From Alphaproteobacteria bacterium (GTDB lineage: Bacteria > Pseudomonadota > Alphaproteobacteria > JAVJVX01): a DNA stretch of 64,000 bases. The notes beneath the pieces are model-generated. The model saw only the letters and a list, made by a program, of their open reading frames with translations, searched no databases and was not told where the DNA came from. The position numbers and the translations under genes were made by a program. Each line of letters opens with the position of its first letter. Within the stretch, counting starts at the first letter, position 1. Location of the stretch: positions 124,001 through 188,000 of the forward strand of contig JAVJVX010000005.1 in NCBI GenBank assembly GCA_040220875.1, read 5' to 3'. Positions 1-64,000 of this stretch are shown in pieces.

Positions 1-117
1 CCGGCCATCAGAAATTTTTGCAATCCGTCCATCCTTGTCGCGTCCCGGTTGGCGATGCGCCGGCCAGACTACGACCAACCCCTTAGGGAATGGTTAGGGG
101 AATAATCGCCAGCCGGA

Positions 118-1128
118 TCAGGCGTTTACGTCGATCACCGTGCGCCCGCGCACCCTGCCCTGGATGATTTCCTCGGCCAAGTCCGGCACCGCCGCAAGCG
201 GCGCCATCTCGATCATGGCGTCAAGCTTGTCGAGCGGCAGCTCCCGGGCGAGCCGGTCCCAGGCGACGCGGCGTTCCTCGGGGCGCGCGAGGGGCGTATC
301 GACGCCCAAGAGGTTGATGCCCCGAAACAGGAACGGCAGCACCGTGGTGTGCAGTTCCCGCCCGCCGGCCAGCCCGATGGACGCGACGCTGCCCCGGCTC
401 TTCAGCGCGAGCAGGATGTTGGCCAGCGTGGCACCGCCGACATTATCGATGGCGCCGGCCCAGCGTTCGGCCAGCATGGGCTTGTCCGTGGGCGCCGACA
501 ACTCGGCGCGGTCGATGACGTCGCGCGCGCCGAGATCCCTGAGATACGAATCCTGATCGCGCCGGCCCGTCGAGGCCACCACATCGTAGCCAAGATTGGC
601 CAATATCGCGGTAGCGAGGCTGCCAACCCCGCCGGCGGCTCCAGTGACCAGAACCTCGCCCTGGTCGGGTGCCAGTCCCATGCGCTCCATCCCCATGATC
701 CCCATCATCGCGGCCAGCCCGGCTGTGCCGATCGCCATGGCCCGAATGGGATTGAGGGACAAGGGCAGCGGTGTGATCCAGTCACTTCGGACGCGTGCCA
801 TCTGTGCGAACCCGCCCCAGTGGCGCTCGCCAATGCCCCAGCCGGTCACGATGACGTGCTGGCCGGGCGACAGGGTGGCCTCGGCGCTATCGACCACTTC
901 GCCGACGAGATCGATTCCGGGAACCAGCGGGTACGGCCCGGCGCGCGGCCCGAAGCGGCCCGTGGTGATCATCCCGTCCTTGTAATTCAGGCTGGAGAAA
1001 AGCACCCGCAGGGTCACGTCGCCCTCCGGCAAGCGTTCGACCGGCAATTCGGTCAAGGCAGACGAATATGTCGCGTCCTTCCCCTCTCCGGTCTGGGAGA
1101 CCAGCACGGCCTTGAACGAATCACTCAT
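118..1128 (-). CDS. acuI: AcuI/YhdH-family quinone oxidoreductase (acryloyl-CoA reductase type)
   Basis: A 336-residue zinc-independent medium-chain reductase. The family reduces acryloyl-CoA to propionyl-CoA with NADPH, or small alpha,beta-unsaturated carbonyls. Seen: the N-terminal GroES-like fold with SLNYKD at residues 46-51, the Rossmann motif VTGAAGGVGS at 161-170, and no structural-zinc cysteine cluster, all typical of YhdH/AcuI. The ATG at 1128 has AGGAGAAG just upstream. It is the last gene of a minus-strand run behind the dihydroorotase-like gene (26 bp gap). No DMSP-lyase or propionate gene is nearby, so the physiological substrate is open. Confidence 0.85.
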   Translation of the reverse strand: MSDSFKAVLVSQTGEGKDATYSSALTELPVERLPEGDVTLRVLFSSLNYKDGMITTGRFGPRAGPYPLVPGIDLVGEVVDSAEATLSPGQHVIVTGWGIGERHWGGFAQMARVRSDWITPLPLSLNPIRAMAIGTAGLAAMMGIMGMERMGLAPDQGEVLVTGAAGGVGSLATAILANLGYDVVASTGRRDQDSYLRDLGARDVIDRAELSAPTDKPMLAERWAGAIDNVGGATLANILLALKSRGSVASIGLAGGRELHTTVLPFLFRGINLLGVDTPLARPEERRVAWDRLARELPLDKLDAMIEMAPLAAVPDLAEEIIQGRVRGRTVIDVNA

Positions 1129-1154
1129 GGTCTTCTCCTCAGGTCAATCTGGCG

Positions 1155-2486
1155 CTACAGGCACTCGGTGAAACGCACCGCCTCGCCCCGCGGCTTGCCC
1201 GTCAGTTCGTCGTCGATCATCACGCTGGAGCCGCGAATAACCGTGCGCACCGGCCATCCCGTGACTGTCTTGCCGTCAAAAGGCGTCCAGCCGCATTTGC
1301 TGGCCATATCGGCGTCGCGGATTTCGCGCTGCGCCTTCAGGTCCACAAGGGTGAGATCCGCATCATAGCCGACGGCGATCCGGCCCTTGCGCGCGATGTT
1401 GTAGATCCGGGCCGGGCCGGCGGATGTCAGGTCGACAAAGCGCTCCAGCGTCAGCCGGCCTTCCGCCACGTGATTGAGCATGACCGGGACCAGGGTCTGC
1501 ACACCCGGCATGCCCGCCGGACTGCCCGGATAGGGCCTGGCCTTTTCCTCTCGCGTATGCGGGGCATGGTCCGAGCCGATGACATCCACGATCCCCTGTT
1601 CGACGCCCTGCCACAGCCCGGCGCGGTGGGCGCCATCCCGGATCGGCGGGTTCATCTGCGCCAGGGCGCCCAGACGTTCGTAGCAGTCAGGCGCCTCCAG
1701 CGTGAGATGCTGGGGCGTGACCTCGACCGTGGCGATATCCTTGAAGCCCGACAGGAGCCGGATTTCATCCGCCGTCGTGATATGGAGCACGTGGACACGC
1801 CGGCGGGCATTCGCGGCCATGAACAGAACGCGCTCGGTGGCGCGTATGGCGGTCTGCTCGTCGCGCCAGACCGGATGAAACCGGGGGTGCCCGCCTTCCT
1901 TCGCGAGGTGAGCGCGCTCGCGCAGGCGGTCCTCGTCCTCGGCATGAATGGCGACGCGCCGGGTGCCGTTGGCCAGCGCGCGGGCGAGGATTTCCGGATC
2001 CTTGACGAGGAGGGATCCGGTGGAGCTCCCCATGAAGATCTTGACGCCGGCGCAGCCCGGCAGGCGCTCCAGCGTGGCCAGCCGATCGACGTTCTCCGCC
2101 GCACATCCCATGAAGAAAGCGAAATCGCACCAGGCTCGGCCGCGGGCGCGGCTCACCTTGTCAGCCAGATCGCGTTCCGTCAGCGTGCTGGGGTTGGTGT
2201 TGGGCATCTCGAAGATCGCCGTCACGCCGCCCAGCGCCGCCGCCGCTGTGCCGGTCGCCAGGTCTTCCTTGTGCTCCAGACCGGGCTCGCGAAAATGCAC
2301 CTGGCTGTCGATCACACCGGGCAGGACATGCAGTCCCCGCGCGTCCACCTCGTTCTCGGCCGAAGCTCCCGACAGATCGCCGATTTGCGCAATGCTCTGC
2401 CCGTTGATGCCAATATCCGCCGGCACAACTCCTTGTGGCAGAGCGGCAGTGGCATTACGGATGATCAGGTCAAACCGATCGCTCAC
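1155..2486 (-). CDS. pyrC: Dihydroorotase-type amidohydrolase (class I PyrC/AllB-like)
   Basis: A 443-residue cyclic amidohydrolase, expected to close carbamoyl-aspartate to dihydroorotate in pyrimidine synthesis. Seen: the beta-strand-1 metal motif reads D60-S-Q-V-H64-F-R-E-P-G, so the first His of the usual HxH pair is Gln; the probable carboxylated Lys is K149 in GVKIFMGSSTGS; a metal His lies in AIHAEDE (about 181); and there is a GSDHAPHT motif near residue 305. The start is GTG at 2486, forming a GTGA overlap with the upstream glycosyltransferase stop. The placement behind LPS-type glycosyltransferases is odd for pyrimidine synthesis. It could be a related hydantoinase-like enzyme, or an inactive partner of aspartate transcarbamoylase. 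Confidence 0.8.
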   Translation of the reverse strand: MSDRFDLIIRNATAALPQGVVPADIGINGQSIAQIGDLSGASAENEVDARGLHVLPGVIDSQVHFREPGLEHKEDLATGTAAAALGGVTAIFEMPNTNPSTLTERDLADKVSRARGRAWCDFAFFMGCAAENVDRLATLERLPGCAGVKIFMGSSTGSLLVKDPEILARALANGTRRVAIHAEDEDRLRERAHLAKEGGHPRFHPVWRDEQTAIRATERVLFMAANARRRVHVLHITTADEIRLLSGFKDIATVEVTPQHLTLEAPDCYERLGALAQMNPPIRDGAHRAGLWQGVEQGIVDVIGSDHAPHTREEKARPYPGSPAGMPGVQTLVPVMLNHVAEGRLTLERFVDLTSAGPARIYNIARKGRIAVGYDADLTLVDLKAQREIRDADMASKCGWTPFDGKTVTGWPVRTVIRGSSVMIDDELTGKPRGEAVRFTECL

Positions 2487-3529
2487 GCGGAAGATCCTTT
2501 CAGGCAGTCAGCATAGAACGCCCGATACTGCCCGACCACGGCCTGCTCCGTAAACCTGGCATCGAATTCAACCCGGGCGCCGGCCACGATGCGCTGGCGA
2601 AACTCCTTGTCCTGCAGGACCTGACGCATGGCTGCCGACAGGGCAGCGACATCGTCGATCGGCACCAGCACCCCGTTTTCGCCCGAGCGAATGAGCCCCT
2701 TGGGGCCGGCCGCGGCGGCGGCGATGAGCGGGACGTCCTGTGCCCAGGCCTCGATCATCACTGTCCCGAAAGGTTCGTAGCGTGAGGGCATGACACAAAG
2801 ATCGCTCGCCGCCAGGAGCGCCTCGCGGTCATCGCGCCAGCCGAGAAACCGTATCCGCTCGGCGGCCCCCACGCGCCGCGCCAGCTCTTCCAGCTCAGCT
2901 CGAAGCTCGCCCTCGCCCGCGAGCCAGAGATACGCCTCAGGCACATCGGCCATCGCCCTGATGAGGATATCGAAGGCTTTTTTCCAGTGCAGCCGACCCA
3001 GGGCGAGGATCACCGGCGCGCCTTCGGGCGTCTCAAGACTTTCGCGCGGGACGGGCGGGACTTTTCTTGTCGCGGCGAAGGTCGGGATGTAATGCGCCCG
3101 GTCGTCGGGCCACCCGCCGGCCACCTGATGGGCGCGGATATCAGGGGTGACACCCACCAGATGGTCGCAATGACGATAATTCGCGACCTTGTAGTAGCCG
3201 CCGAACCAGCCGACATGGACAAACGGCCAGGTCCCGTCGCGCGAGGGCACGAACCGGGTCGCCCGGTTCATCCAGCTTTGCACGATATCGGGCTTCGTCT
3301 CGCGAATGAGCCGCGCCAGCTTGCGCCGGGTGGTGAAATCGAACATTCCACCGAACGGGAGTTCGACCGGGTAGATGGAATGCCGCCCGAGCGCCTCGGC
3401 GCGCCCCGGGTTGCGCCGGATGACCACAATCTGATCCAGACCCGCGCGATGCAGGCCCGAGACAAGATCGACGAAATAGGTCTCCGCCCCGCCATGCAAA
3501 GCGCCCGCCATGATCTGCATCACGCGCAT
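2483..3529 (-). CDS. Glycosyltransferase family 4 (lipopolysaccharide/surface glycan type)
   Basis: A 348-residue GT-B retaining glycosyltransferase. Seen: an N-terminal glycine-rich acceptor-domain start (ALHGGAETY), the donor-domain segment ILALGRLHWKKAFD, and the EX7E motif in EPFGTVMIEAW near residue 245. A longer reading to 3571 exists, but the ATG at 3529 shares its A with the TGA stop of the upstream gene (TGATG), so this start is preferred. It is the third gene of a coupled run GT2-GT4-GT4 and probably extends the LPS core or another surface glycan. Sugar and acceptor cannot be told from sequence. Confidence 0.85.
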   Translation of the reverse strand: MRVMQIMAGALHGGAETYFVDLVSGLHRAGLDQIVVIRRNPGRAEALGRHSIYPVELPFGGMFDFTTRRKLARLIRETKPDIVQSWMNRATRFVPSRDGTWPFVHVGWFGGYYKVANYRHCDHLVGVTPDIRAHQVAGGWPDDRAHYIPTFAATRKVPPVPRESLETPEGAPVILALGRLHWKKAFDILIRAMADVPEAYLWLAGEGELRAELEELARRVGAAERIRFLGWRDDREALLAASDLCVMPSRYEPFGTVMIEAWAQDVPLIAAAAAGPKGLIRSGENGVLVPIDDVAALSAAMRQVLQDKEFRQRIVAGARVEFDARFTEQAVVGQYRAFYADCLKGSSA

Positions 3530-4563
3530 CAGGGAAGCAGCCTTTCGAATTCGGCCGCCGCCTGATCCCACCCCCAGTTGCGCTGCCGGGCCAGCGCCGC
3601 CTGGTGCTGGCGGTGCCAGAGTGCGTCATCACCAAGAAGCGCCACGGCTGACCGCGCGAAAGCATCGTCATCAGCGGCGATGAAGCCCGTCTCGCCATCG
3701 ACGATGCGCTCGCGCACGGCGCCGATATCCTGGATTACCGCCGGCACGCCCATGGCCTGGGCCTCGCCGAGAGCCAGACAATACGTCTCGCCCGGATCGC
3801 CGCGATAGAGGATCGCGCGGGCCGACGCCAGTTCCCGGACCAGCACGTCCTTCTGAACCGGCTCGCGCAGCCGGACGCCCTGATCGGCCAATGCGCGCGC
3901 CCGGTCCAGGACCGCCTTCATTTGTGCCGCCTTCCGGTCGCCGGCCGCACCATAGGTGCTGGCGCCGGAAAAGACATGAAGCTCGGCCGCCGGAAGAGCC
4001 GGATGGATGTCGCGCGCCCAGAGCTCGAGCAACCAGTCGAGTGATCGCAGCGGGTTGGACGTGAAGATCGCGCGCGGGGGCGGCGGCGCGGCGGCCGGTT
4101 CTCCGATGCGGAATCTTTCCTCGATGCCATAGGGAAGAATAACCCGCCCGCCATCGGGCGCCCAGGCGGGATAGGTTGCGAGGTGACTGCGGCCGGAAAA
4201 AATGATCACGGGCCGCCACCGGGCGAGACGCCAAAGGTAGCGGAACTTGAGGAGATATTGCGCCGGGTTGTGGATCCAGAAGATCCGGCGGCGCGCGCCG
4301 GGAAACCCGTCGAGCAGACGGTAACTCCTGTTGGCGACATAAAGATCGGGCTGCTCGGGCGCAGGCGTGTCCAGCGGCGCCCAATCGACTCCGTTGACCA
4401 CCGCCGCGGCCGGACAGTTGTTGCGGACAAACACCTCATGTCCGCGCCCGGCAAGCGCCTCGGCGAGCGAGACGAAGGCCGATTCGGCGCCACCCAACGC
4501 CCGCTCGGTCAGGGTATGCCCGTCAAAGGCGATCCCGTCATCGGTCATCACCACCCGCGCCAT
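3529..4563 (-). CDS. Glycosyltransferase family 4
   Basis: A 344-residue glycosyltransferase starting MARVVMTDD. Seen: LTERALGGAESA near the N terminus (acceptor-side glycine-rich loop), a middle IFWIHNPAQY segment, and a C-terminal donor domain with GDPGETYCLALGEAQAMG, which holds the two spaced glutamates of GT4 enzymes. The ATG at 4563 overlaps the upstream TGA by one base, exactly as in the next junction, so the 46-residue upstream extension of the frame is rejected. Likely works on the same glycan as its neighbours. Confidence 0.83.
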   Translation of the reverse strand: MARVVMTDDGIAFDGHTLTERALGGAESAFVSLAEALAGRGHEVFVRNNCPAAAVVNGVDWAPLDTPAPEQPDLYVANRSYRLLDGFPGARRRIFWIHNPAQYLLKFRYLWRLARWRPVIIFSGRSHLATYPAWAPDGGRVILPYGIEERFRIGEPAAAPPPPRAIFTSNPLRSLDWLLELWARDIHPALPAAELHVFSGASTYGAAGDRKAAQMKAVLDRARALADQGVRLREPVQKDVLVRELASARAILYRGDPGETYCLALGEAQAMGVPAVIQDIGAVRERIVDGETGFIAADDDAFARSAVALLGDDALWHRQHQAALARQRNWGWDQAAAEFERLLP

Positions 4564-5357
4564 CACGCGCCCTCGTCGCCGGTATCGCCGGACCCCTCGA
4601 GGCGCGCCTTGGCATAGGACAAAATCGGGTAGAGCCCGGCGAAAAGCGCAATCAGAAACCCGTACAGCCCTTCCCGATAGCCCTTGCGGCGGATGAAGCA
4701 TTTGTAGAAGCGCGAGAAAATCCGCCGGATATTGGGCCAGAGCCGGCCCGGATCGCCACTGTCGCGCAGATCGGCCGCGCGCAGTGTGGTATAGCGATCG
4801 AGCCGGCGGATCATGTCCGAGATATCGCGATCAACATAATGGTTGAGCGCCGTCTCCAGCGCCTCGCCCTCGCGGCCACGAAAGCGGATTCGCGGGTGAA
4901 CCCGCTCATCTCCCCAGCTCTTGTAGCCTTTCCGGAAGAGGCCCATGTAGGCCGACTTCCCGAAATACGCGCCCCAGCCGTACTGCACGAGGCGATCGCC
5001 GATGTAATTGGCGACCGGGATGCGATGATAGTGGTCGCGCGAGGTGGCGACCATCGCGCCAATTTCGCGGGCCAGGACGGAGTTGACCCGCTCATCCGCA
5101 TCGACTTCGAGAATCCACGGACCTCGAGCCGCCTCAATTCCCGCGTGCCGGCGCGGCCCTTCCCGCTCCCAGCTTCCTTCCACGAGGCGATCGGTGAAGC
5201 TGGCCGCGATCTCTTTCGAGCCGTCCGTGCATCTGTCAAGCACGACCACGATCTCATCGGCGAAATCAAGGCGTTCGAGGCAGGCGGCGAGCTGATGGGC
5301 CTCGTTGTGCACGACAACAACGGCGGAAAGCTGGGCTGGGTTGGCGGGCGTGTCCAA
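4563..5357 (-). CDS. Glycosyltransferase family 2 (WaaE/LpcC-like)
   Basis: About 264 residues of a GT-A glycosyltransferase. Seen: the start of the fold in LSAVVVVHNEA, the segment EIVVVLDRCTDGS, the DXD-type motif ILEVDADERV, and a hydrophobic C-terminal segment with charged flanks (GLYGFLIALFAGLYPIL) that may anchor it at the inner membrane. The pattern matches KDO/heptose-linked core transferases such as WaaE/LpcC. No ATG is available. I chose TTG at 5357 because GAGG lies six bases upstream and the conserved fold starts soon after; GTG at 5453 is the alternative. First gene of the minus-strand run, divergent from ygfZ. Confidence 0.75.
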   Translation of the reverse strand: MDTPANPAQLSAVVVVHNEAHQLAACLERLDFADEIVVVLDRCTDGSKEIAASFTDRLVEGSWEREGPRRHAGIEAARGPWILEVDADERVNSVLAREIGAMVATSRDHYHRIPVANYIGDRLVQYGWGAYFGKSAYMGLFRKGYKSWGDERVHPRIRFRGREGEALETALNHYVDRDISDMIRRLDRYTTLRAADLRDSGDPGRLWPNIRRIFSRFYKCFIRRKGYREGLYGFLIALFAGLYPILSYAKARLEGSGDTGDEGA

Positions 5358-5529
5358 TCGGGGCCTCGGCAGGCTGGGCGGGATGAGGACGGCAAGCCCG
5401 ATGTTATAGGGACCGTCCCGCCCCTTGCCAAGCAGCGCGGCCCGCCGGGACACCCCTTGCCAAACCGCAGCTCCGTGCTTAGGTGAGAAGTGCTTTGATG
5501 TTTCGTTTTTTCCAGGTCTCCGCCCGCAT

Positions 5530-6402
5530 ATGTCCGAGGTCAGCCAAATCGTTCCCCTCCCTGCCCGGGGCCTGCTGCGCCTGACCGGCCCGGACCGTGT
5601 CACCTTCCTCGATAATCTCGTTTCCAACGACATCACCACGCTGGCGGCCGACCGGGCGGTGTACGCCACATTGCTGACCCCGCAGGGCATGTTCCTTCAT
5701 GATTTTCTGATCGTGGCCAACGGTGAGGCGCTCGTCCTCGATTGCGAGCGCGAGCGGGCCGAGGACCTGAAAACACGGCTCTTGCGCTACCGGCTTCGAT
5801 CGAAGGTCGATATCTCGGACGAGAGCGCCGAGCGCGACGTGGCGGCACTCCTCAATGCGACCGACGGCGCCATCCCGAACGCGGGCGCGGACACCCTTGT
5901 GTACCGCGATCCACGTCATCCGGACCTGGGACACCGGGTGATTTTTCCCGCCGGCACGATCAATGACGTCGCCGCCCGGCTGGGCGCGTCGGTCACCGAT
6001 TTCGACCTTTACGAAACGCGTCGCCTGAGCCATGGCGTGCCCGATGGCAGCCGCGACATGGCGGTCGGCAAGGCGCTCCTTCTGGAACATGGGATCGACC
6101 GCCTCAACGGCATCGACTGGGACAAGGGCTGCTACATGGGTCAGGAGTTGACGGCCCGAACGCGCTATCGCGCCAATATCCGCAAGCGGCTGATGACGAT
6201 TCGTGCCGATGCCCCGCTCCCGCCGTCGGGAACGCCGGTCATGGCCGGAGATCAGACCGCGGGCGAGATGAAATCATCCACGAACGGGATCGGCCTCGCC
6301 CTGCTGCGGCTCGACTCCCTGCCGGACCCGTCTTCGGATGACGCCCCCCTGACAGCCGATGGTATGCGGCTCGAAGTTTTTGATCATGGATCGACCGGAT
6401 GA
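5530..6402 (+). CDS. ygfZ: CAF17-like 4Fe-4S cluster assembly/insertion protein YgfZ
   Basis: A 290-residue folate-dependent protein related to the T-protein of glycine cleavage; the family helps maintain or insert Fe-S clusters in enzymes such as MiaB. Seen: the N-terminal GLLRLTGPDRVTFLDNLVSND segment near residue 15 and the family signature KGCYMGQE near residue 200, whose Cys is conserved. The ATG at 5530 starts the conserved region; the frame is open further upstream but without conserved sequence. The region before it is shared with the divergent glycosyltransferase operon. Confidence 0.9.
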   Translation: MSEVSQIVPLPARGLLRLTGPDRVTFLDNLVSNDITTLAADRAVYATLLTPQGMFLHDFLIVANGEALVLDCERERAEDLKTRLLRYRLRSKVDISDESAERDVAALLNATDGAIPNAGADTLVYRDPRHPDLGHRVIFPAGTINDVAARLGASVTDFDLYETRRLSHGVPDGSRDMAVGKALLLEHGIDRLNGIDWDKGCYMGQELTARTRYRANIRKRLMTIRADAPLPPSGTPVMAGDQTAGEMKSSTNGIGLALLRLDSLPDPSSDDAPLTADGMRLEVFDHGSTG

Positions 6403-6505
6403 TCCCCGAATTTTCGCGCATCCGGCGCGGGCTTTAGGCTTTCGTCAGGAATTGAGCCACAGACTCGCGGGCGAAGCCGCACCAACCCCTGGGAAAGGCC
6501 GAGCC

Positions 6506-6946
6506 ATGAGCGAGAGTTCCCAAGCCATCCCGCCGGATGGCAGGGCTGCCACGGAAGACCGGGACAGGCTGGCGGAGGCCGAGGAATCTGTCGCGGCGCT
6601 GGCGGCCCAATATCCGAACTGGGTCGGGCAGGAAATTGCCCGGGCGCGGGATGTGCTGGGCGATCGCGCCGGCAACCTGTCGCCCGACGAGACCGGACGG
6701 CTTTTCGGCGTCGTACACGATATCAAGGGCCAGGGCGGCAGCTTCGGCTATCCATTGATCAGTGAAATCGCGGGCATGCTGTGCGAATTGCTGCGCGCGG
6801 GCCCGGTGGCCGAGCCGCGGCGCGACATCTGTCTCGCCCATCTCGAGGCATTGTCACTCGTGGCCGAGCACCGCATCGCCGGGCCGGGCGGCGCGGCCGG
6901 GCAGGCACTCGTCACCCGGCTGCGCGATCTGTCATCATCCCCCTAG
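6506..6946 (+). CDS. Hpt-domain histidine phosphotransfer protein
   Basis: A 146-residue stand-alone phosphotransfer protein. Seen: the Hpt signature VVHDIKGQGGSFGYP, with the likely phosphorylated histidine at residue 71, inside an otherwise helical acidic protein. A poorly conserved, Glu/Ala-rich N terminus precedes it. The ATG at 6506 is preceded by AAAGG; a longer frame back to 6359 overlaps the end of ygfZ and is unlikely. No histidine kinase is adjacent; the only other two-component-like gene in the window is the receiver protein at 33426-34397, so the partner is unknown. Confidence 0.8.
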   Translation: MSESSQAIPPDGRAATEDRDRLAEAEESVAALAAQYPNWVGQEIARARDVLGDRAGNLSPDETGRLFGVVHDIKGQGGSFGYPLISEIAGMLCELLRAGPVAEPRRDICLAHLEALSLVAEHRIAGPGGAAGQALVTRLRDLSSSP

Positions 6947-6965
6947 CGGGCGGCGGGCGGCCGGC

Positions 6966-9647
6966 TCAGGCGTCAACGGGCTCGGACGATTCCTCGAGGG
7001 CGGCGCGGGCCGCGGCCAGCCGGGCGATCGGCACCCGATAGGGCGAGCAGGAAACGTAATCCAGCCCCACCCGTTCGCAGAAATAGATCGAGGTGGGATC
7101 GCCGCCATGCTCGCCGCAAATGCCGAGCTTAAGCCCGTCGCGGGCCGCCCGGCCGCGTTCTGCCGCGATGCGGACGAGCTGGCCCACGCCATCGATATCC
7201 AGGGTGACGAAGGGGTCCGTACCGAAGATGCCTTTCTGCAGATAGGCCTCCATGAAGTTCTGCGCATCGTCGCGCGACAGCCCGAGCGTCGTCTGCGTCA
7301 GATCGTTCGTGCCGAAGCTGAAGAATTCGGCCGTCTCGGCAATGTGATCTGCCGCCAGCGCCGCGCGGGGCAACTCCACCATGGTGCCCACCAGGTAGTC
7401 GACCTTGACTCCGGTCTGGCTCCTCGCATCTTGTGCCGCCTTGTCGATGACCTCCTTCAGAATATCGAGTTCACGCCGGGTGGCGACAAGAGGCACCATG
7501 ATCTCGGGCAGCACCTTGTCCTTGCCCTTCTTGATGACATCGCTTGCCGCCTCGAAAATGGCCCGCGCCTGCATTTCGTAAATCTCGGGATAGGTGATTC
7601 CGAGCCGGCAGCCGCGATGGCCCAGCATCGGGTTCGCTTCCTTCAACCGGATGGCCCGCTGGCGCACCTCGTCGACCGATTTCTCGGTTGCGCGGGCAAG
7701 ATTTTCCATCTCCTCGTCCGTATGCGGCAGGAATTCGTGCAGCGGCGGGTCAAGGAGACGAATGGTCACCGGCAGGCCCGACATGATCTCGAACAGTTCG
7801 ACAAAATCCTGGCGTTGCATGGGTTCGATCTTGTCGAGCGCCTTACGCCGTCCCTGCACGTTTTCGGCCATGATCATCTCGCGCATGGCGAGAATGCGGT
7901 CGTCCTGAAAGAACATGTGCTCGGTCCGGCAAAGGCCGATGCCTTCGGCGCCGAATTCGCGAGCCACTTCCGCGTCGCGCGGCGTTTCGGCATTGGTACG
8001 CACACGCAATCGGCGCACCGAATCGGCCCATTCCATGATCTGGGCAAAATTGCCCGAGAGGTCGGGCTTGACCATCGGCACCTCGCCCAGCAGCAACTCG
8101 CCCTTCTCGCCGTCGAGGGTTACCATGTCGCCGGCCTTGAGAACCGTATCGCCTATCGTCATGGTGGCGTCGGCATAGCTGATGCGGAATTCGCCTGCCC
8201 CCGCGATGCAGGGCCGGCCCATGCCGCGCGCCACCACGGCCGCGTGGCTGGTCATGCCGCCGCGGGTCGTGAAGATGCCCCTGGCCGCGTGCATGCCGTG
8301 GATATCCTCGGGGCTCGTTTCGATGCGCGCCAGGATCACGGCTTCGCCGCGCGCCGTCCGCGCTTCCGCATCGTCGGAGCTGAACACGATCCGGCCCGAC
8401 GCCGCGCCGGGTGACGCCGGCAGGCCGCGGCCGAGCACTTGGCGCTCGGCCTTGGGGTCGAGCGTCGGATGCAGAAGCTGGTCGAGGGAGGCGGGATCGA
8501 TTCTCTTGATCGCTTCCTCGCGGGAAATCAGCCCTTCCTCGACCATGTCGACCGCGATCTTGAGCGCCGCCGCCGCGGTACGTTTCCCGTTCCGGGTCTG
8601 CAGCATGTACAGCGTGCCCTTCTGAACGGTGAACTCGATATCCTGCATGTCGCGATAATGCTTTTCGAGCTGGGCGCGGACCTCCACCAGTTGCCCGAAC
8701 ACATCCGGCATGACCTCTTCCATTGCAGGCAGGTCGGAACCATTGGACTTGCGGCCGGCAACCGTCAGGTGTTGCGGCGTGCGGATGCCTGCAACAACGT
8801 CCTCCCCCTGCGCGTTGACGAGGAACTCGCCATAAAACTCCTTCTTCCCGGTGGAGGGGTCGCGTGTGAAAGCGACGCCCGTCGCACAGTCCCCGCCCAT
8901 GTTGCCGAACACCATGGCCTGCACGTTGACCGCCGTTCCCCATTCAGCGGGGATGTTGTGCAGCCGTCGGTAGGTCCGGGCACGCTGGTTCATCCAGCTC
9001 TTGAAGACGGCGCCGATCGCGGCCCAGAGCTGGTCGCGCACATCCTGCGGGAAGGGCTCGCCGAGCTCCTGCTGGATCTTTTCCTTGTAGATGCCAATCA
9101 GATGCTTCCAGTCACCGGCCGAAAGCTCGGTGTCCAGATCAAAGCCCTTGTCCGCCTTGTGCAGTTGCAGCTCTTCCTCGAAGACATGATGCGGCACGCC
9201 GAGCACAACATCGCCAAACATGGTGATGAAACGCCGGTAGCTGTCATAGGCGAACCGCTCGTCCCCGCTGTGCCGGGCGAGGCCTTCCACGGTTTCGTCG
9301 TTGAGACCGAGATTGAGAACGGTGTCCATCATGCCAGGCATGGAGGCGCGGGCACCCGAGCGTACGGACACGAGGAGGGGGTTGGAAGCGTCACCGAATT
9401 TGGCGCCGGTGCGCCTCTCGACCAGTGCGAGAGACTCGTTCACCTGCTCCGCAAGATCGTCGGGATAGCTGCGATCGTGATCATAGAAATAGGTGCACAC
9501 CTCGGTGGTGATGGTGAAGCCCGGCGGCACCGGCAGACCGAGATTGCTCATCTCCGCCAGATTGGCGCCCTTGCCGCCCAGCAGTTCGCGCAGCCCCGCC
9601 ATCCCCTCGGCCGCGCCATCGCCAAAGCTGTAGACCCATTTCGTCAT
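6966..9647 (-). CDS. ppdK: Pyruvate, phosphate dikinase
   Basis: An 893-residue full-length PPDK interconverting pyruvate + ATP + Pi and phosphoenolpyruvate + AMP + PPi. Seen: the N-terminal ATP-grasp domain starting KWVYSFGDGAAEG and GGKGANLAEM, the swivelling phosphohistidine loop TTRGGMTSHAAVVARGMG near residue 460, and the C-terminal PEP/pyruvate barrel with GLCRTEHMFF and the active-site Cys in GICGEHGGD near residue 838. The start ATG overlaps the glyS stop by four bases (ATGA), so it is probably co-transcribed with glyQ-glyS. Convergent with the Hpt gene. Confidence 0.96.
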   Translation of the reverse strand: MTKWVYSFGDGAAEGMAGLRELLGGKGANLAEMSNLGLPVPPGFTITTEVCTYFYDHDRSYPDDLAEQVNESLALVERRTGAKFGDASNPLLVSVRSGARASMPGMMDTVLNLGLNDETVEGLARHSGDERFAYDSYRRFITMFGDVVLGVPHHVFEEELQLHKADKGFDLDTELSAGDWKHLIGIYKEKIQQELGEPFPQDVRDQLWAAIGAVFKSWMNQRARTYRRLHNIPAEWGTAVNVQAMVFGNMGGDCATGVAFTRDPSTGKKEFYGEFLVNAQGEDVVAGIRTPQHLTVAGRKSNGSDLPAMEEVMPDVFGQLVEVRAQLEKHYRDMQDIEFTVQKGTLYMLQTRNGKRTAAAALKIAVDMVEEGLISREEAIKRIDPASLDQLLHPTLDPKAERQVLGRGLPASPGAASGRIVFSSDDAEARTARGEAVILARIETSPEDIHGMHAARGIFTTRGGMTSHAAVVARGMGRPCIAGAGEFRISYADATMTIGDTVLKAGDMVTLDGEKGELLLGEVPMVKPDLSGNFAQIMEWADSVRRLRVRTNAETPRDAEVAREFGAEGIGLCRTEHMFFQDDRILAMREMIMAENVQGRRKALDKIEPMQRQDFVELFEIMSGLPVTIRLLDPPLHEFLPHTDEEMENLARATEKSVDEVRQRAIRLKEANPMLGHRGCRLGITYPEIYEMQARAIFEAASDVIKKGKDKVLPEIMVPLVATRRELDILKEVIDKAAQDARSQTGVKVDYLVGTMVELPRAALAADHIAETAEFFSFGTNDLTQTTLGLSRDDAQNFMEAYLQKGIFGTDPFVTLDIDGVGQLVRIAAERGRAARDGLKLGICGEHGGDPTSIYFCERVGLDYVSCSPYRVPIARLAAARAALEESSEPVDA

Positions 9648-11782
9648 CCCTGACCTCTTTTTCCCTGACCCGTGTTGCTTTCAGAACCGGCCGATTCTCC
9701 TTCCACCCGGGAGAAGTCGGCCACTTCCTCGATAGCCCCGCCCACCTCGCTCAGCAGGCGCAGCCGGTTTTCCCGAAGGCCGGCATCGGTGGCGTTGATC
9801 GTCACCTCATCAAATAGCACATCAAGTACCGGCCTGAGACTCGCCAAATGCCCCATCGCGGCCTCGAAATCCTCCTTTTCGAGCGCCCGCCGGACCGGCT
9901 GACGGATTGCCGTCACCGCCTCGAAGGCCGCCCTTTCCGCCGGCTCCCGGAGCAGGTCGGCCGAGACGGGGCCTGGCGTGAAGCCACCCTTGGCCGTTTC
10001 CGCACGCACGATATTCATCGCCCGGCGATAGGCAATCAAGAGGTTGCCCCCGGCCTCGCTGTCGAGGAACGCCTCGAGGGCGGCGACGCGGGCAAGCAGC
10101 CGGACCAGATCATCTTCCGCCCCGACGCCATCCGTCGCCGTCTTTCGGGCCGCGAAAGCAGCGGCGATCAGGTCGTGGCGAACGCCCTGTTCGCGCAGCC
10201 CGGTCTTGAGACGGTCGGCAATGAACCCGAGCAGATCGCTGGCCACGTCGCGGCTGGCGCCGGCCGCCCCAAAGACGGGGTCAAGCGGCAGGCGCAGCCC
10301 GTTTTCGAGGATCAGCCGGATCACGCCGAGCGCCGCCCGGCGCAGTGCGTAAGGATCCTTTGAGCCCGTCGGCTTCTCGTCGATGGCGAAGAATCCCGCC
10401 AGCGTGTCGATCTTGTCGGCCAGCGCCAAAGCCACGGTGACGGGAGCCGCGGGGCAGGCATCACCGGGCCCCTGTGGCGCGTAATGATCGCGGATCGCAT
10501 CCGCCACTTCTGCGTGTTCGCCGTCACCGAGGGCGTAATAGCGCCCCATGACGCCCTGGAGTTCCGGAAACTCGCCCACCATGCCGCTGGTCAGATCGCA
10601 TTTGGCAAGCCGCGCGGCGGAGCGCACCCGATCCCCGTCGGCGCCCGGTACATGGCGGGCGATGGCGACGGCCAGCGCCTGCACGCGGTCCGCCTTGTCG
10701 TCGAGCGTGCCGAGGCGGGAGTGAAAGGTGATTTCCTTGAGCCGCGCGGCCCGGCTCGCGAGTGTCTGGCGCCGGTCCTGATCCCAGAAGAACTTGGCGT
10801 CGGACAGCCGCGCGCGGAGCACGCGCTCGTTCCCCGCGATTATGGCGGCGCCGTCATCGTCGGTTTCCATGTTGCTGACCAGGAGAAACCGGTCGGCCAG
10901 CCGGCTCGTCCCGGTATGCAGGGCGAAATAGCGCTGGTGCTTGCTCATGGCGGTGACCAGCACCTCGGGCGGCAGATCCATGAACGCGGAATCGATCCGG
11001 CCCATCCGCACGACGGGCCATTCGACCAGGCCCGCCACCTCGTCGAGAAGTCCGCCCTCCGCGCCAAGCCGAAGGCCGTGATGTCGGGCCAGCGCCTCGG
11101 CCGATTGCCGGATGAAGTCACGCCGCTCCTTGCCGTCGAGCATGACGAAGGCGTTGTGCAGCTTTTCGCCGTAATCCCGGAAGTTCCTGACCCGGACGGG
11201 CCCGGGCGCAAGAAACCGGTGACCCGATGTCCGGCCGGTAAATTCGATCGCCGCGCCGCCCAGATCCACCGCCCCCTTGAGCACCTTGCCATCGAACAGG
11301 GCGAGGACGGAGAGAAGCGGCCGGACCCAGGCGAAATCGGTCTCGCCCCAGCGCATGGATTTTGGCCAGCCGAGCCCGCCGATGGCCGCGCCGACAAGGC
11401 CGGGCAGGACCTTTTCCGCCCGTTCGCCAGCGACATGACGGGAGCTGAAATAGAACATCCCCTTGTCGGTTTCGCGAAGCTCGGCCTCATCGATCGAGTC
11501 GAGCCCGGCGGACTTGAGAAACCCCTCGATCGCCCGGGCCGGCGAATCGGGCCGCGGCCCCTTGCGCTCGATCACCTGATCGGCCTGACGGAGCGGCAGG
11601 TCCGGCACCACAAGGGCGAGACGGCGGGGCGTGACCAGTGCTTCAGCCCTGGCCGGATCAGCGGGCGCGAGACCGGCCGCCGCCAATTCGTCCAGCACGA
11701 GCGTGCGGAATGTCCCGGCCGCGCGATCCTGCATGCGCGCCGGGATCTCCTCGGACAGGAGCTCGATCAGGAGCTCAGCCAT
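9644..11782 (-). CDS. glyS: Glycine--tRNA ligase beta subunit
   Basis: A 712-residue beta subunit of the alpha2-beta2 bacterial glycyl-tRNA synthetase. Seen: the N terminus [18 protein letters not shown], the family segment [10 protein letters not shown], the [16 protein letters not shown]-type catalytic/HD-like region near residue 425, and the [11 protein letters not shown] segment. The beta subunit handles tRNA recognition. It overlaps the glyQ stop by 8 bp and the ppdK start by 4 bp, so the three genes appear translationally coupled. Confidence 0.96.
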
Positions 11783-12683
11783 TGCCCGTCCCGGTTTCCG
11801 ATTCGAGCCACAACCGGCAACAGGCGCGCGCCAGCTCGCGCACGCGCAGAATATAGCTTTGACGCTCCGCCACGCTGATCACGCCACGCGCATCCAGAAG
11901 ATTGAAGGTGTGGCTGGCCTTGATGCACTGATCATAGGCCGGCAGGGCCAGGCCGGCCTTTACCAGCTTGGCGCATTCCCCCTCGGCGTCGGCGAAGTGG
12001 CGGATCAGTGCTTCCGTGTCGGCCTGTTCGAAATTGTAGTGAGAGAATTCACGCTCGCCCCGCTTGAAGACGTCGCCATAGGTGATGCCCTGCCCGTTCC
12101 AGTCCAGATCGTAGACATTCTCGACCCCCTGGATATACATGGCGAGGCGTTCGAGCCCGTAAGTGTATTCCACCGTCACGGGCTTGCACTCGAACCCGCC
12201 CACCTGCTGGAAATACGTGTACTGCGTGACTTCCATCCCGTCGCACCAGACCTCCCAGCCGAGCCCCCATGCCCCCAGCGTGGGGCTTTCCCAGTCATCC
12301 TCGACGAAGCGGATGTCATGGGCCAGCGGGTCGATCCCGAGATGGCGCAAACTGTCGAGGTAGAGGGCCTGGGCATCGTCCGGAGACGGCTTCAGCACCA
12401 CCTGGAACTGGTAGTAATGCTGGAGCCGGTTGGGATTGTCGCCATACCGCCCGTCTGTCGGCCGGCGGCAGGGCTGGACATAGGCGGCGCGCCAGGGCTT
12501 GGGGCCGAGGGCCCGCAGGGTGGTCGCCGGATGAAACGTGCCCGCCCCCATCTCCATGTCGTAAGGCTGGAGCAGCACGCAGCCCTGATCGGCCCAGAAG
12601 CTTGCCAGACGCAGGATGAGCGACTGGAAATCATCCGCCTTTCCCCCGGCTTTCGGGGCGGTTTCTCTCGATTTCTGGGCCAC
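11775..12683 (-). CDS. glyQ: Glycine--tRNA ligase alpha subunit
   Basis: A 302-residue alpha subunit carrying the class II active site that forms glycyl-adenylate. Seen: [28 protein letters not shown]-type N terminus (motif split here: [12 protein letters not shown] at about 34-45), [19 protein letters not shown] and [17 protein letters not shown], all diagnostic for GlyQ. The ATG at 12683 opens the glyQ-glyS-ppdK run. Upstream, 12684-12800, is a short gap to the S49 peptidase gene. Confidence 0.96.
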
Positions 12684-12800
12684 GCGCCTGGGTCCGCGGA
12701 AAGGGGCAAAGCGTCTGAAGAACGGCCGCCGGCGGCGCCGGCGAAAGTTGGGCGGAACCTACCGGGATGGGGGGGACCGGTCAATAACGACCGGCCGCGC

Positions 12801-13667
12801 CTAGAGGCCGAAACGGCCCCAGAGGGCGCGTTCCTCGACGGCTGCCAGAAGCTGGTCGGCCCAGAGCCCCGGCTCCCCCACCCCGCCGCCGGCGGCCCGT
12901 GCACCTGTGAAGGTTGGACGCCGAAACAGGGCCCGGCTGCCGCCTACCGGCTTGATCCGCACCTTGTCGCCGAACCGGCTCTTGAGGACCGAGGTCATGT
13001 CGCCGATCCCGTCGATCAGGCCAAGGTCGAGGGCCTGTCCGCCGGACCAGAAGGCGCCCGAGAAAACCACATCGTCCGCGCCCTTGAGCCGCCGGCCGCG
13101 GCGCTCGCGCACGTGACGGATAAAGTCCTCATGCACGCGTTTCTGGATTTCCCTGAGATGGGCCACGTCACGCGCATCCTCCGGGCGAAAGGGGTCGAGC
13201 ATACCCTTGTTCTCGCCCGCGACGTGAAGCCGGCGCTCCACACCCATCCTGGCAAGAAGCTCTGGGAATCCGAAGCCGGAGAAGACGACCCCGATGGAGC
13301 CGATGATCGAATTGCGGTCGGCGAAGATTTCGTCTCCGGCCGTGGCCAGCCAGTAGCCGCCCGATGCCGCGACATCTTCGGCGAAGGCCAGCACCGGCAC
13401 ATCCTTTTCCCGCGCCAACTGGCGGATACGAGCGGCGATCAGCGAGGATTGCACCGGCGAGCCGCCCGGTGAATTGACTTGCAACGCCACCGCCGTCAGG
13501 CGGGAGGGACGAAAGGCCTTCTCGATGGTGCTCGACAGCGATTGCATGGAGAGGGCCTGGCGCAGGCGGCTGCCCTGCCCGATCGCCCCCGAGAGGCGCA
13601 GCACGGTGACGAGCGGCCGGCCCCGACCCCACAATCGGCCCAGCGCGTTTTCGGCGGTTGTAACCAT
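12801..13667 (-). CDS. S49-family (SppA-like) serine peptidase
   Basis: A 288-residue single-domain signal-peptide-peptidase-like protein. Seen: the oxyanion/substrate segment VALQVNSPGGSP near residue 65, the nucleophile segment VAASGGYWLATAGDEI (Ser about 102), and the general-base Lys in GENKGMLDPFRPED (about 155). There is no clear N-terminal membrane anchor, unlike E. coli SppA, so it resembles the short soluble SohB/SppA-like proteins common in alphaproteobacteria. Substrate unknown. It is preceded by an unusual 10-bp tandem repeat at 13711-13770. Confidence 0.87.
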   Translation of the reverse strand: MVTTAENALGRLWGRGRPLVTVLRLSGAIGQGSRLRQALSMQSLSSTIEKAFRPSRLTAVALQVNSPGGSPVQSSLIAARIRQLAREKDVPVLAFAEDVAASGGYWLATAGDEIFADRNSIIGSIGVVFSGFGFPELLARMGVERRLHVAGENKGMLDPFRPEDARDVAHLREIQKRVHEDFIRHVRERRGRRLKGADDVVFSGAFWSGGQALDLGLIDGIGDMTSVLKSRFGDKVRIKPVGGSRALFRRPTFTGARAAGGGVGEPGLWADQLLAAVEERALWGRFGL

Positions 13668-13710
13668 CGGGAAAGACTATGTCAGGGTGAGGCACCCTGC
13701 CAAGCGCCAC

Positions 13711-13770
13711 CATTCAGGGATCGCCAGGGGTCGCCAGGGATCACCAGGGACCGGCAAGGACCCGCAGCGA
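13711..13770. repeat. Degenerate 10-bp tandem repeat upstream of the S49 peptidase gene
   Basis: Six consecutive 10-base blocks read cattcaggga, tcgccagggg, tcgccaggga, tcaccaggga, ccggcaagga, cccgcagcga. The middle three share TCRCCAGGG exactly or nearly so. The array sits in the gap between the methyltransferase stop (13794) and the S49 peptidase start (13667), in its promoter or 5' leader. Confidence 0.7.
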
Positions 13771-13793
13771 CCGGCCCGTCCCGCGTGCGGCTG

Positions 13794-14564
13794 TCAGGCA
13801 AGATCGAGCCCTTCGCCCTGGCGCAGCACGCGCTCGGCCGCCGCCGAATAGCTTCCATCCGACTCGTGCAGGACGAGTCCCGGCAGGAACACGGTCGGCC
13901 CCGTCTCGCTTTTGCGCCCCTGCACCAGAACACGCTTCGCCGTGCGGCCGGATTTCGGCTGGAGCGGAAAAACACGGAGCCTTCCGGTAATCCACGTCAT
14001 GCCGTCGAGAAGCTCTGCCAGGCGGTCGGCCCGATGGATAAGGGTCACACTCCCCCCGGGACGGACGAAACGTTCCGCCGCGCGAAGCCAGGGTGAGAGT
14101 CCGTCCGCCCCGGCCACCGTGGCGCGCGCGCGGCGCCAGTGCGGCGATGGCCTTGCGCGCTGGCCGTCGAGATAGGGCGGGTTGGCCATGACGTGATCGA
14201 AACTCGCGGGCACGAGATCGAGTGCCGGATCACGGATGTCGCCCTCGATCACCTCGAACCGCCCGGCCACGTCATTACCGGCCGCATTTTCCCGCGCCAG
14301 CAGGGCCGCCTCGGAATCAATTTCGACACCCGCTACGTGCGATTCGGGTGAGCGGGCAAGCAGGCAAAGCCCCGCCCCGCCCACGCCGCAGCCCAGGTCC
14401 AGCACCCTGTCGCCCGGTCGTGCGGGCACCACCGCGGCCAGAAAGACCGTATCCACGGCCACGCGGAAGCCGCGCCTCGGCTGGCGCAGCCTGACCCGGT
14501 TATCAAGCAGCCCGTTGAGCGTCGTGTCCCGGGGCGCGGCGGACGCCCTGTCAGTCGTCGTCAT
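13794..14564 (-). CDS. TrmN6-like class I SAM-dependent N6-adenine methyltransferase
   Basis: A 256-residue methyltransferase. Seen: SAM-binding motif I VLDLGCGVGGAGLCLLA near residue 55 and the adenine/glutamine N-methyltransferase motif NPPYLDG near residue 128. The combination with an N-terminal RLRQPRRGFRVAVDTVFLAA segment matches the TrmN6/YfiC group that modifies A37 of tRNA-Val1 and relatives. It overlaps the DUF2007 gene by 14 bp. The exact RNA target is inference. Confidence 0.8.
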   Translation of the reverse strand: MTTTDRASAAPRDTTLNGLLDNRVRLRQPRRGFRVAVDTVFLAAVVPARPGDRVLDLGCGVGGAGLCLLARSPESHVAGVEIDSEAALLARENAAGNDVAGRFEVIEGDIRDPALDLVPASFDHVMANPPYLDGQRARPSPHWRRARATVAGADGLSPWLRAAERFVRPGGSVTLIHRADRLAELLDGMTWITGRLRVFPLQPKSGRTAKRVLVQGRKSETGPTVFLPGLVLHESDGSYSAAAERVLRQGEGLDLA

Positions 14565-14796
14565 GAGATCCCGCTTCCATCATGTCGGGCCCGGCGGGAT
14601 CGGCCGCCGCCAGAAGACGGCGCGCGCGGGCGGCATCATCATCGCCGACCGTCAGCCGGCGGGGTATGGCGAGGATGCTCCCTTGCAGAATACTCGCGTG
14701 TTCGTCCAGCACGACGGCCTCTATTCCAGCCGCTTGCAACAGCGCCTGGGCCCAGGACAGGCGAACGAGATCGGTGGTTTCGAGGACGGCGCGCAT
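14551..14796 (-). CDS. DUF2007-family small protein (putative signal-transducing protein)
   Basis: An 81-residue protein starting MRAVLETTDLVRLSWAQALLQ. Seen: the family pattern of a short alpha/beta domain with AGIEAVVLDEHAS and RLTVGDDDAARARRLL, followed by an acidic tail. The ATG at 14796 begins the conserved domain; the frame extends 15 residues further without similarity. DUF2007 proteins commonly lie next to a methyltransferase or ispB in alphaproteobacteria. Molecular function is not known. Confidence 0.75.
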   Translation of the reverse strand: MRAVLETTDLVRLSWAQALLQAAGIEAVVLDEHASILQGSILAIPRRLTVGDDDAARARRLLAAADPAGPDMMEAGSHDDD

Positions 14797-15037
14797 GGCA
14801 CTCCCTTGCCGTTCCGACCGCCGCCGGCCCCAGGATGGCAAGCGGGCCCGGGGGCGATGACTTCAATCTGGTCTCTTTTAGGCGAATTTCCAACCTGTCG
14901 CATCTTCGGGGAGCGGGGCGGGCCGGCGCGGGGCCGGGCCCTGGCTTGCGACAGTGCGCCGCTTGACGCCTCGCCGGGCTCGCCTATTCTCGTTCCTTGA
15001 CGCTGTTTTGCCGCGCCAGGCGGCGGGAGATTGATCA

Positions 15038-16060
15038 GTGGCCGTCATCGTAAATCTGGAAGGCGGGCGGGAACGCCCGGCAACCGAAGGCCTGCAGGCC
15101 CTGGCCGATCTTACGGCCAACGATCTCAAGGAGGTGAACCGCGTCATCGTGAACCGGATGCAAAGCCCGGTCGCGCTGATCCCGCAGCTTGCCGCCCACC
15201 TTGTCGCCGCCGGGGGCAAGCGGGTCCGGCCGATGCTCACTCTCGCGGCGGCACGCATGTGCGGCTATGAGGGTGAGCGCCATATCGGCCTGGCCGCGGC
15301 GGTGGAGTTTATTCATACGGCGACGCTGCTGCATGACGATGTCGTTGACAAGAGCGCCCTTCGCCGCGGACTCGCGACCGCCAATGCCGTGTTCGGCAAC
15401 AAGGCCAGCGTGCTGGTGGGGGACTTTTTGTTCAGCCGCTCGTTCCAGTTGATGGTGAGTGATGGCTCGACCGAGGTGCTGCGTATCCTGTCCGACGCGA
15501 GTGCGATCATTGCCGAGGGCGAGGTGCACCAGATCGTCACCTCGAACGACACCGAGACGGGCGAGGAGGCCTATCTCGAGGTCATCAAGTCCAAGACAGC
15601 CCGGCTCTTCGCCGCTGCCTGCCGGATCGGCGCCGTGGTCGCCGAGCGACCGGACGTGGAAGCGGACGCGCTGGAGAGCTTCGGGCTGAACCTGGGAATA
15701 GCCTTTCAGCTCGTGGACGACGTTCTCGACTTTTCCGCCAAGCAGGCCACGCTGGGCAAGACCATCGGCGACGATTTCGCCGAGGGCAAGGTCACGCTCC
15801 CGATCATCCTGGCCTACCGGCGCGGCAATGAGGAGGAGCGGGATTTCTGGCGTCGCACGATCGAGAGGCTGGACCAGAAGGACGGCGATCTCGACTATGC
15901 GATCTATCTCATGGAACGGCACAACTCGCTGGCCGATACCGTCGCCCGGGCGCGCCATTATGGCGCGGTGGCGCGCGATGCGCTGGCGATCTTCCCCGAC
16001 GCCGAGGCCCGCGAGGCCCTGCTCAGGGTCGTGGATTTCTGCATCGAACGCGCCCATTAG
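15038..16060 (+). CDS. ispB: Polyprenyl diphosphate synthase (octa/decaprenyl, ubiquinone side chain)
   Basis: A 340-residue trans-isoprenyl diphosphate synthase. Seen: GGKRVRPML near residue 59, the first aspartate-rich motif LLHDDVVDKS near residue 97, and the second, LVDDVLDF, near residue 227. Length and motifs match long-chain synthases making the ubiquinone tail; the chain length (often C50 in alphaproteobacteria) cannot be read directly. The start is GTG at 15038 with GGGAGA upstream. It is transcribed away from the DUF2007/methyltransferase pair. Confidence 0.92.
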   Translation: MAVIVNLEGGRERPATEGLQALADLTANDLKEVNRVIVNRMQSPVALIPQLAAHLVAAGGKRVRPMLTLAAARMCGYEGERHIGLAAAVEFIHTATLLHDDVVDKSALRRGLATANAVFGNKASVLVGDFLFSRSFQLMVSDGSTEVLRILSDASAIIAEGEVHQIVTSNDTETGEEAYLEVIKSKTARLFAAACRIGAVVAERPDVEADALESFGLNLGIAFQLVDDVLDFSAKQATLGKTIGDDFAEGKVTLPIILAYRRGNEEERDFWRRTIERLDQKDGDLDYAIYLMERHNSLADTVARARHYGAVARDALAIFPDAEAREALLRVVDFCIERAH

Positions 16061-16139
16061 GGCGTCGCCCAAGTTGATCCGGGCGCGGCGGCACGCTATA
16101 AGCGCCCCCTCGTCAGGCCCTGCCTGACGGGACCCGTGC

Positions 16140-16216
16140 CGGAGTGTAGCTCAGCCTGGTAGAGCACTGTCTTCGGGAGGCAGGGGCCGGAGGTTCAAAT
16201 CCTCTCACTCCGACCA
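16140..16216 (+). tRNA. tRNA-Pro (anticodon CGG)
   Basis: A 77-nt cloverleaf with encoded CCA. The acceptor stem pairs CGGAGTG with CACTCCG; the anticodon loop is TTCGGGA between CTGTC and GGCAG, giving anticodon CGG; the T-loop reads GGTTCAAATCC. A terminator hairpin lies 74 bases downstream. Confidence 0.97.
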
Positions 16217-16289
16217 TATCGCGCGAACCGCTGGTTCGCCCTCGTTCTGGGGGCGTTCCAGCGCGCGCCGCGACGGCACCGCCAGAAGC

Positions 16290-16316
16290 CCCTGCCCGAC
16301 CCTGGCAGGGTTTTCT
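16290..16316 (+). terminator. Rho-independent terminator of tRNA-Pro
   Basis: CCCTGCC (16290-16296) pairs with GGCAGGG (16304-16310) around a 7-base loop and is followed by TTTTCTC. Confidence 0.75.
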
Positions 16317-16582
16317 CATGCGCCCGGCCATGATGCCTCTCCCCGATGCGCTCGCCGGCTACCCCTTCCGGCGGTCTGACCGGCGCGCGCGGCGCGAGAG
16401 CGGAACGGAATAAGACGCGCGCCACAATCCTTCGCCCGCCGCCTTCAAAGTTCCACAATTTGCACCGCAATTCCGCCTACAAGCGCGCCCAGCATTCGAT
16501 CGTCCGGTTCGGGACGTCTCACCACCCGGGCCGGTCGTTTCATCCAACCGCGACTTAACGCATATGCGAAAAGGAAGAGCAC
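16317..16582. other. Non-coding gap between tRNA-Pro terminator and small secreted ORF
   Basis: With the tRNA 3' flank this is a 366-base stretch (16217-16582) without a convincing gene. The only open frames are low-complexity Arg/Pro/Ser-rich shadows on both strands. It must hold the promoter of the small gene at 16583, but no strong -35/-10 pair stands out. Confidence 0.5.
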
Positions 16583-16741
16583 ATGGAAATCAGGAAAGGA
16601 TTTTACGCGGCCGCCTTCGCAGCGGCGCTGACCCTACCCGCATTCCTGGGCGCCCAGGCAGGAGACGACTCAGCCAAATGCGACCAGATACAGGACCCTG
16701 ACAAACGGGCCGAGTGCCTCGAGAAATCCGAAGGCAAGTAA
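16583..16741 (+). CDS. Small secreted two-cysteine protein (52 aa)
   Basis: A short gene of 52 codons beginning MEIRKGFYAAAFAAAL. Seen: a positively charged N terminus, a hydrophobic stretch ending PAFLGAQAG that looks like a Sec signal peptide, and a mature part of about 27 residues with C33 and C45 (KCDQ...ECLEK) that could form one disulfide. Support for being real: AAAAGGAAGAG directly upstream of the ATG and a strong terminator 49 bases after the stop. I do not recognise the family; a periplasmic function is inferred only from the signal peptide. Confidence 0.65.
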   Translation: MEIRKGFYAAAFAAALTLPAFLGAQAGDDSAKCDQIQDPDKRAECLEKSEGK

Positions 16742-16789
16742 TCACGCCCGGGAAACGGTCGGCAGGGTCCGGCCAGTTTGCCCATCTCG

Positions 16790-16819
16790 CCCCGCGGCAC
16801 CCGGCCGCGGGGTTTTTTT
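16790..16819 (+). terminator. Rho-independent terminator of the 52-aa gene
   Basis: CCCCGCGG (16790-16797) pairs with CCGCGGGG (16805-16812) over a 7-base loop, followed at once by seven T. Confidence 0.88.
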
Positions 16820-16852
16820 GCGCCCGCGGCACGATCACGGATGGCGCCCGCC

Positions 16853-17680
16853 TCACGATCCTGCCCGGGCCCGGCTCCAGGGGGTTGCGGATTTCTCGAC
16901 CGGAACACCATCCACCCGAATCTCGTCGACAAACTCGTTATAGAAGCAAAGCAGCCCCCTGATGGCCGGGCATTCGGGAATGGGATCGGGATAGGTCCAG
17001 ACCAGATCGCGCAGCGTTTCTCCCCTCACCGTCACGTCGTGATAGGCGGCGACACCCTTGTAAGGGCAACGGCTCGTCGTCTCGCTGGGAGACAGGATTC
17101 CGGGTTTCAGATCCTCGGGCGGGAGGTAGAAACGCGGCGGCAGTCCCGTTTCGAAAAGGAACCGGGCGCGGCGGCTTTCGCCAACCACCTCGCCCCGGAC
17201 GACGACCTCGACATGCCGGTGACTTTGGACCACGTCGACGCGGTGATAGGGCGAGCGGGGATGTACGAAGATTTCCTCGTCCTCCTCGTACCAGTGATCG
17301 ATCCTGTTCCAGTAAAAGGCGATGGCCTCCCCGAGGGCAGCGCTTTCCGGTATGGGCGTCGGATAGCTCCAGGCCGCGTTCTCGGCCGAACGGCCCCCGG
17401 CCTTGACCGTCCAGTACGCGGCCTCGCCCTTGTAGGGGCAGGTCGTGCGGTGATCCGTCGGCACGAGGAGGTCCATGCGGATATCGGCCCGGGGAAAATA
17501 ATAGACCGGGAGGCAGCCCGTTTCGAGGACGAGGAGCGGACGGGAAGAATCGGCGATGGTCTCGCCGCCGAACATTGCCCGGACCCGTCGCGGACTATTC
17601 TCGATTTCGACGATATGAGGCCCGTCCTTTTCGCGAACATGGCCCGCATGGGTGCGATCGAATATGGCGGATTTGGGCAT
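16853..17680 (-). CDS. Tandem DUF427-domain protein
   Basis: A 275-residue protein made of two DUF427 repeats. Repeat 1 (about 20-120) and repeat 2 (about 145-245) share the same landmarks: a basic beta strand (RRVRAMFGGETIADS / RHVEVVVRGEVVGES), a R/E-LETGLPP(R/V)YY-like turn (VLETGCLPVYYFP / LFETGLPPRFYLP), a TxCPYKG motif (TTCPYKGEAAY / SRCPYKGVAAY) and a W-Y-P-x-P-I-P-E motif. The repeats suggest an internal duplication. The biochemical role of DUF427 is unknown. Monocistronic, convergent with the 52-aa gene. Confidence 0.85.
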   Translation of the reverse strand: MPKSAIFDRTHAGHVREKDGPHIVEIENSPRRVRAMFGGETIADSSRPLLVLETGCLPVYYFPRADIRMDLLVPTDHRTTCPYKGEAAYWTVKAGGRSAENAAWSYPTPIPESAALGEAIAFYWNRIDHWYEEDEEIFVHPRSPYHRVDVVQSHRHVEVVVRGEVVGESRRARFLFETGLPPRFYLPPEDLKPGILSPSETTSRCPYKGVAAYHDVTVRGETLRDLVWTYPDPIPECPAIRGLLCFYNEFVDEIRVDGVPVEKSATPWSRARAGS

Positions 17681-17797
17681 GCGGTCCTCTCTGCCTTGCT
17701 GTCGCGCGGGGCGGACAGATTAACATAGCAGGCGACTCGGTATTTAACCCCAGTTTTTCTGTGGAATTGGGCCGGGCGCGGTGGTAAGAAGGCCGCC

Positions 17798-18004
17798 ATG
17801 AAAACCGTTCGGCCCACGACCTGCCGCGAGGCAGCGATCACCACGTATCTGGAGCTCCGCGCCTGTGGCGAGACGGACCCGATCGCATTCGACGCGGCGG
17901 TGCAGGTCTATCGCTGCCGCCATCCGGAGATGGCCGCGGAACCGGCCCGGATCCGGGTGGCAGACTGGATCGACGACGCGCTGTCCGGCACGCCGGCCGC
18001 CTGA
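17798..18004 (+). CDS. Conserved-looking small hypothetical protein (68 aa)
   Basis: A 68-residue soluble protein beginning MKTVRPTTCREAAITTYLE. Seen: mostly helical, with a Cys/His-containing segment VYRCRHPEM and a C-terminal VADWIDDAL. AAGAAGG lies eight bases before the ATG and codon use is like the neighbours. The pattern resembles small alphaproteobacterial hypothetical proteins, but I cannot assign a family. Convergent with the ferredoxin reductase gene, 14 bp apart. Confidence 0.6.
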   Translation: MKTVRPTTCREAAITTYLELRACGETDPIAFDAAVQVYRCRHPEMAAEPARIRVADWIDDALSGTPAA

Positions 18005-18018
18005 ACCTCTCCCCCTGG

Positions 18019-19338
18019 CTATTTGGCCAGCTGATCGAGCACTGCCAGCATGTCCGCGACCGTGGTGAATTTGCGCCGGGGCGCGCCCGCCCGCGCCGCC
18101 GCCAGTTCGGCCGCGTTGATCTTCTGCCAGTCCCCGTAATCGACGACGCGACAGCCGCGTGTCGCCAGCAAGGACTCCAGCCCCTCACGACCGGGTGTCG
18201 AACCGCTGCCCGTACCGCAATCCTCGACGACATGCCCCGCCACGTTCACACCGTCGGGATGGTTCGTCGAGATGACGCCCGTGGGCCCCCGCTTGGCCCA
18301 GCCGGCCGCGTACAGGCCGCTGGCGATGCGGCCATCCTCGTTGATGAAGCGCCCCTCCCTGTCATCGAAGGGCACGCCGTCGATGGGGCGCGAGCGGTAG
18401 CCGATACAGGTCACGACCAGGTCTGCGGGGAGGGTGAAGCTCTCGTCCGTCGCGACAGCCCGGCCCCGCTCCAGCCGGTTACGCACGAGCCTGAGGCCGC
18501 TCGCCTTCTCGTCGCCCAGGATCTCCACGGGCGACGCCAGAAACAGAAGGTGGATGGAGATTGGCTTGTCGCCCGGCCGGTTATCCACGTAGCCGCGCAG
18601 CACTTCGAGGTTCTTTTCCTTGACGATCTGCGTCTTGCGATCGCCCTGATCGGACACGGAATCGGGCAGCAGGCCGGCATCGATCAGGGGCACGGCGCGC
18701 TCGAGATTGCCCAGTTCCTTCAGCTCGCGCGTGGTGAACGAGGCCTCGACCGGACCGCGCCGTCCGATAATGTAGATGTCCTTGAGTCGGGCGGCCTGGA
18801 TTTTGCCGGCCACCTCTTCTGGCAGGTCGCTCGTGGACATTTCTTCCTCGGTCTTGGCCAGCACGCGCGCCACATCGATCGCCACGTTGCCGTTGCCGAC
18901 CACGGCGACGGCCTTGCCGCTCAGATCGACATCGAGCCCGGCGAAATCCGGGTGGCCATTGTACCAGCCGACGAAATCCGCCGAGCCAAGGACGTTCTTC
19001 TTGTCCTCGCCGGGGATGCCGAGGTTGCGGTCGAGCGCGGCACCGCTGGCAAAGACGACGGCGTCGTAAAGCTCGCGGAGTTCTCCGACGGCGACATCCC
19101 GACCCACATCCACGTTGCCGAAGAATCGTACGCGCGGGTCGGCCGCCGTCCGCTCAAAGCGCTTGACGATTTTCTTGCTGCCCTGATGGTCCGGCGCCAC
19201 ACCAAACCTTATCAGACCAAACGGCGACGGCAGCCGGTCGATAACATCGACCCGCGCGTCCGGTGCCTTTTCGAGAAGGGCCTCGGCCGTGTAGAAGCCG
19301 CTCGGCCCCGAGCCGACGATAACCACGTTAAGTGGCAT
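18019..19338 (-). CDS. Ferredoxin--NADP+ reductase, adrenodoxin-reductase (FprA) type
   Basis: A 439-residue FAD/NADP(H) flavoprotein moving electrons between NADPH and ferredoxin. Seen: the FAD dinucleotide motif VIVGSGPSGFYTAEAL at residues 5-20, the PFGLIRFGVAPDHQ segment typical of this family near residue 40, the NADP motif VVGNGNVAIDVARVL near 147, the segment IIGRRGPVEASFT, and the C-terminal AGWAKRGPTGVISTNHPDG-type motif that closes over FAD. The ATG at 19338 opens the FAD motif directly. The ferredoxin partner is not in the window. Confidence 0.92.
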   Translation of the reverse strand: MPLNVVIVGSGPSGFYTAEALLEKAPDARVDVIDRLPSPFGLIRFGVAPDHQGSKKIVKRFERTAADPRVRFFGNVDVGRDVAVGELRELYDAVVFASGAALDRNLGIPGEDKKNVLGSADFVGWYNGHPDFAGLDVDLSGKAVAVVGNGNVAIDVARVLAKTEEEMSTSDLPEEVAGKIQAARLKDIYIIGRRGPVEASFTTRELKELGNLERAVPLIDAGLLPDSVSDQGDRKTQIVKEKNLEVLRGYVDNRPGDKPISIHLLFLASPVEILGDEKASGLRLVRNRLERGRAVATDESFTLPADLVVTCIGYRSRPIDGVPFDDREGRFINEDGRIASGLYAAGWAKRGPTGVISTNHPDGVNVAGHVVEDCGTGSGSTPGREGLESLLATRGCRVVDYGDWQKINAAELAAARAGAPRRKFTTVADMLAVLDQLAK

Positions 19339-19692
19339 GAAGCGTGTTTACCCCTCTGACGCCGGGTGGCTGTTTTCCGTGCCGCCCCCCGACGAGATCC
19401 CTCGCGTTTTTTCCGGCCGATCCACCTGCGTGCGCGCGGCCGGGTCTGCGTTTTCCCAAAGATAGCGATCCGGGCCCGCCAGGGCCAGCGCTGCGGCTAC
19501 CCGCGGGCGCGCGTTTGAGGCATTTCGTCGCAGACCCCCGGTTTCTGGCTCAATTATCTGATTCGGGGTCGTTTTTAGCCCCCCACCGGGGGGCTGCCCC
19601 CGGGGTTGCCGCCGGGCAGCCCCGATGCATAATGGCCGCCATCACGCCACGCCCGGCAGCGCATAGCCTGGCCCGGTACTTGGAGAGACAGT
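19339..19692. other. Gap between ferredoxin reductase and cytochrome c genes
   Basis: 354 bases without a supported gene; it holds both divergent promoters. The cytochrome-proximal half is extremely GC-rich and contains two overlapping, mutually exclusive inverted repeats (described separately). No small gene with a signal peptide or good ribosome site was found. Confidence 0.5.
19577..19623 (+). promoter_or_regulatory. Overlapping alternative hairpins in the cytochrome c leader
   Basis: Hairpin A pairs AGCCCCCC (19577-19584) with GGGGGGCT (19588-19595). Hairpin B pairs GGGGCTGCCC (19590-19599) with GGGCAGCCCC (19614-19623). The right arm of A and the left arm of B share 19590-19595, so only one can form. 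The pair ends 69 bases before the cytochrome c ATG. A regulatory role is inference. Confidence 0.5.
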
Positions 19693-20091
19693 ATGACATC
19701 AACCGTGTTCCGCGCGCCCATCGCCATTGTTTCACTGGTCCTGGCCCTGGCCGCCTCTGGCGCGGCCTTCGCGGCCGACGGCGGAGACCCCGCCGAGGGG
19801 AAGAAAGTGTTCAACAAATGCAAGGCCTGTCACTCATTGGAAGAGGGCAAGAACAAGGTCGGCCCCAGCCTCCACGGCATTTTCGGCCGCGAAGCGGGCT
19901 CGGTTGAAGGGTTTTCGCGCTATTCGGATGCCAACAAGGATTCCCACATCGTCTGGACGGAAGAGGTGATGTTCGAATATCTCGAAAACCCGCGGGAATA
20001 TTTGCCGGGCACTACGATGGGGTTCATCGGCCTGAAGAAGGAAGAGGACCGGCGCAACGTTATCGCCTATCTCAAGGAAAACACCCAGTAA
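19693..20091 (+). CDS. Class I c-type cytochrome (cytochrome c2/c550-like)
   Basis: A 132-residue periplasmic monohaem cytochrome. Seen: a Sec signal peptide (residues 1 to about 28, ending ASGAAFAAD), the haem-binding CKACH at 43-47, VGPSLHGIFGREAGS, and the axial methionine in PGTTMGFIGLKK near residue 112. The pattern fits soluble electron carriers between bc1 complex and terminal oxidases. GGAGAGA precedes the ATG. A bidirectional hairpin follows. Confidence 0.93.
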   Translation: MTSTVFRAPIAIVSLVLALAASGAAFAADGGDPAEGKKVFNKCKACHSLEEGKNKVGPSLHGIFGREAGSVEGFSRYSDANKDSHIVWTEEVMFEYLENPREYLPGTTMGFIGLKKEEDRRNVIAYLKENTQ

Positions 20092-20117
20092 GCCAGGCGA
20101 GCAGACGCGTTTCCGGA

Positions 20118-20150
20118 AGCGCCGGTCCCGAAGAGGCCGGCGCTTTTCAT
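20118..20150 (+). terminator. Terminator between cytochrome c and TRAP permease genes
   Basis: AGCGCCGG (20118-20125) pairs with CCGGCGCT (20137-20144) over an 11-base loop, followed by TTTTCATTTT. It sits between two convergent genes and may act on both strands. Confidence 0.75.
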
Positions 20151-22681
20151 TTTGCCTCGGCCTGGCGACGGCGGCGCTGGACGAACCAGATTCCCCCCGC
20201 GAGCAGAAGCGCCGGCAGGTAGAACACCTCCTTGGGCACGCGGTCGGTCGGTCGGATCACGCCCTCAACGGTCCAGCCCGCGGCCAGCCCCGCCTTGTGC
20301 GCGGCCGATCCGAAAACGACGCGCTCCACCCGCAGCACGCCCTCGTCGCGCCGGAGCGTGAGCCCGGCCGCCGCCAGCCGAGCGGCCCCATCGCCGTCAT
20401 CAGGGGCCGCGCGCGGGCCGAGTCGAACCGCGACGAGCCGCTCGACCGATTTGCCCGAAAGCGTGTCGCCTGCGACCCGAAGGTCGAGATGCCCACCCTC
20501 CGGCACAGCGCGGACAGCGGCAGTGATCTCTTTCGGCGGGGCGAGATAGGCGGGCGGCGCGATCCGGTCCATCCAGAAATCGGGCCGGAACAGGGTGAAT
20601 GCGGCGAGCAGCAGAAGCAGAGTTTCGACCAGCCGGTTGCGGGTCTGGAAATGGCCCATCGTGGCGGCGGCAAAAATCAGCATGCCCGAGAGCGCGGCCA
20701 GCGCGACCACGAACCCGTGTGCCCAGCCGGTAATGCCGATCAGGAGGAGTTCGGGATTGAAGATGAAGACGAAGGGCAGCACCGCCGTGCGCAGACTGTA
20801 GAAGAAGGCCGTGAAGCCGGTCCTGAGCGGATCGGCGCCCGCCAGCGCGGCGGCGGCATAGGAGGCGAGGCCCACGGGCGGGGTGACGTCCGCCATCAGC
20901 CCGAAATAGAAGACGAAGAGATGGGCAGCGATGACCGGCACGACCAGCCCCGCATCGCCGCCGAGGGCCACGATCACCGGCGCCATGAGGGTTGCGACGA
21001 CGATATAGTTGGCGGTCGTCGGCAAGCCCATCCCGAGGACCAGGCTGATCAGGGCGGTAAAGATCAGAAGCAGGACGAGATCCCCGCCCGACAGGGCCTC
21101 GACCAGTTCCGTCATCACGAGACCGATCCCTGTCAGAGACACCGTCCCGACGATGATGCCGGCCGTCGCCGTGGCGAGGGCCACGCCGACCATTCCCTCG
21201 GCGCCGTTGCGTAGCCCTTGGAGGGCGGCGCGGGCGCCCGCAAGCAGTTCCGGCCAGCCACTCTTCTCGCCTCGAAACCGCAGCAGCAGGACATCCTGGG
21301 TGAGCAGAATGAAAACGAGGAAGGCGGCCGCGTAAAAAGCAGCAAGTCCGGGGGAGAGGCGTTCGACCACCAGCGCCCAGACGAGCAGCACGAGCGGCAA
21401 CAGATAGGGCAGGCCCTGCATCAGCGTGGGCAGGACCGGGGGCACCACCTCCAAATCCTCGCTTTCCTCGCGCGCCGGACCCACCCGCGCGCCGGGCGCG
21501 GCCAGCCGGATAAAAAGCAGATAAACCACCCCCAGCAGGCCGGCCACGACCCAGCCCGCCCCATCACCGAAGGCCGATCGGGTCCATCCGAGCCCCGCCT
21601 CGACGCCGAGGGCGAGCAGCGCCATGGCGATGAAGGTGAAGAGAAATCCGGCCAGCGCCCGCACCGGGTGTGCCGGGATGGCGCGCGGCAGGCCTGTCAT
21701 GCCGGCCTTCAGCGCCTCGAGGTGAACCAGATAGAAAAGCGCGGCATAGGAGATCACGGCGGGCAGGATGGCGTGCTTCAGCACCTCCACATAGCTGATG
21801 CCGACATAGTCCACCATGAGGAAGGCGGCCGCGCCCATCACGGGCGGCATGATCTGGCCGTTGACCGAGGCGGCCACTTCCACGGCGGCCGCCTTGTGAG
21901 CCGGGAATCCGACACGCTTCATCAGCGGCACCGTGAAGGTCCCTGTGGTCACGACATTGGCGATGCTCGATCCCGAGGCCAGCCCCGTCAGCCCCGAGGC
22001 CAGGACGGCGGCCTTGGCCGGACCACCCCGGCGGTGGCCGAGCAGGGCGAAGGCGAGGCGGATGAAATAGCCGCCCGCCCCCGCCCGTTCGAGAAAGGCC
22101 CCGAACAGCACGAACAGGAAAACAAAGGCGGTGGACACGCCAAGCGCAACGCCGAATACGCCTTCGCTCGACAGCCACTGATGACTGATCGTCTTGCTGA
22201 ACGAGGCGCCCTTGTGGGCAATCACATCGGGCATCACGGGACCGGCGAGACCATAGACGAGGAACGCTGTCGCGATCAGGACAAGCGGCCAGCCGAGCGC
22301 CCGGCGCGTCGCCTCCAGGAGCAGGACGAGGCCAAGCGCGCCAATCAGAAGGTCCACCGTGTTCGGCAGCCCCGCACGGACGGCCAGGGCATCGTCAAAG
22401 GCGACGAGGTAAAGCGTCGTCGCGACCCCGGCCCCGGCGAAAAGCCAGCTCAGGCGACCGCCGGTCGCGGTCTCGGTCTTTTCCCGCCCGCCGCCCGCCA
22501 GAAAGACGAGCGCCAGGGCGAACGCCAGATGGATGGCGCGCGCGGTGCCGTCATTGATGACCAGTACGCCGAGGGCGAAGGGCAGCGGTGACACGTACCA
22601 GAGCTGGAAGAGCGACCAGCCGACGGCCAGCGCCGCTGCGGTGCGGGTTCGCAATCCCTCGGCCCAGGACATCCCGGCCAT
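20147..22681 (-). CDS. TRAP transporter fused permease (DctQ-DctM fusion, TAXI type) with DUF3394 tail
   Basis: An 844-residue inner-membrane protein. Seen: an N-terminal set of hydrophobic segments (about 1-170) equal to the small 4TM subunit, then the large DctM-like permease (about 170-700) with GxASGSSIANVVTTGTFT and GMGLPTTANYI motifs, the usual substrate-gate signatures. The last 130 residues carry a soluble DUF3394-like domain with a PDZ-like stretch (VVFGSAAHKAGLAAGWTVEGV) and a final TM helix. It imports an unknown carboxylate-type solute with the downstream-named TAXI receptor, two bases away in the same operon. Start ATG at 22681. Confidence 0.92.
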   Translation of the reverse strand: MAGMSWAEGLRTRTAAALAVGWSLFQLWYVSPLPFALGVLVINDGTARAIHLAFALALVFLAGGGREKTETATGGRLSWLFAGAGVATTLYLVAFDDALAVRAGLPNTVDLLIGALGLVLLLEATRRALGWPLVLIATAFLVYGLAGPVMPDVIAHKGASFSKTISHQWLSSEGVFGVALGVSTAFVFLFVLFGAFLERAGAGGYFIRLAFALLGHRRGGPAKAAVLASGLTGLASGSSIANVVTTGTFTVPLMKRVGFPAHKAAAVEVAASVNGQIMPPVMGAAAFLMVDYVGISYVEVLKHAILPAVISYAALFYLVHLEALKAGMTGLPRAIPAHPVRALAGFLFTFIAMALLALGVEAGLGWTRSAFGDGAGWVVAGLLGVVYLLFIRLAAPGARVGPAREESEDLEVVPPVLPTLMQGLPYLLPLVLLVWALVVERLSPGLAAFYAAAFLVFILLTQDVLLLRFRGEKSGWPELLAGARAALQGLRNGAEGMVGVALATATAGIIVGTVSLTGIGLVMTELVEALSGGDLVLLLIFTALISLVLGMGLPTTANYIVVATLMAPVIVALGGDAGLVVPVIAAHLFVFYFGLMADVTPPVGLASYAAAALAGADPLRTGFTAFFYSLRTAVLPFVFIFNPELLLIGITGWAHGFVVALAALSGMLIFAAATMGHFQTRNRLVETLLLLLAAFTLFRPDFWMDRIAPPAYLAPPKEITAAVRAVPEGGHLDLRVAGDTLSGKSVERLVAVRLGPRAAPDDGDGAARLAAAGLTLRRDEGVLRVERVVFGSAAHKAGLAAGWTVEGVIRPTDRVPKEVFYLPALLLAGGIWFVQRRRRQAEAK

Positions 22682-22683
22682 AA

Positions 22684-23652
22684 TCAGCGCCAGCCCTTCT
22701 CGACGTAATAGCGACGCGCCGCCTCATGGAGTGGCGCGGACAAGCCCTTGGAGACCATGTCGACCGGGGCAAGATGGCGAAAGGATGGATGGAGGCGACG
22801 GAAATCATCGAGATGGCCGAAGACGGCCTCGACGACGGCCCGCACCTGCCGATCAGGGACACTCGCGCGCGCCACGAGGGTCGCCCGCACGCCGAAGGTT
22901 CGCACGTCTTCCGGTGTGCCCCGATATGTGCCGCCTGGAATGACGGCCCAGTCGTAATAGGGCCATTTTTTGACCAGCGCCTCGATCTCGGGCCCGGTGA
23001 CCGGCACGAGGACCGCGTCGCAGGCAGTGGTGGCCTCGAGGATTGAGCCGCTCGGATGGCCGACGGTGAAGATCACCGCGTCGATCTTGCCGTCGCACAG
23101 CGCCTGGGCCTGCTCGGCCGATTTGAGTTCGGCCGCGAGCAGAAAATCTTCCCTCGTCCAGCCGAGCGCCGCCATGACCACTTCCATGGTGCCCCGCTGT
23201 CCCGACCCCGGATTGCCGATATTGACCCGCTTTCCCTTCAGATCGTGGAAAGTCCTGATCCCGGACTCGCGCCGCGCCACGACCGTGAAGGGTTCCGCGT
23301 GGAGCGAGAAAAGTGCGCGCAGTTCGGTATCCGGTCCCGCATCCGCGAAAGGCGGCACGTCCCCGCGGAAAGCATGATACTGCCAGTCGGACTGCGCCAC
23401 GCCCATGTCGAGATCGCCCCGGCGCAGTACATTCAGGTTGTAGACCGAGCCTCCGGTGCTTTCGACCGAACAGCGGATACCGTGATCGGCACGGTCGCGG
23501 TTGACGAGCCGGCAGATCGAACCGCCCACGACATAATAGACCCCGGTCACCCCGCCGGTGCCGATGGACAGAAATCGCGTGTCGGTGCTGTCGTCACAGG
23601 CGCCGAGCGATAACGTGATCGCGGCGAGGACGACAAGCGGAAAACGTCGAAT
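22684..23652 (-). CDS. TAXI-family TRAP transporter solute receptor, predicted lipoprotein, apparent ATT start
   Basis: The receptor that hands substrate to the TRAP permease. Seen: the family core beginning [18 protein letters not shown] and [17 protein letters not shown]. The first ordinary start codon (GTG at 23550) lies inside this conserved core, so it is too late. Read upstream in the same frame, the sequence gives [13 protein letters not shown] then SLGACDDS, a lipoprotein signal with lipobox L-G-A-C. No ATG, GTG or TTG exists in that stretch; ATT at 23652 has GGGGAGG five bases upstream. I therefore propose an ATT start and a 322-residue lipoprotein. A sequencing error is the alternative. 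Confidence 0.82.
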
Positions 23653-23838
23653 GGCGGCCTCCCCGCGGCGCGCTGGCCGGCTTCCGGCGCGGGCTTTCCC
23701 GCCGGTGATTGCGAATTGCCCGATGATGGGCGGAAGGATAGCATGCGGTCAACCGAGCCGGGCGACGGGGGCGTCCTCCCGGCGCGACCGGCCCCGGAGA
23801 AGACGACCAGGGATAACGACAGGCCTTTCAGGATACGC

Positions 23839-24354
23839 ATGGATCTCAAGCGGCACATTCGCGAAGTTCCGGATTTCCCGAAACCGGGCATTCTCTTCTA
23901 TGATATCAACACGCTCCTCGGCCATGCCGAGGCCTGGCGAACGACCGTCGACCGGCTGGCGGAAATCTGCGAGCGACACGATCCCGATCTCCTCGCCGGC
24001 ATCGAATCCCGTGGTTTTCTGGTCGCCGCCGCCGTCGCCAACCGGCTCGGCCGCGGCTTTGTCCTCGTGCGCAAGAAAGGCAAGCTGCCCGGAGCCACGA
24101 TCGCCCATACCTACGAACTGGAATACGGCAGCGACACGCTGGAGGTGCAGGCGGACGCAATCCAGCCGGGACAATCGGTCGTCATCCTGGATGATCTGCT
24201 GGCGACGGGCGGCACGCTGGACGCGGCCGTGACTTTGTTGCAGCGAGTCGGGGCAAAGGTGCTTTCGGCCGCCTGCATTATCGAACTCACCTTCCTCGAA
24301 GGGCGCCAACGGCTCGACATTCCGGTGCACTCGCTGCTGGCCTATGATTCCTGA
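23839..24354 (+). CDS. apt: Adenine phosphoribosyltransferase
   Basis: A 171-residue salvage enzyme making AMP from adenine and PRPP. Seen: the N-terminal [19 protein letters not shown] that marks Apt, the substrate-side [13 protein letters not shown], and the PRPP loop [17 protein letters not shown] near residue 115. The ATG at 23839 opens the conserved part; the frame is open 41 residues further upstream but without similarity and overlapping the region before the TAXI receptor. Transcribed divergently from the TRAP operon. Confidence 0.94.
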
Positions 24355-24440
24355 AAGCCTGGCCTGAGCCGTTTCCGGCCCCGCGCCCTGGCCGGCCCGA
24401 AATAGGTCCCTTACCCGCGCGTTTGTGTTGTAATAACCTT

Positions 24441-24450
24441 TGGTTAACCA
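24441..24450. promoter_or_regulatory. 10-bp palindrome upstream of the FadL-like gene
   Basis: TGGTTAACCA is a perfect palindrome in a locally AT-rich patch about 120 bases before the porin start. It may be an operator or part of the promoter; there is no match to a regulator I can name. Confidence 0.3.
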
Positions 24451-24572
24451 TTGATTGTCACTGTCCGGGGGGCGGCAACGGGCGGGGAGACCCCCGGTCC
24501 GTGCCGAAGGGCGAACAGGCCGGCACGTTTGGGACCCGAGAGACTTCTCGCGGGTTCCGGAGGAATTTAGGG

Positions 24573-25931
24573 ATGACAAAGACCAGAAACCTGCACTTCG
24601 CACTGGCCGGCGCGCTCGTGATAGCCGGCCTGACACTGACCACCAACGCCCGGGCGGCTGGCTTCGCCGTCGCCGAGAACAGCGCGAAGGGGCTGGGGCG
24701 CGCCTTTGCCGGCGCGGCCGCCGTGGCCGACGACGCTTCGACCGTCTTCTTCAACCCGGCCGGGATGACCTATCTTGACGGCATCAACGCCATGGGTGCC
24801 TTCCACCTCATCCTCCCGAATTCAGAGTTCACCAATAACGGCTCGACCGTCTCGCCCCTTTTGGGCGGGGCGCCACTGACGGGCGGCGCCAAAACGAGCG
24901 CGTCGAACCCGCTGACCGTGCCCAATCTCTTCGCCAGCTATCAAATGAACGATCGTTTGTGGGTCGGCATGGGACTGAACGCGCCCTTCGGGCTCGAAAC
25001 CGAATACGGCGCCGGCTGGGTCGGGCGCTATCAGGCGCTCAGGTCCGAGCTCATCACGATCAACTTCAACCCGGCCGTCGCCTACCGGGTGACGGACTGG
25101 CTCTCCGTCGGCGCGGGCGCGAGCGTGCAATATGCCGAGGCGGAGCTGTCCAACGCGATCGACTTTGGTTCGGTCTGCCTCGGGTCGGGGGTGGCGCCGG
25201 CCACCTGCGCCGGCGCGGGGCTGACGCCTCAGGCGGCTGACGGCAGCGCGAATGTCGAGGGCAATGACACGAGCTTCGGCTACAATCTCGGGCTCATTGT
25301 CGAGCCCGTGGCGAACACCCGGCTCGGCCTTCATTACCGGTCGAAGATTTCCCATGAGCTTGAAGGCGTCGCCTCCTTCAACGTGCCGGCCGCGGCCGCC
25401 TTCCTGACGGCGGGCGGCAATTTCCAGGGCAGCACGGCGCGGGCCAAGGCAACGATGCCCGAGACCGCGGCAATCAGCGTGGTTCACCAGTATTCTGACA
25501 AGATCTCGGTGATGGCCGATGCGACGTGGACTCACTGGAGCCGCTTCGAAACGCTGACCGTCCAGATCGACAACGCCGCAAGCCAGGAAATCGTCCAGCC
25601 CGAGGACTGGGACAATACGTGGCGCTATTCGGCTGGCGTGGAATACGATTCCCTTGAGCAATGGGCCCTGCGCGCCGGTGTCGCGTGGGATGAGAGCCCG
25701 GTGAAGACGGGCTTTCGCACTCCGCGTATTCCGGATGCCGATCGCTGGTGGGGTAGCGTCGGCGGAAGCTGGCGGTGGAGCGACCTGCTCACCATCGATG
25801 CCGGCTTCACCCATATCGCGGTGTCGGACGCACCCGTCAACCAGACCGGCAGCACGGGCGATGTGCTGCGCGGCGCCTTCAAGAACACCACGATCCAGAT
25901 CCTCAGCCTTCAGGGCAACGTGAAATTCTAG
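24573..25931 (+). CDS. FadL/OmpP1/TodX-family outer-membrane channel
   Basis: A 452-residue outer-membrane beta-barrel for hydrophobic molecules such as long-chain fatty acids. Seen: signal peptide (1 to about 29, ending TNARAAG), the mature N terminus GFAVAENSAKGLGRAFAGAAA which matches the FadL hatch/NPA region, FFNPAGMTYL near residue 63, repeated aromatic strands, and a C terminus ending in VKF, the usual barrel-insertion signature with terminal Phe. GGAGGAATTTAGGG precedes the ATG. The substrate is unknown. Strong terminator downstream. Confidence 0.92.
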   Translation: MTKTRNLHFALAGALVIAGLTLTTNARAAGFAVAENSAKGLGRAFAGAAAVADDASTVFFNPAGMTYLDGINAMGAFHLILPNSEFTNNGSTVSPLLGGAPLTGGAKTSASNPLTVPNLFASYQMNDRLWVGMGLNAPFGLETEYGAGWVGRYQALRSELITINFNPAVAYRVTDWLSVGAGASVQYAEAELSNAIDFGSVCLGSGVAPATCAGAGLTPQAADGSANVEGNDTSFGYNLGLIVEPVANTRLGLHYRSKISHELEGVASFNVPAAAAFLTAGGNFQGSTARAKATMPETAAISVVHQYSDKISVMADATWTHWSRFETLTVQIDNAASQEIVQPEDWDNTWRYSAGVEYDSLEQWALRAGVAWDESPVKTGFRTPRIPDADRWWGSVGGSWRWSDLLTIDAGFTHIAVSDAPVNQTGSTGDVLRGAFKNTTIQILSLQGNVKF

Positions 25932-25952
25932 ACGGACCCGACCGGCAATAAG

Positions 25953-25986
25953 AAACGGGCCGGTCTAAACCGGCCCGTTTTTTTTG
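25953..25986 (+). terminator. Rho-independent terminator of the FadL-like gene
   Basis: AAACGGGCCGG (25953-25963) pairs perfectly with CCGGCCCGTTT (25970-25980) over a 6-base loop and runs into eight T. Confidence 0.93.
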
Positions 25987-26008
25987 CCCTTCGCCCGGAC
26001 CAGCCCCC

Positions 26009-27400
26009 CTATTCCCGCAATCGGAGCTGGCTCAGCTTGGTGCCGATCTCGCGAAAGGCGGCTTGAAGGTCGGCGTTGTTGGGGGAGTTGAAGTAATGCT
26101 CGTCCGAGGTGGCGCAGTTGCGAAAGAGGTTCTGCGTCGTCGTGTTGCTGAGCTGAAAGGTGATCGTATAGAGAATGACACCCTGGGCCTTGATGTCGGT
26201 ACAGAGAGCGGCCATGCGGTCGTTTACCTCGTCAAGCGCGGCACCCTGGGTGGTGACCCCCAGCCGTCCCCAGCCGACGCGGCCGTAGGCTGTGTAGTCG
26301 CTGCCGTCGGGGCCCGCGGGCGGTTTGTCAAACATCTGGTTGACACCATCGGTCAGGATCACCATCACCTTGTCCATCAGGGGTGTGCCGTAATCGAGCG
26401 GCAGGTTGGCGGGAGTCCCTCCCCCCCAAAGACCGCGCCAGCGCGGCGAGATCGCACGCCAGCCCCAGACCAGACCGAGATTGGTCAGCGTGCCGCCCCG
26501 ACTCCAGGCCTGCATTTCGTCGATCGCCGCGATCACGCCGGACTTTTCCGCCGTGAGCGGCGTGACCGCGGGACCACAGCCGAGATTGGGACCGGTCCCG
26601 TCATTTCCCCAGAAATTCTCCTCCCTGACCGGCGGCCAGGCATTGTCGCTGTCGACCGGGAACAGATATGGCGTCCAGTAAAACCCGTCTCCGGGCGGGT
26701 CGTCGGTCTGGTCGAGGGGGGCTGTCCGGGCCTCCACGCAGCCTTTCCAGGTGGTCGGGCTGTAAGCGCCGGCATCGAAGCCCGTAAGCCAGTCCTGGTG
26801 AGCCGCGCCAATATTCACGGAAGCGGAATAGGGCACGAGGCTGACCCAGAAATCCGGCACCGTTTCACGCTCTCCGTAAAGAATATTCACGAGGTCCTTG
26901 GCCGCCGCCTTCATGGTGCCAATCTTGTCGTTGCTCGACATCGAACCGGTATTGTCCATGACGAGAGCCAGCTCCATTCCGCGCACCGAGCGTTGAACCA
27001 CTGTCCGCGCCGACACCGTCATCTTGTCGTGGCCGAACAGTGACATGAAGGTCGCCGGCAGTTCCGCCGACGCCGTCAGCGTGATGATCTCGCCATTGGC
27101 GTCGACATTGATCGTCGGGCCGGTGATGGTGGCGCCGAGATAATCGGACGGCAGATTGGCTTCGAAATACATTTCCACGTCGTCCTCGAAATGGGGCGAG
27201 AAGACGACCCGGCCGCCCGCCAGGGCCGCGGCATCCAGCGCCTCGCCCAGGCGTGACTTCATCAGATAGCCGCGCGAGGCATCGGTGGCGATCCCGATGA
27301 ACCCGGCCAGCGGAATGGCGGCGATCGCGACCATCGCCGCTGCCGCGCCGCGCCGGTCGCGCCAAAATCGCCGCCACGCCTGATTGAAAGCTTGCACCAT
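26009..27400 (-). CDS. TadG-like pilus-assembly protein with VWA domain
   Basis: A 463-residue protein of the Flp/Tad type. Seen: the TadE/G N-terminal membrane helix after a basic start (RRFWRDRRGAAAAMVAIAAIPLAGFIG, written in parts: helix about 19-38), then A-S-R-G-Y and LGEALDAAALAGGR typical of TadG_N, and a von Willebrand A domain from about 142 with the MIDAS motif MDNTGSMSS at 148-156. A C-terminal DEHYFNSPNNADLQAAF closes the VWA fold. ATG at 27400 has GGGGGAG upstream; a 41-residue extension reaching into the AT-rich gap is rejected. Divergent from two TadE-like genes. Confidence 0.85.
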   Translation of the reverse strand: MVQAFNQAWRRFWRDRRGAAAAMVAIAAIPLAGFIGIATDASRGYLMKSRLGEALDAAALAGGRVVFSPHFEDDVEMYFEANLPSDYLGATITGPTINVDANGEIITLTASAELPATFMSLFGHDKMTVSARTVVQRSVRGMELALVMDNTGSMSSNDKIGTMKAAAKDLVNILYGERETVPDFWVSLVPYSASVNIGAAHQDWLTGFDAGAYSPTTWKGCVEARTAPLDQTDDPPGDGFYWTPYLFPVDSDNAWPPVREENFWGNDGTGPNLGCGPAVTPLTAEKSGVIAAIDEMQAWSRGGTLTNLGLVWGWRAISPRWRGLWGGGTPANLPLDYGTPLMDKVMVILTDGVNQMFDKPPAGPDGSDYTAYGRVGWGRLGVTTQGAALDEVNDRMAALCTDIKAQGVILYTITFQLSNTTTQNLFRNCATSDEHYFNSPNNADLQAAFREIGTKLSQLRLRE

Positions 27401-27469
27401 CTCGTTTCTCCCCCGGCCGGTGCCGGTTGAAATCCCGATGACGCCGAGTATGGCAGCACCATCTTGATC

Positions 27470-27605
27470 TTTCGTTGATAAAGGAAATAAAAGACAAGTA
27501 ATAAATAATAAAATTTTAGCCAAATTGATAATTTTCTCTAATATTTAGAATATCATTGGAATTTATTACTTATAAAAATGATGTCATTATTCAATTCTTT
27601 TTAAC
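27470..27605. promoter_or_regulatory. AT-rich divergent promoter region between TadG- and TadE-like genes
   Basis: About 135 bases of strongly AT-rich DNA, with runs such as aataaataataaaatttta and several TATAAT-like hexamers, in an otherwise GC-rich window. It lies between the divergently transcribed pilus-like genes and probably holds both promoters; silencing by a nucleoid protein is possible but inferred. Confidence 0.5.
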
Positions 27606-27669
27606 GGGCCGGGATCCATACTCGGTTTGTCGACAAGCCGGACCGGCCAGAAAAGGAGGCGGCGCGACC

Positions 27670-28341
27670 ATGGCAAAGACCGTGACAGACTCCTGGCTGC
27701 CCCGGCCGACAGCACCACGCAGCCGGCTGCCAGCCCGCCCGGGGATCGGCAATCGGCGCCGGCGCCGGCGCCGATGGCTCGGCCTGGATGAGGCGGGTGC
27801 GGGCACTCTTGAATTCGCCCTGGCAGCCCCCATCCTGATCACGATCCTGTCGGGGATTCTCGAATTCGGGATGATCCTCTTCGTCACCATGCTGATGGAA
27901 GGAAGCCTGCGCGAGGCATCGCGTTTCGGTATCACCGGCACCTCGCCTCCGGGCGTGTCGCGCGCCGAGCAGATTGTCCAAATCATGAACGAGAATCTGA
28001 TGGGGCTTGTCGATCTCGACACGGCCGACGTGACACAGACCGTCTATCCCAGTTTCGGTGACGTCAACGAGCCCGAGCCTTTCAGCGACTCCGCGCCGGC
28101 AAACGGCGTTTACGACGCGGGCGAGCCGTTCACGGATGTGAACGGCAATGGCGCCTGGGACGCCGACATGGGTGCCGCCGGTCTTGGCGGCCCCGGCGAT
28201 GTGGTCATTTATTCGGTCGAATATGACTGGCCGCTCTTGACCCCGATTCTCAGTCCCATCATGGGGCAGAACGGCCTGTTCCGGCTCCGCGCCTCGACGG
28301 CCGTCCGCAACGAGCCATTTCTGACAGCGGGCGGAGGCTGA
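27670..28341 (+). CDS. TadE-family protein with a calcium-loop-like insert
   Basis: A 223-residue pseudopilin-like protein. Seen: a very basic N terminus (RRRRRRR around residues 29-35), the TadE motif GAGTLEFALAAP at 43-53 with the conserved Glu, followed by a membrane helix (to about 74), then REASRFGITG. Between residues 130 and 168 is an acidic insert with DVNGNGAWDAD, which resembles an EF-hand/dockerin-like metal loop. A ribosome site AAAAGGAGG lies about 11 bases before the ATG. Two bases separate its stop from the next TadE-like gene. Confidence 0.82.
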   Translation: MAKTVTDSWLPRPTAPRSRLPARPGIGNRRRRRRRWLGLDEAGAGTLEFALAAPILITILSGILEFGMILFVTMLMEGSLREASRFGITGTSPPGVSRAEQIVQIMNENLMGLVDLDTADVTQTVYPSFGDVNEPEPFSDSAPANGVYDAGEPFTDVNGNGAWDADMGAAGLGGPGDVVIYSVEYDWPLLTPILSPIMGQNGLFRLRASTAVRNEPFLTAGGG

Positions 28342-28343
28342 TC

Positions 28344-28922
28344 ATGGGCATCTTGCGGCATTCGAGGATGCTTGGGTTTCTGCACCTGCTGGGACGCTGC
28401 GAGCGTGGCACGCTGATGGTTGAATTCGCCATGATCGTGCCGGTTTTGACGCTCTTGCTGGTGGGCGGCATAGAGATCGGACGATTCGTGCTGGTCGAAC
28501 AGAAAATGTCGCGCGCGGCGGTGACCCTGGCCGATCTCGTGGCCCAGAGTCCGGCGCTGGCCGCCGGGGATTTCGACAATCTGTTCCAGGCCGCCGGAGA
28601 TGTGACGGATCCGTTCGAGTTCGAGACGCGCGGACGTGTGATCGTCTCCAGCGTCAGCGCCAGCGGCGGGGCGCCGGCCACAGTGGACTGGCAGCAGGCG
28701 GGCGGCGGCGCGCTCATCGCCAGCTCCCAGATCGGGCTGCCCGGAAATCCCGCTATCCTGCCGAGCGAGATGATCGTGCGCGACGGAGAGAATCTGATCG
28801 TGGCCGAGGTATTTTTCGATTACGACGCGTTTTTCGCGGACCCCTATATCACGGACCAGATTCTTTACCGCCGCGCCTTCTTCCGACCCCGGCTTTCCGA
28901 TCTGAGCGTCCTCGCTCCCTGA
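28344..28922 (+). CDS. TadE-family protein
   Basis: A 192-residue TadE-like protein. Seen: the conserved GTLMVEFAMIVPVLTLLLVGG at the N terminus (about 22-42) with the TadE Glu, then IGRFVLVEQKMSRAAVTLADLVAQ and a periplasmic region of mixed strand/helix. It starts two bases after the previous TadE-like gene, so the pair is an operon. Like its partners it is probably exported and membrane-anchored. Confidence 0.82.
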   Translation: MGILRHSRMLGFLHLLGRCERGTLMVEFAMIVPVLTLLLVGGIEIGRFVLVEQKMSRAAVTLADLVAQSPALAAGDFDNLFQAAGDVTDPFEFETRGRVIVSSVSASGGAPATVDWQQAGGGALIASSQIGLPGNPAILPSEMIVRDGENLIVAEVFFDYDAFFADPYITDQILYRRAFFRPRLSDLSVLAP

Positions 28923-28989
28923 AGCCGGCCCTGGCCGGGGATTGAACAAGGAACTGGCCGTTTTGGCGCGGCTGGCGTATGGCAGAGCC

Positions 28990-30357
28990 ATGTCCGGTCC
29001 CGCCAACCTCCTCAGCCGGCTCTCCGGCGCGCCACCCGACGCCTTCCGCCGTGTCTGGGCTCTCGCCCTGCCGCTGGTCGTGGCCAATCTGTCGGTGCCG
29101 CTCCTGGGCGCAGTGGATACGGCCGTGATGGGCCATCTCCCGGACCCCAAATTTCTCGGCGCCGTCGCGGTCGGCTCGCTGATTTTCTCTTTTCTCTATT
29201 GGGGCTTCGGCTTCCTGCGCATGGGCACGACAGGGCTGGTGGCGCAGGCGCTTGGGGCCGATGACGGCCCTGAAATCCGCGCCGCGTTGGGCCGCGCGGT
29301 CCTGCTCGCCCTCGCCCTCGGCCTCGCGGCCTGGACGCTGATGACACCGGTCGAGGCCATCAGCTTCTACCTGCTGGACGCAAGCCAGGAGGTCGAAACC
29401 GAAGCGCGGCGGTATTTTTCGATCCGCATCTGGGGCGCGCCCGCGACGCTCGTCAATTATGTGGCCCTCGGCTGGTTCATCGGCATGGGCCGCACCCGCG
29501 ATGCGCTTGCCCTGCAGATCTTTATGAACGGGCTGAATGTCGTGCTCGACATCTGGTTTGTCCTTGGTCTGGGCCTTGGCGTGGCGGGCGTGGCCGGCGG
29601 CACGGTCATCTCGGAGATCGCCGCCGCCGTTTTCGCAACCCTGCTTATCGTTGCCAGGCTTCGCAACACGCCGGGTGAGTGGGACCTCGCCCTGCTGACC
29701 AACGGGCGAAAATTCTGGCGCCTTGCCGCGGTCAACCGGGACATCTTTATCCGCACCCTGCTGCTCATCTTCGCCTTCGCCTGGTTCACCGCGATGGGCG
29801 CCCGGCTCGGGAACGAGGTCCTGGCGGCAAACGCGGTGCTGCTTAATTTCCTTGCGATCATGGCATTCGCCCTCGATGCCTTCGCCCATGCGGCCGAATC
29901 GTTCGTCGGCCAGGCGATGGGCAGGCGTGACCGGGACCGCCTGTCGGAGGGCGTGCGGGCGAGTTTCTGGCTGGCCGGACTTTCAGCGGTCGGGTTTTCG
30001 GTTCTGTATCTTGCCGCGGGAGGCCTGGTGATTGACCTTTTCACCTCGATCCCGGAGATACGCGACCAAGCGCGGGACTATCTCATTTGGGCCGCTCTCG
30101 CGCCGGTGCTGGGCGTCTGGTGCTATCAGTTCGATGGCATTTTCATCGGCGCGACCCGAACGAGGGATCTGCGCAACACCATGGTCGTGTCGACCGGTCT
30201 TTACCTCGCCGTTTCCTATGCCGCCCTGCTGAGTTTCGGCAACCACGGTTTGTGGGCGGCGCTGGATCTGTTTCTCGCCCTGCGCGGCCTGACCCTGGCG
30301 CTCCGGTACCCCGCCCTTCTCGCCAATCTGCAGCTCGAGCGCACGGCACGGGGATAG
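28990..30357 (+). CDS. MATE-family efflux transporter (DinF-like)
   Basis: A 455-residue transporter with about 12 membrane helices exchanging cations for drugs or metabolites. Seen: the first helix start FRRVWALALPLVVANLSVPLLG (in parts), the DTAVMGHL motif near residue 42 typical of DinF/NorM, GLVAQALGADD near 85, and the second-half repeat beginning near 240 (REIFIRTLLL-like VNRDIFIRTLLLIFAF). The ATG at 28990 is preferred to TTG at 28942 because homology begins soon after. The 3' flank carries a hairpin on the other strand. Confidence 0.87.
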   Translation: MSGPANLLSRLSGAPPDAFRRVWALALPLVVANLSVPLLGAVDTAVMGHLPDPKFLGAVAVGSLIFSFLYWGFGFLRMGTTGLVAQALGADDGPEIRAALGRAVLLALALGLAAWTLMTPVEAISFYLLDASQEVETEARRYFSIRIWGAPATLVNYVALGWFIGMGRTRDALALQIFMNGLNVVLDIWFVLGLGLGVAGVAGGTVISEIAAAVFATLLIVARLRNTPGEWDLALLTNGRKFWRLAAVNRDIFIRTLLLIFAFAWFTAMGARLGNEVLAANAVLLNFLAIMAFALDAFAHAAESFVGQAMGRRDRDRLSEGVRASFWLAGLSAVGFSVLYLAAGGLVIDLFTSIPEIRDQARDYLIWAALAPVLGVWCYQFDGIFIGATRTRDLRNTMVVSTGLYLAVSYAALLSFGNHGLWAALDLFLALRGLTLALRYPALLANLQLERTARG

Positions 30358-30367
30358 CAAAAGGAAG

Positions 30368-30396
30368 CGGCGGGACGCGCAAAGCGCGCCCCGCCG
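30368..30396 (-). terminator. Probable terminator of the 77-aa membrane protein gene
   Basis: A 13-bp stem with one mismatch (30368-30380 with 30384-30396) and a 3-base loop. On the minus strand it is followed by CTTCCTTTT, so it likely ends the minus gene stopping at 30419. Confidence 0.5.
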
Positions 30397-30418
30397 TCCA
30401 AACGCGTTGCGTCAGTCG

Positions 30419-30652
30419 CTACGCGACGTTTCTTTTATAGAGATAGATAATGATGGCCAAGGCGATCAATCCGACGAGGCCGTTATCTCCAAGCGACTGG
30501 ATCAGCCCGACAAGATTGCCGACCACATCGGAGGGCAGGAACGCCGCCCCGCCGCCGAACAGGATTTGGAGCACGATGGCAAGCGCCACCAGCCCAAGCA
30601 AGATTTCCGTGATCTGTCCGATCCAGCCGGAAAGAGACTTTAGAAAGTCCAT
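30419..30652 (-). CDS. Small two-helix membrane protein (77 aa)
   Basis: A 77-residue protein starting MDFLKSLSGWIGQITEILLG. Seen: two hydrophobic helices, about 14-37 and 55-72, joined by a short GGGAAFLPSDVVGNLVGL loop, and a basic C terminus (YLYKRNVA). ATG at 30652 has GGGGGAG six bases upstream; the frame also allows GTG at 30658. I do not recognise the family. Single gene with its own terminator and a long upstream gap, so it is probably independently regulated. Confidence 0.65.
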   Translation of the reverse strand: MDFLKSLSGWIGQITEILLGLVALAIVLQILFGGGAAFLPSDVVGNLVGLIQSLGDNGLVGLIALAIIIYLYKRNVA

Positions 30653-31035
30653 TAACACTCCCCCTTTTACTGAAGACGAAAGGCTTCATTTAAGGTCCCC
30701 GCTTTTGTTCCGCGGGCGACGGAATTTAGCAAATTTCACGCGGTGAAACAAAAATATTGTAGGTTCGATGAAATTCCGCCCCTATATGTTGATGGTTGAC
30801 CATCATCGACCGCACCGGACACAAGAAATTTCCGCAGTGCAATAGCGCGGGCCCAAAGGATGGCACGTTGCCGAAACTGGGATTTTTCACCGCAACAGGA
30901 TGGCTTTGTTGCAACGCAAAGATCTGACCCGGTGGCGGGGACGTCTGTCCGGTTGTGGTGAAACTGGCGGCGCCTGGCGGGATTAGTGGTAAAGAAATCC
31001 GTGCGCGCCGCGAAACTTGTTGAAAAAATCAGAGA
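30653..31035. other. Gap upstream of the small membrane protein and EamA gene
   Basis: About 380 bases with no supported gene; it must hold divergent promoters. The part near 30725-30800 is less GC-rich and contains a perfect 7-2-7 palindrome (30790-30805). Other short open frames are low-complexity shadows. Confidence 0.45.
30790..30805. promoter_or_regulatory. Palindromic operator candidate
   Basis: TGATGGT (30790-30796) and ACCATCA (30799-30805) form a perfect 7-2-7 inverted repeat in the divergent gap. The shape suits a helix-turn-helix dimer, but the regulator is unknown. Confidence 0.35.
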
Positions 31036-31992
31036 ATGAATGGACCCGATCCCATGGCCGACCCTGTGTCCGACGCATCGTCCAATCCCCGCATTGGCGG
31101 ACTCGCTCTTTCCTACGTCATGCTGCTCGGCGCGGCGGCTGTCTTTGGGCTCATGCCGTCCCTCAACCGCCTCGCGGTCACCAACGGCGTGCCGCCCATC
31201 GATTTTGCCTTCTGGTATGCGGCGACGGGCGTAGGCTTCGCCACCGTCGCCTGCCTCCTGACCCGGCGACGGCCGGGCCATTCGGTGGCACATATCCGAA
31301 CCTATCTTCTGATGGGTGGCTTCGGGCTGGCCCTGCCCATGGTCACGCTGAACTTCGTCGCCCCCCATATTCCGGCGAGCGTGGTGGCCCTGATCATCGC
31401 CCTGACGCCGGCCATGACATATTTCTACGCGCTTTTTCTTCGGCTCGATCGGCTGAACCCGTCAAGTCTGCTGGGCCTGGTCGCCGGCTTCGCGGGCGTG
31501 GCGGTGCTCGCAATCTTTGGCGGCAGCGAGAGCCAGGCGAACACCGTCGCCTGGCTGCTTATTGCCCTGGCCGCGCCCGCCATGTTCGGGCTGGCGAATG
31601 TCTACGCGGCCAAATTCGCGCCGCCCGCGTCGCCGCCCCTCACCCTGGCCCTGGGGCAGATGGCGGGGGGCGCCGTGTTACTGGCGCCGGTCGTTTTCTT
31701 CTCGGGCAGCGTGTACCGACCGGGCAGCAGCGGCTTTGGAACCGGCGAGGTGTCGATCCTTCTTGGCGGCCTCGTTATCGTCACCCTGATCACGCTGTTC
31801 TATGAAATCGTTCGTCGGGAAGGACCGGTCTTTTTCTCGCAATTCACCTACCTCAACGTCGTGACCGGAGTGCTTTGGGCGGTCCTGATCTTCGCCGAAA
31901 GTCTTACGGTCATCTTCGGTGCCGCGCTGGCGCTTATGGCGCTTGGCCTGGTTCTGGTCAATCGCGGTTCGGCCAAGGCTGACGCCTCCTGA
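31036..31992 (+). CDS. DMT-superfamily EamA transporter
   Basis: A 318-residue membrane protein with ten predicted helices in two EamA repeats. Seen: the first repeat from about 22 (LALSYVMLLGAAAVFGLMPSLNRLA in parts) ending with SVVALIIALTPAMTYFYALF, and the second from about 165 with the conserved FFSQFTYLNVVTGVLWAVLIF (in parts) and the GAALALMALGLVLVNR ending. Substrate (amino acid, metabolite or drug) cannot be told. Followed 15 bases later by the hydroxylase gene on the same strand. Confidence 0.85.
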   Translation: MNGPDPMADPVSDASSNPRIGGLALSYVMLLGAAAVFGLMPSLNRLAVTNGVPPIDFAFWYAATGVGFATVACLLTRRRPGHSVAHIRTYLLMGGFGLALPMVTLNFVAPHIPASVVALIIALTPAMTYFYALFLRLDRLNPSSLLGLVAGFAGVAVLAIFGGSESQANTVAWLLIALAAPAMFGLANVYAAKFAPPASPPLTLALGQMAGGAVLLAPVVFFSGSVYRPGSSGFGTGEVSILLGGLVIVTLITLFYEIVRREGPVFFSQFTYLNVVTGVLWAVLIFAESLTVIFGAALALMALGLVLVNRGSAKADAS

Positions 31993-32007
31993 TAGCGCGG
32001 GCAAACA

Positions 32008-32808
32008 ATGGAAGATTTCATCACGCGAAACGAGCCTGCCTTGCGTCTTGGAATATTCCTCGGCGTTTTCGCCGCCCTGGCCCTGATTGAACTTGCTCGC
32101 CCTCATCTTGGCCTGCGTGAAGGACGCCGGCGTTGGGCGACCAACCTGACGCTCGCCCTCGTGAACACGGCTGTGCTCAGGTTCGCTTTCCCCCTTCTGG
32201 CCGTGGGCAGCGCCGCCTGGGCCGCGAGTACGGGCTGGGGATTGCTCCACCAGATTACGATGCCGGTCTGGCTGGAAATTGCCCTGTCCTTCGTGCTGCT
32301 CGACCTTCTGGTCTGGGGACAGCATGTCGCCATGCACCATATCCCGCTGCTTTGGCGGCTGCACCGGGTGCATCATTCCGATCGCGATTTCGACGCGACC
32401 ACGGGAGTCCGGTTTCACCCGATCGAGATCGCCTTTTCCATGGGGCTGAAAATGGGCTTCGTGATTGCCCTCGGTGCACCGGTCATATCCGTGATCATTT
32501 TTGAAATCGTCCTGAGCGCGACGTCGCTTTTTACCCACGCCAATCTGCACCTGCCGGCGGCGATCGACCGGGTGCTCCGCTGGCTCATCGTCACGCCCGA
32601 CATGCACCGCATACATCATTCCATCCGGCGCGAGGAAACCGACAGCAATTACGGCTTCAATTTTTCGGTCTGGGACAGGCTGTTTCGCACGTATCGCCGG
32701 GCCGCCAAGGATGGTGACCCTGGGCTTACCATCGGATTGCCGCCCTACCAGCAGGGATCGACAGGTCGTCTCGGCTGGGCACTGGCTCTGCCCTTCGCGC
32801 GCGACTAG
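32008..32808 (+). CDS. Sterol desaturase / fatty-acid hydroxylase family membrane di-iron enzyme
   Basis: A 266-residue integral membrane hydroxylase. Seen: several hydrophobic helices and the histidine clusters binding two irons: H106-VAM-H110-H111, H119-RV-H122-H123, H177/H181 near a loop, and H200-RI-H203-H204. This order is that of the family that hydroxylates or desaturates lipids such as sterols, carotenoids and fatty acids. The exact lipid is unknown. It probably forms an operon with the flanking plus-strand genes. Confidence 0.87.
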   Translation: MEDFITRNEPALRLGIFLGVFAALALIELARPHLGLREGRRRWATNLTLALVNTAVLRFAFPLLAVGSAAWAASTGWGLLHQITMPVWLEIALSFVLLDLLVWGQHVAMHHIPLLWRLHRVHHSDRDFDATTGVRFHPIEIAFSMGLKMGFVIALGAPVISVIIFEIVLSATSLFTHANLHLPAAIDRVLRWLIVTPDMHRIHHSIRREETDSNYGFNFSVWDRLFRTYRRAAKDGDPGLTIGLPPYQQGSTGRLGWALALPFARD

Positions 32809-32860
32809 TATGATCGCCGCCCGGGGCACGCACAGCCACCACGGTCAGGGGAGCAGCCAC

Positions 32861-33271
32861 ATGCGGAATATCGCCATCGGTTTCAGCGCGGGTGCCCTGG
32901 GCGCCGTCGCCAACGTCGCCTTCGTCTGGCTGTCGATCCAGTACAGGCTGACGGACCTTCTTTCCCTGTCCCTGTCGAGCCCGCCGCCTTTGCCCGAGTT
33001 CCTTTATCGTCAGGTTGCCTGGGGAGGGCTCTGGGGCATCGCGCTGGTGCTGCCGGTTCTCGAGCGCTCGGTGATCTTGCGCGGCCTGCTCCTCGGTGCC
33101 CTCGCCTCCGCGGCGGCGCTGTTTTACTTCTTTCCACTGCATACGAATGCCATGGGCCATGGGCCAGGACTTCTGGGCCAGAACATCGGCACCTGGATGC
33201 CTCTCTTCGTCCTCATCGCCAATTCCGTCTGGGGCCTCGTGGCCGCCTGGTTCTACCGCCAGGCCCGCTGA
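32861..33271 (+). CDS. Hypothetical four-helix membrane protein
   Basis: A 136-residue protein beginning MRNIAIGFSAGALGAVANVAF. Seen: about four hydrophobic helices (roughly 4-24, 48-63, 70-90, 108-132), a YRQVAWGGLWG motif and a mirrored SVWGLVAAWFYR near the end, which hints at an internal two-fold repeat. AGGGGAGC lies about 9 bases before the ATG. Unrecognised; a membrane role is clear, the function is not. Confidence 0.65.
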   Translation: MRNIAIGFSAGALGAVANVAFVWLSIQYRLTDLLSLSLSSPPPLPEFLYRQVAWGGLWGIALVLPVLERSVILRGLLLGALASAAALFYFFPLHTNAMGHGPGLLGQNIGTWMPLFVLIANSVWGLVAAWFYRQAR

Positions 33272-33425
33272 GGTGTCGGTCGGCCTTTATCCGCCCGCCC
33301 GGCGCGCGATGCCCTCCCCGGTTCCGCCGGAGACCGCCGGCCGCCCCCTTGTGACGCTTTGTTAAGGAAGCGCCCCTAGGGTGGCCGGGGAAGGGCCCGG
33401 CCGTGACGGCCTGGAAAACAGGACA

Positions 33426-34397
33426 ATGACAACTGCCAATGACGTAACGCCGCTCCGGATCGAGCGCTCGGCGTATCAGTTCTCGGCCGTCCGCGCGCTC
33501 ATCGCGCAGAAGGAAACGGCCTTGCGCACTGGCTTGCGCTCCGCCCTTTCGGACTGGGGTTTCCGCAATCTCGTCAGCACCGGCCAGATGCAGGAAGCCA
33601 TCGGCGTCCTGCAATCACCCGAGATCCCGGACGTGGTTCTGATCGATTCCGATTTGTCGGGCGGCGAGGTGACCGAGCTCATCCGCGAGGTTCGTTACAG
33701 CCGCCTTGGTGATAACCCGTTTATCGTTGCGATCGGTATCATCCGCAACCCGACGCCCGACCGTGTCCGGCAAATGGTGAATTCAGGGGTGGATTTTCTG
33801 GTGACCTGGCCGGTTTCTTCCCACGCCATCTGGGCCAGGGTGATGGCCTCGATCGAACAGCGCAAAAAATTTGTCGTCGTCAGCGACTATATCGGCCCGG
33901 ACCGGCGCGAAACGCCGCGGCAGGACGAGAGCCGTTTCGGACTGGATGTCCCCAACACCTTCCGTGACAAGGTTCTGGGACACTGGGACCAGATCACGGT
34001 TTCCAGGCAAATTCAGAGCGCCAAGGTGGAAGTCCTATCACGGCGGGCGGCGCGGCTCTCATTTCGTATTCTTGTTCTCGCCGAGCTCATGCGTCGCTCC
34101 TTCAGCGCCGGCGCCCTTGACCCGGCCGCGGCTGCACTCGCGGAGCTGGCGGATCGCCTCGGCGAATTTCGCCGCGATATCCACTTCAGCCGGTTTCCCC
34201 ATGTTCATTCGCTCGCCCAGTCTCTCGAAAGAACCTCCGTCTGGATCGCGCAATCCGGCGGTCAGCCGCATCCGCTGGACCTGTCGCTCGCTTCCGAGAC
34301 GGCGATGGAGCTCGTTCTGTCCGTCGAACCGGGCCGGACGATTATCGACGTGCGCCAGGAAGCCGCAGAAAGCCTGAAACAGATTCGGGCCCATTGA
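33426..34397 (+). CDS. Degenerate receiver-domain (pseudo-REC) protein
   Basis: A 323-residue protein with an N-terminal CheY-like fold (about 20-145) and a helical C-terminal half. Seen: the phospho-acceptor strand PDVVLIDSDLSGGE places an Asp at 74, but the usual acidic pair after strand 1 is replaced (VRALIAQKE) and the strand-5 Lys is missing (FLVTWPVSS). A YIGPDRRE motif at 155-161 links to the rest, as in a group of alphaproteobacterial receiver proteins. It may therefore act without classical phosphorylation. No kinase is next to it. Confidence 0.75.
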   Translation: MTTANDVTPLRIERSAYQFSAVRALIAQKETALRTGLRSALSDWGFRNLVSTGQMQEAIGVLQSPEIPDVVLIDSDLSGGEVTELIREVRYSRLGDNPFIVAIGIIRNPTPDRVRQMVNSGVDFLVTWPVSSHAIWARVMASIEQRKKFVVVSDYIGPDRRETPRQDESRFGLDVPNTFRDKVLGHWDQITVSRQIQSAKVEVLSRRAARLSFRILVLAELMRRSFSAGALDPAAAALAELADRLGEFRRDIHFSRFPHVHSLAQSLERTSVWIAQSGGQPHPLDLSLASETAMELVLSVEPGRTIIDVRQEAAESLKQIRAH

Positions 34398-34487
34398 TCC
34401 CTGCCCGACCCCATGTCAGATTGATTCCGGAACCCGAGGCAAGCGATCAGGCGCCAACCACGAGGCCAGGGACAGGACCCCGCACCC

Positions 34488-34826
34488 ATGACACTGTTTC
34501 GTCGCTTCTGCTTCGAGGCGACCCACGAGCTTGGCGATAATGTCCCGTCGGGCCATGCCTACGGCACCCTGCACGGACACTCCTTCGCCGTCGAGATCGA
34601 GGCCAGCGACGGTGAGCCAGCGCTGCTGGCCACCGCAGCCGAGGCACTGCACGGCCGGCTCGACCATCAGCTTCTCAACAATATCCCGGGACTCGCGCGG
34701 CCGACGCTGGAAAACATTGCGCGCTGGATCTGGACGCAGACATTGCCCGACCTTCCAGGCCTGCGGACCGTGACCGTCCGGCGCGAAAGCTGCGGCGAAG
34801 GCTGCCGCTACGCTGGCTCCCGCTAG
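34488..34826 (+). CDS. QueD/PTPS-family 6-carboxy-tetrahydropterin synthase-like protein
   Basis: A 112-residue tunnel-fold protein. Seen: F-E-A-T-H near residue 10, HAYGTLHGHSF at 23-33 carrying zinc-ligand histidines, LDHQLLNNIPGLARPTLENIA near 59-77, and the pterin-anchor Glu in RRESCGEGCRY near 99-107. In QueD and PTPS the HxxxHGH segment has a catalytic Cys; here that position is Tyr (HAYGTLHGH). It may be a paralogue with altered chemistry, or a queuosine-pathway enzyme using another residue. No other que gene is in the window. Confidence 0.8.
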   Translation: MTLFRRFCFEATHELGDNVPSGHAYGTLHGHSFAVEIEASDGEPALLATAAEALHGRLDHQLLNNIPGLARPTLENIARWIWTQTLPDLPGLRTVTVRRESCGEGCRYAGSR

Positions 34827-34839
34827 AGCGCACGGGCGG

Positions 34840-34857
34840 CCCCGCCCACACGCGGGG
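34840..34857 (+). terminator. Hairpin after the QueD-like gene
   Basis: CCCCGC (34840-34845) pairs with GCGGGG (34852-34857) over a 6-base loop, 14 bases after the stop and followed by ATTTCGC. No true T-run, so termination is uncertain. Confidence 0.35.
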
Positions 34858-34996
34858 ATTTCGCGGTGGTTTTCCACTTCTTCCAGACATATTTTTTCTT
34901 TTAACTGGCGCATCGGGCGGGCAAGCTCGCGCCTGCGGCGCACCGCACAAAAAACAGGTCCGGTCAGCGAATATCAGCGGGCGACAGGGGGGTAGG

Positions 34997-36418
34997 ATGA
35001 GCGACAAGCACACTGTCAGTGAACGTATCGAGGATCACGCGCTGGAGCGGGTGCCACCCGGCGACCGCCACAACTGGCTGCAGATTTCCTGGAACACGGC
35101 AGGCATTGTCACCACCCTGATCCAGATCTATATCGGCGCGACGATTACCTTCATGGCGGGTATGGAGCTGGGCCTCCTGACCGGGCTCTGCGTCGCCATC
35201 ATCGGCGGCGCGCTGGGCTGGGGGCTCGGCCATATCGCCTACCGCTCGGGCCTCGCGGCGACCGTAATGTCCCGGCTTTACGGATTCGGCGTAAAGGGCT
35301 CGCTCATCACATCGGCAATCTTCGGTTTCATCATCATCGGCTTCATCGCCGTCGAAAATATCCTCCTTTACAAGGGTTTTATCTATTACTTCGGCCTTGA
35401 GGACACGCTTCAAAACCAGATTCTGATCTACGGTCTTCTCTCGCTCGCCTGGATCGCACTCACGGCATATGGCTTCGACATCGTCACGCGGGTTGCCTCG
35501 ATCACGCTGGTAGGCTTCCTCGGCGTTCTCATTTACATGATGTTCACCATCGTGGGTGAGACCGGCCAGTCATGGCGGGAAGTCCTGAATTTCGGCGTGC
35601 AGTTCTCTGATGCCGAATTGGCGGAGGCCGGTGCGCTGAGCACCTACGGCAAGGTCGTCGTCGCAGTCAACATGATGATGGGGCCGGCCGGCGCGCTCGC
35701 CCTCGTCGACGCCGATCTCGGGCGCTATGCGCGGAGTTCAAAGGACATCGGCATTGCCGCCTATATCGGCAACTTCTTCATGGATGTCGCGATGGTCGGG
35801 CTGGGCGGGATCATCATGTATGCGGTAGTGCATTACAGCGCCGCTGCCCAGGGGATTTCCACCGAGGAAGCCCGCCTTCTCACAAGCCAGAGCCCGGAAC
35901 ACGTGGCCATCGCCTTTATCCTGTTCGGTGGCTGGATCGGAACAGTGCTGATGGTGCTGGCACAGTCCAAGGCACAGGTGCTCAACACTTATTCCAGCTC
36001 TCTCTCCCTCACCAATCTGTTTGATGCGGTGTTTTCCTGGCGGCCGGGGCGGCTGTTCTTTGTGATCCTGGCCAACCTCCTGGCGATCGGCTTCCTTTAC
36101 GGCGAGATCCTGACCTTCTTCTATAATTTCCTGAAGATCCTCGGCATCCTGACCACCTGTTTCTCAGGGATCATCATGGCCGATTACTTCATCGTCCGCC
36201 CCCGGCTCGGCCACGAGGACACCGACCGCTTCGGGGCCGATTACGTCAACTGGGCCGGGGTGACGTCGATCGTGATCGGATTCGTCCTGGCCCATTACGT
36301 CCTGAACGACCTCATCCCGATCGAGTTTCTGACATCGCTTGCGGTCTCGTTCCTGGTTTATCCGATCCTGCGCATCTACGTCCTCAAACCGCATTACCAT
36401 TCGGCCCGGATCGAATAG
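34997..36418 (+). CDS. NCS1-family purine/cytosine permease
   Basis: A 473-residue transporter with about 12 helices. Seen: the amphipathic N terminus (RIEDHALERVPPGDRHNW), the helix 1 motif ISWNTAGIVTTLIQIYIGA (in parts) typical of NCS1 (codB/fcyB-like), GFIIIGFIAVENI, and a mid-protein VVVAVNMMMGPAGALALVDADLGRY segment in parts near 230. The family imports nucleobases or related compounds; the apt gene elsewhere in the window would suit purine salvage, but the link is only suggestive. Confidence 0.88.
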   Translation: MSDKHTVSERIEDHALERVPPGDRHNWLQISWNTAGIVTTLIQIYIGATITFMAGMELGLLTGLCVAIIGGALGWGLGHIAYRSGLAATVMSRLYGFGVKGSLITSAIFGFIIIGFIAVENILLYKGFIYYFGLEDTLQNQILIYGLLSLAWIALTAYGFDIVTRVASITLVGFLGVLIYMMFTIVGETGQSWREVLNFGVQFSDAELAEAGALSTYGKVVVAVNMMMGPAGALALVDADLGRYARSSKDIGIAAYIGNFFMDVAMVGLGGIIMYAVVHYSAAAQGISTEEARLLTSQSPEHVAIAFILFGGWIGTVLMVLAQSKAQVLNTYSSSLSLTNLFDAVFSWRPGRLFFVILANLLAIGFLYGEILTFFYNFLKILGILTTCFSGIIMADYFIVRPRLGHEDTDRFGADYVNWAGVTSIVIGFVLAHYVLNDLIPIEFLTSLAVSFLVYPILRIYVLKPHYHSARIE

Positions 36419-36421
36419 AAA

Positions 36422-36444
36422 AGCGGGGCTGAAACAGCCCCGCT
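36422..36444 (+). terminator. Hairpin after the NCS1 permease gene
   Basis: AGCGGGGCTG (36422-36431) pairs perfectly with CAGCCCCGCT (36435-36444) with a 3-base AAA loop, starting 3 bases after the stop. It lacks a T-run. Confidence 0.5.
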
Positions 36445-36505
36445 GATCTCAACAGCCCCTTCGTCCGCCCGGCACGGGTCGCGCGACCCCCGGGCGGCGC
36501 GGGTC

Positions 36506-36817
36506 CTAATCGTCCATGCCTTTATGGTGATCCTTCATCTTGTCCTTCATCTTGTCCTTCATCTCGGATTTTTTCTCGTCCTTGTCCTTGTAAAGGCCCT
36601 CCTTCTCGCCTTCCCCCATGGATTTGGCGCGCTCATGGGCCTCGTCCATATGGTTCTTCATCTCACCCTTCGACTCGCCGTGCATTCCCTCACCCTGCAT
36701 GTTTTCGCCATGCTCGCCGTGACTTTCGGCGAAAGCGGGAGCAGCCAGGCCAAGGGCCATGGCGGTGGCGAGAAAAGTCCCGGTCAGAAGAGCCGTCTTT
36801 GTCGTTGACCGTCTCAT
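36506..36817 (-). CDS. Secreted Met/Lys/Glu-rich low-complexity protein
   Basis: A 103-residue exported protein beginning MRRSTTKTALLTGTFLAT. Seen: a Sec signal peptide to about 27 (ending APAFAES), then a highly charged mature part with many Met, His and Lys, ending in repeated KMKD units (EMKDKMKDKMKDHHKG). The underlying DNA repeats cttcatcttgtc. Such proteins resemble pentapeptide-like or metal-sequestering small proteins, but no family is certain. ATG at 36817 is spaced nine bases from GAGGAGG; an ATG three codons earlier touches the SD and is unlikely. Confidence 0.7.
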   Translation of the reverse strand: MRRSTTKTALLTGTFLATAMALGLAAPAFAESHGEHGENMQGEGMHGESKGEMKNHMDEAHERAKSMGEGEKEGLYKDKDEKKSEMKDKMKDKMKDHHKGMDD

Positions 36818-36969
36818 GTGTTTCATCCTCCTCAAGAAATTCGAGTATCTGCCAAGCGGTACGCCGCGTGACATCCGATCCGGCGCCCACGCGTATAATA
36901 GATTGACGCGTGCCGACCCGTCACCGGCAGGCTCGCCCGCGAACATGGCTTTTTTGGGAACGGCCCGAA

Positions 36970-38436
36970 ATGGATGCGCCCGTCATCGTCTGGTTTCGAC
37001 GCGATCTTCGGCTGGCTGACAATCCGGCCCTCTCGGCCGCGTTCCAGACCGGCAGGCCGATCGTGCCCCTTTACGTGCTGGAAGATACGCCAGATCTGCC
37101 GCCACCGGGCGCCGCCGGCAGCTGGTGGCTGCACCACAGCCTTCGCGCACTCGGGGAAAGCCTGGCCGGAGCGGGACTCCGCCTCATCCTGCGCCGGGGC
37201 GATCCGGAAGAGGTATTATCGGCGGTCGTCGCCCGGTCCGGTGCCGGAGCGGTTTACTGGAACCGGCGCTATGTGGCCGCCGCCGCCACCCTCGACACGC
37301 GTATCAAGGCAAAGCTCCGGCAAGGCGGCATCGCTGTCGAGACCTTCGACGGCGCCCTCCTTTTCGAACCCCGGACCATCCGGACCGGCGCCGGCGCGCC
37401 CTACAAGGTCTTCACGCCCTTCTGGAAAGCGTGTCGGGCAGCACCGGCGCCGCGCGATCCCTTGCCCGCGCCGCCCAGCACGCAGTCCACCGGTCACGCA
37501 GCGCCCGATGACGCCTGGAAGCTGGCGAGTGACGATCCGGACGACTGGCGGCTGGCGCCCCGCAATCCCGACTGGGCCTCGGGATTTGGCGAGTGCTGGC
37601 AACCGGGCGAAGCTGGCGCGGCCGCCCGGCTGTCCAACTTCCTCCGGTCGGATCTCGAGCGGTATGCGGTCGATCGTGATCGGCCTGATCGGGCCGCGAC
37701 CTCACGCCTGTCGCCCCACCTTCATTTCGGCGAGATCAGCCCCCACATGGTATGGCACCAGACCCGCATGCGGATGGCGGACGGCGCGGGCACGCTGGCG
37801 ACGAGTGGTGAGAAATTTCTCGCCGAGCTGGGCTGGCGCGAATTTTCACACCACCTGCTGTTTCATTTCCCGGCCATGGAGAGCGGAAACTTCCGTCCGG
37901 AATTCGACAACTTTCCCTGGATCGATAACCCCGACGCCCTTCGCGCCTGGCAACGGGGCCAGACAGGCTATCCCCTTGTCGACGCCGGTATGCGGGAATT
38001 ATGGCGAACCGGCTGGATGCACAACCGGCTCCGCATGGTCGTCGCCTCGTTCCTGACCAAGAATCTCCGGATCCATTGGCGGGAGGGGGCCGCCTGGTTC
38101 CAGGACGCGCTGGTCGACGCCGACAGGGCAAACAACATTGCCGGCTGGCAATGGGTCGCCGGCAGCGGCGCCGATGCCGCTCCCTATTTCAGGATTTTCA
38201 ATCCTGTCTCCCAGGGCGAAAAATTTGATCCTTCTGGCGCTTACGTCCGCCAATGGGTGCCCGAACTGGCCGCCCTGCCGGACGCCGTCATCCACAAGCC
38301 CTGGACAGCGAGCCGCGCGCTCCTCGCCGAGGCGGGAATCGTGCCGGGCCAAACCTATCCCTGCCCGCTCGTGGATCACAAAATCGCGCGGCGCGACGCC
38401 CTCGCCGCCTATGACACGATCAGGGGCCGCAAGTAG
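36970..38436 (+). CDS. phrB: Deoxyribodipyrimidine photo-lyase (cryptochrome/photolyase family)
   Basis: A 488-residue FAD light-driven DNA repair enzyme. Seen: the antenna-domain start VIVWFRRDLRLADNPAL at 5-21, the FAD-binding helical domain with SRLSPHLHFGEISP near 245, the tryptophan-rich FLAELGWREFSHHLL, and the C-terminal signature NNIAGWQWVAGSGADAAPYFRIFNP (in parts) that lines the FAD and dimer site. Substrate is probably cyclobutane pyrimidine dimers. ATG at 36970 opens the conserved part. Divergent from the Lys-rich protein gene. Confidence 0.94.
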   Translation: MDAPVIVWFRRDLRLADNPALSAAFQTGRPIVPLYVLEDTPDLPPPGAAGSWWLHHSLRALGESLAGAGLRLILRRGDPEEVLSAVVARSGAGAVYWNRRYVAAAATLDTRIKAKLRQGGIAVETFDGALLFEPRTIRTGAGAPYKVFTPFWKACRAAPAPRDPLPAPPSTQSTGHAAPDDAWKLASDDPDDWRLAPRNPDWASGFGECWQPGEAGAAARLSNFLRSDLERYAVDRDRPDRAATSRLSPHLHFGEISPHMVWHQTRMRMADGAGTLATSGEKFLAELGWREFSHHLLFHFPAMESGNFRPEFDNFPWIDNPDALRAWQRGQTGYPLVDAGMRELWRTGWMHNRLRMVVASFLTKNLRIHWREGAAWFQDALVDADRANNIAGWQWVAGSGADAAPYFRIFNPVSQGEKFDPSGAYVRQWVPELAALPDAVIHKPWTASRALLAEAGIVPGQTYPCPLVDHKIARRDALAAYDTIRGRK

Positions 38437-38450
38437 CGCCCGAAAGGACC

Positions 38451-38490
38451 CATGGGCGCATGTGCGCATGGGCGCATGTGCGCATGGGCG
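38451..38490. repeat. 16-bp tandem repeat (2.5 copies) upstream of the ParA operon
   Basis: The unit CATGGGCGCATGTGCG occurs at 38451-38466 and 38467-38482, with a half copy CATGGGCG at 38483-38490. It lies 15 bases after the photolyase stop and about 170 bases before parA. Iteron-like spacing and position upstream of a ParA operon suggest a centromere-like site; this is inference. Confidence 0.75.
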
Positions 38491-38516
38491 GCCTCGGCCG
38501 GGCATCGAAAAAAGAC

Positions 38517-38575
38517 CGATTAAATTCCCGGCAAAATCTATATAAATACTTGATTTATAATACTTTTTATTCAGC
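38517..38575 (+). promoter_or_regulatory. AT-rich putative promoter of the parA operon
   Basis: A locally AT-rich stretch in GC-rich DNA, with a consensus-like TATAAT at 38556-38561, about 95 bases upstream of the parA ATG. No good -35 match is visible. Confidence 0.4.
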
Positions 38576-38656
38576 CCCCCTTAAAGACTCCGTGCCATCC
38601 TCCCCACAGGTGTCGTTGGCGTCAGCGACGCGGGAACGGTCTTGGGAGCTAAAAAG

Positions 38657-39379
38657 ATGCAGGTCCTCGCCTTCGCCTCGCAGAAAGGCGGCTCGGGAAA
38701 AACGACGCTGGCCGGCCATATCGCCGTCGCGGCCGACCATGCGGGTGGCGGGCCGGTGGCACTCATCGATACCGACCCGCAGGGCAGTTTGAGCGACTGG
38801 TGGAACGTGCGCCGCGCCGAAACGCCCGTCTTTGCCGCACCCCGGATCGATCAGCTGGCCGACGATATCGCACGGCTGCGCGATATCGGCGTGGCGCTTC
38901 TCGTGATCGACACACCGCCTGCCATCACCGACATGATCCGGCGCGTGGTGGCCCTGTCCGATCTCGTGGTCATTCCGACGCGCCCCAGCCCGCACGATCT
39001 TCGAGCCGCGGGAGCCACGGTGGACATCGTCGAATTTCTCGGCAAGCCCCTGGTCTTCGCGGTCAACGGCGCCACACCTCGGGCGCGCATTACCGGCGAA
39101 GCGGCCGTCGCCCTCTCGCAACACGGAACCGTCGCCCCGGTCACGGTGCACCAGCGCACCGATTTCGCGGCGAGCATGATCGATGGCCGCACGGTCGGCG
39201 AGATCGATCCCAAAAGCCGGTCGGCGCGCGAAATCGTCGAACTCTGGCAATACCTGAGCACGCGCCTTCAGAGGCACCGGCCAAGCGTCGCCGGGCGCTC
39301 CGCCGTCATTCCGTTGCCGGATCCGAATGCGAGCGAGCGCGACCGGCTGCGACCCCGCGCGGGAGCCACCCGGCCATGA
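38657..39379 (+). CDS. ParA-family Walker ATPase (short, type Ib-like)
   Basis: A 240-residue ATPase starting MQVLAFASQKGGSGKTTLAG. Seen: the deviant Walker A KGGSGKTT with the signature Lys at about 10-17, Walker A' region LIDTDPQGSLSDWW near 36-49, and Walker B-like LLVIDTPPAITD near 79-90. No N-terminal HTH is present, as in type Ib ParA and MinD/ParF relatives. It is followed, with ATGA overlaps, by a ribbon-helix-helix-like gene and a PAS_5-like gene, making a compact three-gene operon. ATG at 38657 is preferred to TTG at 38642. Confidence 0.88.
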   Translation: MQVLAFASQKGGSGKTTLAGHIAVAADHAGGGPVALIDTDPQGSLSDWWNVRRAETPVFAAPRIDQLADDIARLRDIGVALLVIDTPPAITDMIRRVVALSDLVVIPTRPSPHDLRAAGATVDIVEFLGKPLVFAVNGATPRARITGEAAVALSQHGTVAPVTVHQRTDFAASMIDGRTVGEIDPKSRSAREIVELWQYLSTRLQRHRPSVAGRSAVIPLPDPNASERDRLRPRAGATRP

Positions 39380-39750
39380 CAGATGCGGCCCGCCTTTCGA
39401 TGGGGCCGGCCCGGCTCGGCGCCAGCCTGCTGGCGCGCAAGGGCCTCGCCCGCCCGGCCCAGCGCCGGCCGCTGACCCTGTCGCCGCTCCAGGCCGGGGG
39501 CGCCGAAATCCTGCCTGATGTGTCCGGCGGTGAGACAACCGCGGCGCGGCTCAAATTCACCCTCCGCCTCGATGGCGCGCGCCATCTGAAACTGCGCCTG
39601 GCGGCCGCCCACAGCGGGCGCAGCATGCAGGTCATCGCGCTCGAGGCGATCGATAAATACGTGCGCGATTTGAGCCGGGAAATCCGTCCGGGTGAATGCC
39701 CCTGCCTGCAGGGAAGCGACTGGGACGCGGGTGAGGGAGGCCGGGAATGA
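39376..39750 (+). CDS. Small ribbon-helix-helix-like protein, probable ParA partner
   Basis: A 124-residue protein. Seen: a basic N-terminal half, then LKFTLRLDGARHLKLRLAA followed by SGRSMQVIALEAIDKYVRDL at about 59-99, the strand plus two-helix pattern of a RHH DNA-binding domain; and a short Cys-containing tail (CPC). The ATG overlaps the parA stop (ATGA). In type Ib partition systems the second gene is a RHH centromere-binding protein that stimulates ParA, so this is the expected partner. No direct sequence match to a named ParG family is claimed. Confidence 0.7.
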   Translation: MTDAARLSMGPARLGASLLARKGLARPAQRRPLTLSPLQAGGAEILPDVSGGETTAARLKFTLRLDGARHLKLRLAAAHSGRSMQVIALEAIDKYVRDLSREIRPGECPCLQGSDWDAGEGGRE

Positions 39751-40397
39751 CCGCCCGGGCCGAACCGGGCTATGCCACGCTGGCCGAGGTCCGGATCCGC
39801 CGGCAACCGGCCCGAATGCTGGCGTCGGCGCCGGCGCCGCCAACCCGGCCCGACGCGTCCGTGCCCCCCGCCCCACCCCCTGGCACGCCGGCGGCCACCA
39901 CCCCGCCGACGCACCATGCGAAGTCCCCCGAGATCCTGGCGCGCCATTGGAGCGAAAAACGCCTTGGGAGGACGCTGCCGAGCTTGTCGGATTTCAATCT
40001 CGACGAGATTGCGTGCGACTGGCCGGGCACGGCCCTGATGGCGTGGCGCGGCGGCCACCTCCAGCTTCTCCGCCGCCTTGCCCCCGGCGACGGCACGGGG
40101 CCGAAACGGGTGGCCTACGCCTATTCTCCCGCCGTCCTCGACTGGTTCCTCCATACCTGCCGCGAGGCCGCCCTGGCCGGACACCCGGTCATCCGGGGCC
40201 GGCATTTTCCGGAGCCCGGCAGGCCCGCATCGCACACCGCCCCCTACACCGCCATGGCCCTCCCCGTCACCGAAGACCCGGCGCCGGAAGCGGGCGGCCC
40301 TCAGGGTGCCGTCGGATTTCTCCTCAGCCTGCTGAGCGGTCCGGCCGGGGCCCCGCCGCCTGTCCCCCATCCCGACAGCCCCGCCGACGAGAGCTAA
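39747..40397 (+). CDS. Hypothetical protein with PAS_5-like domain, third gene of the ParA operon
   Basis: A 216-residue protein. Seen: a Pro/Ala-rich linker (about 26-57), then LGRTLPSLSDFNLDEIACDWPG at about 73-94 (in parts), whose W/R-x-LPSxxDfxxxEI pattern resembles the start of the alphaproteobacterial PAS_5 domain, and a later APYTAMALPVTED typical of its last strand. It overlaps the RHH gene by four bases (ATGA). A sensing or protein-binding role in the operon is inferred. Confidence in the exact domain is moderate. Confidence 0.6.
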   Translation: MTARAEPGYATLAEVRIRRQPARMLASAPAPPTRPDASVPPAPPPGTPAATTPPTHHAKSPEILARHWSEKRLGRTLPSLSDFNLDEIACDWPGTALMAWRGGHLQLLRRLAPGDGTGPKRVAYAYSPAVLDWFLHTCREAALAGHPVIRGRHFPEPGRPASHTAPYTAMALPVTEDPAPEAGGPQGAVGFLLSLLSGPAGAPPPVPHPDSPADES

Positions 40398-40415
40398 AGG
40401 CTTGAAACAAAGCCT
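40398..40415 (+). terminator. Hairpin at the end of the parA operon
   Basis: AGGCTT (40398-40403) pairs with AAGCCT (40410-40415) around GAAACA, directly after the last stop. It is followed by GAATATTA, a weak T-run, so termination is uncertain. Confidence 0.4.
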
Positions 40416-40423
40416 GAATATTA

Positions 40424-40444
40424 TGCGATTGATAATCATTTGCA
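40424..40444 (+). promoter_or_regulatory. Fur-family box upstream of the unknown gene and znuA
   Basis: A 21-base near-palindrome with half-sites TGCGATTGAT and ATCATTTGCA around a single central A; its core GATAATCATT is the classic Fur hexamer arrangement. It sits 55 bases before the next start codon, in promoter position. Fur (iron) or Zur (zinc) could be the regulator; the linked znuA favours a metal regulon. Confidence 0.65.
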
Positions 40445-40498
40445 CTTATTGACGCGGCAGGCTAGGCTTTCCCCCTGATCACTATCGGGGGTCCACCC

Positions 40499-41011
40499 AT
40501 GGCGCCGCAAACCCTGCCCCGCAACCGGGATTTAACTCCAGCCTCTCTCGCCGGGCTGACACCGCCCGCGCGCCTCCTGCTCTGGGCGGCAAGGGCGTGG
40601 CTTCGTGGCCAGGTCACGGAACGGCCGGCCTGTCAGCAGATCCGGGGCCGCTTCCACCGGGCCGGCTGGAGCCAGGCCTTTGGGTATTTCGACGGCTTCA
40701 TGCATTTTCTGAACTTTCGCCAGCCCCTGCCGCCGGATTTTGACCGGACTTTCGGGCCCGATTTGACGGCGCTGGAGGAGGATTTCATCGCCAGCCTCGC
40801 CGCCCTCCAGCGCGACGAGGCGGACAGGCTGGTCATGTTTGCCCGTGCCCGGGTCGCCTGCGCCCCGGCCCGGATCGCCGCCCGGCATGTCGCGATGGAA
40901 ATGGTTTCCGCCATGAGCGAGGCCGGCGGCTGGCTGGAGGCGCCCGCGCCCGCCGGGGCGCCCGACCTGTCCCTGGCGCTTCTCGCCAGAACGCGCGCAC
41001 CTGTGTCATAA
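40499..41011 (+). CDS. Hypothetical protein (170 aa) behind a Fur-type box
   Basis: A 170-residue soluble, mainly helical protein starting MAPQTLPRNRDLTPASLAGL. Seen: ARLLLWAARAWLRGQ near the N terminus, an aromatic stretch FGYFDGFMHFLNF near 61-73, LTALEEDFIASLAALQRDEADRL, and ARHVAMEMVSAM near 128-139. No signal peptide or metal motif is obvious. The gene follows the Fur-type box and precedes the zinc-binding protein gene by 75 bases. I do not recognise the family; a role in metal starvation is inferred only from the box. Confidence 0.65.
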   Translation: MAPQTLPRNRDLTPASLAGLTPPARLLLWAARAWLRGQVTERPACQQIRGRFHRAGWSQAFGYFDGFMHFLNFRQPLPPDFDRTFGPDLTALEEDFIASLAALQRDEADRLVMFARARVACAPARIAARHVAMEMVSAMSEAGGWLEAPAPAGAPDLSLALLARTRAPVS

Positions 41012-41086
41012 CGCCCCCGTCATGGTATAGAGCGCGGCAATCGCCGTCCCGGTCTGCCTCTTTCCGCCTCCGGTCCCGAGTATCCA

Positions 41087-42094
41087 ATGGTTTCATCTAG
41101 CCCGGGGCTGGCGCCTCCTGCGCGCTGGCTCGCCATCTTCCTGCTTCTTTCGGCCCTGCTGGCACCCGTGCCGGCGGCGCGGGCCTATGACGACCCGTCG
41201 GCGCCGCGTGTGGTAGCGACGCTGCCCCCGGTGCATGGCCTCGTCGAGGCGGTGATCGAGGGCACCCCGGCCCGGGCCACCGGACTTCTGTCCAATTCCG
41301 GCTCGCCCCACAGCTACGCGCTGAAGCCGAGCGATATCGCGAGCCTGCGCGAGGCCGACATCGTCGTCTGGATCGGCCCCGGGATGGAGCGCTTTCTCGT
41401 CAAGCCATTGAGCACGATCCTCGGCCCCGATACCGAACTCGTCACGCTGGTGGATACGCCGGGGCTGGATTTGCTGCCCGCCCGCGGGCTCGACACCCTG
41501 CATGGGCATGAGCGCGGGCACGGTGGCGATGAGGGCGCGGACCACCGCCCGGGCCCCCGGCCGAACGCGCCCCGCGATCTTCACATCTGGCTCGATCCGC
41601 TGCGCGCGCAGTTGCTGGTCGACCGTATCGCCATCGCACTCGGCCAGGCCGACCCGGCCAATGCCGCGCGCTACACGGCCAACGCGGCCCGTTTCAAGTC
41701 AGCGCTGGCCGATCTCGATGGCGCGATCGAAGCCCGCCTGGCACCCCTCCGCCACCGGAAGCTGGCCGTGTTTCACGACGCCTACCAGTATTTCGAGGCG
41801 CGTTACCGGCTTCAGGTCGTGACCTTCCTGACGCCTCATCCGGGCCGCACGCCGGGCGCGAAAAGCCTCGAGTCCATCATGGCCCGCATCAGCGCGACCG
41901 GCGCCCGATGCCTGGTGGTGGAACCCCAATTCCGCCCGGCCCTGGCCGAACAGGTGGCGCGCGACCTCGATCTCCGCCTGACGACCGCCGATCCGCTGGG
42001 CGGGCCGGCCGCCGGCGACGCCAGCGCCTATCTGCGCCTCCTCCGGGACCTGGCCGACAGCTTTACCACCTGTCTCGAGGCGGCCGGGCCATAG
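41087..42094 (+). CDS. znuA: ZnuA-like zinc/manganese ABC transporter substrate-binding protein
   Basis: A 335-residue periplasmic metal receptor (cluster 9 family). Seen: a signal peptide to about 33 (ending PAARAY), metal-ligand His in SPHSYALKP (75), a His-rich loop between residues 139 and 153, His in DLHIWLDP (166), and VFHDAYQYFEARY (about 230) with the third His. The permease and ATPase genes (znuB, znuC) are absent from the window, so this is an orphan receptor. Probably in the same metal-responsive unit as the preceding gene. Confidence 0.88.
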   Translation: MVSSSPGLAPPARWLAIFLLLSALLAPVPAARAYDDPSAPRVVATLPPVHGLVEAVIEGTPARATGLLSNSGSPHSYALKPSDIASLREADIVVWIGPGMERFLVKPLSTILGPDTELVTLVDTPGLDLLPARGLDTLHGHERGHGGDEGADHRPGPRPNAPRDLHIWLDPLRAQLLVDRIAIALGQADPANAARYTANAARFKSALADLDGAIEARLAPLRHRKLAVFHDAYQYFEARYRLQVVTFLTPHPGRTPGAKSLESIMARISATGARCLVVEPQFRPALAEQVARDLDLRLTTADPLGGPAAGDASAYLRLLRDLADSFTTCLEAAGP

Positions 42095-42218
42095 GGGCGG
42101 GATCGCGCCCGGCCGGTTTGACGGTTGGTGGTTTGAGTGAGGACAATGCGCCCTCTCGACCGGTCTCCTACGCTCTTGCTTCCCGGTCGAGAAAGCCAAA
42201 CCAGGAGGGGAGAGTGCC

Positions 42219-42506
42219 ATGACACGCAAGGACGCCTATCTCAGGCAGATCGAGGGCCGCATGAAAGAATGGCGGGCGGATATGCTGAAGCTGGAAGCCC
42301 GGCTGGAGCAGGAAGAGGGCCGGCGGGCGGCCGAGCTGTCGAACCGGGTCGACGAGTTGCGCACGCGCCAGCGCGAGGCGGAGGCCGAACTCCATCGCCT
42401 GGGCGAGGCAGGCGAGTACGCCTGGGAGGACCTGACGCGCGGGGCCGAAGCCGCCTGGGAGGCGTTTCGCAAGGGGATCGAGAAAGCGCGGCGCGAGTTC
42501 GACTGA
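42219..42506 (+). CDS. Small coiled-coil protein (95 aa)
   Basis: A 95-residue, almost entirely helical, charged protein beginning MTRKDAYLRQIEGRMKEWRA. Seen: a long heptad pattern through RLEQEEGRRAAELSNRVDELRTRQREAEAEL (in parts) that predicts a coiled coil, then WEDLTRGAEAAWEAFRKG with repeated aromatic positions. This layout recalls small stress-related or sll1863-like proteins, but no family is certain. GGGGAGAG lies before the ATG at 42219. Confidence 0.7.
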   Translation: MTRKDAYLRQIEGRMKEWRADMLKLEARLEQEEGRRAAELSNRVDELRTRQREAEAELHRLGEAGEYAWEDLTRGAEAAWEAFRKGIEKARREFD

Positions 42507-42534
42507 AGCGCCGCGCCGTTCCGCTTCGGCCCGT

Positions 42535-43713
42535 CTAGCCCCGTTCGGGCACTTCGGCGAGGCCCCGGTTGTGCTGCGCCACCAGCTTGCGCCAGGCGAT
42601 CACATAGGCATCCAGGCTGCACAGCACCTCGTCCGTCCAGCCGCTGTGATGGCCGTAGAATTTCTGCATCTGTTCGCGCGCGAACAGATCGTTGTCGTTG
42701 AAGCCCTGACCGAGGGCGAGATTTTTCCAGAGATTCTCGTACTGGATCTCGAATTCCTTCTTCTCTTCCTCGGTGTTGCAGACGGCGGCGATGATTTCCC
42801 AGTATTCGTGATGCTCGTTATCGATGGGGACGTACCATTCGTACTGGGCGAGGCGATAGTCGGGCCAGTTCTCGACCAGCAGGACGCCGGGCAGGAACAT
42901 GCTGGTGCGCCCGCCTTTCCAGGGATTCTTGCCCTTGACCTTGAGGCCGACCACCTTGTTTTCCAGGACCGGGGTGTATTTCGTGTATTCGTTGACGATG
43001 CCCTTGGGCGCGTCATCGTCGACATACCAGCTGATCGCGTCCTCGGACTCCGCGATGGCACCCAGCGGCAACTGGCGATCGAGCGCCATGACCAGCGGAT
43101 TGTCGAGGTGAATGAACAGATGGCCGGTATCGGCGCCGTTCTCGACGGCGAGCCGCCAGTTCGAGTTGCCGGTGCGATGAATGCCAAGCAGCACCGCGTT
43201 GTCGTCGAGCGGATGGGCTACCCGATGCTCGTAATCCTCGGGCAGGCGGTGGGGCATGTCGCGCGACAGCGGCGGCGTCTTGTAATCCTCGTCGCCCACG
43301 AAGACGAAAATCATTCCCGACTTTTCCTCGACCGGGAAGGTGCGAAGCCGGGCATTGCCGATCATCTTGTCGTCGGGCGCGGCCACGATGGAGACGAGTT
43401 CGCCCGAGGCGAGGTCATAGGTAAAGCCGTGGTACCAGCAGGTGACGGTCTCGTCCGTCAGGCACATGGGCCGGGCCGACAGCTCGACGCCGCGGTGAAT
43501 GCATTCATCCTTGAGCGCGTAGACCTTGCCCTTGGCGCGGCGCAGCGCGATAGGCACGCCGCAGATCTTCACGCCCTTGAGCTCGCCCTCCGCCAGTTCA
43601 CTGCTGAACAGTGCCGGGTACCAGTAGTTCTTCAATCCCCATTCGGCATCCACATAGGGCTGAAATGCCTTGGAAATCTTGCGCTCTTTTTTGCCCGCTG
43701 CGTCTTCCGGCAT
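42535..43713 (-). CDS. Rieske [2Fe-2S] aromatic-ring-hydroxylating oxygenase, CarAa-like
   Basis: A 392-residue oxygenase alpha-type subunit. Seen: the N terminus ISKAFQPYVDAEWGLKNYWYPA (in parts), which closely follows carbazole 1,9a-dioxygenase CarAa, Rieske ligands C71-I-H73 and C92-WY-H95, and mononuclear-iron histidines in NGADTGHLFIHLDN (H198, H202). WYVPIDNEHHEYWE-like and AYVIAWRKL near the C terminus also match that group. The natural substrate is unknown; no ferredoxin or reductase gene adjoins it. ATG at 43713 follows GAGGAGGAGAG. Confidence 0.85.
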   Translation of the reverse strand: MPEDAAGKKERKISKAFQPYVDAEWGLKNYWYPALFSSELAEGELKGVKICGVPIALRRAKGKVYALKDECIHRGVELSARPMCLTDETVTCWYHGFTYDLASGELVSIVAAPDDKMIGNARLRTFPVEEKSGMIFVFVGDEDYKTPPLSRDMPHRLPEDYEHRVAHPLDDNAVLLGIHRTGNSNWRLAVENGADTGHLFIHLDNPLVMALDRQLPLGAIAESEDAISWYVDDDAPKGIVNEYTKYTPVLENKVVGLKVKGKNPWKGGRTSMFLPGVLLVENWPDYRLAQYEWYVPIDNEHHEYWEIIAAVCNTEEEKKEFEIQYENLWKNLALGQGFNDNDLFAREQMQKFYGHHSGWTDEVLCSLDAYVIAWRKLVAQHNRGLAEVPERG

Positions 43714-43781
43714 TCTCTCCTCCTCGCGTTTCTGCCCGCTCCCGGCCTGACACGCTAACAAGTTCCGCGAAAAAATTAAGC

Positions 43782-43791
43782 TAAAATTTTA
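43782..43791. promoter_or_regulatory. AT-rich palindrome in the oxygenase promoter region
   Basis: TAAAATTTTA is a perfect 10-bp palindrome inside an AT-rich island 70 bases upstream of the Rieske oxygenase start. Possible operator or UP-like element. Confidence 0.3.
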
Positions 43792-43937
43792 TCCTACCGG
43801 ATCAGTCGGACGTATCGCGGCCGGACGAAGACCCTATCATGATAGCGGCCGGCGGCGCATCGGGCGTAAGGCGCGCGGCCGGAGGGGCGCCGCCAGAGCC
43901 GCCCGGCGCGCGAATAGCGGCGCGCGATGGGGCGGGT

Positions 43938-44594
43938 TCAGCCCCGATAGCGGCCCCCATCGGCCGGGGAGTCCCGACGGGACGGGGCGCGGCCAAGCTC
44001 GCCCGTGGCCTGGCGGACAATCTGGATCGCCGACCAGAGAAACAGGCTCGCCATGAAGCCCGCCACGATCAGATCGGGCCAGCCGGTGCCGGTTGCCCAG
44101 ACGCCGCTGGCGGCGAGAAGCACGGCCGCGTTGCCGATGGCGTCGTTCCGGCTGCAGAGCCAGACCGAGCGGACATTCGCGTCGCCCTCGCGGTATTTCA
44201 GCAACAGGGCGACGCTCGCGAGATTGGCGGCGAGGGCGAGAAGCCCGACCGCTCCCATGACCCCGGCCTGGGGCGTGGCGAGGAAAAAGACCTTGTAGCC
44301 GGTTGCCGCCAGCACCCCCAGCCCCATGGCCCCGAGACTGAGGCCCTTCAGGAGCGCCACCCGGGCGCGCCAGACCAGCGGCATGCCGATGACGAACAGG
44401 CTGAGCGCGTAGGTCACCGTATCGCCCAGAAAGTCGAGCGCGTCGGCCTTGAGAGCCTGCGAGCCCGCGAAGATGCCCGCGCCCATCTCGGCCAGGAACA
44501 TCGCGCCGTTAATCGCGATCACCGCCCAGAGCGCCCGCCGGTAGCCGGCCGAAAGCCCTTCGAAGGTGACCTCATCGCCGCAACAGCCGCTCAT
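43938..44594 (-). CDS. Short cation-diffusion-facilitator family transporter
   Basis: A 218-residue CDF-type membrane protein starting MSGCCGDEVTFEGLSAGYRR. Seen: six hydrophobic helices, ALWAVIAINGAMFLAEMGAG in the first, and the metal-site Asp pair in ALDFLGDTVTYAL near 56 (normally HxxxD) and SRNDAIGN near 158. The cytoplasmic metal-binding domain of usual CDF proteins (about 80 residues) is missing. It probably exports a divalent metal such as zinc or cobalt, possibly in response to the neighbouring metal genes. The ATG at 44594 replaces a longer upstream frame. Confidence 0.75.
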   Translation of the reverse strand: MSGCCGDEVTFEGLSAGYRRALWAVIAINGAMFLAEMGAGIFAGSQALKADALDFLGDTVTYALSLFVIGMPLVWRARVALLKGLSLGAMGLGVLAATGYKVFFLATPQAGVMGAVGLLALAANLASVALLLKYREGDANVRSVWLCSRNDAIGNAAVLLAASGVWATGTGWPDLIVAGFMASLFLWSAIQIVRQATGELGRAPSRRDSPADGGRYRG

Positions 44595-44798
44595 CTCCGC
44601 CGAATTTCCTCGCGTCCTGCCGTTTCGTCCGGGGCCGGCAACCAGCCTATCACAATCCGCGTGCGCCCGGGCAGACCGTCGAACCGCCGAGGTGCGGGAT
44701 GGTCGGCGGAGGCAGACGTTGGAAGAACCTGTACCCGTCGTCAGGTCAGCGCACCGGCTCAAGCTGAAATTCGACTACGTGAAGCTCTCAAACTTTAC

Positions 44799-45710
44799 TT
44801 ATTCAAAAAAATCTTCATCGATCTTTTTCAAATGCAGGATGTCCTCGTCGCGGCATCCTATGTTGTAGCGGATCATCAGGCGAGCCATTTGACCCCCGTC
44901 GATGAGCACAATCCGCATCCCTAGGTCCATGGCCGTCTGAACCGCCGACGGACTGAAGGCCGACGTGGTGACGAATATTCCCTTATGTGCCTTTTTCAGG
45001 TTTAAGGCCCCAAAGAAATCCCGAATGGCCCCGGCCCCCACGTTATTGCCGTCAGCGTAGCGTTTGGCCTGAACATAGATCTGATCGACGCCCAAGGGGT
45101 CCTGATCGATGACGCCGTCGATACCGTCGTCGCCGCTCTTACCTAGGGCGCGGCCCGCGTCCTCTGACGTTCCCCCGTAGCCCATGGCCAGAAGCAATTG
45201 GACAATTAGGTTTTCAAAAAAGGCGGGAGGCGCATCGCGCACCCGTTCCAGAAGTTCCTCCGCCAAGGCCGCGTTTATCTTCCTGTGTGCTGCCCGCAAC
45301 GCTTCGTCCGGCGTTACCTCGGTCTCTGCCGAGGCAGGGGTAGCTGCATGCTCCGGCCGGTCGGTCTCCTTCGCCCGCGTGCGAAAGGCCTGGAAATCCT
45401 CAAAATGTTCAAGATAGGTGTTGTTGATTTCCGCCGAGGCGTCGGCAAGTGCCGTCCGGCCGCGATCCGTGATCGCGAAGTGTCCCCGTTTCGTCGCTTT
45501 GACGAGCCCGGCCTGTTTGAGGTAGCCCCTTGCCCAATGAACGCGATTGGAGAATCGGGTCTGCTTGCCGCTCGGCAGGAGTTCGTTACGCTCGTCATCC
45601 GTCAGCCCGAAACGCTCGGCGAGTAGATTGATGACGTCGCCGATCCGCACCTCGCCGTGTGCGGCACATTCCAAGACCGGGCGCATAAGCGTTTGGTAGT
45701 CAGGTATCAC
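44799..45710 (-). CDS. Mrr-type restriction endonuclease
   Basis: A 303-residue modification-dependent endonuclease. Seen: an N-terminal winged-helix Mrr_N domain (about 5-90) and the PD-(D/E)XK fold from about 160 with GDDGIDGVI (D198) and the IYVQAKRY motif (Q214-A-K216), the catalytic core. Mrr cleaves methylated DNA. No modification methylase or other defence genes adjoin it; a tRNA-Lys gene lies about 180 bases upstream. The GTG at 45710 has GGGGGGAGGGG just before it and is preferred to a GTG seven codons earlier. Confidence 0.85.
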   Translation of the reverse strand: MIPDYQTLMRPVLECAAHGEVRIGDVINLLAERFGLTDDERNELLPSGKQTRFSNRVHWARGYLKQAGLVKATKRGHFAITDRGRTALADASAEINNTYLEHFEDFQAFRTRAKETDRPEHAATPASAETEVTPDEALRAAHRKINAALAEELLERVRDAPPAFFENLIVQLLLAMGYGGTSEDAGRALGKSGDDGIDGVIDQDPLGVDQIYVQAKRYADGNNVGAGAIRDFFGALNLKKAHKGIFVTTSAFSPSAVQTAMDLGMRIVLIDGGQMARLMIRYNIGCRDEDILHLKKIDEDFFE

Positions 45711-45886
45711 TGGTTCCCCTCCCCCCTGCACGCGGCAGCTTATTGATTGTCCGGATATTGATCCGCGCGTGCCTAAACTACCGGGCTCTTGGCCCCGATC
45801 GAAGAATTTTGAATCTTAGGCTTTCCTATAACCTTCCTACAACGAACCAAGGCCTCCGCCGTTTCCGGCTAAGGCCCTGATAAGAT

Positions 45887-45962
<76 letters not shown>

Positions 45963-46079
45963 GCCCCGAGCCAGGCTCGCCCCGGCCGGGGTGGCCGGGT
46001 GTGGGTGGACGGGCTTCATAGCAAAGGCCGGGCGGCCTGTCGAGCGCGGGCACGGCGGCGGGCCGGGCCGAATCCGGGG

Positions 46080-47231
46080 CTAGGCGTCGGCCCCCGACTG
46101 GCCGAAGCGCGACAGCCGCACCTCGCGGTGGATCCAGACATTGATCACGAGGCCGAAGGCGAACAGCAGGCTGAGCAGCGCCGTGCCGCCATAGGACACG
46201 AAGGGCAGCGGCACGCCCACCACCGGCATCAGCCCCGTGACCATGGCGATATTGATGAACACATAGAGGAAAAAGATCATCGTCACGCCCAGCGCCAGCA
46301 GCCGGCCGAAATGGCTGCGCGAGCTGAGGGCGATGAAGATGCCGTAAAGGATCACGAGGCCGTAGAGCGTGAGCAGGGCGAGCCCGCCCATCAGGCCCCA
46401 TTCCTCGGCCAGCATGGTGAAGATGAAATCGGTCTGTTTTTCCGGCAGGAAGTTCAGATGGCTCTGGCTGCCGCCGAGAAACCCCTTGCCGAACACCCCG
46501 CCCGAGCCGAAGGCGATCTTGCTTTGCAGGATGTGATAGCCGGCGCCGAGCGGGTCGCGCTCGGGGTCGAAGAAGGTGAGAATCCGGGCCTTCTGATAGC
46601 CGTGGAGGAACTGCCAGCCAAGCGGGATCGCGGCCAGGGCGGCGACGAAGAGGGTGGCGAAGAACCGCCAGGTGACGCCGGCGAGGAAAAACACCGAAAC
46701 GCCCACCATCAGGAGGATCATGGCGGTGCCGAGATCGGGCTGGCGGCTCACCAGCAGCACCGGCGCGGCCAGCAGCACGAGGGGCGGCAGGAGATAGCCG
46801 AGCCAGCCCCGGTCGTTCGGATTGGCGGCGTGGAAATAGCGGGCGAGCACGAGGACGAGGGCCACCTTCATCAGTTCCGAGGGCTGGATCTGGATCAGCC
46901 CCAGATCGATCCAGCGCCGCGCGCCCATGCCGATGGTGCCGCCGATCTCGACGGCGATGAGCAGCACCAGCACGGCGCCGTAGATGGGATATGCGAGCCG
47001 CAGCCAGATCCTGATATCGATCACCGCCGCGGCCAGCAGCACACCCAGCCCGACCATGAAGCGCACCGCCTGCCGCCAGGCCCAGGGATCGGCGCTGCCG
47101 TTGGCGGCCGAATACAGCATGGCGAAGCCCACGAGCCCGATCAGGCCCAGAATCAGCACCAGCCCCCAGTTGACCTGCCAGAGCTTTTCGGTGAGGGAGA
47201 GTTCATCACGGGCAAACGGCGCGAGGCTCAT
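46080..47231 (-). CDS. rodA: Rod-shape-determining peptidoglycan glycosyltransferase RodA
   Basis: A 383-residue SEDS-family polymerase with about ten helices. Seen: the SEDS segments PSELMKVALVLVLARYF (in parts) near 136-152, SRQPDLGTAM near 180, the DFIFTMLAEEWGLMGGL signature near 280, and the conserved GVPLPFVSYGGTALL near 345. It extends glycan strands along the side wall together with PBP2. Three bases separate it from mrdA, so the two are co-expressed. ATG at 47231 in the same minus operon as mreBCD. Confidence 0.95.
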   Translation of the reverse strand: MSLAPFARDELSLTEKLWQVNWGLVLILGLIGLVGFAMLYSAANGSADPWAWRQAVRFMVGLGVLLAAAVIDIRIWLRLAYPIYGAVLVLLIAVEIGGTIGMGARRWIDLGLIQIQPSELMKVALVLVLARYFHAANPNDRGWLGYLLPPLVLLAAPVLLVSRQPDLGTAMILLMVGVSVFFLAGVTWRFFATLFVAALAAIPLGWQFLHGYQKARILTFFDPERDPLGAGYHILQSKIAFGSGGVFGKGFLGGSQSHLNFLPEKQTDFIFTMLAEEWGLMGGLALLTLYGLVILYGIFIALSSRSHFGRLLALGVTMIFFLYVFINIAMVTGLMPVVGVPLPFVSYGGTALLSLLFAFGLVINVWIHREVRLSRFGQSGADA

Positions 47232-47234
47232 GGG

Positions 47235-49223
47235 CTAGCCCATCCGGCTTGGATCGCGCGGCCGGCCATCCGCCGGACCGGAGGCGTCCTGATCGCGGCT
47301 GATGATCGGGCGCTGCTGCGCGCGATACAGAAGGTCCTTGGCGATGGGCGCGGCCGCGGTCGAGCCGCTGCCGCCATGCTCGACCACCACGGTTGCAACG
47401 TAGCGCGGCGCATCGGTCGGCGCGAAGCCGACGAAGACCGCGTGGTCGCGCTGCTGGCGGGGCAGTTCGGCATTCTTCAGCACACCCGTCTCGCGCTCGG
47501 CCCGGCTGATGCGGCGTACCTGGCTGGTCCCGGTCTTGCCGCCCATGCGAAACCGCCGGTCGCGAATCCGCGACGCGAAGGCGGTTCCCTTCTCGTGATT
47601 GACGACGCTGACCATCGCTTCCTGCACAAGGCGCAGGTGATCGGGCGAGACGCCCACCGGCGCGCCCGGCACCGGGCCCGGGTCCGCCGCGCCGGTCGCC
47701 GCGACAAGGCGTGTGCCGGCGGCGGGCGCGCCAGGCGCGATTTCCCCGATGCCGATGCCGGCGGTCTGACCGGGGCCGGCCCACTCCTCCTCGGTCTCGC
47801 GCACGCGGCTGAGAACATGGGGCGTCACCAGATAGCCGCCATTGACCATGGCCGCCGTCGCAAGGGCCATCTGCAGGGGCGTGGCCAGGATATAGCCCTG
47901 CCCGATTCCCAGGATCAGCGTTTCGCCTTTCTGCCACCTGGTCCCGAGGACGCCCATCTTCCAGGCATTGTCGGGCACGATGCCCCGGCTTTCGCCCGGC
48001 AGATCGATCCCGGCCGGACTGCCGTAGCCGAAGCGGCGGGCCATCTCGGCGATGCGATCGACGCCGAGCCGGCGGGCGATTTCGTAAAAATAGATGTCGC
48101 AGGATTCGCGGATGGCCGATTCCATGGTCATCGGCCCGTGGCCGCGCTCCTTCCAGCAATGGAAACGGCCGTTGCCCAGGTCCATATGCCCGGTGCAGGC
48201 GACCGAAAAATCGGGGCCCACGACACCCGCCTCGAGCGCCGCCAGCGCGACCACCATCTTGAAGGCCGAGCCCGGTGCGTATTGCCCGCCGAGCGCCTTG
48301 TTGTTCATTGGCGCCGTCGGGTCCGAGCTGAGCGCGCGCCATTCCTCGCTCGAAAGCCCCTTGATCAGACGATTGGGATCGAAGGCCGGCCGCGAGACCA
48401 TGGCCAGCACCTCGCCGTTGCTCGCGTCCATCACGATGGCCGCCCCGTGGCTGCCCGCGAGGCTCTTGAAGGCGCGCTCCTGCAGGTCCATATCGAGGGT
48501 CAGGATGGCGCGCTGGCCGACCTCCCCGGTATCGCGCTCCAATTCGCGGATGACGCGGCCCACCGCGTTCACCTCGACCCGGCTGGTGCCGCCCGATCCA
48601 CGCAGCGGCAGGTCGTACTGGCGTTCCACCCCCGACTTGCCGACGCGCGCGTCGGGCAGACGCAGGAACGGGTCGTCGGACATATCGCGTGAGGAGACGG
48701 CGGCGACATATCCCACGACATGGACCGCCTTTTCCGCCTGCGCGTAATAGCGGGTCCGGCCGATATCGATCATGGCGCCGGGCAGGTCGGGCGCGTGGAC
48801 CTCGACCTGCGCGACTTCCTGCCAGGTGAGATTCTCGCGCACCGTGACCGGCGTGAAACGTGACGAGCGGCGCACGTCGCGGAGCACGCGGCGGCGTTCG
48901 TGGCCCGAGATCGAGACGACGCGGCCGAGCGCGTCGAGAATGCCGTCAACATCGCGCGCGCGTTCCGGCACGATGACGAGCCGGTAATTCTGACGGTTCT
49001 CGGCCAGGGGCACGCCGAAACGGTCGACGATGGGCCCGCGCGGCGGCGAGATCAGACGCACCGAGACGCGGTTGCGCTCGGACAGGACGGCATAGCGATC
49101 GGCCTCGATGACCTGCAGGTAATACATCCGCCCGGCCAGCACGCCGAACATGCCGAGCTGGACGCCGGCGAGGATGGCCGCGCGCCTGGTGAAGAGCTTG
49201 CCCCGCTTTCCATCATCGATCAT
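47235..49223 (-). CDS. mrdA: Penicillin-binding protein 2 (elongation transpeptidase)
   Basis: A 662-residue monofunctional class B PBP. Seen: an N-terminal membrane anchor (RRAAILAGVQLGMFGVLAGR in parts, about 14-32), the PBP dimer domain, and the transpeptidase with the SxxK motif GSAFKM near 305, SxN-type ESCDIYF near 363, and KTG in GGKTGTSQ near 563. A 30-residue linker with TRLVAATGAADPGP lies before the last motif. It cross-links side-wall peptidoglycan together with RodA. In the mre-mrd operon. Confidence 0.95.
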   Translation of the reverse strand: MIDDGKRGKLFTRRAAILAGVQLGMFGVLAGRMYYLQVIEADRYAVLSERNRVSVRLISPPRGPIVDRFGVPLAENRQNYRLVIVPERARDVDGILDALGRVVSISGHERRRVLRDVRRSSRFTPVTVRENLTWQEVAQVEVHAPDLPGAMIDIGRTRYYAQAEKAVHVVGYVAAVSSRDMSDDPFLRLPDARVGKSGVERQYDLPLRGSGGTSRVEVNAVGRVIRELERDTGEVGQRAILTLDMDLQERAFKSLAGSHGAAIVMDASNGEVLAMVSRPAFDPNRLIKGLSSEEWRALSSDPTAPMNNKALGGQYAPGSAFKMVVALAALEAGVVGPDFSVACTGHMDLGNGRFHCWKERGHGPMTMESAIRESCDIYFYEIARRLGVDRIAEMARRFGYGSPAGIDLPGESRGIVPDNAWKMGVLGTRWQKGETLILGIGQGYILATPLQMALATAAMVNGGYLVTPHVLSRVRETEEEWAGPGQTAGIGIGEIAPGAPAAGTRLVAATGAADPGPVPGAPVGVSPDHLRLVQEAMVSVVNHEKGTAFASRIRDRRFRMGGKTGTSQVRRISRAERETGVLKNAELPRQQRDHAVFVGFAPTDAPRYVATVVVEHGGSGSTAAAPIAKDLLYRAQQRPIISRDQDASGPADGRPRDPSRMG

Positions 49224-49236
49224 CGGGCGCCGCCGG

Positions 49237-49752
49237 TCAGGTTCGTTTCAGGGTCAGCCGTTGCGCCTGCATCAGGATCCAGGCAATGCCCGGAAAAAGC
49301 GCCACGGTCAGGATCAGCTGGAAGAGAAGCGGCAGAACCGGCATGGGCTGGATCGCGAGCAGTGACACGGCGATCCAGGTGAAAAGGCTGGCGCCAAAAG
49401 CGAGCAGGCCGAACCCCCACCACATCAGCGAGAAGGACTTGCCGAGGAAAAAGCGGCGCTGATGCAGGACGATCCAGTAGACCAGCAGGAATATCAGGGA
49501 ATTCAGGCCGAGCGCGACACCCCCCAGCACGTCCTGGAGCAGTCCGATGGTGAAGACCGCCACCAGCGGCAGCAAATCGGGACGATGAATGGCCCAGTAA
49601 TAGACGCCCATCAGCGCGAACATGGGCGCGATCGGTCCGTAGCCGTCGATCGGCACCGGCACCATCGACAGCACCACCAGCAGCAGCGTCAGCATCATCG
49701 GCAGAAGATTGCGCGATGCGATGTCGAGTCGTTGCCAGATCAGCTCACTCAC
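49237..49752 (-). CDS. mreD: Rod-shape-determining protein MreD
   Basis: A 171-residue inner-membrane protein with about five helices. Seen: PMMLTLLLVVLSMVPVP (in parts), YWAIHRPDLLPLVAVFTIGLLQDVLGG (in parts) matching MreD, and QPMPVLPLLFQLILTVALFPGI near the C terminus. It links MreC to the RodA/PBP2 enzymes. It overlaps mreC by 8 bp and lies 13 bases before mrdA. Confidence 0.9.
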   Translation of the reverse strand: MSELIWQRLDIASRNLLPMMLTLLLVVLSMVPVPIDGYGPIAPMFALMGVYYWAIHRPDLLPLVAVFTIGLLQDVLGGVALGLNSLIFLLVYWIVLHQRRFFLGKSFSLMWWGFGLLAFGASLFTWIAVSLLAIQPMPVLPLLFQLILTVALFPGIAWILMQAQRLTLKRT

Positions 49753-50641
49753 GCCCTTCCCTCCTTTCGCTGTCGGCGCTCATCAGCGTGTTCTCGATAC
49801 TGCCCAGTCCGTAGTCCACGATCTGAACGAAGTCCAGCCGGTCGAGGTTCTGGTAGGGCCGCACGCGCACGCGGTCGCCCGAGATTTCGGAGACGACACC
49901 CACGGGCAGCGTCGGCGGGAACGCCCCCGCCTCGCCCGAGGTCACGACCCGGTCGCCCACCTCGACCTCGGCATTGGGACCAAGGTACAGAAGTGCCGGC
50001 TCGCGGGAATTGTCGCCGGCAAGAATCGCGCGCTCATGGCTCGATTCTATATGCACCGGCACACGCGAATTGAGATCGGTCAGGAGCAGGATGCGAGCGG
50101 CGCGCTGACCGGCATGGGTGACGCGGCCGACCAGCCCCTTGTCCGTGATTACGGGCTGGCCTTTCGCGATGCCGTTGCGCTGGCCGGAGTTGACCAGAAC
50201 GCTGTGCACGAAGGCGCCGCCCGGATCGCCGATCACTCGGGCCGAGACGTAAGTGGCCGGCGCGTCCGGCACGGCGCGGGTCAGGGTGCGCAGCGACCGG
50301 TTCTCGACCTGGAGCCGGCGGGCGACCGTCTCCCATTGCCGCAGGCGGATATTGTCGTCCCGGAGGCGGCGATTCTCGGCCCGGATCAGGGCCAGGTCGC
50401 GGATTTCCGTGGCGCCGGTGCTGATCGCGCGGGCCGGCCAGGACAGGGCGGTGAGAAACGGGGCCGCGGCGTCGGCGACCACCGTGCGCACGCGCCCCGT
50501 CAACGTGTCATCGGCCGTGGACAGGCCGATCAGCATGAGCGACAGCATCACCAGCAGATAGAACGCCGAGCGCTGGACGACGGCCCGGATGGGCCTCGTC
50601 AACTGGCGGACATATCCGGTGCGGCGCGTCACGTGCCTCAA
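49745..50641 (-). CDS. mreC: Rod-shape-determining protein MreC
   Basis: A 298-residue membrane-anchored periplasmic protein. Seen: an N-terminal helix (RSAFYLLVMLSLMLIGLS in parts), a coiled-coil region (about 65-110) with IRAENRRLRDDNIRLR, and the two beta domains with VIGDPGG, VNSGQRNGIAKGQPVI and VTSGEAGAFPP, all MreC hallmarks. It is a scaffold of the elongasome. Overlaps mreD. Confidence 0.93.
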   Translation of the reverse strand: MRHVTRRTGYVRQLTRPIRAVVQRSAFYLLVMLSLMLIGLSTADDTLTGRVRTVVADAAAPFLTALSWPARAISTGATEIRDLALIRAENRRLRDDNIRLRQWETVARRLQVENRSLRTLTRAVPDAPATYVSARVIGDPGGAFVHSVLVNSGQRNGIAKGQPVITDKGLVGRVTHAGQRAARILLLTDLNSRVPVHIESSHERAILAGDNSREPALLYLGPNAEVEVGDRVVTSGEAGAFPPTLPVGVVSEISGDRVRVRPYQNLDRLDFVQIVDYGLGSIENTLMSADSERREGRE

Positions 50642-50695
50642 CCCCCTCTGCCATCGGACACCGGGCGGCCAACCGGGCCCGGGCCCTGTTAGCGA

Positions 50696-51739
<1,044 letters not shown>

Positions 51740-51830
51740 TCAACGCTACCTTTGCCGTTAGGGGTGCTGTTAATGATGCTTGCTCTCGAGCGACCCCCTG
51801 CCCGCCCGTGACATCACCACTCGGTCAAAC

Positions 51831-51855
51831 GAAACGGCCCGCAAAGGGCCGTTTC
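51831..51855 (-). terminator. Hairpin between leuA and mreB
   Basis: GAAACGGCCC (51831-51840) pairs perfectly with GGGCCGTTTC (51846-51855) over a 5-base loop, 17 bases after the leuA stop. It is followed on the minus strand only by GTTTG, so the T-tract is weak. Confidence 0.55.
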
Positions 51856-51872
51856 GCCGCTACGATGCCACC

Positions 51873-53441
51873 TCAGGCCGTCAGGGCCCGGGGGGCGGAT
51901 TTTTCCCGCTTCACCAGAAGCTTGTTGAGCGCATGAACATACGCCCGGGCCGACGCCACAAGCGTATCCACATCCGCCCCTTGGCCGACCACCGATTTTC
52001 CGTTTTCCTCGAGCCGGACGGTCACTTCCGCCTGCGCATCGGTGCCCTCGGTGACCGCATGCACCTGGTAGAGCCGCAGGCGTGCCTCGTGCGGGAACAG
52101 CTCGCGAATGGCCTTGAAGGTCGCATCCACCGGCCCGTCGCCCGTCGCGGTGGTCATGCGGCGCTCGCCGTCAATATCGAGCTCGAGATCGGCCGTCTGC
52201 GGCCCCTTGGACCCGCAGGCGATCTGGAGCGAAACGACACGGATCCGCTCGTTCGCGCGCACGACCTCGTCATCCACAAGCGCCACGATATCCTCGTCGA
52301 ACACTTCCTTTTTCTTGTCAGCCAGCGTCTTGAAGCGGCGGAAAGCATCCTGGATGGCATTGTCGCCCAGCTTGTAGCCCAGATCCTCGAGCTTCTTTTT
52401 GAAGGCGTGGCGCCCGGAATGCTTGCCCAGCACGATATTGGATTTCAGCAGCCCCACAGATTCGGGCGTCATGATCTCGTAGGTGCCGGCGTGTTTCAGC
52501 ATACCGTCCTGATGGATCCCGCTTTCATGGGCGAAGGCATTGGCCCCGACGATGGCCTTGTTCGGCTGCACGACGAAACCCGTCACCGTCGAAACGAGGT
52601 GCGAGGCGCGGGTGATCAACTCGCTTCGAATCGAGGTCTCGTACGGCATCGCGTCTTGCCGTGTCTTGAGAGCCATGACGATCTCTTCCATGGCCGCGTT
52701 GCCGGCCCGCTCGCCCAGGCCGTTGATGGTGCATTCCACCTGACGCGCGCCCGCGCCGACGGCGGCGAGGGAATTGGCCACCGCCAGGCCCAGATCGTTA
52801 TGGCAGTGAACCGAGAATACCGCCTGGTCCGAATTGGGGACCCGATCGATCAGCATGGCGATGAGCGCCGCGTATTCCCCGGGCACGGCATAGCCCACCG
52901 TATCGGGAATATTGATCGTGCTGGCGCCGGCCGAAATCGCGGTCTCGACCGCGCGGCAGAGAAAATCGTGATCGGACCGGGAGCCGTCCTCGGCCGACCA
53001 CTCCACGTCATCGGTGAAGCGCCGGGCGTGGCTGACGCTGTCGTGAATGCGCTCCAGCACCTCTTCGGGCTGCATCTGCAGCTTGTACTGCATGTGGAGC
53101 GGGCTGGTGGCGATGAAGGTATGGATGCGCTTGCGCCGCGCCGGCTCGAGCGCTTCGGCCGCCCGCTCGATATCCTCGCGTCCGGCCCGGGCCAGGCTGC
53201 AGACGACGGATTTGTCGATCTGCCGGGCGACTTCGCGCACGGACTCGAAATCGCCCTTGGAGGCAATGGCGAAACCGGCCTCGATCACATCGACGCCCAT
53301 TTCCTCGAGCACGGTGGCGATCCGGATCTTTTCGTCGATGGTCATCGACGCGCCCGGCGATTGTTCGCCGTCGCGCAGGGTCGTGTCGAAAATCACGACG
53401 TGGTCGGGGTCTTTGGTGATCCTGTTAGTTGCTTCGGTCAT
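51873..53441 (-). CDS. leuA: 2-isopropylmalate synthase
   Basis: A 522-residue enzyme committing 2-oxoisovalerate and acetyl-CoA to leucine. Seen: the catalytic-barrel start VVIFDTTLRDGEQSPGASM (in parts) near 15-34, a SVHCHNDLGLAVANSLAAV motif near 210, NKAIVGANAFAHESGIHQDG (in parts) near 295-314, and the C-terminal regulatory domain from about 395 that binds leucine. ATG at 53441 with GAGGG upstream. Leader of about 530 bases carries a stem-loop and a direct repeat. It feeds on IlvBNC products made next door. Confidence 0.96.
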   Translation of the reverse strand: MTEATNRITKDPDHVVIFDTTLRDGEQSPGASMTIDEKIRIATVLEEMGVDVIEAGFAIASKGDFESVREVARQIDKSVVCSLARAGREDIERAAEALEPARRKRIHTFIATSPLHMQYKLQMQPEEVLERIHDSVSHARRFTDDVEWSAEDGSRSDHDFLCRAVETAISAGASTINIPDTVGYAVPGEYAALIAMLIDRVPNSDQAVFSVHCHNDLGLAVANSLAAVGAGARQVECTINGLGERAGNAAMEEIVMALKTRQDAMPYETSIRSELITRASHLVSTVTGFVVQPNKAIVGANAFAHESGIHQDGMLKHAGTYEIMTPESVGLLKSNIVLGKHSGRHAFKKKLEDLGYKLGDNAIQDAFRRFKTLADKKKEVFDEDIVALVDDEVVRANERIRVVSLQIACGSKGPQTADLELDIDGERRMTTATGDGPVDATFKAIRELFPHEARLRLYQVHAVTEGTDAQAEVTVRLEENGKSVVGQGADVDTLVASARAYVHALNKLLVKREKSAPRALTA

Positions 53442-53486
53442 TTCTCATGTCCCTCGCTTCACGGTGTCCGGGTTGTGCTACCTGAT

Positions 53487-53528
53487 CCCCTGAACGCATG
53501 GCGAAAGACTCGCCGGGCCGTTCAGGGG
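53487..53528 (-). promoter_or_regulatory. Long stem-loop in the leuA 5' leader
   Basis: Arms CCCCTGAACG (53487-53496) and CGTTCAGGGG (53519-53528) pair perfectly; inside, GGCGA (53500-53504) pairs with TCGCC (53510-53514). The structure ends about 45 bases before the leuA ATG. It lacks a T-run, so it is more likely an RNA control element or protein site than a simple terminator. Confidence 0.5.
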
Positions 53529-53726
53529 CGGGTAAGTCGCAGCGCACCCGGCGCCGAAAGCAAAGGAAGGGACGAAATGGAAACCGAAGGGGACAGGCCT
53601 CGACACACGGTCGAACCGGACGTGCGGCGCCCTGCGTCGACCGGTATCCCGGCCGCGCCCTGCCACGCGAAAATTCCGTTTCCTGCCACCATGGTCATGC
53701 GTACCCGGTTTCTCTCGCCCAAGGGG

Positions 53727-53782
53727 TTACGGGCCCACCCGAGGGCCCCTTGCATTACGGGCCCACCCGAGGGCCCCTTACA
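53727..53782. repeat. 28-bp direct repeat (2 copies) upstream of leuA
   Basis: Two adjacent 28-base copies (53727-53754 and 53755-53782) that differ at one position (TTGCA/TTACA near the end). Each copy contains GGGCCC twice around ACCCGA, so each is itself an inverted repeat able to form a hairpin. Confidence 0.8.
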
Positions 53783-53971
53783 TATGTGCCGGCGGCACCG
53801 CCAAAACAAGCGCCCCGGCCCACCAGCCTCGCCGATCATGGTAAATATTTCCTCAACCGGCACCCACGGCCGCCACACCTGGGCGAGCCTGGTTAACGGG
53901 TTTAGGTGTAACGCCAAAACCCATTGTTCCGCAACGATTTTTTGGGACGAGCCCCGAGGAGCCGGCCGGCG

Positions 53972-55632
<1,661 letters not shown>

Positions 55633-55697
55633 CTTGTTTTTTCCGGCTCGCACGCCGGCCTTTGATTGTTCTGATGGTTCTTACACGGCGCCCCGGC

Positions 55698-57509
55698 CTA
55701 GACCAGGACCATCCCGTCACCGCTCTCATCGCCCCCGTCCTTGTCTCCGGGGCCGAGCAGCATCCTGTTATGGGCCGCGCCCGAGGGGATCATCGGAAAA
55801 CAGTTTTCTTCCTTGTCGACCATGACATCGGCGATGACGGGACCGTCCGTCTCGATCATCTCGCGAATGAGATCATCCACCTCGTCCGGCCGGCTCGCGC
55901 GCAACCCCTTGGCACCAAACGACTCGGCCAGTTTGACGAAATCCGGCAGGGAGGCCGAATAACTTTCGGCATACCGCCCGCCATGCATCAGTTCCTGCCA
56001 CTGGCGAACCATGCCAAGGTACTCATTGTTCAGGATAAACGCCTTGACTGGCAGGTTGTACTGACAAACGGTCGAGAGTTCCTGCATGTTCATCAGGAAC
56101 GACGCCTCGCCCGCGACATCGATGACAAGCGCCTCGGGATGCGCCACCTGGACGCCCAGGGCAGCGGGAAAGCCATAGCCCATCGTGCCCAGCCCGCCGG
56201 ACGTCATCCAGCGCTTGGGCTTCTCGAAATGGAGAAACTGGGCGGCCCACATCTGGTGCTGGCCGACCTCCGTCGTGATGTAGAAATCGCGGTCGCGGAT
56301 CGCCGCCTGAAGGCGCTCCAGCGCGAACTGCGGCTTGATCAGCTTGTCGTCTGGCGTGTAGCGCAGGCAATTTCGCGCACGCCATCCATCGATCTGCGCC
56401 CACCATGCCTTGATCGCCCGGGCGTCCGGCTTCGGGCTTTCCTCTGTCCACAGGCGCAGCATCTCGGCCACGATCTGGCCCGCGTCGCCAACAATGGGCA
56501 GGTCCACCCGGACGTTCTTGTTGATCGAGGACGGGTCGATATCAATGTGGATCTTGGTGGAATCGGGCGAGAATTCACTCAGCTTGCCGGTCACCCGGTC
56601 ATCGAACCGCGCCCCGACCGCGATCATGACATCGCAGTCGTGCATGGCAAGATTGGCTTCATAAGTACCATGCATGCCCAGCATGCCGAGAAATTGCGGA
56701 TCCGAAGCCGGAAAACTGCCCAGCCCCATCAGCGTATTCGTGCATGGATAACCCGTCGCGCGGACGAGTGCTGTCAGGTCGCGGCAAGCCTCGTCGCCCG
56801 AATTGATGACACCGCCGCCGACGTAAAAGATCGGGCGCTTGGCGCGCGCGAGCAAATCGACAGCCTGGCGGATCGCCGCGGGATCGCCCTTGACGCGCGG
56901 CCGGTAGCTCTTGTGCTCGACCTTGCCCGAAAAATCGTCGCGATGCTCTGCAAGCTGAACATCCTTCGGCAAATCCACAACGACCGGGCCGGGCCGCCCG
57001 TTCCTCGCGACATAAAACGCCTCATGCAGTGTGCGCGAGAGCCGCGTCACATCCTTGACGAGATAGTTGTGCTTGGTGCACGGGCGAGTGATCCCGGTGG
57101 TGTCGGCTTCCTGAAACGCGTCGTTGCCGATGAGATGGGTCGGCACCTGTCCGGTCAGGCAAACGAGGGGGATCGAGTCCATGAGCGCATCGGTCAGCCC
57201 CGTGACGGCGTTGGTCGCGCCCGGGCCCGAGGTGACAAGAACGACGCCGACCTTGCCGGTCGAACGCGCATAGCCTTCGGCCGCGTGGACGGCGGCCTGC
57301 TCGTGACGCACCAGGATATGGCGCACGTCGTTCTGCTTGAAGATGGCGTCATAGATCGGCAGGACCGCGCCGCCCGGATAGCCGAAGACGACCTCGACAC
57401 CCTCCTCGCGCAGGACCTTGAGGATGATCTCGGATCCCGACAGGCTGGGCGCGGCCCCTGCCTGCCCGGCATCCGGTCTTGCCTTCGGCGAAGAAGTGTC
57501 GCTCGCCAT
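55698..57509 (-). CDS. ilvB: Acetolactate synthase large (catalytic) subunit
   Basis: A 603-residue ThDP/FAD enzyme joining two pyruvates or pyruvate and 2-oxobutyrate. Seen: the catalytic Glu region VEVVFGYPGGAVLPIYDAI (in parts) near 36-54, EQAAVHAAEGYARSTGK (in parts) near 67-83, and the ThDP/Mg segment VIDVAGEASFLMNMQELSTV (in parts) near 465; the Asp expected after the first Gly of that motif is Glu here. C-terminal ILNNEYLGMVRQWQE also matches. ATG at 57509 is preferred to the GTG two codons earlier. First gene of the ilvB-ilvN-ilvC run. Confidence 0.96.
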   Translation of the reverse strand: MASDTSSPKARPDAGQAGAAPSLSGSEIILKVLREEGVEVVFGYPGGAVLPIYDAIFKQNDVRHILVRHEQAAVHAAEGYARSTGKVGVVLVTSGPGATNAVTGLTDALMDSIPLVCLTGQVPTHLIGNDAFQEADTTGITRPCTKHNYLVKDVTRLSRTLHEAFYVARNGRPGPVVVDLPKDVQLAEHRDDFSGKVEHKSYRPRVKGDPAAIRQAVDLLARAKRPIFYVGGGVINSGDEACRDLTALVRATGYPCTNTLMGLGSFPASDPQFLGMLGMHGTYEANLAMHDCDVMIAVGARFDDRVTGKLSEFSPDSTKIHIDIDPSSINKNVRVDLPIVGDAGQIVAEMLRLWTEESPKPDARAIKAWWAQIDGWRARNCLRYTPDDKLIKPQFALERLQAAIRDRDFYITTEVGQHQMWAAQFLHFEKPKRWMTSGGLGTMGYGFPAALGVQVAHPEALVIDVAGEASFLMNMQELSTVCQYNLPVKAFILNNEYLGMVRQWQELMHGGRYAESYSASLPDFVKLAESFGAKGLRASRPDEVDDLIREMIETDGPVIADVMVDKEENCFPMIPSGAAHNRMLLGPGDKDGGDESGDGMVLV

Positions 57510-57554
57510 TGCCACAACTCCAAAACCCCGAGTCTCCCACTAGGACATGCCGGA

Positions 57555-57584
57555 CCGGGATGACGGGGGCCGGGATGACGGGGG
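57555..57584. repeat. 15-bp direct repeat upstream of ilvB
   Basis: Two adjacent copies of CCGGGATGACGGGGG (57555-57569 and 57570-57584), about 45 bases upstream of the ilvB start. It could be a binding site or simple slippage. Confidence 0.6.
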
Positions 57585-57666
57585 TTGGGGCGCGAGGTCT
57601 CCGCGCCCGGTTACGAGCGCCAGATTACTGCGCTGCACAAAAAGCTGTTAAGCCCAAGGATTCGGC

Positions 57667-57690
57667 CAAAAAGCCCCTTTGGGAAGGGGG
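57667..57690 (-). terminator. Rho-independent terminator of miaA
   Basis: On the minus strand CCCCTT pairs with AAGGGG over a 4-base loop and runs into CTTTTTGG, 12 bases after the miaA stop. Confidence 0.8.
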
Positions 57691-57701
57691 AACCTACTGG
57701 C

Positions 57702-58712
57702 TCACCTGTCAGGGGTCAACAGGTTTTGACGAATAAAAGTAAAGATTTTCTCGTCTAAACTTTCCGAATATTTCTCTCCCACCCGAAGAACCGCACGAAA
57801 CGGGGCTTCTTCGAGCTGATGGCGGAACCAGGTCGCCTGGCGCTTGGCATATTGCCGGGTCGCCACGATGGCTTGGAAGACCGCTTCCCGGCGCGACAGC
57901 TCTCCTTGGAGGAAAGCCGCCAGGGCGGGCACACCGAGTGCCTTCATCGCCGGCAGCTCGGGATCGAGCCCGCGGGCCAGCAGTGCCCGCACCTCCTCGA
58001 CTGCGCCTGCCCGCATCATTTCGCCGAAGCGCGCTTCGATGGCCCGGTGCAACTCGGCCCGGGGCGGATCGAGCACAACAACGGCGAAGTGATGAGGCGG
58101 TGCGGGCAGCGTCTTCGCCTGCCAGGCACTGAGCGGCGTGCCGGTCGCCATCACGACCTCATAGGCGCGAAGCAGGCGTTGCGTGTCACCCGGCGCGAGG
58201 CGTGCCGCTGTTTCAGGGTCGCGCGTCTGAAGTTCGCGGTGGAACGCCTCGGCACCGATCTCATCCAGCCGCCGACGACTGGCGGCGCGCTCAGCCGGGG
58301 AGATCTCGGGGATCTCGGCCAGCCCCTCCATAAGAGCCTTCAGGTAAAGGCCGCTGCCTCCCGTCACCACCGGCAGCCGGCCACGCGCATGAATGTCACC
58401 GAGAACGGCCAGCGCCGCCTTTTGCCAGCCGGCTACCGAGCCGCGCCGGGCTGGATCGAGAGAGCCGAAAAGGTGATGCGGAACGCCCGTTTGCGAACAA
58501 GGTTCGGGCCGGGCCGTGAGAATGCGAAGCCCGTCATAAATCTGCATGCTGTCCGCATTCACCACTTCACCCTGGAAGCGCCTGGCGATTTCAAGCGCGA
58601 GCCGCGTCTTGCCCGACGCCGTCGGCCCCGCCACCACGACGACGGGTGGTCGGACCGGGCTGGACCCGCCGCCCCAATTTTTCTGCTCGCCCTGTCGTCC
58701 TTTTCTTGCCAT
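57702..58712 (-). CDS. miaA: tRNA dimethylallyltransferase
   Basis: A 336-residue enzyme putting a dimethylallyl group on A37 of tRNAs reading UNN codons. Seen: P-loop VVVVAGPTASGKTRLALEIARR (in parts) near 23-44, VNADSMQIYDGLRILTA (in parts) near 51, VTGGSGLYLKALMEGL near 112-127, and FQAIVATRQYAKRQATWFR near the C terminus. ATG at 58712 is chosen because serB starts divergently at 58791 and the homologous part begins nearby; a longer frame would overlap serB. Confidence 0.93.
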   Translation of the reverse strand: MARKGRQGEQKNWGGGSSPVRPPVVVVAGPTASGKTRLALEIARRFQGEVVNADSMQIYDGLRILTARPEPCSQTGVPHHLFGSLDPARRGSVAGWQKAALAVLGDIHARGRLPVVTGGSGLYLKALMEGLAEIPEISPAERAASRRRLDEIGAEAFHRELQTRDPETAARLAPGDTQRLLRAYEVVMATGTPLSAWQAKTLPAPPHHFAVVVLDPPRAELHRAIEARFGEMMRAGAVEEVRALLARGLDPELPAMKALGVPALAAFLQGELSRREAVFQAIVATRQYAKRQATWFRHQLEEAPFRAVLRVGEKYSESLDEKIFTFIRQNLLTPDR

Positions 58713-58790
58713 CGGAAATGAGTGCCCCCATGATCCGGCCATGTCCAGCCCCCCCGTTTCTGCCTTCGATACTCGCCAGACCCGCCGTCC

Positions 58791-59699
58791 ATGTCCGCCC
58801 CCCTCGTTCTGACCGCGGTCGCCGGCAAAGGTGGCGCCGGGCCCATTCGCGAACTTCCTCGCCATATCGGCGACAGTCTCGCGGGGCTGGGAGCCGAACC
58901 GGGCAACCTTGACTGGCTTGAGGAGGGTCGCGCCTTCGATCTCACCTTTGAGGGACTGGATCTGGAGGCAGCCCGGCGATCGCTCGGCAATCTGGGCCGG
59001 ATGCAAACGGTCGATTTCGCTATCCAGGCGCTGAACGGCCGACACAAGCGGGTGTTCATCGCCGACCTCGAATCCACCATCATCGAGAACGAATTGCTGG
59101 ATGATCTTGCCGGCAGTGTCGGGCTGCGCGAAGAGGTCTCCGAGATCACGGCGCGGGCCATGCGCGGCGATGTGGATTTCGCGGCCGCGCTTCGTGAACG
59201 CGTCGGCCTTCTCAGAGGGTTGCCGGCCAACGTGCTCGAAGAGGCGGCGCGCGGTATTCGCTACACGCCAGGGGCAGAAACCCTGCTTCGCACTCTCAGG
59301 GCCCGGGGCGTGCGCACGGCGCTGGTCTCCGGCGGGTTCAGCGTCTTCACATCACGTGTGCGCGACGCGCTTGGGTTCGATACCGATCACGCCAACACGA
59401 TCGAGGTACAGGACGGGTGCCTGACGGGCCGCGTGCGGGAACCGGTGCTGGACGCGGCTGGGAAGGCCCGCGTGTTGGAAAGCCTCGCGGCCGAGGTCGG
59501 CGGGCCGGAGAACGTGCTGGCGGTCGGCGACGGGGCGAACGACCTTCGCATGATCGCGGCTGCCGGTCTCGGTGTCGCCTATCGCGGCAAGCCTGCCCTG
59601 AGAGCGGCGGCGGCGGCGGCGATAGATCACGGCGACCTGACGACACTTCTGTTTTTTCAGGGCTACCGGCGCGAGGAGTTCCGCGCCGGAGACCTATGA
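58791..59699 (+). CDS. serB: Phosphoserine phosphatase SerB (DXE variant)
   Basis: A 302-residue HAD phosphatase for the last serine-synthesis step. Seen: the nucleophile motif reads VFIADLESTIIENELLD near 84-100; the canonical D-x-D-x-T has Glu at the second acidic position, the general acid/base. Motif II is TALVSGGFSVFTSR near 182, and motif III/IV GDGANDLRMIAAAGLGVAY near 247-265 with Lys upstream. An N-terminal ACT-like part (1-70) is present. Divergent from miaA; possibly a natural variant of the family. Confidence 0.9.
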   Translation: MSAPLVLTAVAGKGGAGPIRELPRHIGDSLAGLGAEPGNLDWLEEGRAFDLTFEGLDLEAARRSLGNLGRMQTVDFAIQALNGRHKRVFIADLESTIIENELLDDLAGSVGLREEVSEITARAMRGDVDFAAALRERVGLLRGLPANVLEEAARGIRYTPGAETLLRTLRARGVRTALVSGGFSVFTSRVRDALGFDTDHANTIEVQDGCLTGRVREPVLDAAGKARVLESLAAEVGGPENVLAVGDGANDLRMIAAAGLGVAYRGKPALRAAAAAAIDHGDLTTLLFFQGYRREEFRAGDL

Positions 59700-59731
59700 A
59701 AACGACACCCCCGTCTGCCGCTGCCACAAAA

Positions 59732-59747
59732 GACCATCCGGGTGGTC
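59732..59747 (-). terminator. Terminator between serB and degP
   Basis: GACCA (59732-59736) pairs with TGGTC (59743-59747) over a 6-base loop. It sits at the degP stop, is followed by TTTTGT on the minus strand and by AATTTT on the plus strand, so it can serve both convergent genes. Confidence 0.6.
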
Positions 59748-61256
59748 CTAATTTTCGCCGTCCACCCGGAGCGCCACGAAGCGGAGATCGCGGCGCCGCT
59801 CGATCAGGAACAGCACCGATTTTCGCTTGTTGTCCTTGGCCGCCTGGATCCGGGCCTGAACATCGGCCGGGCTGGCGACTTCCTCCTGGCCTACCTCGAC
59901 GATCACATCGCCGGGCCGCAGTCCTTTTTCCGCCGCCGGGCTGTTGACCGCCACATCGGCGATCAGCACGCCCTTGGTTTCGGCGCTGAGCTGGAACCGG
60001 GCCCGGGCCTCGGGCGAGATCGTGGTGAGCGCCAGGCCCAACACTTCGGTTTCGGAGGTGGCACCTGACGGGGCCGGCTGTTCGGCGGCAGCAAGGTCCG
60101 ATTCCTCGAACTTTTCAAGCTCGCCCAGCTTGACCTTGAGATCCACCTTCTTGCCGTCTCGCCATACCGTGACATCGGCCGGGGTGCCCACATCGGTCTC
60201 CGCGACCATCCGGGGCAGGCGCCGCATTTCCTCGACCGTTTCATCTTCGAATTCGATGATGACGTCGCCCGCCTGGACGCCGGCCTTTTCTGCCGGCCCG
60301 CCCGGGGTGACGGCGGCGACGAGGGCACCGATCGGCCTATCGAGACCAAGGCTTTCGGCAATTTCCTCGGTCACGCCCTGGATGCGCACGCCGAGCCAGC
60401 CGCGCCGGGTACGCCCGTGCTCGCGAAGCTGGTCCACCACCGGCTTGGCCAGGGTGCTCGGCACCGCAAAGCCGATGCCGATATTGCCGCCCGAGGGTGA
60501 GAAAATGGCCGTGTTCACGCCGATAACCTCGCCCTTCAGATTGAACATCGGACCGCCCGAGTTGCCCCGATTGATCGACGCGTCCGTCTGAATGAAGTCG
60601 TCATAAGGGCCGGCATTGATGTCGCGGGCGCGTGCCGAGACGATGCCGGCGGTCACCGTGCCACCAAGGCCGAAGGGGTTCCCGATAGCGAGCACCCAGT
60701 CGCCGACGCGGGTGCCGTCGGAATCACCCCATTTCAAGGTCGGCAGGGGCTTGTCCGTCTCCACCTTCAGGAGCGCGATATCCGTCTTGGGATCGCGCCC
60801 CACCAGCGTTGCCTCCAGGCTCGTATCGTCGTGCAGAATGACCCGGATTTCCTCGGCATCGGCGATCACGTGATTGTTGGTTACAACATAGCCCGAGGAA
60901 TCGATGATGAATCCGGAACCCAGGGAAGTCGCACGCTGCTCCGGCATGTTCTCGGGGCGCTGACGCTCGAAGAAATCGCGGAAGAATTCCTCATAGGGTG
61001 AGCCCGGCGGGAAGGGAATTTCGCCCTGGGGGGCGCGCCGTTCCACAACCTGTGTGGTCGAAATATTGACCACCGCCGGCAAGAGTTCTTCCGCCAGATC
61101 GGCGAAGCTGTCGGGGGCGCCCCGGGCATTCACGGGACCTGTCAGGGCCAGCGCAAAACCTGTCAGGAGCGCCAGAAGAAGCAGCCGGTGCGCCGGACGC
61201 ACGACCGCGGCCAGAGTGAGAATTCCTGTCTTGCTGGGTGTCGCTATTGCCACCAT
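59748..61256 (-). CDS. degP: Do/DegP-family periplasmic serine protease (DegQ/MucD type)
   Basis: A 502-residue envelope protease/chaperone. Seen: an N-terminal signal/anchor helix (RLLLLALLTGFALALTG near 22-38), the catalytic triad in VVTNNHVIADA (His), KTDIALLKVET (Asp) and DASINRGNSGGPMFN (Ser), and two PDZ domains near 275-365 (RGWLGVRIQGVT) and 405-490. Overall it follows the alphaproteobacterial Do family. ATG at 61256 has AGGAGAC before it. It lies behind DUF2065, hflC and hflK in the same direction. Confidence 0.94.
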   Translation of the reverse strand: MVAIATPSKTGILTLAAVVRPAHRLLLLALLTGFALALTGPVNARGAPDSFADLAEELLPAVVNISTTQVVERRAPQGEIPFPPGSPYEEFFRDFFERQRPENMPEQRATSLGSGFIIDSSGYVVTNNHVIADAEEIRVILHDDTSLEATLVGRDPKTDIALLKVETDKPLPTLKWGDSDGTRVGDWVLAIGNPFGLGGTVTAGIVSARARDINAGPYDDFIQTDASINRGNSGGPMFNLKGEVIGVNTAIFSPSGGNIGIGFAVPSTLAKPVVDQLREHGRTRRGWLGVRIQGVTEEIAESLGLDRPIGALVAAVTPGGPAEKAGVQAGDVIIEFEDETVEEMRRLPRMVAETDVGTPADVTVWRDGKKVDLKVKLGELEKFEESDLAAAEQPAPSGATSETEVLGLALTTISPEARARFQLSAETKGVLIADVAVNSPAAEKGLRPGDVIVEVGQEEVASPADVQARIQAAKDNKRKSVLFLIERRRDLRFVALRVDGEN

Positions 61257-61468
61257 CGTCTCCTGCTTCGATACATGCCTTTTCGTACCGTCCGGTGCCG
61301 TACCGTCCGGCATTGTCGCGTCTTCCCCAACTTTACGGCCGTGCCGGGCACGGGTGTGCCCTGTGGAGGCCCCGTTCGGGGTAGGCGCCAATAAGGGCGC
61401 TCCAATATGGCCCGATTATGGCACGCGGCCCCGCCTTCACGCCATCGTGACCCGCGCGCCCGGCCGCT

Positions 61469-61654
61469 TCAGCCGCGGATAAGCCAGACGATCACGACCC
61501 CCATGACGGCCGCGGCCAGTCCCGCCTGCCGCACGACCCGTGGCTCGAGCGCGAGGAGGCTTGCCATGGCCCGGCGCATCAGCTCGGGGAAGAGGGCGTA
61601 GGCCAGCCCCTCGACAACGAGGACCAGCGCCAAGGCTGTTGCCAGATCGTACAC
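61469..61654 (-). CDS. DUF2065-family small membrane protein
   Basis: A 61-residue protein MYDLATALALVLVVEGLAYALFPELM... with two hydrophobic helices (about 5-21 and 43-58) around a LMRRAMASLL turn. This matches DUF2065 (YjeT-like), found behind hflC in many proteobacteria. Function unknown; it is thought to associate with the HflKC neighbourhood. Twenty-six bases after hflC. Confidence 0.88.
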   Translation of the reverse strand: MYDLATALALVLVVEGLAYALFPELMRRAMASLLALEPRVVRQAGLAAAVMGVVIVWLIRG

Positions 61655-61680
61655 CTGAACCCGCGCCGAATCCGCCCGCG

Positions 61681-62559
61681 TTACTTCTTCACTTTCTGCT
61701 TGCCCGCGGCGTCGCCGAAATAGCGGAAAAAGTCGCTATCCGGTGACAGGACCAGGGTGGTGTCCTCGTCGATGGATTTACGATAGGCCTCCATAGACCG
61801 GTAGAACGAGAAGAAATCCTTATCCTGCCCGAAAGCGTCGGCGTAAATCCGCACGGCCTCGGCATCGCCTTCACCGCGCAGAAGCTGGGAGGTCCGGCGC
61901 GCATCGGCGATCAGGATCGTCTGCTCGCGTTCCGCCCGGGCGCGAATGCGCTGGGCGAGCTCTTCACCCTGGGCCCGCAATTCGCGCGCCTCGCGTTCAC
62001 GTTCGGCATTCATCCGCGCGTAAATGGCCTGGCTGTTTTGTGGCGGCAGGTCGGCCCGCTTGATGCGGAAGTCGACCACCCGGATACCGAACCGCTCACC
62101 TTCACTCCGTAGCTGGTCGCGGATCGTCTCGATGATCTGTTCACGTTCGGCCGACAGCATGTCGGACAGGGTAAATCCGCCCAGCACCCGGCGCAGCGCG
62201 CCGGTGAGGAGCGAGTTGAGCCGGGCGCGAATGCCCGCTTCCGTGGCCACCGTCTGGAAGAAGCGCAGCGGATCGACAATCTGGTAAATGAGGAAACTGT
62301 CGATGACGAGACGCTTCTGGTCGAGCGCGATGATCTCTTCGGAGGCGGCGTCAAAGGTCAGCAGCCGGCTATCAAAGTACCGGACGTCCTGGATGAAGGG
62401 CATCTTCATCTTCAGTCCCGGCTCCTGGATGACGCGCCGGGGCTCGCCAAGCTGGGTCACGATCGCCTGTTCGGTCTGGCGCACGGTGAAGAGTGTGCTG
62501 GTTGCCACGATCACCAGCACCAGAACCGTCACGGCGATCAAAATCAGTCGACGGCTCAT
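61681..62559 (-). CDS. hflC: HflC, SPFH-domain membrane protease modulator
   Basis: A 292-residue inner-membrane protein acting with HflK around the FtsH protease. Seen: an N-terminal TM helix (ILIAVTVLVLVIVATSTLF in parts), TVRQTEQAIVTQLGEPRRV, the SPFH domain with FDSRLLTFDAASEEIIALDQ, and the heptad-rich IYARMNAEREREARELRAQGEELAQ segment near 185. ATG at 62559 overlaps hflK by four bases (ATGA). Confidence 0.95.
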   Translation of the reverse strand: MSRRLILIAVTVLVLVIVATSTLFTVRQTEQAIVTQLGEPRRVIQEPGLKMKMPFIQDVRYFDSRLLTFDAASEEIIALDQKRLVIDSFLIYQIVDPLRFFQTVATEAGIRARLNSLLTGALRRVLGGFTLSDMLSAEREQIIETIRDQLRSEGERFGIRVVDFRIKRADLPPQNSQAIYARMNAEREREARELRAQGEELAQRIRARAEREQTILIADARRTSQLLRGEGDAEAVRIYADAFGQDKDFFSFYRSMEAYRKSIDEDTTLVLSPDSDFFRYFGDAAGKQKVKK

Positions 62560-63734
62560 TGCGTGTCTCCTTCACTCGCCGGCCTCGTCCGCGCCTTGTC
62601 GATTTCCGGCAGCGGCAGATACGGCACCACGCCCTGCGCGCCCGCCCCTTCGGAATCTATCAGGATCTTCTTTGCCTTGCTCAGGACATCCTCGAGTGTC
62701 TCGATATAGATCCGCTCCACCGTGACATCCTTGTCGGCCTGATAGGCCTTGTAGACCGACAGGAAGCGGCCGGCATCACCCTCGGCCCGGGCGACGACCT
62801 CCTGCTTGTAGGCCTCGGCCTCCTGGGTCAATTGCTCGGCCTGGCCGCGCGCCTGGGGAATGATTTCGTTCCGGTAGGCTTCTGCCTCGTTGCGCATTCT
62901 TTCCTGATCGGCTTTCGCGCGCTGCACGTCGCGGAAGGCATCGATGACGGGCGCCGGCGGATCCACCCGCTCGAGCTGCAGACCGGTGACCTCGATGCCC
63001 GCCTCGTAAAAATCAAGAACGTTTTGCAGGTAGGTGCGCGTGTCGAGTTCGATCTGGGCACGGTTCTCGGACGTGACCGACTGGCTCGGCGACTGGCCGA
63101 CAACGAACCGCATGGCGCTTTCCGAGACGTTCCTGACCGCTTCTTCGGGGCTGCGAACGTTGAAAAGGAAGGCGCCGGCGTCGCGGATAACCCAGAAGAC
63201 GGTGAAATTCATATCGACGATATTCTCGTCGCCTGTCAGCATCAGCGCCTCTTCCGGCACCTGCCGGCCGGCGCTGGTGCCGCGTCCCTCCGTCGCCTTC
63301 CTGAAACCGATGGCGACCTGGTTTTCCTGCGTCACCTTGGGTGTCAGCGCGCGCTCGATCGGCATGGGAATATGGTAATTCAGGCCCGGCTGCGTCGTGC
63401 GAGTCCATTCGCCGAAGCGCAGCACGACGCCCTGCTCGTCCGGCTCGACGCGGTAGAATCCGCTAGCCAGCCATAACGCCACTGCCGCGATGAGAATAAT
63501 CCAGATGCCGCGCGAACTGCCGCCGGGAAACACTCTCCTGAGCCAGTCCTGGCCCTTGCGGAAGACCTCGTCCAGATCAGGGGGCTGCGGGCCGCCACCG
63601 CCGGGACCCCGGCCGCCGCCCGATCCCCAGGGGCTGTTGCCCCGGCCGCCGCCCGATCCTCCGCCAGAGCCCCCGCCAGAGCTCCCGCCTGACCCCCATG
63701 GGCCGCCCTTTCCCGTCTGATCGTTCCACGGCAT
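62556..63734 (-). CDS. hflK: HflK, SPFH-domain membrane protease modulator
   Basis: A 392-residue partner of HflC. Seen: a Gly/Ser-rich N terminus (residues 1-50), a TM helix IWIILIAAVALWLASGF near 76-92, the SPFH domain with VEPDEQGVVLRFGEW near 94, and the long coiled-coil AKADQERMRNEAEAYRNEIIPQARGQAEQLTQ (in parts) near 270-300. The Gly-rich start is typical of alphaproteobacterial HflK. The upstream region (63735-63940) is non-coding as far as I can see. Confidence 0.95.
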   Translation of the reverse strand: MPWNDQTGKGGPWGSGGSSGGGSGGGSGGGRGNSPWGSGGGRGPGGGGPQPPDLDEVFRKGQDWLRRVFPGGSSRGIWIILIAAVALWLASGFYRVEPDEQGVVLRFGEWTRTTQPGLNYHIPMPIERALTPKVTQENQVAIGFRKATEGRGTSAGRQVPEEALMLTGDENIVDMNFTVFWVIRDAGAFLFNVRSPEEAVRNVSESAMRFVVGQSPSQSVTSENRAQIELDTRTYLQNVLDFYEAGIEVTGLQLERVDPPAPVIDAFRDVQRAKADQERMRNEAEAYRNEIIPQARGQAEQLTQEAEAYKQEVVARAEGDAGRFLSVYKAYQADKDVTVERIYIETLEDVLSKAKKILIDSEGAGAQGVVPYLPLPEIDKARTRPASEGDTQ

Positions 63735-64000
63735 GCATCACGTCCTTTTGCAGCGGCAGGTGGTAAAAATTCGCGCCACCACCTTATATCTTTTCGTTCC
63801 CCCGTATATAGAGGTGACGATCGGCCGGTTCAATCGCCGGGGCAGGAAAACCGTCATTTTTTATGGGGTTTTGCCCTGCCCGCGGGACGGGCCTGTCCGC
63901 CACCGACGGGCCGGAACATCCTCTGCCTCCCGCCCCGCGTCAGGGCGAGGCGAGATCGAGCACCAGGAAAGAATGACCCGAGGGAAGTACCAGCCATGGC
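63735..64000. other. Right-edge region upstream of hflK
   Basis: No complete gene is visible. An AT-rich patch near 63776-63830 is a likely hflK promoter. Towards the window edge a minus-strand frame is open for the last 61 bases and ends with a stop at 63940, and an ATG on the plus strand at 63974 has an AGGAAAG before it; both are too short to judge. Confidence 0.35.

Follow-up and report, generated by a model that had tools for sequence, protein, structure and literature searches.

Organisation of the operon

The window is the whole stretch of DNA analysed here, 64,000 nucleotides of an alphaproteobacterial genome, and its positions are used unless stated otherwise. Three ORFs on the same (+) strand, called ParA, gene 2 and gene 3, follow each other directly, and we confirmed that they are joined by ATGA overlaps, as an earlier sequence-only reading had described (Table 1). 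That reading placed the operon at 38441-40420; the operon itself is real, while its 3' end is at 40397. For ParA, an alternative TTG start at 38642 is less likely than the ATG at 38657. Going by its relatives, gene 2 might start at the ATG at 39400, in which case no overlap with ParA is left.

Table 1. Features of the ParA operon (window positions)
Feature	Position	Strand	Remark
16-bp tandem repeat (5 x 8-bp CATGKGCG)	38451-38490	.	possible operator
CtrA-box-like TTCA-N7-TTAA	38570-38584	+	87 bp upstream of ParA start; 7/8 matches
ParA	38657-39379	+	240 aa; ATG start with GGGAG ribosome site
Gene 2	39376-39750	+	124 aa; alternative start ATG 39400
Gene 2 motif LGASLLARKGLARP (residues 14-27)	39415-39456	+	putative ParA-contact/activation motif
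Gene 2 RHH domain (residues 58-103)	39547-39684	+	helices 67-80 and 84-103, pLDDT 90-98
Gene 3	39747-40397	+	216 aa
Gene 3 N-terminal motif ATLAEVRIRR	39774-39803	+	S11, L12, R18 columns invariant or nearly so (21 homologues)
Gene 3 folded core (residues 61-197)	39927-40337	+	AlphaFold2 core pLDDT mostly above 90, putative PAS-like topology

The tandem repeat upstream of ParA, CATGGGCGCATGTGCG, consists of 2.5 perfect 16-bp copies (TRF score 80) or, read as an 8-bp unit, of five copies with 87% identity, and is followed on its 3' side by an AT-rich stretch, both as first reported. It lies far above shuffled sequence (z about 11 at lags 8 and 16), and the array is found once in the whole genome. 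The conservation in relatives that had been expected of it was not found: the repeat is absent upstream of ParA in 95 relatives, and for this reason we rejected it as a conserved centromere. Of the cis-acting repeats that characterise type Ib partition systems there are the 8/16-bp repeats in the window only and none in the relatives.

The operon is preceded by a photolyase gene (36970-38436) and followed by orf4 and then ZnuA. Relatives do not conserve the photolyase beside ParA, contrary to the association proposed earlier. As, in addition, the repeat is absent in relatives, nothing points to the suggested link with light or redox sensing. No rep, relaxase or phage genes are present in the ~9 kb with listed ORFs around the operon. 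The plasmid location of type Ib systems does not apply here, as the operon lies on an 804-kb contig and its examined flanks contain no rep gene. Orf4 (40499-41011) belongs to no Pfam family and the ZnuA-like gene (41087-42094) was recognised by eye; before orf4, at 40420-40460, there is an AT-rich sequence resembling a Fur/Zur box, TGATAATCATTTGCA. The top TRF score in the window belongs to a 28-bp tandem repeat at 53727-53783, with two copies that are 96% identical.

The ParA ATPase

ParA is a deviant Walker-A ATPase with KGGSGKTT at residues 10-17, a core of residues 1-205 and no HTH domain. The best PDB matches of the family profile are 5u1g (2.4e-21) and ParF (4dzz, 3.1e-21). By sequence it is the short, ParF-related ParA lacking an N-terminal HTH that is found in type Ib systems. 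In Pfam it matches AAA_31 with 44.8 bits. Its score against the ParA_partition equivalog NF041546 (162.4 bits) is under the cut-off of 180 and leaves it outside the equivalog; all 13 relatives match this family, counted as family matches irrespective of the cut-off. We rejected a VirC1/VirC2 relaxosome helper, as the VirC1 equivalog scored 36.7 bits against a cut-off of 313; Pfam VirC1 does pass, as a superfamily match.

Orthologues are 57-73% identical across Alphaproteobacteria, and a comparison with chromosomal orthologues gave 61-72%. Many of them (e.g. L044, L067 and L110) end in a conserved tail, GFGRRVVG or FGxRG, which the window ParA does not have. The window's genome (G000) also encodes two canonical Soj-like ParA proteins (C1:3248 and C5:794722), one of them on a 5.5-kb contig.

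Gene 2 encodes the ParA partner

Judged by sequence and structure model, the product of gene 2 resembles ParG: it is a ribbon-helix-helix (RHH) protein whose N-terminal motif is of the ParA-activating kind. No single member passes Pfam well; family members match RHH models including ParG. Searched against the PDB, the family profile matches the RHH protein 56B (7.5e-5) and ParG (1p94, 1.2e-4), and by Foldseek the AlphaFold2 model matches the RHH folds of CopASO, Arc and ParG (1p94, prob 0.97, rmsd 1.1). Absence of an RHH fold is ruled out by profile and model alike, and the earlier proposal of a type Ib-like pair, a short ParA with an RHH partner, is borne out by the matches to ParF and ParG. 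The downstream RHH partner with an N-terminal tail, typical of type Ib, is present according to sequence and model, its binding to DNA or a centromere being putative.

The most conserved part of gene 2 is the N-terminal ASLxxxLLxRKGxAxP, in which K22, G23 and A25 are invariant among 42 homologues. ParB-type motifs made up of aliphatic and basic residues activate ParA proteins (PMC12462528), and because of this we read the motif as a putative ParA contact. Of the ATPase-stimulating partner tail of type Ib systems, the sequence of gene 2 shows the motif. As a DNA pattern, LLxRKGxAxP has one match each in 12 of 14 ParA-bearing genomes, always in the gene behind ParA, and just one in the window's genome. 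The 289 genomes sampled yielded 48 matches, 29 of them directly behind ParA by our own count and one an unlinked RHH paralogue. Three unlinked matches in ParA-positive genomes were inspected: this RHH paralogue, an apparent chance match and one with no clear ORF. A genome-wide cargo tag was rejected, since there is essentially a single true match per genome, behind ParA.

Gene 2 is almost never lost while ParA is kept: it stands behind ParA in 90 of the 92 loci with enough sequence, one exception, L047, having a protein composed of the motif, a transmembrane (TM) helix and a SPOR domain instead. Such a motif-TM-SPOR protein is the partner in L042, L047 and L074 (TM helix assigned by eye), and the RHH domain is missing there.

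Two further gene arrangements were seen. At L077:6384-6875 (+), adjoining ParA and gene 2, a second motif protein is a receiver domain (DivK-like by eye) with the N-terminal SLLARKGDAAP. A MucR/Ros-like regulator (by eye) comes after ParA and gene 2 in L048 (about 7840-8241) and L053 (about 7590-8003), two different families.

Gene 3 belongs to a PAS_5-like family

The gene 3 family was built from homologues gathered from ParA operons. Its N-terminus carries a conserved [A/G]SLxx[I/V]x[I/V]R[R/K], and its domain shows the PAS_5 pattern YWxxLRxGRRxP...DxxxIxxxWPN...ALPLS...VDHVLCH. The earlier description of gene 3 as PAS_5-like holds for the family, in which 12 of 21 homologues match PF07310 (best 9.4e-7), and not for the window copy taken singly, which has no Pfam match. 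By sequence, gene 3 matched no solved structure; Foldseek of the model gave PAS/CHASE4 matches that are weak (E 1e-3 to 2e-2) and have a low TM-score.

In the 289 genomes the ten best matches to gene 3 (E<=7e-21) are all inside ParA operons, and the remaining ones (E>=5e-18) are generic PAS_5 proteins located elsewhere that mostly match in the PAS part. For these reasons gene 3 is, on sequence, a divergent PAS_5 offshoot specific to the ParA operon. It occurs in about a quarter of the ParA operons and is often missing while ParA stays, which is one half of the loss of genes 2 and 3 that the sequence-only reading had set as a refutation. By eye, its N-terminal motif resembles that of gene 2, and gene 3 of L041, with ASLDASLVRRRTAAP, is intermediate.

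Distribution and relation to plasmid partition systems

In an even sample of 289 alphaproteobacterial genomes, the ParA module was detected in 44 (ParA at E<=1e-60), and a scan of contigs gave at least 571 confirmed ParA relatives. Chromosomes of culturable Sphingomonas, Novosphingobium and Sneathiella, among others, contain it. Some genomes hold two or three ParA copies (G007, G009, G123, G124, G140, G193, G208, G276 and G300).

On plasmids of beta-, gamma- and alphaproteobacteria, ParA proteins up to 66% identical were found. Several have as neighbours rep genes and a gene whose small product combines this motif with an RHH-like C-terminus, e.g. MSKTASLTSGLVAKKGQAAPA. In the tree most chromosomal ParA proteins are separated from those of plasmids, a split with limited support. 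Outside chromosomes the closest relatives of the module are plasmid partition pairs that carry this motif and lie beside rep, and it therefore looks like a recruited plasmid partition system; this is the simplest reading of the sequences, with a presumed direction of transfer.

The plasmid loci L244 and L245 contain a perfect 20-bp palindrome, ACGCAAATACGTATTTGCGT, likely the operator of the plasmid RHH partner on sequence grounds; this type of palindrome is absent from the window. A palindromic core, AAATACGTATTT, is common to the plasmid loci L244, L245, L246 and L250, ~40-60 bp upstream of ParA.

A CtrA box upstream of ParA

CtrA binds the consensus TTAA-N7-TTAAC (PMC7200025). Half-sites of the form TTAA-N7-TTAA (>=7/8 bases) occur upstream of ParA in 76 of 95 loci, which are not phylogenetically independent, compared with 12.4 in dinucleotide shuffles; at spacings other than N7 they occur in 14-34 of the 95 loci. 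A box is present in 53 of 55 sphingomonad loci and in 23 of the 40 remaining loci, where 7.1 were expected. The box in the window is imperfect, with a chance of about 13% as calculated from the shuffled rate. A CtrA gene is present in the window's genome, with 70% identity to Caulobacter CtrA. Among the plasmid ParA loci just one in seven has a CtrA-like box. From these sites, expression of the module is probably controlled by CtrA.

Association with the Tad pilus

The Tad marker cpaB was the first specific cargo marker tried. It is present in 39 of 44 ParA-positive and 97 of 245 ParA-negative genomes (Fisher 6e-10), and among genomes of 2.4 Mb or more the counts are 39/43 versus 68/129 (3.5e-6). 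Within families having both ParA states cpaB was found in 16 of 18 genomes with and 6 of 16 without ParA (stratified permutation p=0.001). Five of the 44 ParA-positive genomes have no cpaB, and three of those are fragmented. PopZ (PF10691), tested alongside, was discarded as a partner because it is present in most genomes and therefore uninformative.

A TPR gene comes next in 56 loci in total, after gene 2 in 52 (sphingomonads) or after gene 3 in L060, L062, L064 and L085. All three TPR proteins scanned have a SPOR domain, one just under the Pfam cut-off, and this TPR-SPOR next gene occurs in the sphingomonads and in Kiloniellales. The operon protein is homologous to a TPR protein near the end of the tad cluster, in the position of TadD (L085 versus G041, 7e-43), and the tad-cluster copies of G041 and G158 are likewise TPR-SPOR proteins. 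Four sphingomonad tad clusters are missing the TPR gene; the ParA operons of the same four genomes, L044 among them, do carry it. TPR profiles are promiscuous (6e-50 for a TPR-rich protein of L052), and the strict TadD signature is present in 13 of 66 TPR matches; because of this we call the operon protein probably, not certainly, TadD-like. The window operon has no TadD, SPOR or tad genes, and the tad cluster of its genome is at a distance from it on this contig (C5:648-658 kb).

In P. aeruginosa, the pilotin TadD regulates how the secretin is assembled and where it is localised, and its Caulobacter orthologue CpaO is dispensable for piliation (PMC13170226). Tad has, besides this ParA, its own ParA/MinD-like CpaE, whose N-terminus was negative as a carrier of the motif. 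The link to Tad is a correlation, of which shared lifestyle or ancestry may be the cause. We put Tad forward as a hypothetical cargo with a provisional ranking, and, from the sequence associations, hold it just short of probable.

New in this study are the CtrA box before ParA, the co-occurrence with cpaB and the TadD-like TPR-SPOR next gene. The open-access literature that we searched contains no description of this system or of its function; subscription papers may differ.

Proposed function and alternatives

The families, the motif, the co-conservation, the CtrA-box enrichment and the Tad association were computed; DNA binding, ATPase activation, the cargo and the function of gene 3 are what we propose. 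ParA in its ATP-bound form would coat the nucleoid. The aliphatic and basic N-terminal motif of gene 2 would contact the edge of the ParA dimer and set off ATP hydrolysis, so that cargo bearing gene 2 would ride the ParA gradient. The RHH domain could bind DNA, at an operator or a locus, or serve to present the tails as a dimer. Gene 3, which combines a PAS_5-like domain with a similar motif at its N-terminus, may be a second ParA adaptor or a tuner. The most likely cargo would be one linked with the Tad (Flp) pilus and with the division site or pole, because operons of relatives often have the TadD-like TPR-SPOR gene and some gene 2 versions are motif-TM-SPOR proteins.

We are confident that the module is a positioning unit of the ParF/ParG type that has a partner protein dedicated to it. 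The fuller reading from sequence, of a chromosomal cargo-positioning module that derives from a type Ib plasmid partition system, is controlled by CtrA and moves a Tad-linked cargo, seems on balance probable, if narrowly so, and agrees in spirit with the chromosomal cargo positioning proposed earlier. More tentatively, and with rather less credence, a partition machine recruited to chromosomes under CtrA control could use modular adaptors with a similar ParA-contact motif (RHH, PAS_5-like, TM-SPOR and receiver) to position Tad machines and distribute them to the daughter cells.

The RHH domain of gene 2, the direct repeats just upstream of the window operon and the plasmid partition pairs as nearest non-chromosomal relatives would also suit the segregation of a chromosomal locus, a former plasmid or an integrated element, with gene 2 binding the 8-bp repeats as a centromere and ParA moving the locus. 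We regard this as unlikely: the repeat is unique to the copy in this genome, the examined flanks have no rep or mobility genes, the motif-TM-SPOR versions of gene 2 lack the RHH domain, and the genome already has two canonical ParA proteins. Nor would segregation predict CtrA boxes and TPR-SPOR partners. These same boxes, on the other hand, fit another polar or septal cargo, such as chemoreceptors, storage granules, a division factor or a CtrA/DivK signalling protein, to which the Tad association would be secondary. Septal peptidoglycan is the ligand of SPOR domains, and the motif occurs on TM-SPOR proteins and on the receiver domain of L077, which speaks for such a cargo. The covariation with cpaB within families and the linkage to the TadD-like gene favour Tad, and we judge a different cargo to be improbable, to a similar degree as locus segregation.

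A purely regulatory unit, in which the RHH protein is an autorepressor with ParA as co-factor and no cargo is moved, would agree with the palindrome upstream of plasmid ParA genes, which resembles an RHH operator, and with ParG, which also represses its own operon (PMC7308502). The putative ParA-contact motif is, however, the most conserved part of gene 2 and is kept where the RHH domain is lost, which makes this explanation very improbable.

ParA ATPases are general movers of bacterial cargo, although the chromosomal cargo systems described so far are few. The present module, found in hundreds of genomes across Alphaproteobacteria, offers a testable cargo and a testable regulator. If the cargo-positioning reading is true, it shows a plasmid segregation system turning to a task in cell biology, and placing Tad pili would be a new role for plasmid partition machinery.

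Comparison with known systems

The system shares with ParF-ParG of plasmid TP228 (type Ib) the short ParA without HTH, the RHH partner whose N-terminal tail is flexible and the gene order, and both proteins are related by sequence. It differs in being chromosomal, in the ASLxxxLLxRKGxAxP of its partner, in that no conserved centromere was found, and in having a CtrA box and extra PAS_5-like, TadD-like or SPOR partners.

We also compared the plasmid ParA-RHH pairs of Deefgea piscis (NZ_CP054145), PLAsvaD (KJ680225), Comamonas pZM22-2 and Xanthomonas pXCV19. Their ParA proteins are 59-66% identical, and their partners have an RHH-like end and a similar N-terminal motif (TASLTSGLVAKKGQAAPA in Deefgea piscis). 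Unlike the chromosomal module, these pairs are mostly located beside rep genes, have a palindromic operator-like site and lack gene 3.

CpaE/TadZ is a ParA/MinD-family ATPase tied to the localisation of Tad (PMC13170226). In contrast to the ParA described here, CpaE has a receiver domain, sits in the tad cluster and does not share the motif. McdAB and its kin have a different cargo, and the gene 2 profile matches McdB weakly (0.034). McdB is not known to be RHH-based. In common with our module, as we read it, McdAB and its kin combine a ParA ATPase and a small cargo adaptor for a cargo other than a plasmid.
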